A program made the translations under genes and the position numbers. From positions 372,001 to 436,000 of the forward strand of contig JAKVPA010000001.1 of assembly GCA_022482495.1 (NCBI GenBank): a DNA stretch of 64,000 bases, given 5' to 3'. The notes under the pieces were generated by a model. It was not told where the DNA came from. It ran no database searches and saw nothing but the letters and a program-made list of their open reading frames with translations. Shown here piece after piece: positions 1 through 64,000 of the stretch (position 1 is the stretch's first letter; each line of letters opens with the position of its first letter). The DNA comes from Sphaerochaeta sp. (GTDB taxonomy: Bacteria; Spirochaetota; Spirochaetia; Sphaerochaetales; Sphaerochaetaceae).

Positions 1-81
1 ATTTTCCATATACGTCAATGAAAAACGGGTGGACACTTTTGGTATCAATGCAAGGATTCACGCATGAGGAGGTTTTACGTT

Positions 82-1380
82 ATGCGTATTCTCAAAAAGA
101 CCGTAGTACTGGCGCTCGTCGCACTGATGGCGGTCACCAGCGTATTTGCCAACGGCACGAGTGAAGCGCCGGCGGCAAGCAATGCCAAGACGGAACTGGT
201 CTGGGCGGTGTGGGATATCAATTCCACCGCGTACTACCAACCGTTGATCGATGCCTATGAGGCGAAGAACCCCAACGTCACCATCCGTATGGTTGACCTT
301 GGTTCTGCGGATTTCATGACTGCGTTGCAGACCCAGCTCGCCTCGGGCAGCAGCGAATTTGATGTCGTGACCATCAAGGACATCCCGGGCTACAACAACC
401 TGGTGAAAAAGAACATGCTGGTCAACCTGAACGACTACATCGCCAAGGACGGCGTGGACACCAAGCTGTACGGCGGCACCACCGAGCAGATTTCCGTCAA
501 CGGCAATCTGTACGCCCTTCCGTTCCGCTCTGACTTCTGGGTGATCTTCTACAACAAAGGGCTGTTCGACAAAGCCGGTGTGGCCTATCCGACCAACGAC
601 ATGACCTTCGAGCAGTACGACGAGCTTGCCCGCAAGATGACCAGTGGCAGCGGAGCAAACAAGGTGTATGGCGCCCACTATCACACATGGAGAAGCTGCG
701 TGCAGTTGTTCGGCATTTTGGATGGCAAACACGTCATCACCCAGCCGCCGTATGACTACCTGAAGCCGTACTACGAGATGGTGCTCAATCAGCAGAAAGA
801 TGGCATCTGCCAGAACTATGCCACGCTGAAAGCGTCCTCCATCCACTACTCCGGCCAGTTCCAGAACGGATCCGTCGCCATGATGAACATGGGTTCGTGG
901 TACATCGCAACCCAGATCCAGAAAGTGGCCGCCGGTCAGGCTGACGCTTCCAAGGATTGGGGCATCGTGAAGTATCCGCACGCCGAGGGCGTCGAGCCGG
1001 GTTCCACGCTGGGGACGATCACCAGCCTGTCCATCAGCCAGGGGTCCAAGAAGAAGGATGCGGCTTGGGACTTCGTCAAGTTCGTCACCGGTACGGAAGG
1101 TGCTGAAGTGACCGCCAAGACGGGAACCATCCCCGCCATCATGTCCGATTCCGTCGTGGACGAGATCGCTTCGATGCAGGGCTTCCCCACCGATGCCAAC
1201 AGCAAGGAAGCGCTCCACGTCGCCAAGGCGTATCTTGAGATGCCGCTGAACGACAAAGCCGGACAGATCGAGACGGTGCTCAACCAGGTGCATGACGAGA
1301 TCATGACCTACAACATCTCCATCGATGATGGCTTGAAGAAGATGAGCGAACAGGTCCAGAAAGTCCTGGACGCCAAATAA
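82..1380 (+). CDS. ABC transporter sugar-binding protein (family 1)
   Basis: Periplasmic carbohydrate-binding protein of the family 1 solute-binding type (432 aa). It should deliver an oligosaccharide to the two permeases that follow. The N-terminus is a Sec signal peptide (basic MRILKK, hydrophobic core, cut near VFANG), and the mature part has the two-lobe fold pattern of MalE-like proteins (ELVWAVWD near the start, PFRSDFWVIFYNKGLF at about residue 150). An upstream ATG at 64 is in frame but lies before the AGGAGG at 67-72, so the ATG at 82 is preferred. Downstream genes for uronate-polysaccharide cleavage suggest that the ligand is an unsaturated uronate oligosaccharide; this is inference. 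No ATPase subunit is encoded here, so a shared MsmK-type ATPase is probably used. Confidence 0.93.
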   Translation: MRILKKTVVLALVALMAVTSVFANGTSEAPAASNAKTELVWAVWDINSTAYYQPLIDAYEAKNPNVTIRMVDLGSADFMTALQTQLASGSSEFDVVTIKDIPGYNNLVKKNMLVNLNDYIAKDGVDTKLYGGTTEQISVNGNLYALPFRSDFWVIFYNKGLFDKAGVAYPTNDMTFEQYDELARKMTSGSGANKVYGAHYHTWRSCVQLFGILDGKHVITQPPYDYLKPYYEMVLNQQKDGICQNYATLKASSIHYSGQFQNGSVAMMNMGSWYIATQIQKVAAGQADASKDWGIVKYPHAEGVEPGSTLGTITSLSISQGSKKKDAAWDFVKFVTGTEGAEVTAKTGTIPAIMSDSVVDEIASMQGFPTDANSKEALHVAKAYLEMPLNDKAGQIETVLNQVHDEIMTYNISIDDGLKKMSEQVQKVLDAK

Positions 1381-1396
1381 CCCGTCCGTAAGAAAA

Positions 1397-1427
1397 GATG
1401 CCGGAGCTTTTCCTCCGGCATCTTTTT
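1397..1427 (+). terminator. Intrinsic terminator after the binding protein gene
   Basis: A perfect 10-bp stem (GATGCCGGAG / CTCCGGCATC) with a 6-nt loop is followed by five Ts. It sits between the binding protein gene and the first permease. Partial termination here would give more binding protein than permease, as is common in such operons. Confidence 0.85.
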
Positions 1428-1451
1428 CGTTCCGACGTATCGGAGAGGATC

Positions 1452-2339
1452 ATGTCAACCAGAAAAGCAGAGATCAAGAAAACGCTTGTCGCCTATTCGT
1501 TCATCGCGCCGAACTTCATCGGATTCGCCGTTTTCACCTTGGTGCCGATGATCTTCGCCTTCGTCCTGGCGTTCCTCGATTGGGATGGATCGCCGTACAA
1601 TCCCATGCATTTCGTGGGATTCAAGAACTTCGCAAATCTCGCCGGCGACGAACAATTCCTCGCGGCGTTCAAAAATACCATCATCTACACGGTGGGTACC
1701 GTACCCCTTACGTTGATCATGTCCCTGCTGCTTGCCGTGCTGCTCAACCAGAAACTCAAGGGACGGGATTTCTTCCGCACCGTCTGTTTCTTCCCCTATG
1801 TCGCCTCCATGGTGGCGGTGACGGCCGTCTGGAACATGCTGTTCAACCCCGGCATGGGACCGGTCAACGAAATCCTTCGTCGCCTGGGGGTCGCCAATCC
1901 TCCGGGGTGGTCGGCGGACAAGGACTGGGCGATGACCACCATCATCATGTTCTCTGTCTGGAAGTACATGGGCTACTACATGATTTTGTACCTGGCAGGA
2001 CTGCAGGGCATCAACCCGGAGTTGTACGAGGCGGCGAACCTGGACGGGTGCAACGGCTGGCAACGGTTCCGCAACGTCACCCTGCCCCAGCTTTCCGCCA
2101 CCACATTCTTCGTGCTGGTGATGCTGGTCATCCAGTGCTTCAAGGTGTACGACATCGTCTACATGATCACCCAGGGAGGACCGGGAACGGCCACGCTGGT
2201 GATGGTGTACGACATCTACAACAAAGCGTTCGTCTACTCGACCTTCGGCGCGGCGAGCGCCGAGGCGATCGTCCTGTTCGCCCTGGTGCTGGTCGTCACA
2301 TTGATCCAGTTCCGCGGCGAGCGCAAGATGGAGGCGTGA
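1452..2339 (+). CDS. ABC sugar transporter permease (MalF/UgpA type)
   Basis: Inner-membrane permease of the binding-protein-dependent sugar transporter family (295 aa), with about six hydrophobic segments. The EAA loop that contacts the ATPase is visible at about residues 190-205 (ELYEAANLDGCNGWQRF). The start at 1452 has GGAGAGG at 1442-1448; the longer open frame from 1398 runs through the terminator hairpin and is rejected. It ends one base before the next permease, so the two are translationally coupled. Confidence 0.93.
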   Translation: MSTRKAEIKKTLVAYSFIAPNFIGFAVFTLVPMIFAFVLAFLDWDGSPYNPMHFVGFKNFANLAGDEQFLAAFKNTIIYTVGTVPLTLIMSLLLAVLLNQKLKGRDFFRTVCFFPYVASMVAVTAVWNMLFNPGMGPVNEILRRLGVANPPGWSADKDWAMTTIIMFSVWKYMGYYMILYLAGLQGINPELYEAANLDGCNGWQRFRNVTLPQLSATTFFVLVMLVIQCFKVYDIVYMITQGGPGTATLVMVYDIYNKAFVYSTFGAASAEAIVLFALVLVVTLIQFRGERKMEA

Positions 2340-2340
2340 C

Positions 2341-3178
2341 ATGCAGGTAATCAGCACCAAAACCCGAATCCTTCACGTCATCGTCTACATTCTGCTCATC
2401 CTCTGCACCGCCTTGATGGTCCTGCCGTTCCTGTGGATGCTCTCCGCGTCCCTGAAGCTGGACAAGGATGTGTTCACCTTCCCCATCCAGTGGATTCCCA
2501 AGCATCCCCGCTGGCAGAACTACAAGGACATCTGGACGGAGATTCCGCTGCTCACCTTCGTGAAGAACACGGTGAAACTCACCTTGATCGTCACGCTCCT
2601 GCAGCTGTTCACCAGCTCGTTCGCCGCCTACGCGTTCTCCAAACTCCAGTTCAAGGGGAGAAACGCGTTGTTTCTGGGCTACATCGCCACCATCGCCATG
2701 CCGTGGCAGGTGTACATGGTCCCCGCAGTTCGTCATGATGAGCAAGATGGGGTTGAACAACACCCACCTGTCGATCATCTTGCTCCAGGCGTTCTCCGCT
2801 TTCGGCGTGTTCATGATGAAGCAGTTCTACTCCAGCATCCCCACCGAGTTGTGTGAAGCGGCGCGGGTGGATGGCATGACGGAGTACGGCATCTACTTCC
2901 GCATCATGCTGCCCCTGTCCAAGCCAGCCCTTTCCACCCTGACGATCTTCACGTTCGTCAACACGTGGAACGACTTCTTGGGACCATACATCTACTTGAC
3001 CCGGCAGGAACTGAAGACCATCCAGATCGGATTGAGAATGTTCATCAGCCAGTATTCCCAGGAATATGGCTTGATTATGGCGGCCTCGGTGATTACCCTT
3101 ATCCCGGTGCTGATCGTCTTCCTCGCCCTGCAAAAGTACTTCGTGCAGGGAATCGCGACGAGCGGCCTGAAAGGATGA
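2341..3178 (+). CDS. ABC sugar transporter permease (MalG/UgpE type), frameshifted
   Basis: Second permease of the transporter. The N-terminal part (six-helix permease with the KLQFKGR region) reads from 2341 to about 2725, and the C-terminal part continues in the next frame (MMSKMGLNNTHLS, then an EAA loop ELCEAARVDGMTEYGIYF, to 3178). One extra base near 2721-2726 breaks the frame: removing it gives the expected VPQFVMMSKMGL. Sequence on both sides is fully conserved in style, so this is either a very recent mutation or a sequence error. The stop overlaps the ATG region of the next gene. Confidence 0.88.
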
Positions 3179-3180
3179 AC

Positions 3181-4326
3181 ATGCAAGCGATCACCGCAAC
3201 AGAACGTACCGAAGCACTGGATGACGCACTCGCCATCGTCAAACGCAATATTCCCCGGTATACGGAGCAGTGCCAGAACCACTCCTCCGTCCACCACTGG
3301 TATCCGGCCTGCGAGAACGACCAGTGGACCTGCGGTTTCTGGCCGGGGGAGCTGTGGCTCTCCTGGGAGCTGACCCATGACGACACGTACCGCCGCTGTG
3401 GGGAGGCGATGGTCAGAAGCTTCGACCACCGTATCCGGAACAAAATCGCCGTGGAACACCACGACATGGGGTTCCTGTACACCCCGTCGTGCGTCGCGCC
3501 GTACCTGCTCACCGGGGACGAAACGGCCAAGGAAGCGGCGATCCTCGCAGCGCGGCAGTTGATCACCCGGTTCCAGAACGTCGGGGGATTCCTCCAGGCG
3601 TGGGGACCGATGGGAGCCAGGGAAAACTACCGCTACATCATCGACTGCCTGCTGAACCTCCCCCTGCTGTACTGGGCGAGTGAGGTGACCGGGGACGAGA
3701 CGTTCCGAGAGATCGCCATCACCCACACCAGAACCTGCCTGGACCATTCGTTCCGTCCGGACCATTCGACGTACCACACGTTCTTCATGGATCCCGTCAC
3801 CGGAGAAGGGGTGCGCGGTGAGACCTGCCAGGGCTACCGCGCCGATTCCTCTTGGGCGCGGGGACAGGCCTGGGCCGTCTACGGTCTTGCCCTGTCGTAC
3901 AAGTACACCCAGAATCCCGATCTCCCCGCCCTGTTCGACGGCGTGACGGACTACTTCGTCTCCAAACTGCCCGAAGACATGATCCCCTACTGGGATTTGA
4001 TCTTCCAAAGCGGCGATGAGCCGAGGGATTCCTCCTCCGCATCAATCGTCGCCTGCGGGCTGCTTGAGATGGCCCGTCTGGTGCCGGAAAAAGCCGACAG
4101 GTACACCCAAACGGCCAAGCAGTTGATGGGCTCCCTGGTCCGCTCCTACCGCGTCCACAAGGACGATGACGCAAACGGCCTGGTGTACCATGGCACCTAC
4201 TCCAAGAAATCTCCGTACAACAGCTGTACGGAGGAAGGGGTGGATGAATGTGTCAGCTGGGGTGATTACTTCTACCTTGAGGCGCTGATGCGCCTGGAGA
4301 ACCCTTCCTGGAAGGAATACTGGTGA
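3181..4326 (+). CDS. Glycoside hydrolase family 88, unsaturated glucuronyl hydrolase
   Basis: Releases the unsaturated uronic acid from disaccharides produced by polysaccharide lyases (381 aa, alpha/alpha barrel, probably cytoplasmic: no signal peptide). The two aspartates known as catalytic in the family can be recognised in HHDMGFLY and in YIIDCLLNLPLL, and SSWARGQAWAVYGLA is typical of GH88. The ATG at 3181 has AAAGG at a suitable distance; an ATG at 3175 overlapping the permease stop is possible. Its place directly before a heparinase-type lyase gene fits a glycosaminoglycan (chondroitin, hyaluronan or heparin) or similar uronate glycan. The exact substrate cannot be read from the sequence. 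Confidence 0.9.
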   Translation: MQAITATERTEALDDALAIVKRNIPRYTEQCQNHSSVHHWYPACENDQWTCGFWPGELWLSWELTHDDTYRRCGEAMVRSFDHRIRNKIAVEHHDMGFLYTPSCVAPYLLTGDETAKEAAILAARQLITRFQNVGGFLQAWGPMGARENYRYIIDCLLNLPLLYWASEVTGDETFREIAITHTRTCLDHSFRPDHSTYHTFFMDPVTGEGVRGETCQGYRADSSWARGQAWAVYGLALSYKYTQNPDLPALFDGVTDYFVSKLPEDMIPYWDLIFQSGDEPRDSSSASIVACGLLEMARLVPEKADRYTQTAKQLMGSLVRSYRVHKDDDANGLVYHGTYSKKSPYNSCTEEGVDECVSWGDYFYLEALMRLENPSWKEYW

Positions 4327-4333
4327 TACCATC

Positions 4334-6293
4334 ATGCAGCAAGCGACGTTTTTCAAACGGCTGGAGAAAGCCTATCCCCTCACACAACAAACACAGAGAT
4401 ATGGGAAGAAGCAGTTTCCCAAGGACGTAGAGGAGACCATCGCCTTGGCCGATCAGATCGCCCAAAACGCGTTCGTCTTCACCCTCCGCTGGGACATGGA
4501 GAAAACCAGCAAGCCGGTGCGCTTTCCCAACACGATCGACTGGCTGTACCAGCCGGGGGATGATCCGGAATTCATCTTCGCGTTCAACCGGATGCGCTTC
4601 TGGGTGACGTTGGGTCAGGCGTATGTGCTCACGGGAAACGAGACATACGCCAAGGCGTTCGTCTCCCAGGCGGAGAGCTGGATCCACACCGTCAAGCGGG
4701 ACGATCCCGCCTCCGCCAACGCGTGGCGGACCATCGAGGCGGGGATCCGGATGGAGAACTGGATGAAAGCCATCCGGTATTTCCAGGGCTCCCCCGCCCT
4801 GACGGACGACTTCCTTGACCTGTTCTCCCAATCAATGCGGGAGCACATGCGCTTCATCATGGGCGTATGGAACAGCTTCAACATGCTCTCCAACTGGGGG
4901 GTACTGGCAAACCATGGATTGTTCATGGCATCCACCCTGCTGCCCCAGGACGAAGAGACAACGAAGGCCACAGCGGAAGCCATCCGTCGACTTTGGGAAG
5001 AACTCTCCATGCAGGTGTACGACGACGGCGTGCAGTGGGAACAGAGCGCCATGTACCACAACGAGGTGCTCCACGACTATCTGGACGTGCTGTGGGTCGC
5101 CAAGAAGCTTGGCGTTCCACTTCCCCAAGCGTTCACGAACCGGGTGCACAAGATGGCCCAGGCTGCCGCTGCGTGGCAGAAACCCGACGGGACAGAACCA
5201 TTGAGCGGGGACAGCGACAGGATCGACCAGCGGGATCTGATGGAAAAAGCCGCCGTGATCTTCTCCGATCCGGCGCTTCGCGCCAAAGGTGAAGCTCATC
5301 TCTGCTTTGACGCGTTCTGGGAGGTGGGGCTTGCGGGGGAACGGAGCTACCAAAAGCTTCCCAAAGCTCATACGGATCCATTGCTTCTTGCTCTTTCCGA
5401 CGCGGGCCAGGTGTATTATCAGAAGAACGGAACCTATCTCCGCTTCAAGGCGGGAACATTGGGTGCCGGCCATGGGCACGCCGACCAGCTCCATCTGGAT
5501 CTGTTCGCCCAAGGGGAAGACATTCTGGTCGACGCAGGGAGATACACCTACGTCCCCAAACCGGACCGGTACGTTTTCAAGGATGATGCCGCCCATAATC
5601 TGGTGACGGTGGACGGGAAGAACAGCTATGTCTGCCAGGACAGCTGGTCGTACTCCAAGATGAGCAAGGCGTACGGGCTGAAGTGGAATGAGAAAAACGG
5701 TCTCTGCCTGTTCCAGGCGGGGCACCTGGGCTACTACCAGGACGGAGTGTTCATCTCCCGCTCGGTCATCGTTCTCTCCCCCACCCGCTTCGTCATCGTC
5801 GACCGTCTGTATGGTGACAAACCCCACACGATGGAAGCCCATTTCCACTTTCATTCACGCGGAACGGTCAGGCACGAAACCAAACAGCTTCTCCTACACG
5901 GGAAAGAAAGCCAATGTCTGGTTCAGCGCCATCAACGCGGAGCAACTGACGCTCTCAGACAGCCGGTACTCCGAACGGTATAACGAGGAACAACCAAACA
6001 AGGCAGTGACTGCCATGCGTCATATCGGCCGCTTCGGCTCGATCATCACCGTGGTGGCCATCGGAACGCCTGCCGAGATCCACAAGGTTCCGGTGAAGAG
6101 CACGTTCAAAGGTACGGTGTTCTCCGATGACCAGGTGGAAGCCGTCTCGGTGGATGGCACCATCGTGGTGGCCAGCCATTACGAGTGGGGTTCCCCGACA
6201 GACAGCTTCCAGGTGGACGGCCACGTCGGCTGGGGCCAGTGCGTCGTCTTCCGTCCGGGTGACACAAACATCGGCACCGTCCTGGAATACTGA
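4334..6293 (+). CDS. Heparinase II/III family polysaccharide lyase, frameshifted
   Basis: Lyase of the heparinase II/III superfamily (about 652 aa when repaired). The N-terminal alpha/alpha toroid covers about residues 1-340 (NWGVLANHGLFMAS, EQSAMYHNEVLHDYL) and the C-terminal beta-sandwich follows (GHGHADQLHLDLFAQGED, the family signature). The reading frame breaks near 5880-5884 by one extra base, probably an A in an A-run; the rest (SYTGKKANVWFSAINAEQ onwards) continues to 6293 in the next frame. No signal peptide is visible, so it probably acts on imported oligosaccharides. It is 7 nt after the GH88 gene and belongs to the same operon. Confidence 0.88.
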
Positions 6294-6313
6294 GCATCTT
6301 CCCCTCTGCTGTA

Positions 6314-6351
6314 CATTCCCTTGACCTTTCGTCGGGGAATGGCCATATTGT
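6314..6351 (+). promoter_or_regulatory. Copper-operon promoter with 19-bp spacer (CueR-like)
   Basis: TTGACC (6321-6326) and TATTGT (6346-6351) are separated by 19 bp, the overlong spacer typical of promoters activated by MerR-family regulators such as CueR. An imperfect dyad (8 of 11 pairs) covers 6323-6344 in the spacer, and CATTCCC / GGGAATG form another inverted repeat at 6314-6320 and 6335-6341. It lies 17 bp before copZ. No MerR-type gene is visible in this window, so the regulator would be encoded elsewhere. Confidence 0.5.
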
Positions 6352-6368
6352 TAGCGGAGGGTAACAAT

Positions 6369-6569
6369 ATGAAGACTACAATCAAAACGAAAGGGATGAT
6401 GTGCACCGGATGCCAGAAGCGGGTTACGACCGCATTGAACCAGGTGGAAGGCATCCACGATGTGGATGCGTCGTACAAGACCGGTGACGTCAACCTGACG
6501 TATGACTCCGAAGAAGCGCTGAAGAACGCAAAACAAGCCATCGAAGACACCGGTTACGAGGTGGTCTGA
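6369..6569 (+). CDS. copZ: Copper chaperone CopZ (heavy-metal-associated domain)
   Basis: Small cytosolic metallochaperone (66 aa) of the ferredoxin-like HMA fold that hands Cu(I) to CopA. The metal site is MMCTGC near residues 10-15. The start at 6369 follows GGAGG at 6356-6360; an earlier in-frame ATG at 6321 lies inside the promoter and is rejected. It is 2 nt before copA. The pairing with copA identifies the metal as copper by context. Confidence 0.92.
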
Positions 6570-6571
6570 TC

Positions 6572-8713
6572 ATGGAAAAAAAGGACATCTGTGTCGGGGA
6601 CATGGAGTGCGCAGCCTGCAGCGCGTCCGTTGAACGGGTGCTGAAGAAGCTGGACGGCATGCAGAACGTGGCGGTCAATCTCGCCACGGAGAAAGCCCAT
6701 GTGGAGTATGATCCACAAAAGCTCTCGTTGGATAAGATTGAGCAGACGATCAAGAAGGCGGGATTCTCTGTCATTGAGGACGAAGCGGAGCAGAAGGAAG
6801 TACGAGACACAAAAATGCTCTCCCGGAAAATCCGTCTGTGGATCGCCATCGCGATTTCCATTCCGTTGATGCTGTTCTCCATGGGCCACATGTTCGGCCT
6901 TCCCACGTTCCCGCCGGTTGTCCAGTTGATCCTCGCCACGCTGGTGATGGGATGCGGCTACACGTTCTTCACCCAAGGGTTCAAGAACCTGTTCCTGCTC
7001 CATCCCAACATGGACAGCCTGGTGGCCGTCGGCACGACGGCAAGCTATGTGTACTCCATCGCCAACATGATCAACGGGAACCACATGCACCTGTACTTTG
7101 AAGGTGTGGGGACGATCATCACGCTGGTCATGCTGGGCAAGTACATGGAGGCGAAATCCAAGGAAAAGACCGGGGCTGCCATCAAGAAGTTGATGGAACT
7201 GGCCCCGGAGACCGCCACGGTGATCCGTAACGGCCTGGTCAGCGTCATCAACGCCAAACGGGTCGTCGTGGGAGACGTGGTGCTGGTCAAACCGGGAGAG
7301 AAGATTCCGGTGGACGGGGCGATCACCGAAGGGGCCACGGCGGTGGATGAATCGCTGCTGACCGGTGAGAGCATGCCGGTGGAGAAGAAGGTCGGAGACA
7401 CCGTCTACGGCGCGACGATCAACACCACCGGAGCCATCACCTACACGGCGACCAAGGTTGGTGGGGATACGGCCCTGGCCAACATCATCAAGCTGGTCCA
7501 GGACGCCCAGGGCTCCAAAGCCCCGATCGCCCGGATCGCCGACCAGATCTCCGGGTACTTTGTCCCGGTGGTGATGGCCATCGCGCTGGGAGTGTTCCTG
7601 GCATGGAAGCTGACCGGCTCCTCGCTTGACTTCGCATTGGGTACGGCGGTGAGCGTGCTGGTCATCGCGTGTCCGTGCGCCCTTGGCCTTGCCACCCCTA
7701 TCGCCATCATGGTGGCAAGCGGAAAAGGAGCCCAGATGGGCATCCTGTTCCGTAACGCCGGCTCCATTGAGGAACTGCACAAGGTCAAGACCATCGCGTT
7801 CGACAAGACCGGTACGCTGACCCAAGGCAAGCCGGTGGTCACCGATCTGGACGGAGATGCCGATCTCCTTGCCGTCGCGGCGTCGCTGGAGCAGGCAAGC
7901 GAGCATCCGCTTTCCAAAGCGATCGTACAGAAAGCCCAGGAACAGAAGCTCACCCTCTCCAAACCCACTGATTTCCTTGCCATTGTCGGCGAAGGAGTTG
8001 TGGGCAACGTAGATGGCAAACCGGTGAAGATCGGCAACCAGAAGTTGATCGATATCCCGGAAGCGTACCAGAAGAAGATGGAGAATCTTGCCAGCCAAGG
8101 CAAGACGGCCCTGGCCGTCTCGCTGGACAACCGGGTGATCGGCATCATCGCCATCGCCGATACCCTCCGGCCGGAGACCAAACAGACCATCGCCACGTTG
8201 AACCAGATGGGCGTCCATACGGTGATGCTCACCGGAGACAACGAGCGGACTGCCAAGGCCATCGCCGCGCAATGTGGTGTCTCTGACTTCGTCGCAGGCC
8301 AGCTTCCCGGACAGAAGGAAGAGACGATCAAGAGCCTCAGGGCAAAGTATGGTGAGATCGCCATGGTGGGGGATGGCATCAACGATGCCCCTGCCCTCGC
8401 CCAGGCTGATACGGGAATCGCCGTAGGAAGCGCCACAGATGTCGCCAGGGAATCGGCGGACGTAGTCCTGGTACGCAACAACCTGGAAGACGTGGCCAAG
8501 GCCATCAAGCTCTCCCATGCGACGATGCGGAACATCAAGCAGAACCTGTTCTGGGCGTTCTTCTACAACTGTCTGGGCATCCCGGTGGCGGCAGGACTGC
8601 TGACCTTCTTTGGCGGTCCCACCCTCTCCCCGATGATCGCCAGCCTCTGTATGGCCTTCTCCAGCCTCACCGTTGTCACCAACGCCCTCAGGCTGAACCG
8701 CTTCAAGGCATAA
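6572..8713 (+). CDS. copA: Copper-exporting P1B-type ATPase CopA
   Basis: Inner-membrane Cu(I) exporter (713 aa). In order: one N-terminal HMA domain (MECAACS), transmembrane helices, actuator loop with LLTGESMP, the CPC metal site ([12 protein letters not shown]), phosphorylation motif [16 protein letters not shown] nucleotide-binding motif, [12 protein letters not shown] and [10 protein letters not shown]. All catalytic motifs are intact. Length is normal for a CopA with a single HMA domain. It forms an operon with copZ and ends at a strong terminator. Confidence 0.96.
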
Positions 8714-8720
8714 CCAACCA

Positions 8721-8755
8721 ACGGCAGGAACCCAACCCTTCCTGCCGTCTTTCTT
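8721..8755 (+). terminator. Terminator of copZ-copA
   Basis: Ten-bp perfect stem ACGGCAGGAA / TTCCTGCCGT (8721-8730 and 8739-8748) with an 8-nt loop, followed by CTTTCTT. Confidence 0.8.
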
Positions 8756-8756
8756 G

Positions 8757-8888
8757 CCCATTCACAACAAACCACAAAACATACACACCCACAAACCCAC
8801 CCTATCAAGCCCAATTTTCCATCACTTCCCAAGAAATAACAAACCGAACACAATCTTTCACACCCACCAATCCAACACTCCCTTTCGT
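8757..8888 (+). other. G-depleted stretch upstream of a porin-like gene
   Basis: About 130 nt with only four or five Gs, rich in A, C and T, between the copA terminator and the porin start. No gene is visible in it. It may be the promoter region and an unstructured leader of the porin gene. Confidence 0.5.
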
Positions 8889-8893
8889 TACGT

Positions 8894-8945
8894 AAATGGA
8901 GATTTACGTTATGAAGAAAAAGTTTGTGTTGGTGTTGGCTCTGGT
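8894..8945 (+). repeat. 52-bp inverted repeat, left copy
   Basis: Perfect match to the reverse complement of 14827-14878. It holds the ribosome-binding site (GGAG), the start codon at 8911 and the first codons of the signal peptide of the porin-like gene. The other copy has the same role for the porin on the minus strand. Confidence 0.9.
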
Positions 8946-9175
8946 TCTGTTGGTTGCCACCACTGCGGCATTCGCAGGTGATGTCAATTTCTCTGGACGG
9001 GCTCGTGCTGGGTATGTATTCAAGTTTACGGATAGTGGAACTGCGATTACAGCCAAATACCCCACTGAAGCCAAAATCAATTTTGTGGTAGCTGATGCGG
9101 ATGGGTTGTGGACGATTACGTACAAGACGATTGGTGCTTCGGCAGTCTTTGGATCGAATGAGAAATTTGGTGCTA
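8911..9175 (+). pseudogene. Porin-like outer-membrane protein, 5' fragment cut by IS630
   Basis: Only the first 88 codons remain: a signal peptide (MKKKFVLVLALVLLV, cut near TAAFAG) and the start of a beta-barrel domain (DVNFSGRARAGYVFKF). The open frame then runs into the IS630 element at 9174 and stops at 9210. The missing 3' part is not found on the other side of the element, so the loss is more than a simple insertion. The start at 8911 is preferred over 8896 because the GGAG at 8898-8901 precedes it. It is a paralogue of the intact minus-strand gene at 13881-14861. Confidence 0.85.
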
Positions 9176-10342
9176 TAGTAAACGTCAAAAATATATTCTC
9201 TTTCAATTAAAGTTCTCTCGTGCTACAATTGTTGTAGAATGAGGAGAGCTTTATGAACAACCGTAAGTTCAAGACCGATAAATCCACTCTGATACAAGAA
9301 GGGAAGCAGATAGTAAACACCACGGAAGACGGAAAGTACATCAGGAAGGTAACCCTGGTGAACCTCATGCTGCGAGGCGTATCAGCTTCCCAGATCGGGG
9401 ATGCTGCCGGGGAAACAACCAGAACGCTTACGATGTGGATGAAATCGGTCGATGAGCATGGCTTCGAATCCCTGAGGCCCAAGAAGCAGCCGGGGAGACC
9501 TTCGAGGCTCTCAAAAGAACAAAAAGAAAATATTAAAGACGACATAACCAAAGATTCTTCTGTCTTCGGATACAACGTGTGGGATGGAAACACCCTTTCC
9601 GACCATATCGGCAAATCATATGGCGTGACCCTTCAGACGAGGCAGTGCGAACGGCTGTTCCATGAGCTCGGTTTCTCGCTCATCAGGCCCCAGACCTTCC
9701 CTGCGAAGGGGGAACAGGACAGCGAAGCCAGGGAAGCGTTTAAAAAAAACTCGAAACCCTGACCTCAGACGAGCAAAATATCATCGTTTACCAGGACGAG
9801 GTACACTTCAGCATACAGAGCACAGTTGCCCGGGAATGGGCGAAGAAGGGCAGCAAGCCCCAGGTGAAATCGTATGCAGGGCGGAAGAACGCATCCTACA
9901 GTGGATTCGTTATTCCTTCCGACGGAAGGCTTTTTGTCTCAAAGCCGCTGTGGTTCAACTGGGAAACCACCATCGAGAGTTTCAGGCAGTTCATCGCCCG
10001 ATGCAAAGTCGATGAAATCAACAAGAGGATCGTCCTCGTCTTGGACAACGCCCCCTGGCACAAGAAAGCGAAGCGACTTGTCGAGAAAGAACCCGAGTAC
10101 CAGGACATCCGTGACAGGATGACCTTTGTTTCGCTTCCTCCATATTCCCCCGACTTGAATCCCATCGAGCAGGTGTGGAGAATTACCAGGAGGGAAAAGA
10201 CCCACAACCATTTCTGGCCCGACTTCACGAGTCTTTCTACCACTCTTGATTCCTGGTTTGCCTCACTGAGCAATCCAAATGAGAAAATCAGGACCCTCTG
10301 CTCATTCAAACCAAACTGAACCAATCAATGACGTTTACTATA
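9174..10342 (+). mobile_element. IS630-family insertion sequence
   Basis: The ends are 14-bp inverted repeats TATAGTAAACGTCA (9174-9187) and its complement (10329-10342), including the TA target duplication that IS630/Tc1 elements make. The element carries one transposase in two frames. The left flank is a porin-like gene and the right flank is the inside of a tyrosine recombinase gene, so the flanks do not rejoin into one gene. Confidence 0.88.
9253..10319 (+). CDS. IS630 transposase with programmed -1 frameshift
   Basis: The first frame (9253-9762, 169 aa) has helix-turn-helix DNA-binding domains (LVNLMLRGVSASQIGDAAG, KKQPGRPSRLS). The second frame carries the DDE nuclease: VYQDEVHFS, LVLDNAPWHKK and NPIEQVWR supply D, D and E. 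The frames join by a -1 slip in a run of eight As at 9742-9749, a known way for IS630 elements to make the full protein. If the slip works the element could be active. Confidence 0.88.
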
Positions 10343-10535
10343 AGATCATGCAAACCGTCAAGGAAACCCTTACAGACGAAGAAATTGAGAAGATCAGAGA
10401 AGCATGCGAGACACCACGTGATATTGCATTGATCGACTTCCTCCTCTCCACAGGTATCCGTGTGAAAGAGCTGGTGCTGCTCAATCGTTCAGACATTGAT
10501 TTCCAGGAACGCCAATGCAAGGTTCTGGGAAAAGG
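10343..10535 (+). pseudogene. Tyrosine recombinase, middle fragment
   Basis: Encodes the start of the catalytic domain of a phage-type/Xer-like integrase (LTDEEIEKIREAC, then STGIRVKELVLLN with the first catalytic Arg). The N-terminal core-binding domain is missing at the IS630 boundary. The frame is interrupted at 10535 by an IS256-family element and continues at 13223-13585. Removing the IS and one 8-bp duplication restores KVLGKGNKEREV in frame. Confidence 0.85.
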
Positions 10536-10561
10536 GGTACCGTCAATGATCTTTCGCACAT

Positions 10562-11863
10562 TTAGCCTCCACTTGGGCGGTCGTCAGCCGACTGGGGGGT
10601 GTCAATAGTTTTGTGTAAATGATTTCCTATAGTTTTTCCTCTTCCTTCGAACATTATAGAAAACTGGTTCAGTGCGGCACCCCAATTGGATATTGGCATG
10701 GTCCATTTCTTAGAGGCCTTGTTTATCGCAAGGTACATGATCTTGTAGATTGAGTCGTCGGTAGGGAAGGCCGCCCGGTTCTTCGTTATTTTGCGCAGCG
10801 AGAAGTTCAAGGATTCTATGGCATTGGTGGTGTAGATGATTTTCCTGATCTCTTGAGGATACTTGAAGAATTCCACGAGATCCTCCCAGTGGGTTTCCCA
10901 AGACTTCCGGATCATGGGATATTTGGCATTCCAAGTCCCGCCGAAGTCCTCAAGACTCAATAGGGCCTCCTCCTCGGTTGATGCCGAATACACCTTCCTC
11001 AGGTCCCTGCAGACCGCCTTCAGATCCTTGTAGGAAACAAACCTGGTGCTGTTGCGCACCATGTGGACGATGCACAGCTGGACCTTGGTCTGGGGGAAGA
11101 CGGCCCTTACCGCATCGGGAAAACCGGTCAGCCCGTCCATGCAGGCTATGAATATGTCCTCGACCCCGCGGTTCTTCAGGTCGGTGAGGACCCCCATCCA
11201 GAACTTGGCCCCCTCGTTCTCGCCGAGATAGAAACCGAGGACTTCCTTGCGCCCCTCCATGTTGATCCCAAGTGCTATATGCAGGGCCTTGTTCTGGTTC
11301 TTGCCGCCTTCCCTGCTATTCACCCGCAGCGCATCAAGATACACGATGGGATAGGCGGGAGACAGCGGCCTGTCCCTCCACTCCCTCACCTCGGTGAGAA
11401 TGCTGTCGGTGACCCTGCTGACAAGCTCTGCCGAGACCTCCACCCCGTACATGTCCTGCAGGTGGGCCTGGATGTCCCGTACGGTCATCCCGTTGGCATA
11501 CAAGGCAATTATCTGCTCGTTGAAGATCGGCAGCCTCCTCTCATACTTGGGGACCAGCACCGGTGAGAACTCGCCGTTCCTGTCCCGGGGGATGCTGAGC
11601 TCGACCTCCTGGTCCTGGGTCATGACTTTCTTGGTGGAGTAGCCATTGCGGCTGTTACCGCTGTTGTCGCCCGCAGATTCGTTCTTCTGATATCCGAGAT
11701 GGTTGTCCATCTCGGCTTGCAGAGCTTTATTGAGGATGCGGGAGGTTAATGCCTTGACCAGGCCATCTTGCCCGAACAGTTCATCTTGGGTGACCCCATT
11801 GAGGTCCAGTTGGTCGACGATTCCATCGATGGCATCTTTCTCTCGTTTGTTTCTCTTGGCCAT
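10562..11863 (-). CDS. IS256-family (Mutator-type) transposase of element A
   Basis: Transposase of about 433 aa with the Transposase_mut fold. The DDE residues lie in VYLDALRVN, ACMDGLTGF and TTNAIESLNF. The coding frame has no stop inside element A: it crosses the left end at 10595 and the target duplication, and stops nine to ten codons later in element B at 10562. This C-terminal extension is probably harmless. The start at 11863 has the family-typical N-terminus with KREKDAIDGIVDQL. Confidence 0.92.
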   Translation of the reverse strand: MAKRNKREKDAIDGIVDQLDLNGVTQDELFGQDGLVKALTSRILNKALQAEMDNHLGYQKNESAGDNSGNSRNGYSTKKVMTQDQEVELSIPRDRNGEFSPVLVPKYERRLPIFNEQIIALYANGMTVRDIQAHLQDMYGVEVSAELVSRVTDSILTEVREWRDRPLSPAYPIVYLDALRVNSREGGKNQNKALHIALGINMEGRKEVLGFYLGENEGAKFWMGVLTDLKNRGVEDIFIACMDGLTGFPDAVRAVFPQTKVQLCIVHMVRNSTRFVSYKDLKAVCRDLRKVYSASTEEEALLSLEDFGGTWNAKYPMIRKSWETHWEDLVEFFKYPQEIRKIIYTTNAIESLNFSLRKITKNRAAFPTDDSIYKIMYLAINKASKKWTMPISNWGAALNQFSIMFEGRGKTIGNHLHKTIDTPQSADDRPSGG

Positions 11864-11922
11864 TTGCTGCTCCTTTCATTAGCATAGCAGATTTCCATTT
11901 ACACAAACTATGTTACACCCTC
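10595..11922 (-). mobile_element. IS256-family element A, nested in element B
   Basis: About 1328 bp. The imperfect inverted ends read GGGGGTGTCAATAG on the left and GAGGGTGTAACATAG on the right. It is flanked by the 8-bp duplication GCCGACTG (10587-10594 and 11923-11930). It inserted into the last codons of the transposase gene of element B. Confidence 0.85.
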
Positions 11923-13107
11923 GCCGACTGATGACGAATTTGCCTCCTGATTCTCCAGATACTTCATGCTCATGTACCGTTTCTCTCCCCAGGCCGTCCC
12001 TTCAACGTGTCGCAACCTGGCACAGACAAGCATGAGTGCGCTATTGCCGTCAGGGAAAGTCCCGACGACCCTCGTCCGCCTTCGTATCTCCCTGTTCAGC
12101 CTCTCGATGACATTGTTGCTGCGGATTTTGCTCCAGTGTTCCCGGGGAAAGAACATGTAGGTCAGCGTCTCATGGATCCCCTCTTGTATCTTGGATGCCG
12201 CCTTGTCCAGTTTCATCTGCCTCAGCTTCTCGACGACCTGTTCTGATTTCTTCATGGCGCTCTCATGGTCCTCCTGCGCATGGATGGCCTTGAGCATCGC
12301 CGCCACCAGCTTCACCTTGCTCCGGGGAACCACGCTGAACACATTCCGGTAGAAATGCACCGTACACCTCTGGTATCGGGCCTCGGGAAATACTTCATTC
12401 ACCGCTTCCAACAGTCCCAGGTTCCTGTCGCCGATGAACAGCTGGGTTCCTGACAGGCCCCGGCTCTTCAGGTCCCTCAAGAAACTTCTCCAGCCTTCAG
12501 TATCTTCCTTCATCCCTTCACAGGCTCCCAGAACCTCACGATAGCCGTCGCTGTTCACTGCCATGGCCACCAGCACCGCCACATTCTGGTATTCTCCGCC
12601 CCAGGTGCGCTTGAGATAGATGCCATCCAGATACACATAGGGATATTCTCCCTGTAACGGCCTCTGCCTCCATACCTCGATGTTCGCATATACCTTCTGG
12701 TTCAGTTCGCTGACGGTCCCTGCGGATACCCGGGAACCCCATAAGGCTTCGGTGATGTCCTCCACACGTCTGACCGACACTCCGGCCAGATACATCTCCA
12801 CCAGGGCTTCCTCCACGCTGCTCTCCCGTTTCTGGTAGCGCTGGATGATCGCTGTCTCGAACGTCAGCTTGCGCAGCTTGGGAATCTTCAGCTCCACATC
12901 CCCGGCCTTGGTCAGTAGATGTCGCTTGTAATGTCCGGCCCGTGTATCGGTCCGGCTCTCCGTCCTCTCGTATCTCTGGGCGTTGGTCAGACGGTCCGCT
13001 TCCTCATCCAGAAGGGTATTCAGCGTTGCCTCGACACTTTCACGTACCAATGTACCCAGCTGCTGTTTCACTACATCCTCATTAAACTGTATAATCTTCT
13101 GTGACAT
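11908..13107 (-). CDS. IS256-family transposase of element B
   Basis: Transposase of 399 aa, distinct from that of element A. The DDE residues lie in VYLDGIYLKR, FIGDRNLGLLEAV and NNVIERLNREIRRR. Element A entered at the very end of the gene: the original protein would have ended in NSSSVG followed by TGA, and the insertion replaces this stop by EGVT and a new stop. The protein is therefore practically intact. Confidence 0.92.
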   Translation of the reverse strand: MSQKIIQFNEDVVKQQLGTLVRESVEATLNTLLDEEADRLTNAQRYERTESRTDTRAGHYKRHLLTKAGDVELKIPKLRKLTFETAIIQRYQKRESSVEEALVEMYLAGVSVRRVEDITEALWGSRVSAGTVSELNQKVYANIEVWRQRPLQGEYPYVYLDGIYLKRTWGGEYQNVAVLVAMAVNSDGYREVLGACEGMKEDTEGWRSFLRDLKSRGLSGTQLFIGDRNLGLLEAVNEVFPEARYQRCTVHFYRNVFSVVPRSKVKLVAAMLKAIHAQEDHESAMKKSEQVVEKLRQMKLDKAASKIQEGIHETLTYMFFPREHWSKIRSNNVIERLNREIRRRTRVVGTFPDGNSALMLVCARLRHVEGTAWGEKRYMSMKYLENQEANSSSVGEGVT

Positions 13108-13222
13108 GGTCTGTCTTCTCCTTGGTTTCTTGTGGTGTTTGGTTACCTACATTCTACCAAGTGGAGGCGGACCATGTCTTTCATGGCCTCATACCAATGT
13201 GCGAAAAATATCGTACCTTATC

Positions 13223-13585
13223 GGAAAAGGGAACAAGGAACGTGAGGTGTATTTTGATGCAAAAGCAAAGATGCATCTTCTCGAATATCTCAATTCCCGT
13301 ACAGATAATAATCCTGCCCTCTTTGTCGCACTACGAGAACCGTTTGAGCGCATGAGCATCACCGGAATTGAGATTAGAGTAAAACAAATCGGATTCAAGG
13401 CCATTCACAAACGAGTGCATCCCCATAAATTCAGAAGGACATTAGCAACCATGGCCATTGATAAAGGTATGCCGATTGAACAGGTGCAGAATCTCCTTGG
13501 ACACGTAAAGATAGACACTACCATGCATTACGCTATGGTGAACCAGGAAAACGTGAAGATGTCACATAGGAAGTTTATTGGTTAA
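13223..13585 (+). pseudogene. Tyrosine recombinase, C-terminal fragment
   Basis: Continuation of the recombinase cut at 10535. It holds the remaining catalytic residues: HPHKFRRTLAT (His and Arg), LGHVKIDTTMHYAMV (His and the nucleophilic Tyr). The catalytic domain would be complete if the IS elements were removed, but the N-terminal DNA-binding domain is lost. Its position between two inverted porin starts raises the possibility that it was a site-specific invertase; this is inference only. Confidence 0.85.
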
Positions 13586-13823
13586 GCAGTTAACAGAAGG
13601 AAATTCGTAAATTTATACAATCTTCCATATTCATCAATATTCATATGATGATTAACAAAAATAAGCAACATATAAATGTTACTCTTCAGCGATAAATGCG
13701 TATTTAGTGTACGTAATTGGTAACAAGCTATTATTATAATCGTATTTTTTTTGAAAAGTGAAGTACCAAAATTGTGAAACTGTTTTTTTAATATCCTGAA
13801 TTAACTATTGGACTGGATATCAT
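13586..13823. other. AT-rich intergenic stretch
   Basis: About 240 nt, far more AT-rich than the rest of the window, between the recombinase stop and the porin terminator. No open frame or RNA gene was recognised. The composition suggests that the stretch came with the mobile material. Confidence 0.5.
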
Positions 13824-13855
13824 AAAAAAACTGCTATGGGAACTCCCACAGCAGT
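13824..13855 (-). terminator. Terminator of the porin gene
   Basis: On the minus strand a hairpin with arms ACTGCTGTGGG / CCCATAGCAGT (one mismatch) is followed by seven Ts. It lies about 25 nt after the porin stop codon. Confidence 0.85.
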
Positions 13856-13880
13856 TATAAACATATTGCTTAACCCAAAA

Positions 13881-14861
13881 TTAGAACGTGACTTCCACGG
13901 ACGGGGTCAACGAGAAGGCTTCACCCTTAACATCGTAAGAACCGTCCAAAGCATAGGTCACGCCACCCATCTTGTAATTTGCACCGGCTTCGATCGTCGT
14001 TGCAATATTGGAAAGATCTTTCAAAGTAAGCTTGGCGTACATACTGGCATTCTTAATACCGCTGTAGGAAACCTTGGCGATCACGTTGCTCGTCCCAGCA
14101 AACAGCTGATACTCGGCATATGCGCTGAGATCGGCATAGGAACCACTGACGGCAGCAAGAAAATCACTTTCCTTCTGTCCCAAGAAGTACACTTCCTGAG
14201 CGGAAGCGGAGAGGCCAAAATCCAAACCAGCAAGCTTCGCAATGTCGATCATCACGGAACCGCCAACGGCACCAGTAGCATCATCACTGGCAGGACTCTG
14301 GAACTCGTTCTTTGCATAGTTGGTATAACCGGCAGCAACACTCATGCCCTCAACCGGAACAATCTTTGCACTTACCAAGAACGGATGATTCGTTGCATCG
14401 GTAGGATCCAAAGCAACATATGCGCTGGCAAGCGAAGAATAACCCACGGTCAAAGCAGAAGAATATGCACCTTTCATTCGGAGCTTCAGACTAGTACTAT
14501 TGGGATCGCTGTAAACGGTCAATCCGTCCATCGTAGTGGAGTTACCAATGTCGAAGGTAGCGGTTACATCGCCCATATCGACACCGTTGGCTGCCAATGC
14601 TTTATCCAAATAAATAGAAAGCTTGCCACCAATTTTATTACCGAAATCCAGCGGGCCGCTCCCCACCGAAACCTTCCAAAAGTCATCGGCAATGCTCAAG
14701 CCATCGATACTAATTTCTGTACTCGCATTTACAGCTGTAATGCCGGGGAATGCGAACTTGTATCCGGCCTTAAAGGATCCGGTCAGCGTAACAGGAGCAG
14801 CTGTCACAGCAACCGCAGCCATAAGCACCAGAGCCAACACCAACACAAACTTTTTCTTCAT
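13881..14861 (-). CDS. Porin-like outer-membrane beta-barrel protein
   Basis: Secreted protein of 326 aa. A signal peptide (MKKKFVLVLALVLMAAVAV, cut near TAAPV) is followed by alternating polar/hydrophobic strands with many Gly, Ser, Ala and aromatic residues, and the chain ends in Phe (VEVTF), the usual signal for barrel insertion by BamA. The start at 14861 is inside the 52-bp repeat, with GGAG before it; the longer frame to 15074 is not supported. No closer family is recognised, but such proteins are common in spirochaetes of this group. It is a paralogue of the broken gene at 8911. Confidence 0.82.
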   Translation of the reverse strand: MKKKFVLVLALVLMAAVAVTAAPVTLTGSFKAGYKFAFPGITAVNASTEISIDGLSIADDFWKVSVGSGPLDFGNKIGGKLSIYLDKALAANGVDMGDVTATFDIGNSTTMDGLTVYSDPNSTSLKLRMKGAYSSALTVGYSSLASAYVALDPTDATNHPFLVSAKIVPVEGMSVAAGYTNYAKNEFQSPASDDATGAVGGSVMIDIAKLAGLDFGLSASAQEVYFLGQKESDFLAAVSGSYADLSAYAEYQLFAGTSNVIAKVSYSGIKNASMYAKLTLKDLSNIATTIEAGANYKMGGVTYALDGSYDVKGEAFSLTPSVEVTF

Positions 14862-14878
14862 AACGTAAATCTCCATTT
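14827..14878 (-). repeat. 52-bp inverted repeat, right copy
   Basis: Perfect reverse complement of 8894-8945. It covers the ribosome-binding site and the first 11 codons of the intact porin gene. Recombination between the copies would invert the 6 kb between them and exchange the promoters of the two porin genes. Confidence 0.9.
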
Positions 14879-15200
14879 TTGCGTGAGAATTAATTGTAAA
14901 TTCAGTATGGATACGTATTATGTAAGTAGGATGGCATAATTTTGACAGCAAAGTGAAATAGTGTGTGTAGTGGGAAATGAATTTGGAGTTATATGAGCTA
15001 ATTTCTTCATATATGGAGAAAATATGGAGATTAATGGCATGTTTGTCATTCCAGTGAAGGTTACACTGACACACTTATTCATTTTGTCAAAAATGATGAA
15101 ATTTGTGTTAGCACCGTTTTCCCTATGCTAAGACCTGAAAGCAGGACAGAGGGGGTGAAAAATAAGGAATATCTGCTATCCTTGGAAAGGAGAGGCAGAC

Positions 15201-15491
15201 ATGGGGAAAAACCGGAAGACGTATCAGGAGTCATTCAAGAAGCAGGTGGCGATCGAGGCGCTGGAAAGCAAGAAGACAGTAGCGGAAATCGCTTCTGAGA
15301 ACGGGATCACGCCCGGCATGGTGTCAATGTGGCGAAAATCGTTCATCGAAGGAGACTTCAGCAAGGATCTGGGGAAGACGCGCAAGGAGCTGGAAGAAAA
15401 GCAGAAAGCGCTGGATGCGGCGACGATGGCGCTGGGGAAAGCCCAGCTGGAGATCGAACTGCTCAAAAAAAAAGTGAATCCGCAGGGATGA
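15201..15491 (+). CDS. IS3 family OrfA (helix-turn-helix)
   Basis: DNA-binding subunit of 96 aa with the HTH typical of IS3 OrfA (KKTVAEIASENGITPGMVSMW) and a C-terminal leucine-zipper-like segment. A run of nine As at about 15465-15473 near its end could give a -1 slip to make the OrfAB fusion. Confidence 0.9.
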   Translation: MGKNRKTYQESFKKQVAIEALESKKTVAEIASENGITPGMVSMWRKSFIEGDFSKDLGKTRKELEEKQKALDAATMALGKAQLEIELLKKKVNPQG

Positions 15492-16429
15492 GCGTCTACG
15501 AGCTGGTGGACCATGAAAGCGCAGTGGAATACCTTCGCGGGGGCCTTGGCCTTCCGGTATCCGGCCAATGCCGTCTCCTGGGAATCTCCCGGAGCAGGTA
15601 TTACCAGTGGAGGAAGCTGCGGGAAGCCAGGAAAGCAATGCCTGAACGGCAATATGATGGGCGGAAAGAAGAAGAACTCGCATTGGTTGACAAGATCCTA
15701 GGCGTCTGGACGGAGAATCCGGCCTGGGGATACCGGAAACTGGGCAGGTACCTGCAGCGGAACGGTTTCCCCTCAGCCACGGAGAAACGGGTGCGTCTCA
15801 TCTACCAGCGGCTGGGCATCCATGGGGTCTCCCCGGTGTTCCGCACCACCCGCCAGCCGAAAGGGAAATGCCTGAAGCACCCGTATCTGTTGAGGGGGAA
15901 GAAGATACGGTTCTCCAACCAGGTATGGGAGACGGACATCACCTACATCCGTCTTCCCGGAGGGATGGTGTATCTGACGGCGTTCATCGACGTGTACAGC
16001 CGGAGGATCCTGTCCTGGAGCCTCGGGCGCACGATGGAAAGCGGGTTATGCGTCGACGCGCTGCATGAGGCGGTCATGAACCATGGGATACCGGCGATCC
16101 TGAACACGGACTGCGGAAGCCAGTATCTGGGTGGTGATTTCCTTGATGCCGCCTCCAGTTACGGGATCGAGATCAGCAACGACTCGGTGGGGAGATGCCT
16201 CGATGACGTGTTTATTGAACGAACGTGGCGGACCCTGAAATATGAATGCATCTTCCTTCATGAGTGGGGCACGATGGAGGAACTGGAGAAGGGATTGGGG
16301 ATATTCATCAGGAAGTTCAACTTCGAGCGGCCCCATCAGTCGCTTGATTACCGGACGCCGGACGAAGTGTATACGGACGGACGTTTCCCGTCAGCGGGGG
16401 ACGAACCGAAGAAGACTGAGGTGGCATAG
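15488..16429 (+). CDS. IS3 family OrfB transposase (integrase core)
   Basis: DDE integrase of the IS3 group. The catalytic residues appear in VWETDITYI, LNTDCGSQYLG and FIERTWRTLKYE. The ATG at 15488 overlaps the orfA stop (ATGA), so OrfB (313 aa) can be made alone, or as OrfAB through the A-run. The frame has no breaks and the element could be active. Confidence 0.92.
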   Translation: MSVYELVDHESAVEYLRGGLGLPVSGQCRLLGISRSRYYQWRKLREARKAMPERQYDGRKEEELALVDKILGVWTENPAWGYRKLGRYLQRNGFPSATEKRVRLIYQRLGIHGVSPVFRTTRQPKGKCLKHPYLLRGKKIRFSNQVWETDITYIRLPGGMVYLTAFIDVYSRRILSWSLGRTMESGLCVDALHEAVMNHGIPAILNTDCGSQYLGGDFLDAASSYGIEISNDSVGRCLDDVFIERTWRTLKYECIFLHEWGTMEELEKGLGIFIRKFNFERPHQSLDYRTPDEVYTDGRFPSAGDEPKKTEVA

Positions 16430-16507
16430 GAGATTTCCTTGTTTTCCCGCCACCCTGTCTTGACAAGGGGCTTAGCTCATCCCTGTTTTCCTGCATATGT
16501 ATGCAGT

Positions 16508-17983
16508 TTACCATACAATGGAGACGATGACATCCCCTTTGTCCTGGTGAATCTCCGCTTTTCCCCCATGGAGAACCATCACCTGCATCACGATGGGCAG
16601 TCCCATTCCGTTTCCTGTAGTCCCCCTACTGAGGTCTCCTTTGGTCCAAGGCTCAAAGAATTCCACGTTCTCCGGAAGATTTCCCGGGTTGGTGAACGTC
16701 ATGGCATTCTTTCCGATCGTCCAGATTACGCCATCGGTGGTTGCCTTCAACGCGTTCTTCAACAGTTCCTTGCAGGCGACAAGGAGTTTGTCCTGGTCAC
16801 CGGAGAGTTTGGCATTGGAGGTATCCACCTTCACCCGCATCCACTCATCCGGGCTGAACTGCCCGCCGACCAGATCGACGAACTCGGCGACATCCATCGG
16901 CTGGATGTCCGCCTTGGCGTCCGGACTGATCAACTTGGAGTACAGGACGACGGCGTTGATCCGCTCGGCCAGATCGTCGTTTTCCTTTTTGATCATCTCC
17001 ATTCCCTTCTTGTCCACCGGGAAGACGCCGTCGGCCATGCCATCCAGAAGCAACTTCATGCTGGAAACCGGTGTGTTCAAGTCATGGGTGATGGAACGGA
17101 GCCATTCCCTGCGGGAGCGCTCGTGCATCAAAAGCTGCTTGTCCAGTTCCCTGATGGACTGGTTGATGCCCAGGTTCTCCTCCACGTTGGTGGGAGGAAT
17201 GGCCACATCGTGCTTTCCCTCGGCGAGTTCAGAGAGGGCGTTCTGGATGCCTTGGGTGTACCGCTGGTTCCGCTTGCTGATCCTCGCCGCCATCCACAGG
17301 GCGATGATCAGCGCTACCGGGATGGACCAGAGGAACGGCGTGAGGATGCCCTGGAGGAAGTGGGACAGCGGCTGGTAGGCGAACGGAGAGAACGCGATCA
17401 CATCCACCGTGGCGATCTCCGTCCCATTGACCATGATGGCGATGGAACCGGCAATGTCACGGGCCCGGAGTTTTCCGGGAAGGAGGATCTGCTTCCGTTC
17501 GCTCTTGTCCTTATATAACACAGAGGTAAAGGTGGTCACCAACCCTACTTTCGTCTTGGAGATGGTAATGACGTACAGATCCGTCTTGGCCGTCACGGCG
17601 TGGAACGTCGATTCTGAGAGCTGGCGTATCACTTCCGGTGTGGTTCGTTGCCTGCGGTCAGGGAAGCCCAACGGCATTCCTTCCCGGGTCTTTCCGAACG
17701 TCGTGACAACGTCTCCCTCGGTATCTTTCAGAAGCAGGCCGCTGACCCGTCCATCCGAGGCGCTGAGCAGCACATCGTCAAGGTTGTTGATGTTCCACCC
17801 ATCGTACGGCACATTGACGGTCAAGGCATCGGCAAGGGATTGGACGTACGTCTGGTAGATATCCTGGTTCCACTTCCGTTGCTGGCTTGTGGTGCTGACC
17901 AGAAACACGGCAACCTGGATGGACAGGACGACGAGCAGCACCAGAATGAATCCCAGGAAAAGCCTGGCGAACTGTTTACGCAT
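16508..17983 (-). CDS. Sensor histidine kinase
   Basis: Membrane sensor kinase of 491 aa. A first transmembrane helix at residues 8-29, an extracytoplasmic sensor of about 190 residues, and a second helix at about 222-243 precede a linker. The phospho-acceptor is in SITHDLNTPVSSM, the N box is KELLKNALKAT, and a GNGMGLPIV motif marks the ATP lid. The first Gly-rich motif (DxGxG) is degenerate (TNPGNLPE). It starts 2 nt after the second response regulator gene, with AAAGGA as ribosome-binding site. The signal sensed is unknown. Confidence 0.9.
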   Translation of the reverse strand: MRKQFARLFLGFILVLLVVLSIQVAVFLVSTTSQQRKWNQDIYQTYVQSLADALTVNVPYDGWNINNLDDVLLSASDGRVSGLLLKDTEGDVVTTFGKTREGMPLGFPDRRQRTTPEVIRQLSESTFHAVTAKTDLYVITISKTKVGLVTTFTSVLYKDKSERKQILLPGKLRARDIAGSIAIMVNGTEIATVDVIAFSPFAYQPLSHFLQGILTPFLWSIPVALIIALWMAARISKRNQRYTQGIQNALSELAEGKHDVAIPPTNVEENLGINQSIRELDKQLLMHERSRREWLRSITHDLNTPVSSMKLLLDGMADGVFPVDKKGMEMIKKENDDLAERINAVVLYSKLISPDAKADIQPMDVAEFVDLVGGQFSPDEWMRVKVDTSNAKLSGDQDKLLVACKELLKNALKATTDGVIWTIGKNAMTFTNPGNLPENVEFFEPWTKGDLSRGTTGNGMGLPIVMQVMVLHGGKAEIHQDKGDVIVSIVW

Positions 17984-17985
17984 GC

Positions 17986-18708
17986 TTATCCTTTGCGGTG
18001 GCCTACGAAGCGGTATCCGTATCCCCGTACCGTCTCGATCCAGGCGCCATCGCCCAGCTTGCCCCGGATGTTCTTGATATGGGTGTCGACGATCCTGTCA
18101 TAGCTGTCGAAGCTGTAGTCGAAGCACTGCTCCAATATCTGGGCGCGGCTGATCAACTGGGGATGGTTGTGGATCAGGCAGGCGAGGATCCGCCACTCCG
18201 CCGCGGTGAGGATCACCGGTTTCCCGTCACAGGTAAGCGTGTGCTCCACCTCGTCGAAATCCAGCGAATGATCCTGCACGTAGAACCACCCGCCTTCCAT
18301 GTCCGCTTCCCCGTTCTTCTGTTTCTCCGTACGGCGAAGCACCGCCTTTACCCGCATGACCAGCTCCTTCGGGCTGAACGGTTTGGAGATATAGTCATCC
18401 GCCCCCAGTTCGAAGCCGAGGATCTTGTCCGACTCCTCGGTACGGGCGGTCATGAAGATCACCGGAACTTCGTACTGGGTTTTCAATTGCTTGACGAAAC
18501 TGAACCCGTCGCCATCAGGGAGCATCACGTCCTGGATCAACAGGTCGGGGGTCAGCCGGGTGAACGCAGGACGCGCCGCGGCCAGGGTGGCGAAGCCCTC
18601 CACCTTGAAGCCGGAGAGCTCCAGGTACTGCTTCACCCCCTCCCGGAGGACATCATGGTCCTCGATGATGTAGATCACCGGAATCTTCTTGGACGGTTCA
18701 TCCTTCAT
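17986..18708 (-). CDS. OmpR-family response regulator (second copy)
   Basis: Receiver plus winged-helix DNA-binding protein (240 aa). Phospho-acceptor Asp in LLIQDVMLPDGDGFSF, Lys in ISKPFSPKEL, and the output domain ends in IETVRGYGYRFVG. The ATG at 18708 has GGAGG nine bases upstream; the ATG at 18717 touches that GGAGG and is less likely. It overlaps the end of the first response regulator by 11 nt and precedes the kinase gene. It is a close paralogue of its neighbour. Confidence 0.92.
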   Translation of the reverse strand: MKDEPSKKIPVIYIIEDHDVLREGVKQYLELSGFKVEGFATLAAARPAFTRLTPDLLIQDVMLPDGDGFSFVKQLKTQYEVPVIFMTARTEESDKILGFELGADDYISKPFSPKELVMRVKAVLRRTEKQKNGEADMEGGWFYVQDHSLDFDEVEHTLTCDGKPVILTAAEWRILACLIHNHPQLISRAQILEQCFDYSFDSYDRIVDTHIKNIRGKLGDGAWIETVRGYGYRFVGHRKG

Positions 18709-19465
18709 GGTCCGCATCCTCCGTCTTCTTCACCGGTTTGCCGTTCCGCGGCGCGACAAGCGGGGCGGAACCGGTTCCTTTCCCGGCAAAGCGGTAGCCG
18801 TATCCCCGGACCGTCTCGATCCACTGGGAGCCCAACGGCCCCATTTTGCTCCGCATGTTTTTCACATGGGTGTCGACGATCCGGTCATAACTTTCAAAAC
18901 TGTAATCGAAGCAGTGCTCCAGAATCTGGCTCCGGGTGATCAAAATGCCACTGTTGGCCACCAGGTAACTCATGATGCGCCACTCAGCCGCCGTCAGCGG
19001 GATCGGTTTTCCATCGATGAAGAACTGATGGCTGGTCTCGTCCAGCGTCATCGTGGAATTATCCAGCGTCCACTGGGATCCTTTCATCGCCGTGGTGGAG
19101 AGTCGGTCGATGCGGCGGAACAACGCCTCGACCCTGAGTTCCAGTTCCTTGGAGGAATACGGCTTGCAGATGTAGTCGTCGCATCCCAGTTCAAAGCCAA
19201 GGATCCGGTCGCTTTCGCTGGTCCGGGCGGTGACGAAGAACACCGGGAAGCTGTACGTCTGCTTGAGCTTCTTGATGAACGAGAATCCGTCTCCATCGGG
19301 AAGCATCACGTCCTGCAGCAGGAGATCAGGGACCTGTTTGGCGATGGCGACCTGCAAGGCGTGCAGATCCTCAAACGCCTGGACTTCAAACTCATACATC
19401 TCAAGGTACCGTTTGATGCCCTCGCGGTCCTCCGCATTGTCATCCACCACATAAATCAGCTTCAT
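18698..19465 (-). CDS. OmpR-family response regulator (first copy)
   Basis: First gene of the two-component operon (255 aa). The receiver has Asp in LLLQDVMLPDGDGFSF and Lys in ICKPYSSKEL; the winged helix ends in IETVRGYGYRFAG, followed by a basic tail of about 25 residues absent from the second copy. Having two complete regulators and only one kinase suggests that both accept phosphate from it, or that one is served by another kinase. Confidence 0.92.
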   Translation of the reverse strand: MKLIYVVDDNAEDREGIKRYLEMYEFEVQAFEDLHALQVAIAKQVPDLLLQDVMLPDGDGFSFIKKLKQTYSFPVFFVTARTSESDRILGFELGCDDYICKPYSSKELELRVEALFRRIDRLSTTAMKGSQWTLDNSTMTLDETSHQFFIDGKPIPLTAAEWRIMSYLVANSGILITRSQILEHCFDYSFESYDRIVDTHVKNMRSKMGPLGSQWIETVRGYGYRFAGKGTGSAPLVAPRNGKPVKKTEDADHEG

Positions 19466-19472
19466 ACCACGA

Positions 19473-19502
19473 ATAATAGCTTCCTCCTGTTTCCATCTAC
19501 AA
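19473..19502 (-). promoter_or_regulatory. Promoter of the two-component operon (near-leaderless)
   Basis: TTGTAG (19497-19502) and TATTAT (19473-19478), 18-bp spacer, on the minus strand. The -10 box ends 7 nt before the ATG at 19465, so the transcript would start at or next to the start codon. Confidence 0.5.
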
Positions 19503-19578
19503 GATACGTCCGTCAGGAATACAACTTACTTACCTGTTTTACCACACAATCTTCACAAAAACAACAAGAACCCCGCTC

Positions 19579-19607
19579 TCGCAACGCGTGCCCGTTCCTT
19601 GTATACT
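19579..19607 (+). promoter_or_regulatory. Promoter of the NusG-II gene (near-leaderless)
   Basis: TATACT at 19602-19607 ends 7 nt before the GTG at 19615. The -35 region (TCGCAA) is poor. The position favours GTG 19615 over the ATG at 19588, which lies upstream of the -10 box. Confidence 0.45.
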
Positions 19608-19614
19608 GATTCCC

Positions 19615-19980
19615 GTGCAACGAAAAACCCTGGTCGCCGACACGCTTTCAATTCTCATCTCCCTGACCGTCGTCCTGTTGATGGTCAGGTTGAACCCCGT
19701 ACAGGGAGGTTCGTACCTCAATGTACAGGGAACGGAAGGAACGTACCGGTATCCGTTGTCGGTGGACCGGACCATTGATGTCCATGGGCCATTAGGGGAA
19801 ACCACCGTGGTGATCAAGGACGGGAAGGCGTTCATCACGGACAGCCCGTGCGAGTCCAAGGCATGCACCAGGATGGCTCCGGTGACCAAGAACGGGGGAT
19901 TCGTCGCGTGCCTGCCCAACGGCGTGCTGCTGTCCGTCGCATCCAGCGGGGAAAGCGAGGTGGATGATGTCACCAACTGA
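19615..19980 (+). CDS. NusG domain II-containing membrane-anchored protein
   Basis: Small protein (about 121 aa) with one N-terminal transmembrane segment (SILISLTVVLLMV) and an outside domain of the NusG-II type. SPCESKACTRMAP and VACLPNGVLLSV are characteristic of that family. It is regularly found next to Gx-type transporters in spirochaetes and Firmicutes, and here overlaps the transporter gene by 17 nt. Its role is unknown; an accessory function in uptake or lipid metabolism is guessed from the pairing. GTG is chosen as start because of the -10 box directly upstream. Confidence 0.8.
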   Translation: MQRKTLVADTLSILISLTVVLLMVRLNPVQGGSYLNVQGTEGTYRYPLSVDRTIDVHGPLGETTVVIKDGKAFITDSPCESKACTRMAPVTKNGGFVACLPNGVLLSVASSGESEVDDVTN

Positions 19981-21031
19981 GAAACGGACCTGTTACGTCG
20001 CATCCACCACCCTGCTTCTCTCCGCTCTGGAGTATCTGATCCCCAAACCGCTTCCATTTCTCAAGCTGGGGCTGGCCAACCTGCCGCTCCTTGTCGTATT
20101 GGAAAGTTTTGGATGGAAGGAGTTCCTCGTTTTGGCGCTGCTGAAGGTATGCGGTTCCAGCATCATCTCCGGCACCTTGTTCAGCTACGTGTTCCTTCTG
20201 GTGTTCTTCGGCGGCATGGCCTCCGCCGTGGTGATGAAAGGGGTCTCGTCACTGTTGAAGGGACACATCTCCCCGGTGGGCTGTTCCGTCCTGGGGGCGC
20301 TCGCCTCCAATCTGATCCAGCTGTGGGGCGCCTCGATGCTGGTCTACGGTCCGTCCATCTGGGTGGCCGCGCCATTGCTCCTGTCCATCGGACTGGCATC
20401 CAGTGTGGTCCTCGGCTTTCTGGCTTCTTCATACCGGAAGCATGGCACGATGCTGACCCATGATTTCTCCCAAGGCAACGCCGCTTCGTGGATCACCTAC
20501 CCCCACACCGTCCCGTTCACCCTGCTTGCCGTCATCGTCGTGCTGCTCGCCCTGGAGAAGAACCCGCTTCCCCTTGCCATCTCCCTGGTGGCGCTGTTCT
20601 GCGCCCAGAAGGCAAGCGGGAGAAAGATCATGCTGGTCCCCAGCCTGGTGTTGTTCCTCTCCATGCTGGTCCTCTCGTTGTTTGAACCGAACGGCAAGGT
20701 GTTGTTCTCCCTGGGAAGCCTCACGGTTACCGAAGGGGCGTTGAAGGACGCATCCATCCGGGCGATGCGTCTGGTGGCGCTGGTCTCCGCGTCCCAGTCG
20801 ATGGTCGTTTTGATGCCCCGTGTTCCCGGCAAGTTCTTCTCCATGCTGTCGCTGACGCTGGGCTACTTCGCGTCGTTCCGTATCCACAAGAAGAACGGTT
20901 CGTTCGTCCAGTGGATCGACGCGTCCCTCTCCTCGGCGCTTACCGGCACCCCCAAAGCTCCCAAAGCACCCCGCATCGGGCTGGTAACCGCGCTCTGCGT
21001 TCTCTGTGCGCTCTCCTTGATCGTTTTTTGA
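19964..21031 (+). CDS. Gx transporter family / heptaprenyl diphosphate synthase component I-like protein
   Basis: Integral membrane protein of 355 aa. The N-terminal 170 residues resemble the Gx transporter family (LEYLIPKPLPFLKLGLANLPLL, ALLKVCGSSIISGTLFSY, LGALASNLIQL), related to the substrate-binding units of ECF transporters. The C-terminal half has further helices and a segment (ASIRAMRLVALVSASQSMV) that looks like the coupling region of an EcfT subunit. This may be a fused S-like and T-like protein; that reading is inference. The substrate is unknown. Confidence 0.75.
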   Translation: MMSPTEKRTCYVASTTLLLSALEYLIPKPLPFLKLGLANLPLLVVLESFGWKEFLVLALLKVCGSSIISGTLFSYVFLLVFFGGMASAVVMKGVSSLLKGHISPVGCSVLGALASNLIQLWGASMLVYGPSIWVAAPLLLSIGLASSVVLGFLASSYRKHGTMLTHDFSQGNAASWITYPHTVPFTLLAVIVVLLALEKNPLPLAISLVALFCAQKASGRKIMLVPSLVLFLSMLVLSLFEPNGKVLFSLGSLTVTEGALKDASIRAMRLVALVSASQSMVVLMPRVPGKFFSMLSLTLGYFASFRIHKKNGSFVQWIDASLSSALTGTPKAPKAPRIGLVTALCVLCALSLIVF

Positions 21032-21059
21032 TGACAAGTGCAGAACAATCCGGTATAAC
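21031..21059 (+). promoter_or_regulatory. Possible promoter of the 21070 gene
   Basis: ATGACA (21031-21036) and TATAAC (21054-21059) with a 17-bp spacer. The -10 box ends 10 nt before the ATG at 21070, which would give a leader of about 3-4 nt. Confidence 0.4.
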
Positions 21060-21069
21060 AGAAAGAACG

Positions 21070-22650
21070 ATGACGGAAACGATGTATCAAGCATACGGAC
21101 AGCGAAGCGCAGCGTTCGCCCGTGGGTTCGAAACAATGGAGCGCTCCCTGCAATACTGGTGTCTGGAGCACACCCCTTCACGGGATGTGATGCGGAGCCT
21201 GTGCCGGTTGGACGCCAACAGCGGGTGTGAGTATCCCCCGTTGTGGTTCACCCACCAGGCGGAAACGTATGCCTACGCCACCGTCCTGTGCGACGCCCAG
21301 ACGATCCGTCAATGGGCCAAGGGAGAGAAACGGCTCGACCCGATGGCCCAGGAGATGGTCGCCACATGGACGGAGAGCCCGGCCATCTGGTGCTACTTCA
21401 CCATTTTGGAAGTCAAGGCCAACGATTTCTTCACCATCAGCGACCGCCTGACCGGCGCTTCTCTGACGCTGTACAGCCCGGCACTCTCCTGCCTGGTGCA
21501 GGATACGCAGAACCTGACCAAGCACTTCGTCGCCCTGATCGCCACCAATGGGATGTGCATGCAGAGTTTCGGGATGATCCACTCCAACAACCTGGGGGCC
21601 AGTGATCTGGATTTCTTCTGCACCATGCTGGACCAGCAGGCCTATATGACCAGCGGCTTTTCCAGGGTGGTGAACAGCCATTTCATCGACTTCCTGGGCA
21701 TCGACGCCGTCACCCATGTACCGACAATGACCCATGAAGGTATCTGGCTGAAACAGACGTTCAACAAAGTCACCTTCGACACGTTTGATCCCGCCATGCT
21801 GGATGACGCGTGGGAGACGGAACGGAAAGGATCCTATGCCGCCTCTACGTTGGTGCGTCGAAGTCCTGCATTGGCCGCCAGTGGCGCCTCCGACGCGTTC
21901 TGGGAAGACGTTCCGTTCTCACGGCCCACCCTGTTTCTGGACCTGCGAAGCAAGTCCGGGTGGCTGCACACGCTGGGACGATCCAGCTACAACGAGTTCA
22001 TCAAGGTGATCCGCTTCCTGTTCCCGATGATCCCGATGGACAAGGTGATCGTCCCGGACTACGTCGTCTCCCCGTCGATGGTCCATCTGATGGAGATGCA
22101 GAAGCGCAAGTGCCCATGGTCGGACTGCACCGAGCCGTTCGACCAGAACGAGAGTCTGAACAACGAGGCGGCCCAGGTTGAGCGGATCGTCTCCGACCAC
22201 GTCCGTTCGTTGGGGACGCCTCCATTGTTCCTTCGGGGTACGTCCACCATCAAAGATCCCAATGGGCTTACCATGGGCAAAGGTCCGGTACGGGTCGGCA
22301 TGCGGCTGGAAAGCCCGCTCGAGGATTCCCCCCTGTTCTCCGTGACGATGGATGCGCACCTTACCGCTGTCGTCACGGCATGGAAGGCCATGCTCGCTTC
22401 GGACGCGCAGGTGACGCTGAACCTGTTCTTCCAGCTTCTCTGGTACCATGCAGGCTGCTTCAAGGAAACGGACGCCTATGCGGCGGAGCTTTCCAAACAG
22501 CTTCCGTTCCTTCTGAAGCGTCATCCCGCATTCCCTGCGGACTTTCATTCCTTCTGCCTGGATACGATGCAAAAGGAAGGCTTGTTGTTGGTGCAGGGAA
22601 CCACCATCCGGCCATCACTGGCCTTCGCCAAGTCGGTCATCTGGAAATGA
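21070..22650 (+). CDS. Conserved-looking protein of unknown function
   Basis: Soluble protein of about 526 aa without signal peptide or clear membrane segment. No domain is recognised. It is rich in Trp, Cys and Met, and contains regions such as HSNNLGASDLDFFCTMLDQQAYMTSGFSRVVNSHF and PFDQNESLNNEAAQV only as landmarks. Codon use and the tight coupling to the HAD gene (ATGA overlap at 22647) support a real gene. The start is uncertain: ATGs at 21031, 21070 and 21082 are all in frame. No function is proposed. Confidence 0.7.
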   Translation: MTETMYQAYGQRSAAFARGFETMERSLQYWCLEHTPSRDVMRSLCRLDANSGCEYPPLWFTHQAETYAYATVLCDAQTIRQWAKGEKRLDPMAQEMVATWTESPAIWCYFTILEVKANDFFTISDRLTGASLTLYSPALSCLVQDTQNLTKHFVALIATNGMCMQSFGMIHSNNLGASDLDFFCTMLDQQAYMTSGFSRVVNSHFIDFLGIDAVTHVPTMTHEGIWLKQTFNKVTFDTFDPAMLDDAWETERKGSYAASTLVRRSPALAASGASDAFWEDVPFSRPTLFLDLRSKSGWLHTLGRSSYNEFIKVIRFLFPMIPMDKVIVPDYVVSPSMVHLMEMQKRKCPWSDCTEPFDQNESLNNEAAQVERIVSDHVRSLGTPPLFLRGTSTIKDPNGLTMGKGPVRVGMRLESPLEDSPLFSVTMDAHLTAVVTAWKAMLASDAQVTLNLFFQLLWYHAGCFKETDAYAAELSKQLPFLLKRHPAFPADFHSFCLDTMQKEGLLLVQGTTIRPSLAFAKSVIWK

Positions 22651-23450
22651 GCGCCATCAAGTTGGTCTGCATGGACGTCGACGGGACGCTCCTGGGGGAC
22701 GACCATATCCGGATTCCGGATCTCAACCGGGTGGCGCTCCAGAAAGCCTTCCAGAAAGGCCTCCATCTTGCCCTGGTCAGCGGGCGTCTTTCCGCCTCGC
22801 TGAGGCCGATCCAACAGAACCTGGGCATCACCGGGCCGCTGGGCTGTTTCGGCGGAGCCTTGGTCGTCGACGAGAGGGACCAGATCCTGGACCAGCACCC
22901 CATCACCAAAGCGCAGGCCATCCGGGTGATACAGCGGGTGCGCCCCACCGGCATGACGATCTTCCTGTTCGGCCAGAACCACTGGTACAAGGAAAAACAG
23001 GACGCCTTCGCCACGGTGGAAGAGGAAGTATCCTGCGAAGGGACGATGATCGGAGACTTCGAAACGTTCATCACAAACCGCACCACCCCTCCGTTCAAAG
23101 TCCTCTGCATGAGCAGTGACCATGACCAGGTGTTGCGCATCCAGGCAGGGCTCCAGGAGGAATTCGGGAACGAACTGTCCGTCTGTCTCTCCTCCCCCCG
23201 GTACATCGAGGTATCGGTCAAAGGTATCGACAAGGGAAACGCCGTGGACGTGCTGCTCTCCCACTACCATCTGGAGAGAAGGGAGTGCATGGCCATCGGG
23301 GATTATGAGAACGACCTGGGGATGTTCCGGGAAGCCGGACTGTCCGTCGCCATGGGCAACGCCCCGGATGACATCAAAGCCAAGGCTGACTGTGTCACCG
23401 ATACCAACCAGGCAGGAGGCCTGGGGAAAGCCATTCTTTCCATCCTATGA
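22647..23450 (+). CDS. HAD-IIB family (Cof-type) phosphatase
   Basis: Cytosolic sugar-phosphate or flavin-type phosphatase (267 aa). HAD motifs: VCMDVDGTLLGDDH (nucleophile Asp and acid Asp), LVSGR, KGIDKGNAVDVLL (Lys) and AIGDYENDLGMF (metal Asp). The cap region is of the C2b kind. It overlaps the upstream and downstream genes by ATGA. Substrates of Cof-type enzymes cannot be predicted from sequence. Confidence 0.9.
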   Translation: MSAIKLVCMDVDGTLLGDDHIRIPDLNRVALQKAFQKGLHLALVSGRLSASLRPIQQNLGITGPLGCFGGALVVDERDQILDQHPITKAQAIRVIQRVRPTGMTIFLFGQNHWYKEKQDAFATVEEEVSCEGTMIGDFETFITNRTTPPFKVLCMSSDHDQVLRIQAGLQEEFGNELSVCLSSPRYIEVSVKGIDKGNAVDVLLSHYHLERRECMAIGDYENDLGMFREAGLSVAMGNAPDDIKAKADCVTDTNQAGGLGKAILSIL

Positions 23451-24670
23451 ACAACCCTCTTTCGGTGTACCGGCACCTACCCCGGGCGATTTACGTCCTT
23501 TCGTTCGCCACACTGGTCAATTCCGTGGCCAACTTCGTGTATCCCTTCCTGGTGCTGTACCTCACCACCCGCCTGTCGTACTCCGCGGCCCAGGCGGGTC
23601 GGTTCATGACCCTTACGGCACTGTTGTACGTGCCTTTTTCCCTGTTGGGAAGCGTCATCGCCGACCACTTTGGAAGAAAACGACTGATGATCACCACCCA
23701 GCTGTGCATGGCCGTGGTCTGCTTCCTGTGCGGTTGGATTGACGGCAGCCCAGCCATCCCCGTCTTGATCCTCATCGCGCTGGGATTCGACGGGATGTGC
23801 GACCCGGCGCGGACGGCGTTGAAGACGGACGTCACCACGCCGGAGAACCGGCAGGCCAGTTTTTCGTTGGTATACCTTTCCATGAACCTGGGGTACACCG
23901 TCGGACCGATGATCGGAGGACTGCTCTTCTCCTCCCACATCCGCTGGCTGTTCTGGGGGAACGCCATCGCTCTGGCGGCATCCACCATTCCGGTGGCGCT
24001 GCTTGTCCCGGAATCCAACCCTACTGCGGAAGAGATCCGGAAAAGCAGACAGGGGAACGCGGCCGATCGCGCGGAGGAAGGGTCGTTGTTCCACGCGCTC
24101 CGCACCCGCCCCTTGCTGCTGCTCTTCGCCGTGGGGATGACCTTCTTCTCCTTCGGCTACAGCCAGATGTCGTTCGCCCTGCCGCTGTTCTTCACCGATC
24201 TGTTCGGAAGCCAGGGCGCGTTGCAGTACGGGCGTATCATGGCGTTCAACAGCGTCATCGTCGTCGTGGGGAACCCGCTGGTCATCTCCCAGGCCAAACG
24301 ACTGCCGCCGCTGAGGAACCTGGCGGGCGCCGCGGTGTTGTTCATGCTGGGGTTCCTTCCCTTCATCTGGACCCGACGCCTGTGGGTGCTGTACCTCGCC
24401 GCCTTGGTGTTCACCGTCGGGGAGATCCTCTGGGTGAACAACGAACGCACGTTCGTGGCGAACCACACGCCCATCAGCCACCGGGCGCGCTTCGGCGCCA
24501 TCCTTCCCATCATCGAGGGGACGGGGCAAGCCCTCGCCCCATTTGCCGGAGGCGCCATCATCGACCGCCTGTCCATGGATTGGCTGTGGATCACCTCCAT
24601 CATCTCGTTTTTCATCGGGGCGATGATCATTTTGGCGCTTTCCCAAAAGAAGTGGCGGGAAAGCCAATAA
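23447..24670 (+). CDS. MFS transporter
   Basis: Major facilitator protein of 407 aa with about 12 membrane helices. The motif-A loop reads GSVIADHFGRKRLM between helices 2 and 3, and a long basic/acidic loop (EEIRKSRQGNAADRAEEG) separates the halves. It looks like a drug or metabolite exporter of the DHA1 kind. It is the last gene of a five-gene run and ends at a terminator. Confidence 0.88.
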   Translation: MNNPLSVYRHLPRAIYVLSFATLVNSVANFVYPFLVLYLTTRLSYSAAQAGRFMTLTALLYVPFSLLGSVIADHFGRKRLMITTQLCMAVVCFLCGWIDGSPAIPVLILIALGFDGMCDPARTALKTDVTTPENRQASFSLVYLSMNLGYTVGPMIGGLLFSSHIRWLFWGNAIALAASTIPVALLVPESNPTAEEIRKSRQGNAADRAEEGSLFHALRTRPLLLLFAVGMTFFSFGYSQMSFALPLFFTDLFGSQGALQYGRIMAFNSVIVVVGNPLVISQAKRLPPLRNLAGAAVLFMLGFLPFIWTRRLWVLYLAALVFTVGEILWVNNERTFVANHTPISHRARFGAILPIIEGTGQALAPFAGGAIIDRLSMDWLWITSIISFFIGAMIILALSQKKWRESQ

Positions 24671-24700
24671 AAAATCCACCCGGACTCCCGGATGGATTTT
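24671..24700. terminator. Bidirectional terminator between convergent genes
   Basis: Hairpin with arms AAAATCCA..CCGG / CCGG..TGGATTTT between the MFS gene (plus strand) and ygeW (minus strand). T-runs are present in both directions. Confidence 0.85.
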
Positions 24701-24716
24701 TTTCTGTTCAGACAGC

Positions 24717-25916
24717 TTAGAAGACCCGCTTCTGGCCGCGCTTCAGCACATCCGTCAGCGTCTTGCCGGGGTTCTGGAACCGCTCCAGCAGGATCATCGC
24801 CGCGATGACGTACGGCTTGTAGGAAGCCTGCTTGTACAGCGGGGTGAGGTAGCGCTCGAACACCGACGCGTCGACTTCCCCTTCCTTGCAGGACACCCCG
24901 GTGATGTCCGCCGGCAGACAGTGCAGGTACAGCGCCTTCCCGTCCTTGGTGGTCTTCATCAGATCCTCAGAGCAGGTCCAGTCCTTGTACTTGGCGTTGT
25001 TGGCCAGGCACCGCTGTTCCAGCGCTTTCAATGCTTCGTCATCGCCCTGCTCGACGATCTTGGTCCGCTCCTGCATGATGGAGAACGGAGCCCAGGACTT
25101 CGGGTAGACGATGTCTGCATCCTTGAACGCCTCTTCCATCGTGGCGACCTTGCGGTACGAGCCACCAGAGACCGTGGCGTTCTTTTTCGCCACTTCCTCC
25201 ACTTCCGGCATCACGTCATAGCCTTCCGGATGGGCAAGGACGACGTCCATGCCGAAGCGGGTGAACAGGCCGATGACTCCCTGGGGGACGGAAAGCGGCT
25301 TGCCATAGGACGGGCTGTACGCCCAGGTCATGGCGACTTTCTTTCCTTTCAGGTTCTTCTCTCCGCCGAAGTAGTTGATCACACTCATCATATCGGCCAT
25401 GCACTGCGTCGGGTGGTCGATGTCGCACTGCAGGTTGACGATCGTCGGGCGCTGCTCAAGCACGCCGCTGTCGTACCCTTCCTGCACGGCATCGGCGACC
25501 GTCTTCATGTAGGTGTAGCCTTTGCCGATGTACATGTCGTCCCGGATGCCGATCACATCCGCCATGAAGCTGATCATGTTGGCCGTCTCACGGACCGTCT
25601 CGCCATGGGCGATCTGGCTCTTCTTCTCATCCAGATCCTGCACCTCAAGCCCCAGCAGGTTGCAGGCGCTGGCGAAACTGAACCGCGTCCGGGTGGAATT
25701 GTCCCGGAACAGGGAGATGCCCAGTCCGCTGTCAAACACCTTGGGGGAGATGTTCTGCTCCCGCATGGCGCGGAGGACCTCCGCCACCGTGAAGATGGCG
25801 TGGATCTCGTCGTCGCTTTCCTTCCACGTGTGGAAGAAATCATTCAGGTACATCCCTTTGGTGTCCAGCGTTTTCAGCTGCTCAATCATCTGTTCGATCG
25901 CTTTCTTGTCTTTCAT
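24717..25916 (-). CDS. ygeW: YgeW, knotted carbamoyltransferase of the purine cluster
   Basis: Member of the aspartate/ornithine carbamoyltransferase superfamily (399 aa), of the YgeW branch. Carbamoyl-phosphate motif SLFRDNSTRTRFSF and the amino-acid side motif LHCLPADITGV are present. In anaerobic purine or urate degradation it is thought to act at a late carbamoyl step. The start at 25916 has GGAGG five bases upstream; the longer frame to 25943 is not needed. It has its own promoter behind xdhD and is the last gene of the minus-strand cluster. Confidence 0.92.
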   Translation of the reverse strand: MKDKKAIEQMIEQLKTLDTKGMYLNDFFHTWKESDDEIHAIFTVAEVLRAMREQNISPKVFDSGLGISLFRDNSTRTRFSFASACNLLGLEVQDLDEKKSQIAHGETVRETANMISFMADVIGIRDDMYIGKGYTYMKTVADAVQEGYDSGVLEQRPTIVNLQCDIDHPTQCMADMMSVINYFGGEKNLKGKKVAMTWAYSPSYGKPLSVPQGVIGLFTRFGMDVVLAHPEGYDVMPEVEEVAKKNATVSGGSYRKVATMEEAFKDADIVYPKSWAPFSIMQERTKIVEQGDDEALKALEQRCLANNAKYKDWTCSEDLMKTTKDGKALYLHCLPADITGVSCKEGEVDASVFERYLTPLYKQASYKPYVIAAMILLERFQNPGKTLTDVLKRGQKRVF

Positions 25917-25938
25917 ACGTCCTCCGCGTGTCAGGGAC

Positions 25939-25991
25939 ATCATAGCATCCGCCGATGTCCCTGTCCACTTCTTTTGTTGCGTTTTGTTGCA
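25939..25991 (-). promoter_or_regulatory. ygeW promoter with tandem GCAACAA operator
   Basis: On the minus strand TGGACA (25962-25967) and TATGAT (25939-25944) with a 17-bp spacer. Six bases upstream of the -35 box lies TGCAACAAAACGCAACAA (25974-25991), two GCAACAA units 10 bp apart, i.e. on the same face of the helix. The same motif with one change precedes ygfK. The position fits an activator site. Confidence 0.65.
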
Positions 25992-25997
25992 GTCTTG

Positions 25998-28880
25998 TCA
26001 GAGTTTCCCCAATTCCTTAAGAATCTTCTCCGCCGTGAACGGCCAGGAACGAATCCACACGCCACAGGCGTCGTGAATCGCCGTGGCGATGGCCGGCGCT
26101 GCTCCGTTGGCGGCGATCTCGCTGATCGACTTGCCTCCATACGGGCCGTCCTTGTCATCCACGTCGATGAACACCGCCTGGAAGTCGTCCGGCGCCTCGT
26201 AGATCATCGGAACCCCGTAGTCGGTGAAGTCAGCGTTCAGGCAACGCCCGTCCTTGTCCAGCACCAGCCCTTCGTACAACGAGTGTCCGATGGACTTCAT
26301 CACCGCGCCGTACATCTGGCACAGGGCCAGCTCCGGGTTGATGGGAGTGCCACAGTCCTGGATGGCGTAGAACTTCATCACCTTCACCTCCCCGGTCTTC
26401 ACGTTGACCGCAACCTGGGCGAAGTGGGCGCCATACGGAACGGCGCTCGCCTTGGTGGCGAATCCTGCGTGCCCGATAAGCTGCCCGTGACCGGTTCCAG
26501 AGAGGGTGTCATGGCTGAGCTTGGCGTAGGAAAGCGTCTTGCCCGTCTTGGTGCTGTACACCTCTCCGGGAGCGCGGGTGATCAAATCATCCGCATCCTC
26601 GCCCATCTGGTAGGCGGCTTCCTTCAGCATCGCCTCCTTCAGGCTCTGGGCGGCCAGCATGGACGCGTTGCCGCTGAAGAACGTTCCGCTGGAAGCGTAG
26701 GCGCCGGTGTCAAACACACAGCTGTCCGTATCCCCGCTCGTCACGGTGACCCGATCCAGCGACACGCAGAACGCCTCGCTCATCACCTTGGCGCTGATGG
26801 TATCCAACCCGGTACCCAGGTCGGCGCCACCGCTGAAAATCTCGAACGTCCCGTCGGTCAGGAGCTTTGCCCAGGCGTTTGCCTGGTCCAGTCCGGGCAG
26901 ACCGGAACCCTGCTGGATCATGGCGAAGCCTTTGCCGATCTTCCAGTCGGGATCCGTTGAGGTTTCCTTCTTCCCCCAGTTGATCATCCGGTGGCCTGTC
27001 TCCAGCGCCTTTCCCAACCCGCAGGAACCGACCGGCACGACGTTTCCGGCACGCCCTTCCCCCAGCCCTTTGAGGATCTCCAGCATGTAGCCGGTCTCCA
27101 CCTTGTTCTTGAAGGCCATCTGGTAGTAGTCGATACCCAGTTTGTCGGCAAGCTCCGCCATGCAGGTCATCAGGCCATAGGTTCCCTTGGGGGAACCATA
27201 TCCCTGATACGCCCCGGTGGGCGGGATGTTGGTGTAGTACGTGATGACGTCGAACTTCATGTTGTCCACCTTCAACAGGGGCAGCGTCTTGGAGCAGGCG
27301 TTCATCGGAACGGTGAGACAGTGGTTGCCGTACGGGCCGGTGTTGGCCCGGACATCCATCGACACCGCCGTGATCGTCCCGTCGCGTTTGGCTCCCATCT
27401 TCACCGTCACGCGCATCGGATGCCGGGTGCTGGTATTGGTGAACTCATCCTTGCGGGTGTGCCGGTAGAAGATCGGCTTGCCGGTGATGTAGGTACAGTA
27501 CCCGACGAGGTCTTCGATCAGAATATCCTGTTTGGAACCGTACCCGCCTCCGACATGTTCCTTGATCACCCGGATCTTGTTCTCCGGAAGCCCGGTCACC
27601 CAGGCGACGATCCGCCGCACGTGCCAAGGCACCTGGGTGGAGTCATGGATCTCCAACCGTCCGTTGTTGATCAACGCGTAGCAGGTATGCGGTTCCAGCG
27701 GGGTGCACTGCACCTGGCTGGTCTGATAGGTGCGCTCGATCACCATGTCCGCTTCGGAAAATCCTTTTTCCACATCCCCGATGGCCCCATGGGCCTGGCT
27801 GGCGATGTTGTGCCGGATATCCCCGTGGAGCGGGAACTGGTAGATCACCTTGCCGTCACGTTTCTCGTAGGTCTTGTTGTACGCGGCGAGATCGGCGGGA
27901 GCGCCGCTCCGATACTCCACCAGTCCGTTGTGGACCAGCGGAGCGCCCGGCGCCATCGCCTCTTCCACGGTGAAGATCGGCTTGCACACTTCGTACTGTA
28001 CCTTGATCATCGCTGCGGCGCGCTGGGCGTGGTCCATCGTGTCCGCAACGATGGCGGCCACCCGGTCTCCGACAAAACGCAGGTGCCAGTTGAACAACCT
28101 CCGGTCATGAGGACTTGGCTCGGGGTTCCCCTGTCCTGCCTGCATGTAGAACACGTCCGGACAATTGGCTGCCGTGACAATCTTCACCACCCCGGGGGCT
28201 TTCTCCGCTTCGGTGGTGTCGATGGAGGTGATGAACGCCGAAGCGTACGGGCTTCCCAGTACGTACAGGCTGTACGGTGTATCCGCTCCGATGCGGTCCT
28301 CCACGTAGCTGCGCTCCCCGGCGACCAGCTGGGGGCCATCGATCTTTCCCATCGGCTTTCCCACATAGGAGAGATTCTTGCGGAACGAGGGAGCGGTCGG
28401 TTCCCGATAGGCGCCATAGTCCCGTTTCTCCACGGCAAGCCGCACGGCAAGGTAGTACCGCTCATACCCGGCGTCGCGGATGAAGATGCCGCTGAGCACC
28501 TGCTTGACGTCCTCTGTGGTGGGATGGCTGTTGTGTTCCAGAAGCCAGGTGAGCAGCAACGCCGCTTCCGGGGCGTTGTAGGCGCTCTGCACCACGCCTG
28601 CGTCGATCATCGCCTGCTGGACGATGGAGAGGTTCCGGGAGGAACCCAGACCGTCCGCAGTACGGATATCCTTGCCATTCGCCTGGACGGCGAGCATCAG
28701 ATTGGCGTAGGCGGGGACATCGTCGACGAGCACCGTATCGCTTCCGACAAAGCCTTCCCCGTTGTCACTGTCACGAACGGCGAAGTGGCCCAGACGGACC
28801 AGCATCTCCCTCAGACTCTCACCCGGTTTGGTCGTTACCGTCTGCCGGGTTCCGTTGATGGTGCAACTGATGCGGCTCAT
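25998..28880 (-). CDS. xdhD: XdhD-type molybdenum hydroxylase (purine hydroxylase)
   Basis: Large molybdopterin protein of the xanthine dehydrogenase family (960 aa). The N-terminal 150 residues align with the 2Fe-2S subunit but all eight cluster cysteines are gone (for example SDNGEGFVGSDTVL, VVQSAYNAPE, GIFIRDAGY), as in E. coli XdhD. The molybdenum part is complete: GGGYGSKQD, PTGAYQGYGSPKG, GGADLGTGLDTI and the C-terminal KSISEIAANGAAPA with the catalytic Glu. It probably hydroxylates a purine such as hypoxanthine or xanthine. The start at 28880 has AAGGAGG and overlaps ygfM (ATGA). Confidence 0.93.
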   Translation of the reverse strand: MSRISCTINGTRQTVTTKPGESLREMLVRLGHFAVRDSDNGEGFVGSDTVLVDDVPAYANLMLAVQANGKDIRTADGLGSSRNLSIVQQAMIDAGVVQSAYNAPEAALLLTWLLEHNSHPTTEDVKQVLSGIFIRDAGYERYYLAVRLAVEKRDYGAYREPTAPSFRKNLSYVGKPMGKIDGPQLVAGERSYVEDRIGADTPYSLYVLGSPYASAFITSIDTTEAEKAPGVVKIVTAANCPDVFYMQAGQGNPEPSPHDRRLFNWHLRFVGDRVAAIVADTMDHAQRAAAMIKVQYEVCKPIFTVEEAMAPGAPLVHNGLVEYRSGAPADLAAYNKTYEKRDGKVIYQFPLHGDIRHNIASQAHGAIGDVEKGFSEADMVIERTYQTSQVQCTPLEPHTCYALINNGRLEIHDSTQVPWHVRRIVAWVTGLPENKIRVIKEHVGGGYGSKQDILIEDLVGYCTYITGKPIFYRHTRKDEFTNTSTRHPMRVTVKMGAKRDGTITAVSMDVRANTGPYGNHCLTVPMNACSKTLPLLKVDNMKFDVITYYTNIPPTGAYQGYGSPKGTYGLMTCMAELADKLGIDYYQMAFKNKVETGYMLEILKGLGEGRAGNVVPVGSCGLGKALETGHRMINWGKKETSTDPDWKIGKGFAMIQQGSGLPGLDQANAWAKLLTDGTFEIFSGGADLGTGLDTISAKVMSEAFCVSLDRVTVTSGDTDSCVFDTGAYASSGTFFSGNASMLAAQSLKEAMLKEAAYQMGEDADDLITRAPGEVYSTKTGKTLSYAKLSHDTLSGTGHGQLIGHAGFATKASAVPYGAHFAQVAVNVKTGEVKVMKFYAIQDCGTPINPELALCQMYGAVMKSIGHSLYEGLVLDKDGRCLNADFTDYGVPMIYEAPDDFQAVFIDVDDKDGPYGGKSISEIAANGAAPAIATAIHDACGVWIRSWPFTAEKILKELGKL

Positions 28881-29707
28881 GCTCCCTCCTTGAAGAACTT
28901 CTGGTACATCTCCCACAGCGCTTCCTCAGTGATGTACCGTTTGTAGGCGGCGCTTCCCGTCAGGTCATCCGTCGCGGTGATCTCCCCTTGCAGCACACGA
29001 TGGAACTCCTCCCGTTCCACCTGGGATTGTTGTTCGATGAGATTCTCCGTCTCCTTGAAGCGGACCAGGCCGGTTCCTTTGATGGCGGCGTACATCCGGG
29101 CATGGGAAACCACCCCGTTCTCGGTGCATTCGCTGCCGAATGCGCAGGTGACGGCAGCTCTGCCTTCCACCGTCCGGGCGAACCTCCGGGAGGCGACGAA
29201 CCGGGAGTGATCCGGAATGATCACCTCCAGAATCAGGCTGTCCCGATACGGCTCGTGGTGTGCGTGATATTCGCGAAGCGGAAGATTCTCCTCGCTGGTG
29301 GAGCCGTCAGCGACAAGCTGGGCGGTCTGCAGGCGGGCCCGCATGGCGAGGAGCGTACAGACGATGTAGGCGTCATCCGAACAGAGGGCGATATTGCCCC
29401 CGATGGTTGCCATGTTCCGTTTGGTGAACGAACCCATGAACCGGAGTGCCGTCTTCAGGGCAGGAGGAACCAACGTATGGTCCAGCGCCTGCTGGAACGT
29501 CACCATCGCGCCGATGTGCAGGCCGTATTGGTCATGGGAAATGTCGGCAAGACCCAGTTTTTCCAAACTGATCGCCGACGATGCCGTGATGGATGATCCC
29601 AGCCGGTTGATTTCCGTGCCGCCTGCATAGTAGACGCTGCCCGCCTTGGCACGATGTAGTTCCAGCGCTTCCGTGATGGTCTTTGGTACGGAGAATTGAC
29701 GCACCAT
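28877..29707 (-). CDS. ygfM: YgfM, FAD-binding subunit of the molybdenum hydroxylase
   Basis: FAD subunit of the CO dehydrogenase / xanthine dehydrogenase medium chain family (276 aa). YYAGGTEINR and TKRNMATIGGNIALCSDD are the FAD-binding motifs. It partners XdhD and should pass electrons from the molybdenum site. No separate 2Fe-2S subunit is encoded nearby, so the electron path is unclear. The start at 29707 has AAGGAGG. Confidence 0.9.
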   Translation of the reverse strand: MVRQFSVPKTITEALELHRAKAGSVYYAGGTEINRLGSSITASSAISLEKLGLADISHDQYGLHIGAMVTFQQALDHTLVPPALKTALRFMGSFTKRNMATIGGNIALCSDDAYIVCTLLAMRARLQTAQLVADGSTSEENLPLREYHAHHEPYRDSLILEVIIPDHSRFVASRRFARTVEGRAAVTCAFGSECTENGVVSHARMYAAIKGTGLVRFKETENLIEQQSQVEREEFHRVLQGEITATDDLTGSAAYKRYITEEALWEMYQKFFKEGA

Positions 29708-29772
29708 GTTCGCCTCCTTGTCTGAAGCCAGTATACCATACAATTCCACGGTGTGGCCCCAATATGAGGAAA

Positions 29773-29794
29773 GCCACGGTGTCGCCACCGTGGC
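29773..29794. terminator. Hairpin between ygeY and ygfM
   Basis: Perfect 9-bp stem GCCACGGTG / CACCGTGGC with a 4-nt loop in the 118-nt gap between the genes. The T-run on the minus strand is short (TTT), so this is a weak terminator or an mRNA-stabilising hairpin. Confidence 0.5.
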
Positions 29795-29825
29795 CTGCCT
29801 TGCCGGGCACACCGGCCCGTTTCCC

Positions 29826-31049
29826 TTACTTCGCCGCCGCCTCCAGCTGGTACGGCAACATGGCGTAGAACGCGCTGCAGATCTCCAGGTCCTTCACCCG
29901 GGTGATCTCGTTGGGCGCGTGGGCCTGCGCCTCATCGCCAGGGCCGAAGCCGATGGCAGGAATATGGTGCCTGCCGGTGGTCGCCACCAGGTTGGTGGAG
30001 AACGTCCACTTGTCGACGACCGGCTCGGAAGAGAACAACGTCTCGTAATCCTTCACCGCCGCTTCGACGAGCGGGTGGTTGCGGTCGATCTTCCAGGTGG
30101 GGAAGTACAACTCCTGGGAGTACGGGGTCTTCGTCCAGCCCACCTTCTCGTAGTTGGGCATCTCGACGATGATCTGGTCCTCCGGATCCCCGGTGGCCTT
30201 GCTCACATACTCCTTGACCTGCTTGATCGCCATGTCGGCGTTCTCACCCCAGGTCAGACGGCGGTCGCAGTAGATCATGGCGTAATCGGCCACGGCGCAC
30301 TGGCTGGGTCCTTTGACGTCCATCTGGCTGACGCAGATTGTTCCCTTGCCCAGGAAGTTCTCCGCATCCGGCTTCAGATCCTTGTTCAGCTGCTCGATGG
30401 CCAACGCGGCCTTGGCGGCCTTGTAGGCGGCGTTGACACCCCGCTCCGGCGCGCTGCCGTGGCAGGAGATGCCGCGCAGGATGATCCGGATCTCCATCCG
30501 GCCGCGGTGACCGCGGTAGATCCTGCAGGAAGTCGGCTCGGTGGAGCAGATCAGATCGGGCTTGAACCCTTCCTCTTCGATCATGTACTTCCAGCACATG
30601 CCATCGCAATCCTCTTCCATGACGGTGAAGGTGAAGTATACGGTGTATTCGCCACCATAGCCCAGCTCCTTCAGGATGCGGCCTGCGGTGATCATTGCCG
30701 CGGCTCCGCCCTTCTGGTCACTGGTTCCCCGGCCCCAGACCTTGCCGTCCTTCACTTCCCCGCTGAAAGGATCGAACGTCCAGTTCTTGATGTTGCCCAC
30801 CTCGACGGTGTCGATGTGCGCGTCAAAGGCAAGCTTCTTCGGACCGTTGCCCACCCGGCCGATGACGCTGCCAAGCCCGTCGATCTTCACTTCGTCGAAC
30901 CCTGCCTCCTGGCAGAGTTTTACGATCAGGCGGCATACATTCTCCTCCTGGGAGCTGTAGCTCTTGGTCTGCACCAGTTTGCCAAGGTTCTGCGCCGTAT
31001 AGTCGCGGTACTTGGCCGCCAGCGCCAGAATCTGCTCTTTCTTGTCCAT
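29826..31049 (-). CDS. ygeY: YgeY, M20-family metallohydrolase of the purine cluster
   Basis: Zinc-dependent M20 peptidase/deacetylase-like enzyme (407 aa). Metal ligands are recognised in AFDAHIDTV, WGRGTSDQKGG, EEDCDG and near the C-terminus in QAHAPNE. YgeY is required for anaerobic urate breakdown in gut bacteria and probably opens or deacylates an intermediate. The start at 31049 follows GGAGGAG. It lies 18 nt after ssnA. Confidence 0.92.
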   Translation of the reverse strand: MDKKEQILALAAKYRDYTAQNLGKLVQTKSYSSQEENVCRLIVKLCQEAGFDEVKIDGLGSVIGRVGNGPKKLAFDAHIDTVEVGNIKNWTFDPFSGEVKDGKVWGRGTSDQKGGAAAMITAGRILKELGYGGEYTVYFTFTVMEEDCDGMCWKYMIEEEGFKPDLICSTEPTSCRIYRGHRGRMEIRIILRGISCHGSAPERGVNAAYKAAKAALAIEQLNKDLKPDAENFLGKGTICVSQMDVKGPSQCAVADYAMIYCDRRLTWGENADMAIKQVKEYVSKATGDPEDQIIVEMPNYEKVGWTKTPYSQELYFPTWKIDRNHPLVEAAVKDYETLFSSEPVVDKWTFSTNLVATTGRHHIPAIGFGPGDEAQAHAPNEITRVKDLEICSAFYAMLPYQLEAAAK

Positions 31050-31067
31050 ATGTTCTCCTCCTGCCCG

Positions 31068-32390
31068 TCACGGGGCGATCTTGTCCACGGTTTTCCAAAC
31101 CCGCTTGGCGACTTCCCTGGCACCGGCGTAGATTTCCGCAACGTCCAGTCCGGGGAACTGATGGTCCTCCATCACGACCTTTCCATCCACGATGACGCTC
31201 TTCACACAGTTGGAGCTCATGCCCCACACGAAGTGCGAGGCGGCGTTTTCCGCAACCAGCGGCGTCGGGCTGTGGTAATCCAGAATATCCAGATCGGCCG
31301 TGTATCCCGGCTCGATCCTCCCCAGCTTGACGGGGAAGTACTTCTCCAGCAGCTTGTTGCCCCGGGTCAGGGCGGCAAGGAAGTCGGACGGCCACCACGG
31401 GCCACCCTCGTCCTTGTGGTTGAAAAACGCGATCTTCAGCTCCTCGAACATGTTGCCGCCGCATCCGTCCGTGCCGATGATCAGATTCTTCACGTCGCGG
31501 AGGTGTTTGCAGTACCCGACATGATTGTTCATGTTGGACCGGGCGTTGTGAGCGAAGAAGCAACCCCGTTGGTTGATCAGATCCACCTCATGGTCGTTCA
31601 GCCACAGGCCGTGGACCAACAACGAGTTGTCCGTCAGCATGCCGAACTTGTCCATCCGGTCGATGATGTCCATGTTGTAGTGATGGTGGCTGAAGATGGC
31701 GTCATAGTCCCCTTCGGCCACGTGGGTGTGGGTGCCGCATCCGGTTTCCTTCATCGCTTCGCTCATCAGCCTCAGGCCCTCGTCCGGGATGGTGAACAGG
31801 GCGTGCCCGCCGATCATGCCACGGACCAGCTTCCGTTTCTTGCTTGAAAGAGCGAAATCGTGGTTCTCCTGGACGCCCTCCTCCACTTCCCGCATCCCGC
31901 GGTTACGGTCGGTAACCTCGTAGCAGGTCATGCCACGGACTCCCACCTTCTCCATGCCGTCAGCGATCACATCCAGGCTTCCCTTGATGAAGTTCGGGCT
32001 GGCGTGATGGTCGATGCAGCTGGTCGTACCGGCGGCGATGGCGTCCAAGGAGCAGATCAACGAGCTGTAGTAGCAGGCTTCCTTGTCCAAGCCGCGGTCA
32101 AGCCGCCACCACCACTCCTTCAGCACCTGGATGAAATCCGTCTGGGGACCGGAAGAGACCAACATGCCGCGGGACAGCCCGCTGTAGTAGTGGTGATGTC
32201 CGCAGACGTTGCCGGGAATGACCACGTTCCCCGTCGCGTCGATCACCTTGTCCGCCGTGACGCCGTGCAGCGACCGCCTTTGCCGACCTTCTCGATCACC
32301 GAGTCCTTGATGACGATGTCCACCCCTTCCGTCACGGAAACAGGGGGACATCGTCTGCATCACCGTCGCGTTCTTGATGACGATCGTCAT
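31068..32390 (-). CDS. ssnA: SsnA, aminohydrolase of the purine cluster (double indel near N-terminus)
   Basis: Amidohydrolase-superfamily enzyme of 440 aa. Metal ligands: CGHHHYYSG, HVAEGDYD, and IIGTDGCGGN; CIDHHASP is typical of SsnA. Residues about 22-42 read as an Arg/Gly-rich nonsense stretch because of one extra base near 32322-32330 and one missing base near 32271-32278; in the alternative frame the expected GVDIVIKDSVIEKVGKG is seen. The second change restores the frame, so most of the protein is normal. It lies between ygfK (10 nt) and ygeY. Confidence 0.92.
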   Translation of the reverse strand: MTIVIKNATVMQTMSPCFRDGRGGHRHQGLGDREGRQRRSLHGVTADKVIDATGNVVIPGNVCGHHHYYSGLSRGMLVSSGPQTDFIQVLKEWWWRLDRGLDKEACYYSSLICSLDAIAAGTTSCIDHHASPNFIKGSLDVIADGMEKVGVRGMTCYEVTDRNRGMREVEEGVQENHDFALSSKKRKLVRGMIGGHALFTIPDEGLRLMSEAMKETGCGTHTHVAEGDYDAIFSHHHYNMDIIDRMDKFGMLTDNSLLVHGLWLNDHEVDLINQRGCFFAHNARSNMNNHVGYCKHLRDVKNLIIGTDGCGGNMFEELKIAFFNHKDEGGPWWPSDFLAALTRGNKLLEKYFPVKLGRIEPGYTADLDILDYHSPTPLVAENAASHFVWGMSSNCVKSVIVDGKVVMEDHQFPGLDVAEIYAGAREVAKRVWKTVDKIAP

Positions 32391-32400
32391 GCCTTCCTCC

Positions 32401-35400
32401 TCAGTCGTCCACCGGCCCCAACAGGTAGCCGTACGTCTCGTAGATCGTCTCGATCAGGGCTGCGACCTCATCCGTCACGCCTTCGTCCCCGACCAACGTC
32501 CCATCCTTGTCAAACTCCGCCGTATACCGTTTTCCGCCCTGGCGGATCACCACGCCACCGTCACCGTCCTGGCAGAAGCCGTCGTTCTCGCTGTGTTCGA
32601 AGTCATCCGTCCGGGAGAACAGGGTGAACTTCTTGCGGTATGGGCCGCCGCTGTACGGGCAGAACGTCTCGCAGTTGCCGCACTCGTTGCAGTATGCGTC
32701 CAGATGGATGATCTGGAACGGATTGTCGAACATTCCGGTGTTCCGCACGTCGATGGCCACGTTGGCGCGGTTCGGGCAGACGTCCACACACTTGTTGCAG
32801 TAGTAGGAGCATTCCATGCACCGCTTGGCCTCGTTGGCGGCAAACTCCTTGGCGTCAAACTCAAGCGTCTGGCGCATTTGGGCTTTCTTCTCCTCCAGAT
32901 CGTTGAAGTAGGCGTCCTCTTCCTTGGTCAGCTGTTCCAGCTCATCCTCGGTGAGATCGTCCTCTTCGTCTTCATCTTCATCGTCATCGTGGTCCTCGTC
33001 ACAGCAGCAACCGTCCTCATCGTGATGGTGATGGTGGTGCTCTTCTTCCGTATCCGGACCAAGCTCCGTATCCAGCGCGTTCTCCACCGCCGCTTTCGCC
33101 GAAGCGATGGCACGAACGATGGAGGAAGGTCCGCTCTGGACGTCCCCGATGACGTACACGCCTTCCAGCGGCGTCTTCATCGTCTTCTTGTCCGCCTCCG
33201 GCCATCCTTTCTCCGTGACGGGGATTCCCAGCGTCTTCAGGACATCGGCATCGGCCTTCTCCCCGATGGCGGTGATCACCGCATCGCAGGGAATGGTAAA
33301 TGTCTCTCCGCTTTCCACCGGACGGGCACGGCCGGAAGCATCCCTTTCGCCAAGCTTCATCCGGGAGACGAGGAGCTTGCCCTCTTCCAGACGGATCGGG
33401 TTGGCCAGGAATTCCACCGCAATGCCCTCTGCAAGGCAGTTGTCCACTTCCTCGTAGGCGGCGGGCATCTCTTTCTTCGTCCTGCGGTAGACGATCGTCA
33501 CCTTCTCCACGCCGGGGAACCCGTTTGGCCGCCCGGGCTCCGTCCATGGCGGTATTGCCGCCACCGACGACCACCACCTGCTTGCCCAGACTGACGGAGG
33601 AAGGATCCTTCCGATACGCCTCCAGGAACTCCAGGCTGGTGTACACATGATCGCCTTCCAGACCGATGTCATTGTCCTTCTCCGCGCCGAGACCGTAGAA
33701 CAGGTAGGAGAATCCCTGCTGTTTCAGCTGGGAGACGGTAAGCTGGGTGGGGTCGACGCCATAGTGGATGTCCACGCCGTGCGCCTTGATGAACGCCACG
33801 TCCTGCTCGATCACCGCGACGGGGATGCGGAAACCTGGGATGACGTTGCGCACCACCCCACCGGCATCCTTCTGTTTCTCGAACACCGTGGTGTCGAAAC
33901 CGGAACGGGCAAGGAAGAACGCCGCGGCGAGTCCCGCGGGACCTGCCCCGACGACGGCCGCCTTGATGGAACTCTTGTCCTTCGGCGCTTCCCATTCCTT
34001 GCGGAACTCGGCAAAGCCGTTCTCCAGGGCGATCTTCTTCATCTCACGGATCTGCACCGGACCTTCATAGTCACAGCGGGTGCAGTGGCTCTGGCACTGG
34101 TGATCGCACAGCCACCCGGTCATGCCGGGAAGCGGGTTGGTGTCGTAGATCAACGTCAGGGCGTCGGCATACCGGCCTTCGCCGCAGAGCTGCACGTACT
34201 CGGGGATCGGCTGATGGATCGGACAGGCAACCTGGCAGGGGGCGATGTAGCAATCCGTCAAGGGAAGCGGCATGCCGACCTTCACCGAACTGCCTTCACG
34301 GAAATCGCGGGTGACCGGCTTGCAGGCGCCGCTTGCCGCTTCTCCCGCCAGGTGCTCCAGTTGCTGCACGTCCAGCGTGGTCCGGCCCCAGTCTTCGCTC
34401 TTCTGGAGCAGTTTGACGATCTGGGTGAGTTTCTCATACCCGCCGGGATGCAGCATGTCGGTAGCCAGCGTCAACGGCCTCAGACCAGCCTCGAAGAGCG
34501 GTTTGGCGGTGAACCAGGTGACGCCGCCACAGTACGAGATGGGGAGTTTCCCATCGAATTCCTTGGCGATCATGGCGGCGACGGAGACGGAGAGCGGATA
34601 CAACGCCCGGCCGGACATGTACATCTCTTCTCCCGGCAACCGTCCCAGCGTGTTGGCCGAACCCAACGTGTTGGTCAGCTTCACGCCAAACTCCAGGTGT
34701 TCGCCCTTTGCAAGGTCAGAAAGGCGCCGAAGCATCGCTTTGGCGTCGTTCCACTGCAGGTCCTTCTCAAAGCTTTCCCGTTTCAGGTGGACGGAGGTGA
34801 ATCCGTTGACGTCCAGAATGCCACGGGCCTTGTCGTACCCCAGGAGCGTCGGGTTGAGCTTCACGTAGGTGTGGATGTGCTTTTCCTTCAGCATGTACGA
34901 GCAGATCGCCTCGATCTCCGCCGGAGGGCAGCCGTGCATCGTGCTGATTGTCACGTTGTTGACGATGTGGCTGTCGATCTTCTTCGACAACCCGGCAAGC
35001 TTTTTCTCTTTTCCTTCCCACGGGGTGTCATGGAACAGATCTTCCTTCAAAAGCCCGTCCAGTTCCTCAAGGTGTTCGTTCCACCGGGGATCCTTCCGTC
35101 CATCCAGCATGCTGTCGATGTATTTCTGCATCTTCTCCGTCTTGATGCCGGAGAGCGTGTAGCCGACGGACATGTTGAAGACGAACGACGGCTTCTCCCA
35201 TGTTCCTTTGGAGGACAGGGCGTCCAACAGACAACAGACCAGGTACGCCTTGGCGTACTCCTCCCAAGCCTGGGGAAGCGTATACTCGGTGGACCATTCC
35301 ACGTTGTATCCTTCGTCGGTGGCGTCGATGCACGGTTTCTGCACCGCGCCGGTCGCGGCGAAGTCATCCTTCTCCTGACAGGTCTTCAATTCTACAAAAC

Positions 35401-35632
35401 GGCTTCCCACAAGGTAGCTGGTGATGATATTCTGTGCAAGCTGGGTGTGTGGTCCGGCGGCAGGCCCCACGGCGGTGGTCGCCGTCCTGCCGAAGATGGT
35501 CATCGCGTGCTTCCCGTCATCTGTGTAGAAGCGGGTCTCTGGGATTCCGAAGATGGAGTGATGGAGCCGAAGCTCTCCGACGATCCGGTTCACCAACTCG
35601 GCGAACGGGACAGGGCGCATGATGTCAGACAT
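32401..35632 (-). CDS. ygfK: YgfK, iron-sulfur flavoprotein of the purine cluster, frameshifted
   Basis: Very large oxidoreductase (about 1076 aa repaired). N-terminal dihydroorotate-dehydrogenase-like part (GPAAGPHTQLAQN, STMHGCPPAEIEAIC), then a GltD-like part with cysteine clusters (CQVACPIHQPIPEY, CDHQCQSHC) and two nucleotide-binding folds (VVGAGPAGLAAAFF, VVVGGGNTAMDG), then two 4Fe-4S motifs (CMECSYYCNKC, CNECGNCETFC). One extra C in a C-run at 33514-33517 shifts the frame; without it RVPGVEKVTIVYRR is restored. Unusual is an insert at 32950-33050 with HHHHHH, CCC and a long Asp/Glu run before the ferredoxin part. It likely transfers electrons for purine reduction. Confidence 0.92.
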
Positions 35633-35654
35633 GATTTCACCTACCTCTCTTGGT

Positions 35655-35709
35655 ATTGTAAAACAGATTCCCTACAAGTCAACGCCTATATTGCAACAAA
35701 ATGCAACAA
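35655..35709 (-). promoter_or_regulatory. ygfK promoter with tandem GCAACAA operator
   Basis: On the minus strand TTGACT (35677-35682), 16-bp spacer, TACAAT (35655-35660), followed by a ribosome-binding site. Nine bases upstream of the -35 box is TGCAACAAAATGCAACAA (plus strand 35692-35709), 17 of 18 bases the same as the site before ygeW. It also lies between ygfK and the divergent PLP enzyme gene, whose own -10 may be TATACT near 35811. Confidence 0.65.
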
Positions 35710-35844
35710 TAATCAAGAATGATCACAAAAGTACTGAATATCTCAAAATTTTGAAGAAAAAAAGAGAATTCATACAATATAACCTTTACTTGCTGATGGT
35801 TTCAGCTATACTGGTGAAGAACACTCTCGTTTTTGGAGGCTTAC

Positions 35845-37311
35845 ATGCTGATCAATCTGAACGTCAACCCTGAGGTCAGGGCGAAGAACGTCAAGCTTTG
35901 CAGGGAAAAAGGGATCCTTCTGCCGACTTTCAAGCAGATGTGCGATCCTTCCACCATTCCCCAGGACATCAAGAAAAAACTGAAGGACGTCGGACTGTGG
36001 GACGTCAATCCGCTGAACCTGTACCGCATCACCTGGCACAACGAGCCGGTGGAGAAAGGCGGCCAGTTCGGCGGCGTGAATTATATCGAGATCCCCAGGG
36101 AGATCACCGGCGTCAAGGCGCACATCTACGCCCTGGTCGGAAAGTTCTTCCCCACCGGAGCCCACAAGGTCGGCGCCACGTACGCGTGCCTTGCCCCTGC
36201 GTTGGTGACGGGCAACTTCGATTCCGTCTCCCAACAGGCCGTCTGGCCGTCCACCGGCAACTACTGCCGTGGCGGCGCGTACAACTCCGCCCTGCTTGGC
36301 TGCAAGTCGATCGCCATTCTTCCTGCGGAAATGAGCAAGGAGCGGTTCAACTGGCTGAAGTCGGTGGCCGGTGAAGTGATCGCCACCCCGGGATGCGAAT
36401 CCAACGTCAAGGAGATCTTCGACAAGTGCCATGAGCTGGACCGCGAGCGGGGCAAGCACATCGTGATCTTCAACCAGTTCGAGCAGTTCGAGAACTATCT
36501 GTGGCACTACACCGTCACGGGAAGCGCCATCATCGAGGTGCTGAAGAAGCTCGGCGTCAAGGACGAGAACGTCCGGGGCTACGTCTCCTCCACGGGAAGC
36601 GGCGGGACGCTTGCCGCCGGTGACCATCTGAAGGATGTGTATCCCAACATCAAGATTGGCGCCGGGGAAGCGTTGCAGTGTCCGACGTTGCTGCGTAACG
36701 GCTTCGGCGGCCACCGGATCGAAGGGATCGGAGACAAGCACGTGCCTTGGATCCACAATGTGAAGAACACCGACATGGTGCTGGCCATCAATGACCAGGA
36801 CTGCATGGACATCTACCGCCTGTTCAACGAGCCGGCCGGAATCTCCTACCTGAAGAAGCAGGGGGTCAAGGAAGAGGATCTGAAGCATCTTCCTCTGTTC
36901 GGCATCAGTGGCATCGGCAACCTGCTGGGAGCCATCAAGATGGCCAAGTACTACGAGATGGACGAGAATGATGTGATCTTCACCATCATGACGGATTCCT
37001 CGGTGATGTACACCTCCCGGTTGAAGGAGTTGGAAGCGCAGCAGGGTCCGTTCGACGAGATGGAAGCGGCCCGTGTGCTTGCCGCCGCGCTGCATCACCA
37101 GGGCATCGAGAACGCCCTGGAGCTGACCTACTACGAGCGGCTGAGAATCCACAACCTGAAGTACTACACCTGGGTCGAGCAACAGGGAAAGACGTTCCAG
37201 GAGCTCAACGCCCAGTGGTACGACCGGTCGTACTGGAAGCAGATTCCGCCGATGGCCAAGCAAATCGACGAGATGATCGAAGCGTTCAACAAGGAAGTCC
37301 AGCAAGGCTGA
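35845..37311 (+). CDS. PLP-dependent enzyme of the TrpB/cysteine-synthase fold
   Basis: PLP enzyme of 488 aa in fold type II. The lysine that binds PLP is probably in PTGAHKVGATYACL, and the phosphate loop in STGSGGTLAAGDH. It belongs to a poorly characterised group often named only PLP-dependent protein subunit beta. It is divergent from ygfK and shares its control region. In E. coli a different PLP enzyme, YgeX (2,3-diaminopropionate ammonia-lyase), accompanies this cluster and is missing here, so this protein may fill that place; this is inference. The start at 35845 follows GGAGG. Confidence 0.82.
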   Translation: MLINLNVNPEVRAKNVKLCREKGILLPTFKQMCDPSTIPQDIKKKLKDVGLWDVNPLNLYRITWHNEPVEKGGQFGGVNYIEIPREITGVKAHIYALVGKFFPTGAHKVGATYACLAPALVTGNFDSVSQQAVWPSTGNYCRGGAYNSALLGCKSIAILPAEMSKERFNWLKSVAGEVIATPGCESNVKEIFDKCHELDRERGKHIVIFNQFEQFENYLWHYTVTGSAIIEVLKKLGVKDENVRGYVSSTGSGGTLAAGDHLKDVYPNIKIGAGEALQCPTLLRNGFGGHRIEGIGDKHVPWIHNVKNTDMVLAINDQDCMDIYRLFNEPAGISYLKKQGVKEEDLKHLPLFGISGIGNLLGAIKMAKYYEMDENDVIFTIMTDSSVMYTSRLKELEAQQGPFDEMEAARVLAAALHHQGIENALELTYYERLRIHNLKYYTWVEQQGKTFQELNAQWYDRSYWKQIPPMAKQIDEMIEAFNKEVQQG

Positions 37312-37319
37312 GGCATTCA

Positions 37320-37347
37320 GGAAGGGAGGCGGTTCCGCTTCCCTTCC
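37320..37347 (+). terminator. Hairpin after the PLP enzyme gene
   Basis: Stem with arms GGAAGGGAGGCGG / CCGCTTCCCTTCC starting 8 nt after the stop codon. The following T-rich tract begins only some bases later, so termination may be partial. Confidence 0.55.
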
Positions 37348-37423
37348 TTGCGTTTGGCTGTTGGTGTTTCCCTTTTTTCTTTCTTTTATTTTTGAAACTT
37401 TTTCTTTTCAGTGAGGTACCCCG

Positions 37424-38651
37424 ATGCGATTCACCTACGTTTGCAACGAATGCGGCAAGGTCTTTGACACGGACCAGGTCATCTACCAGTGTCCCGACTG
37501 CAGCAAGGACAACGATGATTTCCACTTCCCCAAAGGAAACCTGGTCGTCCGCTACGATCCGGATGAACTGAGGGCGTTGAAACAGAAGGAGCATCTGAGT
37601 TTCTATGACTTCTTCCCCTACCCGGTTCCTGACAAGGAATGCTACCCGGTGGGGAACACCCCGCTGGTCAAGCCTACCCGGTTGATCACAAAGTACGGGG
37701 AGAACGGCGTATTGCTGAAGATGGACAGCGCGCTTCCCTCCGGTTCGTTCAAGGACCGGGCAAGCCAGTTGGTGGCGGCCCAGGCCATCGCCCACCATGA
37801 GAAGAAGGTGACGTTGGCGTCCACCGGAAACGCCGGGGCGGCGATGAGTTGCGCCGGAGCGGCCTATGGCCTGTCCATCGTGCTGTTCGTTCCCGAGACG
37901 GCACCGGTGAACAAGCTGATGCAGTCCGTCCTGTACGGAGCCGAGGTGATCCCGGTGAAAGGGACGTACGATGACGCGTTCAAGCTGTCGCTGGCCTATA
38001 CCAAGCACTTCGGGGGCATCAATCGCAACACGGCGTACAATCCGATGACCATCGAAGGCAAGAAGAGCGTCTCCATCGAGCTGTTCCTCCAGCTGGAACG
38101 GAAGGTTCCCGATCTGGTGTACGTGCCGGTGGGTGACGGATGCATCTACTCCGGCGTGGTCAAGGGGTTCCTGGATCTCCGGGATGCCGGCTTGATCGAC
38201 CGTCTGCCCCATGTGATCTGCGTGCAGTCCCGGCAGTCAAACGCCATCAGCAGGGCGTTTTCCACCGGCAGGTTCGATGCCATCCGACAGGCGACCACCA
38301 AAGCCGATTCGATCAGCGTGGAGAATCCGGCAAGTGGCCGGATGGCGGTGCGGTACCTGAAGGAATCGGAGGGATACTGCGTCGAGGTGGATGACACGGA
38401 GATCTTCGACGCTCAGATGGAGCTCGGTCAGGGAGGCGGGAGCGTTCGTCGAGCCGGCCGCCGCCTGCGCCTGGGCTGGGTTCGTCCACGACAAGGAGAA
38501 CCGGACCAAACGGTTCGGGACGGACGCGTCCGTCTGCGTCCTGTTGACCGGCATCGGTTTCAAGGACATGCAGGCGTTCTCCGGCAAGGTGGCCATTCCC
38601 CCCGCCATCGAGAACAGCGAGGAAGCGATGCTTCAGCGTTGTTCCCGCTGA
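37424..38651 (+). CDS. thrC: Threonine synthase-like PLP enzyme, frameshifted
   Basis: Fold type II PLP enzyme (about 408 aa repaired). The N-terminus is a zinc-ribbon-like segment (CNECGKVF, CPDCSKDN), as in one group of threonine synthases; the PLP lysine lies in SGSFKDRASQ and the glycine loop in STGNAGAAMS. One extra base near 38429 shifts the frame; the expected REAGAFVEPAAACAWAG continues in the next frame to 38651. Threonine synthase is the most likely role, but a diaminopropionate ammonia-lyase-like role in the neighbouring purine pathway cannot be excluded. Confidence 0.82.
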
Positions 38652-38710
38652 CACCTTCCCTTTACTCTCCCCGGTCGATTCGGTATCTTGTGCGAAGAGA
38701 GAGGTGACCT

Positions 38711-39199
38711 ATGAAGGAGTTTTTGATCGGTCTTGGACTGGGCGGATTGCTCACGCTGGTCGTCGCCATCGCGATGTCCATCAGCAACCACCGCAAGATG
38801 CTTGTCGTCAAGGCGGAGAAGGACAAGTACAAACAGATGGTGACCGACCGGATGGACATCGAGGCCGAGGGTCTGTCCAAGCTGAAGGCGGAGAATGAGT
38901 CGTTGAAGAAAGCCAACGAGAACCTCAGGATCACCGTCAACACCTACTCCCAGAAACCGGGTCGCAAGGAAATCTCCCGCCTGCAGGTCTACCAGCTTGC
39001 CGTTGACCGGCTTACCATCAACAGCCCGGGCTTCGGCGCCGCGTGGCAGGCCGCGTTGAAGGAAAGCGAGGATGAGTTCCAGAAGACCTACGTCGGCGTC
39101 CAGCCGTTCATCCGTCGTCTGATCCCGATGAAGACCGATGCCGCAGTGCTGCCGGAGAAAGTCGAAGTGAATGACGACGAGGACGAAGAAAAGTCCTGA
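38711..39199 (+). CDS. Membrane-anchored coiled-coil protein of unknown function
   Basis: Protein of 162 aa with one N-terminal membrane helix (LIGLGLGGLLTLVVAIAM), a coiled-coil of about 60 residues (Lys/Glu-rich heptads), a middle part with Tyr and Phe, and an acidic tail (NDDEDEEKS). No family is recognised. The start has GAGGTG. It stands alone between the thrC-like gene and a long gap. Confidence 0.7.
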   Translation: MKEFLIGLGLGGLLTLVVAIAMSISNHRKMLVVKAEKDKYKQMVTDRMDIEAEGLSKLKAENESLKKANENLRITVNTYSQKPGRKEISRLQVYQLAVDRLTINSPGFGAAWQAALKESEDEFQKTYVGVQPFIRRLIPMKTDAAVLPEKVEVNDDEDEEKS

Positions 39200-40032
39200 A
39201 ACGATTCAGAAATGAGTTTGGAAAGAGGGAATGTCTCATTCCATCCACAGGAAGAATCCGGGGGGTATGAATTCCTTCCCAGTTTCAATTTGATGTTTTC
39301 TGCATCATTTGAGATATGAGCGAAAGATCCATACACGGAGAAGACCATAGTTTTTTATATCAAAACCTTTTTCATCGGGTATTTTCCCAAGATTCGTACA
39401 CTTGAGAAAATTCTGTTTTGCTTCATGGTCGGTTCTGCTGGTAAAGAGAAATCACATCTGAGAAATGTTACGACTCCGGACAATTTCATCCTCGAAATTC
39501 CGAACTTGTGGAACACAGAAAATAGCATCAACTCTGGGCTCCTTTGATAAAGTATAGTATTTCGTAAAACACGAAGTAACACCTATACTTGAACAAAACA
39601 GCATCAAGAACGCAAGGGTCTTTCTCCTTTGGGGTTTTCTTCCTCATGATCACCACCTGGAAACAGACTATCTCACATCTCTTTCCCTTAGGTAAAAAAG
39701 GTTTCCCAGAACCAATCATCCAAGAGGCAGAGAAAATCCAGAACGCACGACGATCACCCTGCTGACGGTTTCTAAGACTGCAGGATTACCACGGCGAGAA
39801 GCATATACCACGGAACAAAAGCAACGAGTTCTTTCTTCTTCTTTCACCTGTTCCAATGCAGATATGTGTCTCCTGTGGGAGATCAGGGAATCCCGGGGAA
39901 AAGAACGGCTTCGCCAGATGGTACAGGAAAAAGTGCTGGCACCCAAAGGGGAAAGAAAAAGCAGGCGCTACCGGATGGATGTCCGATAACCTCCCTGCTT
40001 TTCCAACAACCGTTTTTCCTGCATACTTGAAG
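39200..40032. other. 833-bp gap without a convincing gene
   Basis: More AT-rich than its surroundings. Several short frames exist but none has a ribosome-binding site or a known motif. A perfect palindrome TTCGT-AAAAC-ACGAA lies at 39561-39575, beside TATAGT, and looks like an operator. A plus-strand frame ending near 39980 (VQEKVLAPKGERKSRRYRMD) resembles the C-terminus of an ATP-dependent helicase-like regulator, perhaps a remnant. The stretch may be a decayed mobile or toxin-antitoxin region. Confidence 0.4.
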
Positions 40033-40116
40033 TACCCAGAACGGGGGTCGAACCCGTACGACATCACTGCCTAGGGATTTTAAGTCCCTTGCGTCTACCA
40101 GTTCCGCCATCTGGGC
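40033..40116 (-). tRNA. tRNA-Leu (anticodon UAA)
   Basis: Full cloverleaf on the minus strand, 84 nt: acceptor GCCCAGA, D-loop with GGTAGACG, anticodon stem GGGA / TCCC with the loop CTTAAAA (anticodon TAA), a long variable arm (class II), and T-loop GGTTCGACC. The first pair appears as G1-U72 and CCA is not encoded. The long variable arm and anticodon identify leucine. A TatD gene lies divergently next to it. Confidence 0.95.
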
Positions 40117-40160
40117 ACATCAAGGATGATAGCTGTTTTCCCCGGAGGTTGCAAGAAAAG

Positions 40161-40940
40161 ATGGAACAAACGATCAAACTTACCGACAGTCACTTCCACA
40201 TCCTCTCCCTCTCGGAGAAAGGGCTGGATACCAATGACCTTCTGGAACGTATGGAGGCCCAGGGAATGGAAGCCATTGACATCGGCACCGTCTCGGACGA
40301 TCTTCCCGCACGGAGGAAACTGCTTGGGGGGAGGAACTACCCGCTTTCCGCCGGCATCGGCCCCTGGGGCGTCGGACAGGACATCGAGGAACTGAAGCGG
40401 ATGATCGCATCGTACGGTCCGGTATGCGCCATCGGAGAGATCGGGCTGGACAACCATTGGAAGAACTATGCAGCCCCATTGGCGCAGGAAACATTCTTGT
40501 CCGAACAGATTGACCTGGCCGACTCGCTCGGACTGCCGGTGATCTTCCATGTACGTGACGCCGACGAGCAGATCCGGAGGATTCTCAAAAGCAGACCTTT
40601 TCCCAAGGGCGGCATCATGCACTGCTTCGAAGGGGACGACCGCACCTGCGACGTGGCGCTTCAGACGGGATTCTTCATCTCGTTCAGCGGCGTGGTCACC
40701 TACAAAGGCAACGAATGGATGGAGGCCATCGTCCGGATGGTCCCCGATGACCGGCTCCTGTTGGAGACGGACAGCCCGTACCTTTCACCGGTACCGCTCC
40801 GTGGACTGAAGAACACGCCGCTTTCCATCATCCACACCTATGAAAAGGTGGCGGAGATCAGGAAAACCACCGTCGAATCGCTTGCAACAATCGTCCGAAC
40901 CAACCTCCATGCGTTCCTTGCAGCGGGACATACCGCCTGA
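40161..40940 (+). CDS. tatD: TatD-family metal-dependent hydrolase
   Basis: Cytosolic deoxyribonuclease-type TIM-barrel enzyme (259 aa). Metal and catalytic motifs: TDSHFHIL, AIGEIGLDNHW, IFHVRDAD, MHCFEG and LLETDSPYL. The ATG at 40161 has GGAGG 12 bases upstream; the frame continues upstream into the tRNA gene and is not used. Its 3' end overlaps a convergent gene by 83 nt. TatD proteins act on DNA ends or D-amino-acyl products; the substrate is not fixed. Confidence 0.92.
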   Translation: MEQTIKLTDSHFHILSLSEKGLDTNDLLERMEAQGMEAIDIGTVSDDLPARRKLLGGRNYPLSAGIGPWGVGQDIEELKRMIASYGPVCAIGEIGLDNHWKNYAAPLAQETFLSEQIDLADSLGLPVIFHVRDADEQIRRILKSRPFPKGGIMHCFEGDDRTCDVALQTGFFISFSGVVTYKGNEWMEAIVRMVPDDRLLLETDSPYLSPVPLRGLKNTPLSIIHTYEKVAEIRKTTVESLATIVRTNLHAFLAAGHTA

Positions 40941-41685
40941 GAAGCGGTACGGTTTGGGGTGAGACAGGTTGTGTGTGGATCACTTCTGAAAGCGTAGCGG
41001 CAAGATCATCCACCACCACCCCCTGGAGATTTTCCTTGGGTACGGCAAGCATGAAACGGCCCGGAACGATCCACTGAAGTGAGGTCTGTACACTGAAGAA
41101 GGGAGAAGGATCTTCGTTCGCTCCCCAGACAATCGTCCGGTACCCGGCTGCTTCCCATGCCCGGAGCGAAGCGATGGCCGAGGTGTCCGTCACCTCGGTG
41201 AGTTCCATATGGTGCGGATATACGTTGATCTGGGACGGTGCCTGTCCCTGGGAGACCAGCAACGTCTGGTCATCACCTTTTTGGGGGAATCCCGACTCTT
41301 GTGTGGTGGTGAGGGTGAACGTGGCAAGTTCACTTTCCGTCTCCATGCCGATGTATACGCTCGTCGGGATTTCTGTTTCCTGGATCCGGTACTCGGCCAT
41401 CAACGTGGTCACCAGTGGGGAGGACAACGTCCATCTCCCATGGGTTTTGTTGAGCAAGGCGACCGCTTCTTCCCTGCTTTCCGGAAGGGTGTCCCATTTC
41501 TCCACTTTCACCCGGACTCCCTGTTTCAGCATCTTCCGCTCCAGGGCTGGCAACGCCAGATCCAGGTCGGTCAGCCGATACACCGGGTCGGTGACCACCG
41601 TCAGCGTGGGGAGCAGGAAATACCCGCCTCCGATCAGGAAGAGGAGCAACGTGAGGATGATGAGGGGAAGCTTCCGATGCCGCAT
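40858..41685 (-). CDS. Membrane-anchored or secreted protein of unknown function
   Basis: Protein of 275 aa with a single N-terminal hydrophobic helix (PLIILTLLLFLIGGGYFLL) and an extracytoplasmic domain. VVTDPVYRLTDLDLALP and WEAAGYRTIVWGAN recall the two-lobed fold of periplasmic binding proteins, but no family is certain. The ATG at 41685 is chosen because the -10 box TACAGT ends 6 nt upstream; an ATG at 41739 would lie before it. The 3' end overlaps tatD on the other strand. Confidence 0.7.
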   Translation of the reverse strand: MRHRKLPLIILTLLLFLIGGGYFLLPTLTVVTDPVYRLTDLDLALPALERKMLKQGVRVKVEKWDTLPESREEAVALLNKTHGRWTLSSPLVTTLMAEYRIQETEIPTSVYIGMETESELATFTLTTTQESGFPQKGDDQTLLVSQGQAPSQINVYPHHMELTEVTDTSAIASLRAWEAAGYRTIVWGANEDPSPFFSVQTSLQWIVPGRFMLAVPKENLQGVVVDDLAATLSEVIHTQPVSPQTVPLLRRYVPLQGTHGGWFGRLLQAIRRWFS

Positions 41686-41691
41686 GGGGAC

Positions 41692-41697
41692 ACTGTA
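41692..41697 (-). promoter_or_regulatory. -10 box 6 nt before the start codon
   Basis: TACAGT on the minus strand is separated by 6 nt from the ATG at 41685, predicting a leaderless transcript. No good -35 box is seen. Confidence 0.4.
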
Positions 41698-41799
41698 CCA
41701 TATTTTTCCCCGGCAAGGAATCAGAGCTCTGTTGACCAACGATACGGGAAAAAGCTAGATTAGCTCTAGAAATGTTTATCATGAGAGGAGAGAAACGCT

Positions 41800-42792
41800 A
41801 TGGTTTCGTATAAGGAACTCGGTCTGGTCAACACCAGAGAGATGTTTGCCAAAGCGGTGAAGGGCGGTTACGCAATTCCTGCCTACAACTTCAACAATAT
41901 GGAGCAGATGCAGGCCATCATCCAAGCGTGCGTGGAGACGCGTTCGCCGGTCATTCTGCAGGTGTCCAAGGGCGCTCGTGACTACGCCAACATCAACATT
42001 CTGCGCAATATGGCGCGCGGTGCGACGGAATACGCCAAAGAACTGGGCTACGCCATTCCCATCGTGTTGCATCTCGACCATGGCGACAGCTTCGAGACGG
42101 CCAAGCAGTGCATCGACAATGGATTCTCGTCCGTGATGATCGATGGTTCTTCCCTTCCGTTCGATGAGAACATCGCGCTGACCAAGAAAGTGGTTGACTA
42201 CGCCCATCAGTTCGACGTCACCGTCGAAGGAGAGCTTGGCGTGCTTGCCGGCATCGAGGATGAAGTTTCCGCCGAAACCAGCCACTATACCCGTCCGGAG
42301 GATGTGGAGGAGTTCGTCAAGAAGACCGGTGTGGACTCCCTGGCCATCTCCATCGGCACCAGCCATGGCGCCTGCAAGTTCAAGCCGGATCAGTGCACCC
42401 GCAACGCCGATGGCATTTTGATACCGCCTCCGCTTCGCTTCGACATCCTGGCCGAGGTTGAGAAACGGCTCCCCGGTTTCCCCATCGTACTGCATGGCTC
42501 TTCTTCCGTACCCATCGAGTATGTGAAGATGATCAACGAGTACGGCGGCAAGCTGAAGGACAACGTCGGTATTCCTGAGGAACAGCTGCGCAAGGCGGCC
42601 AAGACCAACGTCTGCAAGATCAACATCGACAGCGACGGCCGGCTTGCCATGACGGCGATGATCCGCAAGGTGTTCCACGACCATCCGGAAGTGTTCGATC
42701 CGCGCAAGTACCTCGGACCAGCCCGTGACGAGCTGAAGAAGATGTACGAGCACAAGAACAAGGACGTGCTTGGCTCCGCCGGCAAGGCGTGA
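41800..42792 (+). CDS. fba: Fructose-bisphosphate aldolase, class II
   Basis: Zinc-dependent glycolytic aldolase of 330 aa. Zinc and active-site motifs: VLHLDHGDSFE, VEGELGVLAG, SIGTSHGACKFKP and VLHGSSSVP. It interconverts fructose 1,6-bisphosphate and two triose phosphates in the cytosol. Ribosome-binding site GAGAGGAGAG upstream; single-gene unit with terminator. Confidence 0.97.
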   Translation: MVSYKELGLVNTREMFAKAVKGGYAIPAYNFNNMEQMQAIIQACVETRSPVILQVSKGARDYANINILRNMARGATEYAKELGYAIPIVLHLDHGDSFETAKQCIDNGFSSVMIDGSSLPFDENIALTKKVVDYAHQFDVTVEGELGVLAGIEDEVSAETSHYTRPEDVEEFVKKTGVDSLAISIGTSHGACKFKPDQCTRNADGILIPPPLRFDILAEVEKRLPGFPIVLHGSSSVPIEYVKMINEYGGKLKDNVGIPEEQLRKAAKTNVCKINIDSDGRLAMTAMIRKVFHDHPEVFDPRKYLGPARDELKKMYEHKNKDVLGSAGKA

Positions 42793-42814
42793 TGCCTGTT
42801 CTTTGTCCAGAGAA

Positions 42815-42850
42815 ACCCACTGCCAGAGCGCGTCTGACGGTGGGTTTTTG
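42815..42850 (+). terminator. Terminator of fba
   Basis: Long stem with arms ACCCACTGCCAGA / TCTGACGGTGGGT (one mismatch and one G-U pair) followed by five Ts. Confidence 0.85.
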
Positions 42851-42975
42851 TATCTTTCCATGGGGGCGGGACTTTGACAGGTCCATGCCCTTATGCTATA
42901 GTCGGGAATGAGCTTTTGCTTTACAAACGCTTGAAAAACTAAGGTGCTTTTCCCGCGAAAACACAAGGAGATCGA

Positions 42976-43551
42976 TTGGCTACGAAAGATTTACGGATCA
43001 ACAGACAGATCCGCGCAAAGGAAGTGTTCGTCATTGACGCAGATGGAAATCAGAAAGGGATCATGAGCGTACTGGACGCTCTCAGACTTGCTGAGGACGA
43101 GGGGCTGGATTTGGTTGAAGTCTCCCCTACGGCGAATCCGCCGGTGTGCAGGATCCTGGACTTCGGCAAATACCGGTATGAGCAGGAGAAACGGCTCAGG
43201 GACGCCAAGAAGAACCAGACGACCATCAAGATCAAGGAAATCCGGATGCAGCCGAAGATCGAAAAGCATGATATCGAGACGAAAGGCAAGTTCATCGCTG
43301 ATTTCCTCTCCCAGGGGAACAAGGTGAAGATCAGCATCCGCTTCCGTGGCCGGGAAATGGCCCACACGGACCTTGGGAAAGATACGTTGAACAAGATACT
43401 TGAAAATCTTACCACAAATGGTGTAGAGTTCAATCTTGACCGTCCGCCGCTGATGGAAGGAAAAATGATGTCCATCATGGTCAGTCCACGCAATCCCAAC
43501 AAGGGACAGCAGGCCGCCAAACCCCAACAGCCGCAGACAGACAAACAGTAA
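42976..43551 (+). CDS. infC: Translation initiation factor IF-3
   Basis: IF-3 of 191 aa: N-terminal domain (RINRQIRAKEVFVID), linker, and C-terminal domain (KEIRMQPKIEKHDIETK, VKISIRFRGREM), ending in a Gln/Pro/Lys-rich tail. It keeps 30S subunits free and checks start codons. The start is TTG at 42976 with AAGGAG upstream; rare infC starts are known to allow self-control by IF-3. It heads infC-rpmI-rplT; a promoter with TATAGT near 42896 is likely. Confidence 0.96.
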   Translation: MATKDLRINRQIRAKEVFVIDADGNQKGIMSVLDALRLAEDEGLDLVEVSPTANPPVCRILDFGKYRYEQEKRLRDAKKNQTTIKIKEIRMQPKIEKHDIETKGKFIADFLSQGNKVKISIRFRGREMAHTDLGKDTLNKILENLTTNGVEFNLDRPPLMEGKMMSIMVSPRNPNKGQQAAKPQQPQTDKQ

Positions 43552-43629
43552 CCTACAGCCGAAAGGCTTTGGGAATAACCGCCGTTCAGGGGTTTCTTGT
43601 TCCTGACGACGAGAAGGAAGGTAATGGAT

Positions 43630-43830
43630 ATGCCGAAGATGAAAACAAGAAAATCCGTCGCCAAAAGGTTTCGGATCACCGGGACTGGCAAGGTGCGCTA
43701 CAAGAAAGCGAACCTGCGCCATATTCTCACCAAGAAAAGCCGCAAACGCAAGAGTGACCTGCGCAAACAGGGATACTTGACCGCGAAGCCGATGATCAAG
43801 TCTGTAAAGACGATGATGCCATGGGCGTAG
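43630..43830 (+). CDS. rpmI: 50S ribosomal protein L35
   Basis: 66 aa, very basic: [20 protein letters not shown] and [18 protein letters not shown] are typical for L35. The start at 43630 follows AAGGAAGG; an ATG at 43624 is also possible. It lies between infC and rplT, the standard order. Confidence 0.96.
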
Positions 43831-43840
43831 GAGGCGAACG

Positions 43841-44197
43841 ATGAGAGCAGTCGACGGAACCAAACACAAGGATCGAAGGAAGAAAGTACTTGACCTCGCC
43901 AAAGGCTATTGGGGCCGCAGAAGCACCAACTGGCGTGTGGCGAAGGATGCTGTCGCGAAAGCGGGCAAGTATGCGTATCGTGGCCGGAAAGAGAAGAAGC
44001 GGGATTACCGCAAACTCTGGATCGCCAGAATCAACGCTGCGGTCCGCGCCGAAGGAATGAACTACTCCCAGTTCATGCATGGTCTGGCTCTTGCCAAGAT
44101 CCAGCTGAACCGGAAGGCGATTTCCAATATGGCGATCGAAGACAAGCAGGCGTTCACCGCGTTGGTCGCGCAAGCGAAAGCAGCGCTGGAAAGCTGA
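43841..44197 (+). CDS. rplT: 50S ribosomal protein L20
   Basis: 118 aa; KHKDRRKKVLDLAKGYWGRR and RLWIARINAA-type motifs (here KLWIARINAAVRAEGM) identify L20. Ribosome-binding site AGGAGG. L20 can repress its own operon in other bacteria; no binding structure was looked for in detail. Confidence 0.97.
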   Translation: MRAVDGTKHKDRRKKVLDLAKGYWGRRSTNWRVAKDAVAKAGKYAYRGRKEKKRDYRKLWIARINAAVRAEGMNYSQFMHGLALAKIQLNRKAISNMAIEDKQAFTALVAQAKAALES

Positions 44198-44212
44198 GCA
44201 AAGGACGGAATC

Positions 44213-44725
44213 ATGTCGGTGATGGATACGGTGCAGTTGTTGGAACAGAGGACGCAGAAGGCGGCGACGCTGATCGCCATGCTCCGCAAGGAGAAGGCAG
44301 ATCTTCAGGAAAAACTCAACGAGGCGCAAGGTCGCCCGGTGGCGGATCCTGAGACGGAGCGCAAGCTTCAGGAGGCCCTCGCCAGTGTGGCGACGCTCCA
44401 GGAGCAAGTGACCGCGTCTGACGAACTTGCCAAGAAACTTCAGGCTGAGCTGGATGAGGCGAAGCGGCAGATCGAAGAGCTGCAGCAACGCCTGACGCTG
44501 GCCAACACCCACAACGAAGAACTGCAGTCGTACATCAGCAAGTACGAGGAGAGCAACAAGCTCATCGAGGAAAGCATCTCCAAGTCGCTGGAAACCCTTT
44601 CCGGTGTCCAAGGTCTGGACGACATCCCACTGGATACGATGTCCAACCAGGAACTGGAAGCGGCGGACGACTTCACCCGTGGTGGAGCCCTTGGCGGCGA
44701 CCAGGTGGACGAGTCCAACCTCTGA
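44213..44725 (+). CDS. Coiled-coil protein (ZapB-like)
   Basis: 170 aa, predicted to be almost entirely one long coiled coil (residues 1-135, regular heptads of Leu, Ala, Glu and Lys), with an acidic C-terminus (DFTRGGALGGDQVDESNL). It resembles cell-division protein ZapB only in being a short coiled coil, so the name is tentative. It follows rplT closely and is followed by a strong terminator, thus it belongs to the infC operon. Confidence 0.7.
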   Translation: MSVMDTVQLLEQRTQKAATLIAMLRKEKADLQEKLNEAQGRPVADPETERKLQEALASVATLQEQVTASDELAKKLQAELDEAKRQIEELQQRLTLANTHNEELQSYISKYEESNKLIEESISKSLETLSGVQGLDDIPLDTMSNQELEAADDFTRGGALGGDQVDESNL

Positions 44726-44746
44726 TTCTTTTTCTTTCATCCATGT

Positions 44747-44775
44747 CCTGCCGCAGCAATGTGGCAGGTTTTTTT
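44747..44775 (+). terminator. Terminator of the infC-rpmI-rplT operon
   Basis: Stem CCTGCCGC / GTGGCAGG with a 6-nt loop, followed by seven Ts. Confidence 0.9.
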
Positions 44776-44845
44776 ATCGCGCCGCCGGAAGGGTTTTTCC
44801 TTCACCCCCCTTTATCATTTGGGGTTTCTTGTGTACCATAGGAAT

Positions 44846-45029
44846 AACCTGCGGTAGCCACCGGAGCAAATAGTCTCTTGGCGCAAACATAAGCAGAGGG
44901 TCTCGGAATAGCTGGCCTGCATTGCCTTCGCCTTCGGGTTAAAAGAAGACAGAATCGCCAGCACCAAGTCACCCACTTGAACCTTAGGTTCAAGAGCTTC
45001 TTCGGAAGCGGCGCCGCAGGCCTTTTTTT
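44846..45029 (+). ncRNA. ssrS: 6S RNA (ssrS)
   Basis: About 184 nt. The ends pair (CCTGCGG at 44848-44854 with CCGCAGG at 45014-45020) and seven Ts follow. Near the 3' end is a perfect hairpin CTTGAACC-TTA-GGTTCAAG (44976-44994), nearly the same as the conserved one in E. coli 6S RNA, preceded as there by a GTTAAAA stretch and followed by a GCGGCG-like return strand. A -10 box TACCAT lies at 44834-44839. 6S RNA binds the housekeeping RNA polymerase and damps transcription in slow growth. A covariance-model search would settle the call. Confidence 0.8.
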
Positions 45030-45052
45030 CCTTGGGAGAGGAACCACTACGC

Positions 45053-46342
45053 ATGACAGACGCAACGCTGAAGGACATCGTTTTCATCACGCTCCCTGAG
45101 AGCATGGGAAGAGAGATCAACGGCTTTCGGGTCGACCCGGCACGCCGGATTCCTGTTCAATTGCCCGATGGGAAGACCGCCATCGACGAATCGGACGAGA
45201 TCACCGTCGAGATGATCATCAGCGGCATGCTGAAACTCATCGCATGGCGTCCGGAAGACCCAAACCACGATTATTACCGGGCATTCGTTCTGGCAGCAGA
45301 ACCGGACGCGGTGGAACAGCTCAACCTGGCTGCAATCGCCCAAGAGAAGCAGGGGCACCTGGAATTCGCAGAGGAACTGTTCCTCACAGTCTGCCACCTC
45401 TCTCCGCAGAGCGCCACGTTCATCAACCTGGCGACGCTGTACAGCGAACGGGCAGCCAAGGACACCAGCAAGGGAACGGTGTACGACCTGTATGCCCAGA
45501 AGGCGCTGGATACTCTTCTGGAAGGCTTGAAGCAGTTCCCCAAGGATGCCGACCTGCTCTGTGAGGTGGGATATTTCCATCTCTACCAAGGGAATACCGA
45601 AGCGGCGCGGAACTTCTTCGAGCAATACCTTGCCGTGGCGCCCCAGGGGGACAAACGGACCAAGGTTGAGAAGGTCTTCTCCGACATCACCAACAAGATC
45701 ACCAACGACACGGAGCTCCTGGGCGCCTACGACAAGATCCAGATGGGCGAAGAGGACAAGGCGGTACAAGCGCTGGATGCCTACATCGCCAAGAACCCCA
45801 CCGTCTGGAACGCCTACTTTCTCAAAGGATGGGCGCTTCGACGTCTGGAGGAGTTCGAACCGGCCAAGGACGCGTTCCTCAAATGCCTCTCGCTGGGAGA
45901 GCGTGACGGGGACATCTACAACGAACTGTCGCTGTGCGAGTTCTCGTTGGGAAACAAGGAACTGGCCAAGACCTATCTGGACACGGCGGTGGATCTGGAT
46001 GAAACCAACCTCACCTACCTGTCCAATCTGGCATACCTCCATCTGAAGGACGAGGAATACACCGAGGCGCGGAGGCTGCTGGAAAAGGCCCGTGTCATCG
46101 ACGGAAACGATCCGTTGATCCAGCAATTGATGAAGGATTACGCCACCCAGACGGGCGACAGCCTGTCCGAACAGCCGGTGGAGGAGCGCGTTGTCGATGA
46201 CGAGACGCTCCAGGAAGAGGTGAAGAAGCAGGACGCCAAAGAGGCGATGCATGACTTCTCCGCCCACCGGGAAGATATGGAAGAAACTGATGATGAGGGT
46301 GAACATCATCATCACCATCATCATGGCGAGGAAGCAGAATGA
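45053..46342 (+). CDS. TPR-repeat protein with histidine-rich tail
   Basis: Cytosolic protein of 429 aa. A first domain of about 90 residues (PESMGREINGFRVDPARRIPVQL) is followed by tetratricopeptide repeats at about residues 90-360 and an acidic C-terminus with seven consecutive His (GEHHHHHHHGEE), a natural metal-binding tail. The start at 45053 follows GGGAGAGG. It overlaps tsaE by ATGA. The function is unknown; TPR proteins are scaffolds for other proteins. Confidence 0.85.
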   Translation: MTDATLKDIVFITLPESMGREINGFRVDPARRIPVQLPDGKTAIDESDEITVEMIISGMLKLIAWRPEDPNHDYYRAFVLAAEPDAVEQLNLAAIAQEKQGHLEFAEELFLTVCHLSPQSATFINLATLYSERAAKDTSKGTVYDLYAQKALDTLLEGLKQFPKDADLLCEVGYFHLYQGNTEAARNFFEQYLAVAPQGDKRTKVEKVFSDITNKITNDTELLGAYDKIQMGEEDKAVQALDAYIAKNPTVWNAYFLKGWALRRLEEFEPAKDAFLKCLSLGERDGDIYNELSLCEFSLGNKELAKTYLDTAVDLDETNLTYLSNLAYLHLKDEEYTEARRLLEKARVIDGNDPLIQQLMKDYATQTGDSLSEQPVEERVVDDETLQEEVKKQDAKEAMHDFSAHREDMEETDDEGEHHHHHHHGEEAE

Positions 46343-46761
46343 CGATTGTTTCGAAAAGCCCGGCGGAAACGCTGGAAGTGGGAAGAAGGATCGGCGCGCA
46401 CTGCAAGCCGGGAACGGTGATCAGCCTGAGGGGAAGCCTCGGGGCGGGAAAGACGGTGATCGCCAAGGGAGTTGCCGAGGCGCTCGGCATCACCGAGGCG
46501 ATCGTCAGCCCGACCTTCACGTTGATCCAGGAATACCAGGGCAAAACCCTCAGGATGTATCACATGGACCTGTACCGGCTCTCCGGCACGGATGAGTTTG
46601 AGATGATCGGCGGAGAGGAGATGCTGTACGGCAAAGCCGTCACGTTGATCGAGTGGAGCGAGAAGATCCAGGAGATGTTGCCGAAGAACACGGTGTACGT
46701 CAATCTGGAGATTCAGCCCAACCAGGAGCGGGTCATCACGATCCAGGGGATGGAACTATGA
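46339..46761 (+). CDS. tsaE: tRNA threonylcarbamoyladenosine synthesis ATPase TsaE
   Basis: Small P-loop ATPase of 140 aa. Walker A is LRGSLGAGKTVIAKG; SPTFTLIQEY and HMDLYRL are family hallmarks. It works with TsaB and TsaD to place the t6A modification at position 37 of tRNAs reading ANN codons. It overlaps both neighbours by ATGA, so tsaE and tsaB are coupled. Confidence 0.95.
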   Translation: MTIVSKSPAETLEVGRRIGAHCKPGTVISLRGSLGAGKTVIAKGVAEALGITEAIVSPTFTLIQEYQGKTLRMYHMDLYRLSGTDEFEMIGGEEMLYGKAVTLIEWSEKIQEMLPKNTVYVNLEIQPNQERVITIQGMEL

Positions 46762-47477
46762 ACATACTGACGGTGGATACGGCGACGGAGACGATGCGTC
46801 TGGGGCTTGCCATCGGGGACGAAGAGAATCCGATGGATCTGTTCTGTGAGCGGATGCTTCTTTCCAGCGGCATGCACTCCGAACACCTGGTGCCCGAGAT
46901 GATCGCCATGTGTTCCGAGATGGGCATCACGCTGAAGGATCTTTCCCTTTTGGTCTGCACCAGCGGACCGGGATCCTTCACCGGACTACGGGTTGGCATG
47001 AGCGCGCTGAAAGGCATCGCCCTTGGGGGAAACATCCCGTTGGTCTCCATCCCGACGATGGACGCCATCCAGAAAGCGGTGGGCTTCTTCCCCGGGGCCG
47101 TCGTCCCGGTGATCGACGCCCGCAAGGCACGGTACTACAGCACCATCTTCGTCGATGGCAAGCGGATGTGCCCTGATCTGGACTGCCAGGGTTCCGAAGT
47201 GGCGGAGCTTCTGGAAGGATATGAGATGGCGCTGGTCACCGGTCCTGATGCCGTGGTGTTCGCCCCGAGCATCACCCCCTACTCCGGCAAACTGGTCGTC
47301 GACACGATCCGCTACCGTTCGCTCACCCAGGCACTGGTCGAATTGGGTTTGAAGCGTTACCATGAAATAGGCGCGGATGATATCGGAACCGGGCCGGAAT
47401 ACGTACGACGCAGTGACGCGGAGATCGCGTTGGAAGAAAAAATCAAGCGTCAGGAAGAGGAACGCAATGCAAAGTAG
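46758..47477 (+). CDS. tsaB: tRNA threonylcarbamoyladenosine synthesis protein TsaB
   Basis: ASKHA-fold protein of 239 aa. NILTVDTATETMRLGL at the N-terminus and SGPGSFTGLRVGMSALKGIA are diagnostic. It acts as scaffold between TsaD and TsaE in t6A synthesis. The ATG at 46758 overlaps the tsaE stop. Confidence 0.95.
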   Translation: MNILTVDTATETMRLGLAIGDEENPMDLFCERMLLSSGMHSEHLVPEMIAMCSEMGITLKDLSLLVCTSGPGSFTGLRVGMSALKGIALGGNIPLVSIPTMDAIQKAVGFFPGAVVPVIDARKARYYSTIFVDGKRMCPDLDCQGSEVAELLEGYEMALVTGPDAVVFAPSITPYSGKLVVDTIRYRSLTQALVELGLKRYHEIGADDIGTGPEYVRRSDAEIALEEKIKRQEEERNAK

Positions 47478-48400
47478 AGACATCATCGTCATCGGAAGCG
47501 GCGTGGCTGGCATGAGCGCGGCGGGATACGCTGCGCGCGCCGGCCGCAGTGTCATGATTTTGGAAAGTTTCGCCGCTGGCGGACAGTGCATGTACATCGC
47601 TGATGTGGAGAACTACCCGGGACTGACCGAGCCGATCTCCGGATTCGAGTTCGGTGAGCGCTTCGAGACCCAGGCGAAGAAGTTCGGCGCAGAGAACGAC
47701 GTCGGCCGAAGTGAAAGCGATCCGCAAGGAAAACGACCGGTTCATCGTCCAGACCAACGACGGGGACTGGGAAGCGAAAGCGGTGATCATCGCCACCGGG
47801 GCGAAACATCGCAAGATGGACGTCCCCGGGGAAGAGGACTACCAGGGCAAAGGGGTGTCATACTGCGGCACCTGCGATGGTCCGTTGTTCCGTGGCAAAC
47901 GGATTCTTGTCGTCGGAGGCGGGGACACGGCGCTGACCGATGCGCTGTACCTGTCCCAGATGACCAAGGATCTGACCATCTGCCATCGCAAGGACCGGTT
48001 CCGTGCCCAGGAAAACCTGGTCTCCCAGATCAGTTGCAAACAGATCGCCACGGTGATGGATACGACCGTCTCCAAGATTCTCGGAGATGGGAAACATGTC
48101 ACCGGCGTGGAACTGACCTCCACCAAAGACGGTTCGTCCCACACGATGGATGTGGATGGAGTGTTCATTTTCGTCGGCATGATCCCCCAGACGGCATTCC
48201 TGGACAAAGCGATCCTGGATAGCCATGGATACGTGGTCACCGACCGGAACATGCAGACGTCCGTACCCGGCCTGTTCGCCGCGGGTGATGTGCGTGACAC
48301 GCCATTCCGCCAGCTGGTGACCGCCGCCTCGGACGGGGCCATCGCGGCCCACGCGGCAAGCGAGTACATCGACTTCATTGACGGCCATCCCTACCGCTGA
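47467..48400 (+). CDS. trxB: Thioredoxin reductase, frameshifted
   Basis: NADPH-dependent FAD flavoenzyme (about 310 aa repaired). FAD motif IIVIGSGVAGMSAAGYAAR, redox-active dithiol YCGTCDGPL, NADPH motif ILVVGGGDTALTDALYL and the C-terminal FAD motif LFAAGDVRD are all present. One extra base near 47698 splits the gene; the frame resumes at AEVKAIRKEN. The start at 47467 overlaps tsaB by 11 nt. Confidence 0.92.
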
Positions 48401-48408
48401 GGCGTACC

Positions 48409-50746
48409 GTGGACCGGTTCTTCGGATGGATTTCCCGACATAGAGTCCTGATTCTTCTGTTGGTTTTCGCCATTACAGGGGTACTGTTGTTTTTTGCATT
48501 GTCCCTTTCCCTGGACAGCAGTGTGGAGGGAATGATTCCTTCCGACCCGCAGGTGGAAGCCATCAAACGGGAAGTCTGGGGAGAAGACGACGGGCAATGG
48601 CCGGAGAACATCTACTTCCTGGCCGAGGGTCCCGGACTGTTCCGTCCCGAGACACTCACCGCAATCGATGCGGTGCGGGCCCAATTGCAGGAACTGCCCC
48701 AGATCGGTCCGGAAGTCTCCCCGTTCACCTTCGTTACCGTAACCAGAAAAGGAACACGACTTGCCACCGTCCCGCTTTCGCCCCATCAGGGGAATGAGCC
48801 GTGGACGGAAGCGGAAGCTGAGGAGTTCCGTACCCGGATCCAGGAAGACGACATGGTCCGTGGTCTGGTCACTACCCCGGATGGCAATGGACTTCTGATC
48901 TATTTCAGCGCCGCTTCATTCGGAAAAGACCGGACGGAGATTGACCAGACGATCAGCAGCATCGTCCACAGCCTGGATCCGTACTGCACGGTAAAGGTGC
49001 TGGGTTCCACGTTCTTCAGCGACCGGCTGGACCATTACCTGACCAACAACCTGTTTCTGCTTCTTGGATTGTGCCTGTTGGTGATTCTTCTGATCTACTA
49101 CCTCTCCTTCCGGGCAAAGCGTGCCGTGTTGATCCCGTTCAGTGTTTCGGTGATCGGCATCATCTGGACGCTTGGCGTAATGCGCCTTTTGGGATACGAA
49201 GTGACGATCGTTTCCGTCATCACCCCCTGCATGGTGTTGATCTTGGGCTCTTCCTACTCGATCCATGTGATCAGCGCGTACTATGCCCAGTTCCGCAAGA
49301 ATCCGGACATGAAGGATCCTGTCGCATTGGTCACCACGTCGATGCGCGGCATCACCCAGACGATCGTCGCGGCATGCCTGACGACGGTGGTGGGGTTCCT
49401 CAGCCTGCTGGTCACCCATATCCAGGCGTTCCGAGAGATGGGGCTCTCCGTGGCGCTGGGCATCATCTCCTGCGCCATCCTCTCCTTGACCTATATTCCC
49501 GCCTGGCTTTCCACTATTTCCCCACCCCGCCCCCACCAGCTGAAGGTGATCAAAGAAGGGACGCTCTCCAAAGTGGTTGACGGCGTCTCCGGCTTCGTCG
49601 TGCGGCGCTGGTACGTCGGTCTGCTCGTCCTGCTCGCCATCTGTCTCTCCTTTGTGGTGGTCCATGACAAGATTCCCGTGGAGACGGACTTCATTTCCTA
49701 TTTTCCCAAGGATGACCAGTACGTGCAGGACGCCCTGTATTTCTCCACCCAGATGGGGAGCACCGATCCCCATTACATCTCATTGGAAGCGCCAGAAGGG
49801 GAAGAACGATACTTCACCCGACCGGAGGTGCTTTCCCAGATCTTCGTCTTCGAGGAGGCGCTCCGCGCATCCGATCCTGATATCGTGCACATCCTCTCCT
49901 TCAGCCAGTACGCCGCGTTCTTCAACAAGGCGTATACCGGCAAACGGGAGACACCAACCACTCCCGGCATGATCCTTGCCCTCTCCAAATATCTGGACGT
50001 ATTGCAGAACCGGTTGGGGGACAATACGGTCAGCATGCTGATGAGCCAGGATGGATCCCGGATGACCATCGCCGTCCGGTACTGGGACAGCAAAAAGCAA
50101 ACCATGCAGAACTTGGATGCGGCAAAGCGGCTGAAACAGGCCATCGCCAGCCATCAGGTGCTGCTTCCTCCGGAAGTGACCGTCACCGATTGGGGAACAA
50201 CGGCAAGCAGCCTGAAGCTGGTTTCCCAGATCCTGTATGACCAAAGGCTTTCCACCTTGCTGTCGTTCATGTTGGTGTTCCTGATCGTCTGTTTCCAGTT
50301 CCGTTCCCTCACCTACGGTCTGGCCTCGATGATCCCCATCATGGTCGGCGTGATGTGCAGCTACGGCATGATGTACCTGTTCGGCATTCCGTTTGATGTG
50401 GTGACGACGATCTTCGGATCGGTGACCGTCGGAACCGGCATTGATGACGCCATCCACTTTCTGGTGCGGCTCAGGGAACATCGCAAGGCCCATTCCGACC
50501 AGCCGTTCCCCGTCCAGGTGCAGCACACCATTCTGATCTCCGGCCGACCGATCATCCTGACATCCGTCAGCATCATTCTGGGCATGCTGATGTTCGGATT
50601 CGCAAGTTACACACCGATCCGCTATTTTCGGGTTTCTGATGGCGATCGCATTGCTTTCCACGACACTCTCCACCATCTGTATCCTTCCCGGGGTGATGGT
50701 GGCGTTCCATCTGTTGGGACGACGATGGAAAAAGGAGACGAAATGA
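48409..50746 (+). CDS. RND/MMPL-family exporter, frameshifted
   Basis: Integral membrane protein of about 778 aa repaired, built of two similar halves: a helix, a periplasmic domain and a cluster of five to six helices each time (LLLGLCLLVILLIYYLSF and LSTLLSFMLVFLIVCFQF start the clusters; GTGIDDAIHFLVRLREH is a typical RND helix-4 segment). It probably exports a lipid or amphiphile using the proton gradient. A run of four Ts at 50624-50627 has one T too many; after removal FGFLMAIALLSTTLS runs to a stop at 50746. The start is GTG at 48409. It overlaps the next gene by ATGA. Confidence 0.88.
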
Positions 50747-51892
50747 AAGGCTTGTTCTTGTACATCACCGCGGGCAAAGGACACCAGACGCCGGCGGAAG
50801 CGCTTCGGGACGCAATGATTTCCCTGGGACACCAGGCCGTCTCGATGGACATGTTCGACCTGATGCAGGCGCCGCGCATCAAGCAGCAGATTGAGCGCAA
50901 CTGGCGGATGATGCTCCGCCACCCGACCCAGGAACGGCTGGGGGATTCCCTTGCCGACACCAAGTTCAGCGGCAAGTTGATTACCACGACGCTTGGTCTG
51001 GTTCCCAAGATGCGGGATCGGGTCATCGCCTACGTCAGGGAGTACCAGCCGGATTTCATTCTGGGCACTCACTTTCTCATCGGTCCGATGATCGCCCCGA
51101 TCATCCGCAAGTTCTTCCCGGCGATTCCGGTGTACGCCTATGCCCCGGACATCTTCTACTACCCCATCGCCGGCTCAGCCAGCAAGTATCTGGACCGGGT
51201 GTTCGTCACCTCCACCATCGGACGGGACTGGTGCTACCATCTGGGCTTTTCCGGCGCCCAGGTCTCCCTTTGTCCGTTTCCGTTGAAAAAGGTCATCGAG
51301 GAGACCAAACCGCTCCCCACCAAGGTCGCCCGGGGAAAACTGGGATTGAAGGAGCGGTTCACCATTCTGTTCAACCTTGGGGGGGAAGGCATCGGCAACA
51401 CCCGCCTGGTACGGGTGCTGGCCAAACGGAACTTCTCCTTCCAGGTGGTCATTTTGGGCACGATGAGCAAGGATACCGGCCAAGCGGTACGCAAAGTTCC
51501 GCCAAGTCTATCCTTCATTCCCGTTGTACACCCCGGGCTTCGTCACCAACATGCAGGATTGGCTGTGCGCCTGTGACATCCAGATCGGCAAAGCGGGAGC
51601 CAACGCCCAGATGGAGGCGATGTACTACCACAAACCGTTCATCATTACCGAAATGCTGTATCCTGCGGAAAAGACGGCGGATTTCTTCGCCCAACACGAG
51701 GTGGGATGGATCGAGAACAACGTGCGCAAGCAGGCCGACCTGTTGGAGCGGTATGCTACGGACACGGCGTTCCGGCGTCATGTGGCCAAGGAAATGCGGA
51801 ACGTGCCGATCGCCTTTGGAAGCAAGCAGTTCGCCCGTCAGATCATCGGCGACGCCATCAAAGATGCAGGTGATCGTCAAACCGGTCACTGA
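50743..51892 (+). CDS. Diacylglycerol glycosyltransferase (MGDG synthase-like, GT28), frameshifted
   Basis: Glycosyltransferase of about 382 aa repaired. The N-terminal MGDG-synthase domain shows TAGKGHQTPAEALRDA and YAPDIFYYP; the C-terminal GT28 domain has FNLGGEGIGNTRLV and the nucleotide-sugar site IGKAGANAQMEAMYY. It likely adds sugars to diacylglycerol in the membrane. One extra G near 51478 breaks the frame; DTAKRYAKFRQVYP is restored when it is removed. The coupling with the RND exporter suggests a shared lipid pathway. Confidence 0.88.
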
Positions 51893-52145
51893 GAATCTTT
51901 TTGAAGAAAGAATTGGGTTGTTTCAGGATCCGTGACCCGCGGGTGATCTTGCACAGCGAGATATGGTATTTCTTGGCGATCTCCCGCTGGGGGGTTCCCT
52001 GATACAATTCCTGCAGCAGGTTCCATCGCAGGGCGAAATCCTTCTGCTCCGCCTGCGTGAACAGTTCGTCAAACAGCTTGTACATCTCCTGCTCGTTGGT
52101 TGTCTTTGCGAACAGTCGGATCAGATCATCCATTGCGTTTTCCAT
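51858..52145 (-). CDS. TrpR/YerC-family DNA-binding protein
   Basis: All-helical repressor-like protein of 95 aa. The Trp-repressor helix-turn-helix reads QREIAKKYHISLCKITRGSR. The family includes TrpR and the YerC/YecD proteins of unknown ligand; no trp genes are nearby. Ribosome-binding site AAGGAG. Its 3' end overlaps the glycosyltransferase gene by 35 nt on the opposite strand. Confidence 0.85.
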   Translation of the reverse strand: MENAMDDLIRLFAKTTNEQEMYKLFDELFTQAEQKDFALRWNLLQELYQGTPQREIAKKYHISLCKITRGSRILKQPNSFFKKILSDRFDDHLHL

Positions 52146-52187
52146 GGTGGCTCCTTACTTGGATACTACTGACAGAAACTTCTCCCG

Positions 52188-52614
52188 TCAAGGATAGATC
52201 GTCCGGAACTCCTCGCATACCACCCGTTCGTCATCAGTGATGCCGGGGAACGCCTTCCGGTGGGCTTGTCCTCCAGAAGGCCAGACTGCCATCCCCTTCC
52301 CCCTCTTTTGCCGCATAGGCGGCATCCACCGCGCCGAACGGCACGACGGTCACCTTCTCATCCACGATGACACACACCGCCTCACCCCTGCTGTCCAGAA
52401 TGACGGAATGATCGCCCTCCTGGGGGAGCGGGTCATCCGCGCCTTGGTAGTCAGACAGCCTGCTGGTCGTCGCCTGTTTGACGCGTTCCGCCGCCAGATG
52501 GGCAAGAAGATCCACTTCTTCCGAGTCCGTTCCATAGAACGCCCAGGCGGCGTACGGTGCTGTTCCTTGGGTGAGGTAGCCTCTGCTTGCCTGCCACATT
52601 TCTTGTGCTTGCAT
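52188..52614 (-). CDS. ASCH domain protein, frameshifted
   Basis: Small RNA-binding-type protein (about 141 aa repaired) of the ASCH/YhfF family. AAWAFYGTDSEEVDLLAHL, PLPQEGDHSVILDSRGEAV and GEGDGSLAFWR are family-typical. An extra base at about 52269 truncates the frame at 52234; the expected end (AHRKAFPGITDDERVV, then CEEFRTIYP) continues to 52188. The start at 52614 is 6 nt after a TATACT box. Confidence 0.85.
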
Positions 52615-52620
52615 ACGGAC

Positions 52621-52653
52621 AGTATAGCGAAGCGAGACCTCATCTGCTATGAT
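52621..52653. promoter_or_regulatory. Back-to-back near-leaderless promoters
   Basis: TATACT (minus strand, 52621-52626) is 6 nt before the ASCH start, and TATGAT (plus strand, 52648-52653, with TGC in front as extended -10) is 6 nt before the aldo/keto reductase start. The two start codons are only 45 nt apart, so the polymerase sites overlap and should exclude each other. Confidence 0.5.
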
Positions 52654-52659
52654 GGAGCC

Positions 52660-53619
52660 ATGCAGTACGTTGATTTTCACGGACGGAAACTTTCCGTCAT
52701 CGCGCTGGGATGTGACCATTACGGGGAGACCGTTACCACGGAAAACTCCATCGCCAACCTGAATCTGTACGTGGAGCGGGGCGGCAACATTCTGGATACG
52801 GCACGTGTCTACGGACAGGAGAAACCGCTGGAAAAATCCACCAGTGAAACGCTTCTTGGCCGCTGGATGGAAGAGACCAAAAACCGCGACAAGGTGTTTT
52901 TGATCACCAAAGGATGCCATCCGCTGAAGGAAGACACCCACCACAGCAGGGTGGACCGGACCAATCTTGCCGCCGACATCCAGGAAAGCCTTGAGGAGCT
53001 GAGGACGGATCATGTCGACCTGTGGTTCTACCACCGTGACCGGCCGGAGATTCCCGCCGACGAGTTGATCGACATGGCCAACGACGAGGTGTACGACAAA
53101 GGGTACGCCACGTTCCTTGGCGCGTCCAACTGGACAAGCGAACGGATCCAGAAGGCCAATGACTGGGCGAAAGCCCATGGAAAGCAGGGCTTCTCCATGA
53201 GCGAGATCCAGGCGAGCCTAGCCCACTGCGACGCCACCTGGTGGGGCGATGACACCATCCAGTTTCTGACCAAGGAGGAAGAGGCGTGGTATGCGAAGAG
53301 CGGCATGCCGGTGCTGGGGTTCGCCAGCCAGGCGAAAGGCATCTTCTCCAAACTGCTTTCCGGGCAGGAGGACAAGATATCAGCACGGGCACGGGAGCGG
53401 TTCCTCTCTCCTGAGAATCTGGCATTGGTCCCCAAAGTGAAAAAACTTTGTGAGAAATACGATGCGTCCCCCGCGGCCGTCACGCTGGCCTACCTGTTGA
53501 GCAAGCCGGTCCGGGTCATCCCTCTGGTGGGGTGTTCCAATCCCGTCCAGCTGGCCGATTCCCTCTCCCAGCCGGATCTCCGGTTGACGGAAGCGGAAAT
53601 GGCCGACCTGTCACATTAA
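52660..53619 (+). CDS. Aldo/keto reductase
   Basis: NADPH-dependent TIM-barrel oxidoreductase of 319 aa. LGCDHYGET near the start, NILDTARVYG (catalytic Asp and Tyr), FLITKGCH (Lys), LWFYHRDRPEIP (His) and IPLVGCSNPVQLADSL (NADP-binding) are present. The substrate is unknown. The start at 52660 has GGAG and a -10 box directly upstream. It overlaps the cls gene by 9 nt at the 3' end. Confidence 0.9.
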   Translation: MQYVDFHGRKLSVIALGCDHYGETVTTENSIANLNLYVERGGNILDTARVYGQEKPLEKSTSETLLGRWMEETKNRDKVFLITKGCHPLKEDTHHSRVDRTNLAADIQESLEELRTDHVDLWFYHRDRPEIPADELIDMANDEVYDKGYATFLGASNWTSERIQKANDWAKAHGKQGFSMSEIQASLAHCDATWWGDDTIQFLTKEEEAWYAKSGMPVLGFASQAKGIFSKLLSGQEDKISARARERFLSPENLALVPKVKKLCEKYDASPAAVTLAYLLSKPVRVIPLVGCSNPVQLADSLSQPDLRLTEAEMADLSH

Positions 53620-55146
53620 CGGGGAGAACAGGCGAAGGAGGAAGCGGCCCAATCGGCGAAGCGTCGAGGTGGAGCGCACCTCCTCCATGCCAACCTGGTG
53701 GGAGAGCTCCATCGTCCGGCGCACATCCGCTTCCACGTTGGTGACGATGGAGCAATAGTAGAACGCCACGCCATTCTCAAAGTTCAGGTAGAACGTCCGG
53801 TAATCCATGTTGATCGTCCCGATGATGGCCACGTTGCCGTCACTGACGATCGCCTTGGCATGGATGAAGCCGGGAGTGTACTCGTAGATGCGCACCCCGC
53901 TGGCCATCAACTGGCGGTAGTAGGAACGGGTGACGGCGAACACGTACCACTTGTCCGGGATGTGAGGAACAATGATCCGCACATCCACGCCGCTCTGGGC
54001 GGCAATCTTCAGCGCGGTGATCATCTCATTGTCCAGCGCCAGGTACGGCGTGGTGATCCACACGTATTTTTTCGCCACGCCGATGATGGACAGGTAGGAG
54101 TTCTCCGCCACATTGTTGTTGTCCAACGGGTTGTCGCCGAACGGCTGGACGAAACCATCGCTCTCCTGGCACTCGGTGGGCATGAAGGGGGCGAAATCCA
54201 GCTCTTCACCAGTGGCATAGCCCCACAGCTGGAAGAACATCAAGGTCAGGTTGCCCACCGCCTCCCCTTCCAGCCGTACGGCGGTATCCTTCCAATGTCC
54301 GTATAAAATCCTCCGGTTGACGTACTCATCGGCCAGGTTCACCCCTCCGGTATACCCGACGTTGCCGTCCACCACCAGCACCTTGCGGTGGTCACGGGAG
54401 TTCATCCGGCTGTTCAGGTGGGGCTTCAGGGGGTTGAACGCCACCACCTTCAGCCCTTTGGCGCGGAGTTGCCGTTCATAGTGGTTCGGCACGAATTTGA
54501 TCGTCCCCACGTCGTCGTACATCAGACGGACATCCACACCTTCCCGCACCTTGCGCACCAGAATATCCAGCACGGTATCCCACACTTCTCCGGGATCCAG
54601 AATGAAGAACTCCATCAGAATGAACCGTTTGGCGCTTTCCAGCGTGGCAAGCATTTCGGGATACCAGTCATCCCCCAGGGGATAGTAGGTCACCCTGGTG
54701 CGCTGGCAGAGGGGGAACCCGCTGATGGCGGAAATGTATTTCGCTTTGCGGGACAGGGCGGGATCCTTTGCCTCCAGTTGCTGCATCGGGGTGGCGTCTG
54801 GAGCGTGGACGTTCCGCAGACCTCTGCGGTAACCGCGGAGAAACGCGTTCAATTTGCGGGATACTTTCCCGGTGAACTTCTTGTTGCCGAACAGGATGTA
54901 GTAAAAACCGCCGTACAGGGGAAACAGCATGAAGATCAAAATCCAACCAATCTTATAGGCGGGGTTCTCGTCCCGGGAGATCACCACCATCGTCATGATC
55001 AGGCTGATGCCCAGGAACACACGCTCCACCGTATAGTCACTCCCCGCCTGGGAGTAGATCAGATAGGAGAGCAGCGCTACCTGGGCGACGATCAGAATGG
55101 TGGACCAGAAAAGACGCCCGGTGAGGAACTTCAGCAATTTCCGCAT
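53611..55146 (-). CDS. cls: Cardiolipin synthase (phospholipase D family)
   Basis: Membrane enzyme of 511 aa: two N-terminal helices (LFWSTILIVAQVALLSYLIY, then GWILIFMLFPLYGGFYYIL) and two HKD catalytic motifs, NSRDHRKVLVVDGNVGYTGG and HAKAIVSDGNVAIIGTINMD. It joins two phosphatidylglycerols to cardiolipin. The start at 55146 is 6 nt after TATACT (55153-55158); the longer upstream frame is rejected. Confidence 0.93.
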   Translation of the reverse strand: MRKLLKFLTGRLFWSTILIVAQVALLSYLIYSQAGSDYTVERVFLGISLIMTMVVISRDENPAYKIGWILIFMLFPLYGGFYYILFGNKKFTGKVSRKLNAFLRGYRRGLRNVHAPDATPMQQLEAKDPALSRKAKYISAISGFPLCQRTRVTYYPLGDDWYPEMLATLESAKRFILMEFFILDPGEVWDTVLDILVRKVREGVDVRLMYDDVGTIKFVPNHYERQLRAKGLKVVAFNPLKPHLNSRMNSRDHRKVLVVDGNVGYTGGVNLADEYVNRRILYGHWKDTAVRLEGEAVGNLTLMFFQLWGYATGEELDFAPFMPTECQESDGFVQPFGDNPLDNNNVAENSYLSIIGVAKKYVWITTPYLALDNEMITALKIAAQSGVDVRIIVPHIPDKWYVFAVTRSYYRQLMASGVRIYEYTPGFIHAKAIVSDGNVAIIGTINMDYRTFYLNFENGVAFYYCSIVTNVEADVRRTMELSHQVGMEEVRSTSTLRRLGRFLLRLFSPLM

Positions 55147-55152
55147 GACTGG

Positions 55153-55158
55153 AGTATA
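55153..55158 (-). promoter_or_regulatory. -10 box 6 nt before the cls start codon
   Basis: TATACT on the minus strand, 6 nt before the ATG at 55146, again predicting a leaderless transcript. The -35 region is weak. Confidence 0.45.
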
Positions 55159-55219
55159 CCCTGTCCATGCATAAGGGGGAAGACGTTCCGTCTCCACACA
55201 AAAAACAGATTCAGCCCCC

Positions 55220-55263
55220 TTGCCCATCGCCTTACTTTTCAATATTGTTAGGCAACGAACAAT
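55220..55263 (+). promoter_or_regulatory. marR promoter and operator dyad
   Basis: TTGCCC (55220-55225), 17-bp spacer, TATTGT (55243-55248). A perfect dyad ATTGTT-N8-AACAAT (55244-55263) covers the -10 box and the start site, 1 nt before the marR ATG. This is the usual layout of a MarR protein that represses its own operon. Confidence 0.65.
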
Positions 55264-55264
55264 C

Positions 55265-55717
55265 ATGACACAGCATCCGCTTAGTTTCATGCTCTTCTCC
55301 CTGGCTCGGGCCGTGCAACGCACGGTCAACGATCATCTTGCCCAGCACGGACTGAATACGGTGGAAGCGAAGATCCTTGGGATCCTCATCCACCACCAAG
55401 GGACCGTCTGCCAACGGGACATCTGCAAGGCGTTCGGAACCAGCCGTTCCGCCACCAGCGGGGTCTTGGACACGATGGAGCGCAACGGGTTGATCACCCG
55501 CAGCGGAGACCAAAGGGACCGGAGACGAAACAACCTGACGCTGACGGACAAAGGGCGGGAAATCGCCCATGTCTGCGAAGCGGTGATGGATGAAGTCGAT
55601 CAGACTCTGTACGACTGTCTTGGTGAACAGGACTACCGTACGGTGCAGGATGTGATCGTTCGTTTGAGAGGAGCATTGACGACGCATGAACAAGACACTG
55701 CTCAAGCGGGTTCGTGA
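55265..55717 (+). CDS. MarR-family transcriptional regulator
   Basis: Winged-helix repressor of 150 aa: QRDICKAFGTSRSATSGVLDTMERNGLITRS is the DNA-binding helix-turn-helix region (residues about 51-80), with the wing at GDQRDRRRNNLTLTD. It overlaps the first exporter gene by 32 nt. It most likely controls the two ABC exporter genes in response to a drug-like ligand. Confidence 0.93.
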   Translation: MTQHPLSFMLFSLARAVQRTVNDHLAQHGLNTVEAKILGILIHHQGTVCQRDICKAFGTSRSATSGVLDTMERNGLITRSGDQRDRRRNNLTLTDKGREIAHVCEAVMDEVDQTLYDCLGEQDYRTVQDVIVRLRGALTTHEQDTAQAGS

Positions 55718-57416
55718 ATACCGCAAGGATGCCATCATCACCCCGATTATGATGATCGGGGAAGTGGCGATGGAGGTGGCCATCCCCGCCTTGATGGCGG
55801 AGGTCATCGACCAAGGGGTGATGCAGGGGAACATGCATTTTCTCTCCCGCATCAGCATCATTCTGATCGGCGCGGCGATGTTGTCGCTGCTGTTCGGCGT
55901 GCTGGGAGGGATCACGGCAAGCAGGGCGAGCTGCGGCTTCGCCAAGAATCTCCGCCACGATCTGTTCTATACGTTGCAGGACTTCTCGTTCCACAACATC
56001 GACGGATTCTCCACCAGCAGCCTGATCACCCGTATGACCACCGACGTGCAGAACGTGCAGAACGCGTTCCAGATGGTGATCCGCATCTGTTTCCGGGCTC
56101 CGATCATGTTCATCTTCGCCTTGTTGATGGTGATCCGCAACGGCGGTCGCCTTGCCATGGTGTTCGCCGTAGCCATCCCGGTGATCGCCCTGGGGATGTT
56201 TTTGATCATGCGGCGCGTCTACCCCGCCTTCACCCGTGCGTTCACCTCCTACGATCACCTCAACCGGGTGGTGGAGGAGAATGTCACCGGAATCCGCGCC
56301 GTCAAGGCGTATGTACGGGAGACCAATGAGGAAGAACGGTTCAAGGAAGCAAACGACCAGATCCACGACAACTTCGTCATCGGCCAGAAGCTCACCGCGC
56401 TGGCAAGCCCGTTGATGATGGGGACCACCTATGCCTCCATTTTGGCCCTTTCCTGGCTGGGGGCCCACTCCATCGTCGCCGGCTCGATGACCACCGGGGA
56501 GCTGATGAGCGTCATCTCCTACACCATCCAGATTCTGATGAGCCTGATGATGATCTCCATGATCGTCGTCATGCTGGCCATCTCCCGGGCAAGCGAGCAG
56601 CGGATCACCCAGGTGCTGGAGACCAAGACGGACATGGATACCAATCCCAATGGACTCACCCAGGTGGCCGACGGGTCGGTCGACTTCGACCATGTCGATT
56701 TCTCCTACGGCGGCAAAGGCGGAGCCCTGTGCCTGCATGACATCAACCTGCATATCACAAGCGGCCAGACCATCGGGATCTTGGGCAATACCGGTTCCGG
56801 CAAGAGCACGCTGGTCAGCCTGATGGCCCGTCTGTACGACGTGACAAGCGGCAGCGTGAAGGTGGGGGAAACGGATGTGCGGGAGTATGAACTGCACAGC
56901 CTTCGCGACGCCGTCTCCATGGTGCTGCAGAAGAACCAGTTGTTCAGCGGCACGGTGGCCGGCAACATCCGCTGGGGAAATCAGGAAGCAACGGACGAAG
57001 AGGTCATCCAGGCGTGCCGCATCGCCCAGGCAAGCGAGTTCATCGAACAGCTTCCCGATGGGTACAACGCCCACGTGGAACAGGGAGGATCCAACTTCTC
57101 CGGAGGTCAGAAACAACGCCTGTGCATCGCGCGGGCCATCCTGAAGAAACCCAAGGTGGTGGTCTTCGACGACTCCACCAGCGCGGTGGATACCAAAACG
57201 GACCAGAAAATACGGGAAGCCTTGGCGGCGTACGCCCCCGAGACGACCAAGATCGTCATCTCCCAACGGATCGCGTCGGTGGAGAACGCCGACCGGATCT
57301 TCATTCTGGACAACGGGACGATCGCCGACAGCGGCACCCATATGGAGCTGTTGGGTCGCAACGCGCTGTACGCGTCGCTGTACCGGACGCAGAACAAGGT
57401 GGCCGCCAATGCCTAG
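55686..57416 (+). CDS. ABC exporter subunit with degenerate nucleotide site
   Basis: Membrane-ATPase fusion of 576 aa: six helices (residues 15-300) and a C-terminal ATPase. Walker A GILGNTGSGKSTLVS and signature NFSGGQKQR are fine, but Walker B is VVVFDDSTSAVD (Asp in place of the catalytic Glu) and the switch is VISQRIASV (Gln in place of His). Such degenerate halves occur in heterodimeric exporters like TM287/288 and BmrCD. It pairs with the next gene. Ribosome-binding site GAGGAG. Confidence 0.94.
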   Translation: MNKTLLKRVREYRKDAIITPIMMIGEVAMEVAIPALMAEVIDQGVMQGNMHFLSRISIILIGAAMLSLLFGVLGGITASRASCGFAKNLRHDLFYTLQDFSFHNIDGFSTSSLITRMTTDVQNVQNAFQMVIRICFRAPIMFIFALLMVIRNGGRLAMVFAVAIPVIALGMFLIMRRVYPAFTRAFTSYDHLNRVVEENVTGIRAVKAYVRETNEEERFKEANDQIHDNFVIGQKLTALASPLMMGTTYASILALSWLGAHSIVAGSMTTGELMSVISYTIQILMSLMMISMIVVMLAISRASEQRITQVLETKTDMDTNPNGLTQVADGSVDFDHVDFSYGGKGGALCLHDINLHITSGQTIGILGNTGSGKSTLVSLMARLYDVTSGSVKVGETDVREYELHSLRDAVSMVLQKNQLFSGTVAGNIRWGNQEATDEEVIQACRIAQASEFIEQLPDGYNAHVEQGGSNFSGGQKQRLCIARAILKKPKVVVFDDSTSAVDTKTDQKIREALAAYAPETTKIVISQRIASVENADRIFILDNGTIADSGTHMELLGRNALYASLYRTQNKVAANA

Positions 57417-59301
57417 ACCCATGAAATTCGGCCCGAAGGCCAAAGATCCCAAGAAGACGGGAAAACGGTTGTTCCGTCTGGTGTTCGGCACCCACAAGGT
57501 GACGTTCGTCCTGGTGTTGCTGACCATCGTCGTCTCGTCGCTCGCCATGGTGGAGGCGACGTTGTTCCTCAAGACGCTGGTGGATGGGTACATCGTCCCG
57601 ATGGTCCAAGGCTCCAGCCGGGATTTCTCCGGCCTGGCCAAGGCGATGATCCAAATCGGCGTGATCCTGGCCTTCGGCGCGGCGGCTTCCTATCTGACCC
57701 AGCGCCTGATGGTCTACGTGGCCAACGACACGCTTCGTGACATCCGTCGCGATATGTTCGCCCACATGGAGAGCCTGCCTATCTCCTACTTTGACACCCA
57801 CTCCCATGGGGAGATCATGAGCAGGTTCACCAACGACACCGACACGCTGCAGCAGATGATCAGCCAGAGCATCGTCCAGGTGATGAGCTCGCTGCTGACT
57901 GTCGTCATGGTGTTCGTCGCCATGATCCGGCTTTCCTGGATGCTCACCGTCGTCGTATTGTTGTTCATCGGCCTGATGCTACTCTCCACCCAGAAAATCG
58001 GCAAGAAGAGCGGCGCCAACTTCAAGGTGCAGCAGACCAATCTGGCCGCCGTCAACGGATATGTGGAAGAGATGGTCGGCGGCGTGAAGGTGGTGAAGGT
58101 GTTCAACCATGAACAGCTGAGCAAACAGCAGTTTGACCAACTGAATGAAAACCTCCGCCAGTCCAGCACCAAGGCCAATGCCTACGGCAACGTGATGGGC
58201 CCGATCATGAACAACATCGGAAACCTGCAGTACGTGGTGGTCACGCTGGTCGGCGCCATGATGACCATCTCCGGCGTGGGAGGCTTGACGGTCGGTTCCC
58301 TCGCCTCGTTCCTCCAGATGACCCGTACGTTCTCCAACCCGATCGGCCAGATGGCCCAGCAGATGAACTCCATTTTGATGGCGCTTGCCGGCGCCGAGCG
58401 GGTGTTCCAGCTCCTGGACGAGCCGTCCGAGTCGGATGACGGATACGTGCGGTTGGTCAACGTCACCTATGACGCCGATGGCACGATCCGTGAGAGTGCC
58501 ACACCCACCGGCAAGTGGGCGTGGAAGCATCCCCACAAGGATGGTTCCCCGACCACCTACCGGCCGCTTGCCGGAGAGATCGAGATGGAGGATGTGGATT
58601 TCGGGTATACCCCGGAGAAGATCGTGCTGCACCACATCAGCCTGACCGCCAAGCCGGGACAGAAGATAGCGTTCGTCGGAGCCACCGGAGCAGGCAAGAC
58701 GACGATCACCAACCTGCTGAACCGTTTCTATGACATCCAGCAGGGGAAGATACGGTTCGACGGCATCAACATCACCAAGATCCGCAAGGATGACCTCCGC
58801 AGGTCACTGGGCATGGTGCTGCAGGACACCCATCTGTTCACCGGAACGATCCGTGACAACATCCGCTTCGGAAAGCCGGACGCCACCGACGAGGAGATCC
58901 GCGCGGCGGCCAAGCTGGCCAACGCCGATTCGTTCATCATGATGCACCCCAACGGGTATGAGACGATGCTCACCGGAGACGGCGAGGAGCTGTCCCAGGG
59001 ACAGCGCCAGCTGTTGTCCATCGCCCGTGCTGCGGTGGCCGACCCTCCGGTGATGATCCTGGATGAAGCGACCAGTTCGATCGACACCCACACGGAGACG
59101 CTGGTCCAGCAAGGGATGGACCGCCTGATGGAAGGCAGGACGGTGTTCGTCATCGCCCACCGGCTCTCCACCGTGCAGAACAGCCAGTTGATCCTGGTGC
59201 TGGATCATGGGACGATCATCGAACGGGGAACCCACGACGAGCTCATCGCCAAGAAGGGAGTGTACTATCAGTTGTACACCGGCGCGACGGAGCTTTCCTG
59301 A
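57409..59301 (+). CDS. ABC exporter subunit with canonical nucleotide site
   Basis: Second half of the heterodimeric exporter (630 aa). Six membrane helices, then an ATPase with Walker A FVGATGAGKTTITN, signature ELSQGQRQL, Walker B PVMILDEATSSID with the catalytic Glu, and switch VIAHRLSTV. A linker of about 40 residues (VRLVNVTYDADGTIRESATP) before the ATPase is longer than usual. It overlaps the first subunit by 8 nt. Multidrug or lipid export is likely. Confidence 0.94.
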   Translation: MPRPMKFGPKAKDPKKTGKRLFRLVFGTHKVTFVLVLLTIVVSSLAMVEATLFLKTLVDGYIVPMVQGSSRDFSGLAKAMIQIGVILAFGAAASYLTQRLMVYVANDTLRDIRRDMFAHMESLPISYFDTHSHGEIMSRFTNDTDTLQQMISQSIVQVMSSLLTVVMVFVAMIRLSWMLTVVVLLFIGLMLLSTQKIGKKSGANFKVQQTNLAAVNGYVEEMVGGVKVVKVFNHEQLSKQQFDQLNENLRQSSTKANAYGNVMGPIMNNIGNLQYVVVTLVGAMMTISGVGGLTVGSLASFLQMTRTFSNPIGQMAQQMNSILMALAGAERVFQLLDEPSESDDGYVRLVNVTYDADGTIRESATPTGKWAWKHPHKDGSPTTYRPLAGEIEMEDVDFGYTPEKIVLHHISLTAKPGQKIAFVGATGAGKTTITNLLNRFYDIQQGKIRFDGINITKIRKDDLRRSLGMVLQDTHLFTGTIRDNIRFGKPDATDEEIRAAAKLANADSFIMMHPNGYETMLTGDGEELSQGQRQLLSIARAAVADPPVMILDEATSSIDTHTETLVQQGMDRLMEGRTVFVIAHRLSTVQNSQLILVLDHGTIIERGTHDELIAKKGVYYQLYTGATELS

Positions 59302-59822
59302 AGGGAGAATTCGCAGCCGCAGTACTGCTGGCGGTACAGTCCCAGTTCCTTGGACAGGCGGCAGCTTTCGGCGAATCCGTTCTGTTTCTTGAAGTCGATG
59401 GCCTCAAAGCCAGGGAACGCCGACCCGACGCGGAAAATGGCCAGGCTGTTCTTGTATCGGGAGACGGTCAATGTGGTGCAGAAATGGGTGAAGCCCAGTT
59501 CCTTGGCCTTCAACGCGGTGCGGCTCAGGTTGTACTCCCAGCATTTCAGGCACCGCGCGCCGCCTTCCTTCTCCCCTTCCAGACCTTTGACGAACGCGCG
59601 CCATGCCGCGTGATCCTGCTCCTCGCGGATCACCGGCACGTGGTAGTGCTCCCCGACGACCACGAGGTTTTCCCATCGTTTTTCAAACTCCTGGGGTGGG
59701 TACATGTTGCTGTTGGAGTAAAAGACCGTCGGCTTCCACCCATCCCGAAGGAGCCGCTCCAGGGAAGCGGTGCTGCAGGGGCCGCAGCAGGCATGGACCA
59801 GAATTTCGTTTTCCGCGTGCAT
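59268..59822 (-). CDS. queH: Epoxyqueuosine reductase QueH
   Basis: Last step of queuosine synthesis in tRNA (184 aa). The metal and cluster cysteines are in LVHACCGPCST, GGARCLKCWEYNL and QYCGCEFSL; SRYKNSLAIFRVG is typical. The start at 59822 lies 6 nt after the -10 box TACGAT, so longer upstream frames are rejected. The 3' end overlaps the exporter gene by 34 nt on the opposite strand. Confidence 0.93.
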   Translation of the reverse strand: MHAENEILVHACCGPCSTASLERLLRDGWKPTVFYSNSNMYPPQEFEKRWENLVVVGEHYHVPVIREEQDHAAWRAFVKGLEGEKEGGARCLKCWEYNLSRTALKAKELGFTHFCTTLTVSRYKNSLAIFRVGSAFPGFEAIDFKKQNGFAESCRLSKELGLYRQQYCGCEFSLQESSVAPVYN

Positions 59823-59828
59823 GCCTGT

Positions 59829-59880
59829 ATCGTATCTTTCCCACAAAAGAGTTGCAATCTCCCCTCCTTTCACGTACCAT
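59829..59880. promoter_or_regulatory. Divergent promoters sharing one palindromic -35 box
   Basis: TTGCAA at 59852-59857 is its own reverse complement. With a 17-bp spacer on each side it faces TACGAT for queH (59829-59834, minus) and TACCAT for the TPR gene (59875-59880, plus). Both -10 boxes lie 6-9 nt before a start codon. Confidence 0.6.
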
Positions 59881-59889
59881 CGTACTGAT

Positions 59890-60939
59890 ATGAAAAAATA
59901 CCGCAGCTTCATCATCTTCATCGTCATCGTGGTGGGAGTCACGTTCCTCCCCATCCCCAAGAACATCCGTCTGGTCCTGCTGTTGGCGGTTCTTGCCGTC
60001 TTTGCGTTCATCCGCCGCAACATCTTCTTCTACCTGCACGCCAACAAACTGGCCAATGGCAGGCGGCCCAATGCCGCCTGGAAATGGTACGAACGGTCCA
60101 TCCGGAGCGGCTTGAGTGACGACGGCGTGGTATCCATCGCCAGCCTGTACATCCAGTTTGGGAACATCACCCGCGGCAAGGAACTGCTGGAAGATTTCTT
60201 CGCCCACACCAAACGGGGCGCAACAGACGGCACACGGGTGATGGCCACCATGCTCCGGGCATTGGTCGTCTACGTCCAGGGAGACACCAACGAAGCGCTT
60301 TCCCAGTTCCAGGCGCTTCAGGCGAGCGGCTACAAGAGTCCGACGTTGATCGTCGACCTGATGACGATGCAGTTGGATCTGGGTATGAACGCCCAGGCAC
60401 GTGAAACCTATGAGAAGAGTGGATACTCCATGGAGAACGGCGTCACCCTCCAGGAGGCGTACGGCAGGCTGTTGATCGCCGAGCGGAACTGGTCGGACGC
60501 GTATCTCCTGTATGACAATCTGATGAAACAGAACGTCGTGATGGCCCCCGGCATGCTGCACGCGGCGCAGTGCTACATCCACTACGGAGAAGTGAAGAAC
60601 GCCATCCTCGCGCTTTCCCTGGCGCTTCGGGCCTCCTTCAACCATACCTGTCTTTTGAAGCGGGAAGACGTACAGACATTGCTTGACCAGCTTCAGGATC
60701 CGACGACACGCATCGCCACGGCCAGGGCCATCGACGCCGACACCGATGCCGTCTCCCGCGGTTCTCTCCCCAAGCCGTGGCCACGCCCCTGCCCGCCATC
60801 CCGTGACGATGTCCTGGAAGGCTTCGCCCTGAAGGAAAAGAAGCTGGGGGAAAAGGTCAAAACGGATCGGATGCCCAATACGGAGATCACCGACGCGGAT
60901 GAGGCGTATCTGAAAGCCCATCATCTGGAGGATGTCTGA
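59890..60939 (+). CDS. Membrane-anchored TPR-like protein, first paralogue
   Basis: 349 aa. Two N-terminal membrane helices (SFIIFIVIVVGVTFLPI, IRLVLLLAVLAVFAFI) are followed by helical repeats of the tetratricopeptide type (residues 60-280), then a low-complexity Pro-rich link and a conserved tail RMPNTEITDADEAYLKAHHL. The next gene has the same plan and a matching tail. Function unknown; probably a scaffold at the inner membrane. Confidence 0.78.
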   Translation: MKKYRSFIIFIVIVVGVTFLPIPKNIRLVLLLAVLAVFAFIRRNIFFYLHANKLANGRRPNAAWKWYERSIRSGLSDDGVVSIASLYIQFGNITRGKELLEDFFAHTKRGATDGTRVMATMLRALVVYVQGDTNEALSQFQALQASGYKSPTLIVDLMTMQLDLGMNAQARETYEKSGYSMENGVTLQEAYGRLLIAERNWSDAYLLYDNLMKQNVVMAPGMLHAAQCYIHYGEVKNAILALSLALRASFNHTCLLKREDVQTLLDQLQDPTTRIATARAIDADTDAVSRGSLPKPWPRPCPPSRDDVLEGFALKEKKLGEKVKTDRMPNTEITDADEAYLKAHHLEDV

Positions 60940-60940
60940 A

Positions 60941-62002
60941 ATGAACGGAACGTACATCTGGGTGTTCCCGGCGGCGATGGTCGCCATCGGGATATCCCCC
61001 CTTCCCTTGGTGGCGAAGATCGCTCTGATCATCGTCGTGTTTCTGGTCATGCTGCTTCTGAAACGCAAGACGTTCCTGTACCTGTCGGCAAGCAGACACA
61101 TCGCCCAAGCCGTCGTCCCCGAGCAGAAAGACTGGGACAAGCTGGAAAAGGCGCTGGCCATGGGGCTTCCTGAGCAGATGCGCGTCACCTCAGCCAGCCT
61201 GTACATCCAGAAGGGCGATTGGAGGAAAGGAAAAGCGATCCTTGATGCGGTGATCACCGCCCCGGCCGGCAAGAACGAGAAGGAACACCAGGGAATGGTC
61301 AATGTGGCCAAGATCATGCGTTCCATGACCTCCTGGCTGGATGGGGATCTGGACGGCGCCATCAACGAAGTGGCCCAGGTGTACCAGAGCGGGTATCGGG
61401 ACAAGAACCTGTTCATCAACTACGAGACCTACGTGCTTGAGAAGGGAGATCTGAAGACAGCAAAACAGCTTCTTGAGGAGTCTTCCGATCGGGAACACGG
61501 TTCCTTGGGAATCCAGGACAACCACGCGTGGTATCTGATGCTCACCGGTGCCTGGGAAGAGGCGACGGCCCTCTACGATGTGTTGTTCAATCTGAACCCC
61601 CGCTTCCCTGAGCCGTACGTCCACATGGCGCAGATCAAACTGCACTATGGGCTGTGCGCCGAAGCGATTTCTTGGCTCCAGAAGGCAAAGGATGCCCGTT
61701 ACACCCAGACAAGCGGCATCAAAAAAGATTTCGTCGAGCGGCTGGTCGCCTTGCTCTCCAATCCCTCCACACGGCTGGCCACCGCCAAAGCGGTGGATGG
61801 CGCCGTCGCCCAGGTTGCCATTGGAAAGATGCCGGCCATCCCCCAAGGATATCCCCCGACAGAGGCCGACGTGCTGGACGGCTTCGCCCCGCTTCCCCAG
61901 CAAGAAGAAGAGGAAGTCCAGAGGGATACCGATGACCGGCTTCCCGACACCGACCTTTCCTCCGATGACGAGGAGTACCTGAAGCGGCACGGGCTGGAGT
62001 GA
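60941..62002 (+). CDS. Membrane-anchored TPR-like protein, second paralogue
   Basis: 353 aa. Two N-terminal helices (WVFPAAMVAIGISPL, IALIIVVFLVMLLL), helical repeats (residues 65-270), then an acidic link and the tail RLPDTDLSSDDEEYLKRHGL that matches the first paralogue. DVLDGFAPL corresponds to DVLEGFALK there, and LATAKAVDG to IATARAIDA. An in-frame ATG at 60932 inside the preceding gene is also possible. The two genes are a tandem duplication. Confidence 0.78.
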   Translation: MNGTYIWVFPAAMVAIGISPLPLVAKIALIIVVFLVMLLLKRKTFLYLSASRHIAQAVVPEQKDWDKLEKALAMGLPEQMRVTSASLYIQKGDWRKGKAILDAVITAPAGKNEKEHQGMVNVAKIMRSMTSWLDGDLDGAINEVAQVYQSGYRDKNLFINYETYVLEKGDLKTAKQLLEESSDREHGSLGIQDNHAWYLMLTGAWEEATALYDVLFNLNPRFPEPYVHMAQIKLHYGLCAEAISWLQKAKDARYTQTSGIKKDFVERLVALLSNPSTRLATAKAVDGAVAQVAIGKMPAIPQGYPPTEADVLDGFAPLPQQEEEEVQRDTDDRLPDTDLSSDDEEYLKRHGLE

Positions 62003-63954
62003 TTACAAGGCGGAGGAAAGCCAGAAGCCCCAGACGATTCCTCCGGTGGCGTTCTCATAGCCGCAGAACATCGTCAGCGGGAAATCTTTCAGGCCGAGGA
62101 ACGACGGGTTGATCGTCATCTGGATGCCGGTGGAAAAGTACGCTTCGTTGATCCACAGGAAATCGAAGTATCCGGCGATGGAAGTATCCTTCAGGATCAC
62201 CGCTTCGGCCACCGTCGGCTTGAACCCACGTGGGCTTCCATCCCAACGTCACGTTTGCAGGCCACCAGCACATTGGATGGATTCGAGGGAGCTCCGTGCC
62301 CTTCCCGTCGGATCTCCAGGCTGTTGGTCCGGAATCCATCCTTGGCGAACAACGGGACATTCCCCTCCCCATCCAGCGCGAACCGGAATGTAGATGCAAG
62401 ATTCAGGAAGACACTGGAGGGACGATGGGCAAGCTGCAACGAACTGCGGACGGCAAAAAACGGCCGGAAAGAATCAGTATTGCCAAATCCCTGGACGAAC
62501 ACGTCAAGAGAACTCCCGCTGAAATTCCACTCTCCGTTCCCCTTTTGATCCTGATACGTCGACAACACCCCGGCATTGGCCATCATCGTCGTCCCGACAA
62601 ACGTTTTCTCCTCCACCTCGCTTCGGAGCAACTCGGCGCTTCCGATGCCTCGGAGGATCAGGTGGTCACCCAACAGATGGTATCTGCTTTCCACGTTCGC
62701 CCGGAGGTATACCGACGGAACGGCCGTTCCCTGGTCAAGGTTGGTGTCCAACAGGAACGTAAGGCGGGTATGGTTCCACGCATGGTAGGTGACGGCGGTG
62801 GCGATCATCGGGGAGGCGCTGAACGCCTGGTCGCGGTAGGTGGTCAATGAGCTGGCGCCCAAAGCATAGAAGGCGAAATTCCCCCATTTCAGCTGGTATG
62901 CCAGTCCTAATGCACCGGAGTCCTTCAGATAGCTCGCGTCATCGGTCAGGTACGACGAGAACTCGAAACTGAACGTATTGCTCAGTTTCGTCTGGCGCAC
63001 ATGGTTGTACAGGCTGAAGTTGGCGATACCCTGGTCAATGGATTTCTCCAGGTCATCACGCCGTTCTTTCAACGAGACGACCCCCAGAGAGGAGGGAAGC
63101 TTGGACAGCGCCTCCTGCTGTGCTTTTGCCGCCTCGTACCCTTTCTGTGCGATGGCATCCAGATTGGCGAAGTCCATGAACGAAACTTTCTCCACGTCGC
63201 AGCGGATCCAGATCATTTCCGGGTGGGCGATGATTTCGTTGACACCGGTTCTCCGTTTCTGGATGTCCAGCATGGTGTTCACCGCGGTGAGGGGATTGCG
63301 AAGATTCAGGTCGTTCCGGGTATTGAACGTGGTGGAGACGATCACATCATCCGAATACTGGTAGGCGACGTTGATCGGCGCCAGGTTGGTGATGCCGCCA
63401 TCGATCAACAGATGCCCATGGTATTCCACCGATGGAAAGTAGACCGGGATGGCAAAGGATGCGCGAAGGATGGTGGCGAAGTCCCCTTCGCTGACCAGAA
63501 TCTGCCGTTTGGTCACCAAATCCTCCTGCACCACGATGATGGGGATGCTCAGATCCTCCAGCCGGAGGCTCTTGGTATTGGAGCCATTGAGCAGACTGAC
63601 GGCATAAGAGGCCAGGGAATCCGCTTTCAGGAGCCCTCCTTCCAACGGCAACGTGAAGCTGATCACCTTGGACAGATCCATCGTGCTGATGCAACGCTCG
63701 ATCTGGCCGGGGCTCATGCCGGCTGCGTAGAGCAGTCCGACGATGGACCCCATCGAGTTGGAGACGATGTAGTCCGGAACAATCCCCTGCTCTTCCAGGT
63801 ATTTCAGCACGCCGATGTGGGCCATGGCGCGGGCGGAGCCACCGGAGAGCACCAGGCCGATGGCGGGACGCTTGCCTCCGGTCCGCTGCAAAATCCGTTG
63901 GCGGAACAGCTTCGTCCCCATAGGCCAGCGGATCACCGGAGAGGAGCAGGTCAT
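62003..63954 (-). CDS. Patatin-like phospholipase with C-terminal beta-barrel, frameshifted
   Basis: About 650 aa repaired. Patatin domain (residues 25-210): oxyanion loop LVLSGGSARAMAHIG, nucleophile Ser in IVSNSMGSIVG, catalytic Asp in LLIDGGITN. A link of about 90 residues leads to a beta-barrel of the BamA/Omp85 kind (residues 300-650), as in PlpD-type Vd autotransporters. One missing G near 62240 moves the end of the barrel (AEAVILKDTSIAGYFDF onward, to 62003) into another frame. No signal peptide follows the ATG at 63954, and a second frame stays open to the window edge, so the true 5' end may lie beyond it. Confidence 0.8.
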
Positions 63955-64000
63955 CCGGGCTTTGCGTGGAGGAATTCTCAGATGACGTTGGCTCCACCGC

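Follow-up and report, generated by a model that had tools for sequence, protein, structure and literature searches.

Positions 44842 to 45029 of the window (the whole stretch of 64,000 nucleotides that was analyzed), read on the forward strand, almost certainly hold the 6S RNA (ssrS) gene of this Sphaerochaetaceae bacterium, as judged from sequence comparison. 6S RNA, widely known from bacteria, acts as a mimic of an open promoter and holds RNA polymerase in check. The locus represents a known RNA family, of which it is a new, divergent and hard-to-annotate member, and we grade this identity as firm. Polymerase binding, the product RNA and release are carried over from the 6S family by analogy, and would apply to the RNA of this locus as they do to its better-known relatives.

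The sequence-only reading, which had called a 6S RNA here, named a search with the Rfam 6S model (RF00013) as the check. On its own the window falls short of that model, with 13.7 bits against a gathering cut-off of 46.4 bits, a curation threshold that marks no biological feature; in this it is unlike the accepted RF00013 members. The alignment obtained on a 401-base stretch is full length (1–187, E 1.5), and over the whole 2.25-Mb genome the 6S locus is the only match at E up to 10 (E 1.98). With Rfam gathering cut-offs applied, the window yielded only a tRNA and no 6S match. The call was upheld by way of relatives. By BLASTN, 16 of 61 genomes carry the element, one of them its own, which leaves 15 of 60 others. 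With 48.7 to 68 bits, seven of these 15 loci exceed the threshold of RF00013; four fall below it (27.8–44.8 bits), while for L005, L007, L013 and L016 RF00013 returned nothing at E up to 1; the BLASTN match of L016 spans 23 bases only and was omitted from the alignment. Matches to sbrA and ctRNA in L003 and L005 were rejected, being under their own cut-offs. As 7 of the 15 relatives, and not the window, pass RF00013, the membership of the window rests on homology through these relatives.

To avoid circularity, the window was excluded from the covariance model R3, which draws on 14 relatives. Searching its own genome with R3 yielded the 6S locus as the sole match (137 bits, E 5.8e-27), and searching 67 kb of E. 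coli recovered the annotated ssrS gene (34.3 bits, E 5e-6); these E-values are rough because calibration was short. The element is thereby linked to accepted 6S RNAs both by BLASTN to RF00013-positive relatives and by a model that also finds the E. coli gene. In addition, a pattern search for the bubble hairpin matched 32 named records, in each case (32/32) at a 6S RNA, 28 of them confirmed by R1 and four proteobacterial ones by RF00013. The features of the locus are listed in Table 1.

Table 1. Features of the 6S RNA locus and its neighbors in the window.
Feature	Position	Strand	Basis or remark
170-aa coiled-coil gene occupying the zapB position of relatives	44213-44725	+	weak N-terminal resemblance to ZapB
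Terminator-like site, gap between coiled-coil gene and 6S	44747-44776	+	the only one within 44600-45200, chance expectation 0.9; also placed at 44747-44768
Candidate sigma-70-type promoter of the 6S gene	44812-44839	+	TTATCA 44812-44817, 16 nt, TACCAT 44834-44839; 8/12 consensus
6S RNA gene	44842-45029	+	model span 44842-45027, T-run to 45029; R3 model; BLASTN relatives pass RF00013
P1 closing stem, 5' strand	44848-44855	+	pairs with 45013-45020
P2 downstream helix, 5' strand CUCUUG	44875-44880	+	pairs with 44991-44996 (CAAGAG)
Apical arm	44898-44974	+	GGGT 44898-44901/ACCC 44971-44974; GCTGGC 44911-44916/GCCAGC 44957-44962
3' central-bubble hairpin CUUGAACC-UUA-GGUUCAAG	44976-44994	+	8 bp; shares 44991-44994 with P2
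P1 closing stem, 3' strand	45013-45020	+	pairs with 44848-44855
T-run after P1, possible terminator	45023-45029	+	sequence
TPR protein gene, opening the TPR-tsaE-tsaB run	45053-46342	+	Pfam
tsaE	46339-46761	+	PF02367, E 4.3e-39
tsaB	46755-47477	+	TIGR03725, 119 bits, cut-off 69.3

The paired ends, the T-run and the hairpin CTTGAACC-TTA-GGTTCAAG on which the earlier call had been based are readily seen in the sequence, with CCTGCGGT pairing with GCCGCAGG in the closing stem. The GTTAAAA stretch that it had also invoked is real (GGTTAAAAG, 44937–44945) but belongs to the variable apical loop, is unconserved in the relatives and is no 6S signature. By sequence the element measures 184–188 nt, and its promoter candidate is weak. 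The 184-nt strand folds at -66.3 kcal/mol, compared to a mean of -53.9 kcal/mol for dinucleotide shuffles, and is more stable than 200 of 200 of these (z -2.93). By eye, the T-run is weak or missing at this place in several relatives.

Conservation of the fold was assessed in a family alignment of 15 sequences, including the window, using a 33-pair structure drawn up manually by adding helix P2 to the RNAalifold result, with the bubble hairpin left out. In this structure 93.3% of the cells are paired and 15 pairs are changed on both sides, 12 of which lie in the helices of the apical arm; in the closing stem P1, 91.9% of the cells are paired and both-sided changes occur in three of nine pairs (alignment A2). 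Covariation reaches 0.276 against 0.145 in shuffles, none of 500 attaining the observed value, and 0.033–0.104 in slid versions, a control biased towards the 33-pair structure because this was derived from the same sequences. As P2 hardly varies (CUCUUG was found in 49 of 49 spirochaete sequences read), covariation supports P1 and the apical arm, and not P2. The 6S rod of closing stem, central bubble and apical arm is thus kept by compensatory changes.

In its length, closing stem, bubble, apical arm and bubble hairpin (CUUGAACC...GGUUCAAG) the window RNA resembles E. coli ssrS (RF00013), and its general anatomy is that of B. subtilis 6S-1 as described in PMC8876501. It shares the bubble element with the 6S RNAs of other Sphaerochaetaceae and Spirochaetia (L089–L120, L052–L060), which are found by the same model. 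Within the phylum, Bb6S of Borrelia burgdorferi is a 6S RNA known from bioinformatics and RNA-seq, according to PMC6041397.

The gene order in the window is infC, rpmI, rplT, a 170-aa coiled-coil gene, a terminator-like site, 6S, TPR, tsaE, tsaB. Placing the RNA between a ribosomal operon and a TPR gene, as the sequence-only reading did, is correct for infC-rpmI-rplT upstream and TPR downstream (Pfam, NCBIfam), but the immediate upstream gene is the coiled-coil gene, which is non-ribosomal. Its protein matches PF06005 at E 0.0015 over the first 76 aa, under the cut-off, and ZapB of L053 by BLASTP at only E 0.02; its assignment as zapB is not established. Unlike at E. coli ssrS, zapA is gone upstream of 6S in the window, and TPR-tsaE-tsaB lies downstream where E. 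coli has fau.

In Spirochaetia outside the Sphaerochaetaceae, the end of zapA and the 6S gene are mostly only a few bases apart, and a PilZN3-type gene often comes next. A short gene ends -9 to +4 bases from the start of the 6S match in seven of nine loci from other families of the class (L052–L060), no such gene being called at the 6S start in L057 and L058. All five of these short genes that were tested encode ZapA (PF05164) above cut-off, and both of the two preceding genes tested encode ZapB (PF06005) above cut-off. Six of the nine loci have a gene of approximately 270–300 aa between 6S and the TPR gene, of which the one tested (L056) is of the PilZN3 type. The order zapB-zapA-ssrS is reported in beta- and gamma-proteobacteria (PMC7641849). 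It was rightly pointed out before that 6S precedes ygfA in proteobacteria (zapA-ssrS-fau in E. coli); the zapB-zapA side is the more telling shared neighbor. That spirochaetes and proteobacteria have the same order suggests that the zapB-zapA-6S linkage is old, though independent assembly or transfer may also account for it. A literature search by title and abstract opening, mostly among non-subscription papers, found no report of this order in spirochaetes; such a report may be in print.

A sigma-70 scan at 9/12 matches found no promoter upstream of 6S, and the 8/12 candidate in Table 1 would place the expected transcription start near A44846. Averaged over 50 upstream regions (49 spirochaete and one E. 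coli, one of them shortened by a contig end), the best promoter score is 7.74, compared to 6.64 (sd 0.18) in base-shuffled regions, of which 0 of 200 reach the observed value.

The TPR-tsaE-tsaB run noticed directly downstream was confirmed by Pfam and NCBIfam. The TPR start codon lies 23 bases past the T-run, and this start is supported by most relatives aligning from residue 3–7 on; a scan for the TPR protein in named genomes confirmed no relative. The distance was compared in 31 Sphaerochaetaceae genomes, being the 33 6S-bearing ones among 37, minus G011 (no TPR match) and G028 (TPR on another contig). In 28 of these, 6S directly precedes the TPR gene in the same orientation at a distance of 12–111 nt, and in three (G008, G020, G035) it lies on the opposite strand. 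The 6S gene is therefore usually, but not always, coupled to the TPR run, and can stand alone. Read-through from 6S is plausible on sequence grounds, and the transcript may continue into the TPR-tsaE-tsaB genes. In G020 and G035 (L050, L051), 6S is situated between the TPR gene and a gene of 159–163 aa, a local rearrangement.

Several other features were observed in the stretch and in the compared records. A threonine-synthase-like ORF (37424–38707) has an apparent frame change near 38400, its C-terminal part seemingly continuing in another frame (38391–38651; by eye), which looks like a small insertion/deletion or an assembly error. A thioredoxin-reductase-like gene (47377–48400) appears by eye to be split across the overlapping frames 47377–48222 and 47654–48400. 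The single 1055-aa ORF at 48409–51576 combines an exporter-like protein with the apparent start of a separate protein, and G001 and G002 have a free-standing 379-aa gene whose beginning (MKGLF) is similar. In L093, a record titled as a proteobacterial MAG, a cobalamin riboswitch (6478–6734) is found approximately 2.8 kb from the 6S RNA.

To chart the distribution of the gene we used R1, a Sphaerochaetaceae family covariance model to which 14 of the scanned family genomes contributed, and R2, a wider model from 50 loci. R1 matches 127 of 139 Sphaerochaetaceae genomes and 71 of the 75 of good quality; G135 gives fragments only (43.6 and 23.9 bits). Among 37 genomes of the family searched with both models, RF00013 scores over its cut-off in seven and R1 matches in 33, with four in which neither detects 6S. 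No 6S was found in G007, G014, G030 and G162 even with R2. Two of these, G014 and G030 (loci L125 and L126), are small genomes of 1.2 Mb in which the TPR gene starts at the end of another gene, by eye resembling the end of a valine-tRNA ligase gene; because this end adjoins the TPR start, 6S has likely been lost upstream of the TPR gene, although a copy too divergent to detect may lie elsewhere. Among 148 genomes sampled from the class, R2 matches 70; the other 78 gave no match in a search whose strict filters lose weak matches, and may still carry 6S.

Two other explanations bear on what the element is. It might be a cis-acting leader, a regulatory 5' UTR of the TPR-tsaE-tsaB transcript that merely resembles 6S, and the short gap in 28 of the 31 genomes fits this, as it leaves little room for a separate promoter in most of them. 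The three genomes in which the element and the TPR gene have opposite orientations speak against a leader, as do the different gene that separates 6S and TPR in six of nine other Spirochaetia loci, the relatives that pass the 6S model and the recovery of E. coli ssrS by the family model; we consider a mere leader highly improbable. The low Rfam score might also reflect a 6S pseudogene decaying in this lineage, for relatives reach up to 68 bits with RF00013 and the two other genomes of the genus are without an RF00013 match. Both of these have 6S by R1, however (96.4 and 88.9 bits), and in the window the 137 bits with the window-free model, the intact P1 and apical helices and the retained bubble motif and hairpin argue for a maintained gene, in a genome where searches with RF00013 and R3 revealed no second 6S copy. 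Decay is thus hardly credible, and a 6S RNA gene remains our reading.

How this 6S RNA is released from polymerase is less clear-cut. From what is known of the family, it would be transcribed from its own sigma-70-type promoter, would resemble an open promoter to polymerase and would occupy the housekeeping holoenzyme on nutrient exhaustion, until a short product RNA copied from the 5' bubble strand ejects it. Judging from the alignment with E. coli ssrS, product RNA synthesis would begin at approximately 44884–44890, in the bubble immediately 3' of CUCUUG. P2 (CUCUUG/CAAGAG) and the bubble hairpin are mutually exclusive because both use CAAG, and a motif search showed that 48 of 49 spirochaete 6S sequences can form either of them (50 rows minus L015, from the same genome as L056), the exception, L066, having a 5-pair hairpin; in nearly all, the hairpin has 7–9 pairs. 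Since copying would open P2 and free its 3' strand for the hairpin, the anatomy points to E. coli-manner release; according to PMC8876501, disrupting this helix in E. coli and other gamma-proteobacteria allows a 9-bp hairpin to form, and this hairpin drives release. Energy prediction argues against a plain repeat of the E. coli cycle. For the window RNA in its free state, the bubble hairpin is predicted to be favored over P2 by 7.3 kcal/mol, so that the ground state assumed for binding differs from the predicted free fold, whereas in E. coli 6S the hairpin is favored by 0.3 kcal/mol (with only three P2 pairs forced). The same preference is predicted for 39 of the 49 sequences, by at least 3 kcal/mol in 15, and is what release in the Bacillus manner, with a pre-formed hairpin and a collapse helix, would lead one to expect; a pre-formed 3' bubble hairpin is described for B. 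subtilis 6S-1 in PMC8876501. This alternative concerns the release step and not the identity of the RNA. With a 3' arm in common with P2 and, in nearly all sequences, 7–9 pairs, the spirochaete hairpin has the E. coli arrangement (9 bp), and B. subtilis 6S-1 is reported to be without such an extended hairpin sharing a P2 strand (PMC8876501). We regard Bacillus-manner release as possible but somewhat doubtful; under E. coli-manner release, polymerase may impose the open form.

Taken to its full extent, the comparison would imply that the zapB-zapA-6S order predates the split of Spirochaetota and Proteobacteria, that spirochaete 6S uses the gamma-proteobacterial (E. coli) release switch, and that the Sphaerochaetaceae lost zapA, with 6S becoming the leader of TPR-tsaE-tsaB, a scenario that we put forward tentatively and think rather unlikely. 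For annotation, a standard RF00013 search misses most Sphaerochaetaceae 6S genes (7 found versus 33 of 37). The locus is a test case for the age of the zapB-zapA-6S linkage and for the question of how general the E. coli release hairpin is beyond Proteobacteria. If 6S is indeed the leader of TPR-tsaE-tsaB, one promoter would set both the polymerase throttle and the genes for the tRNA modification t6A.
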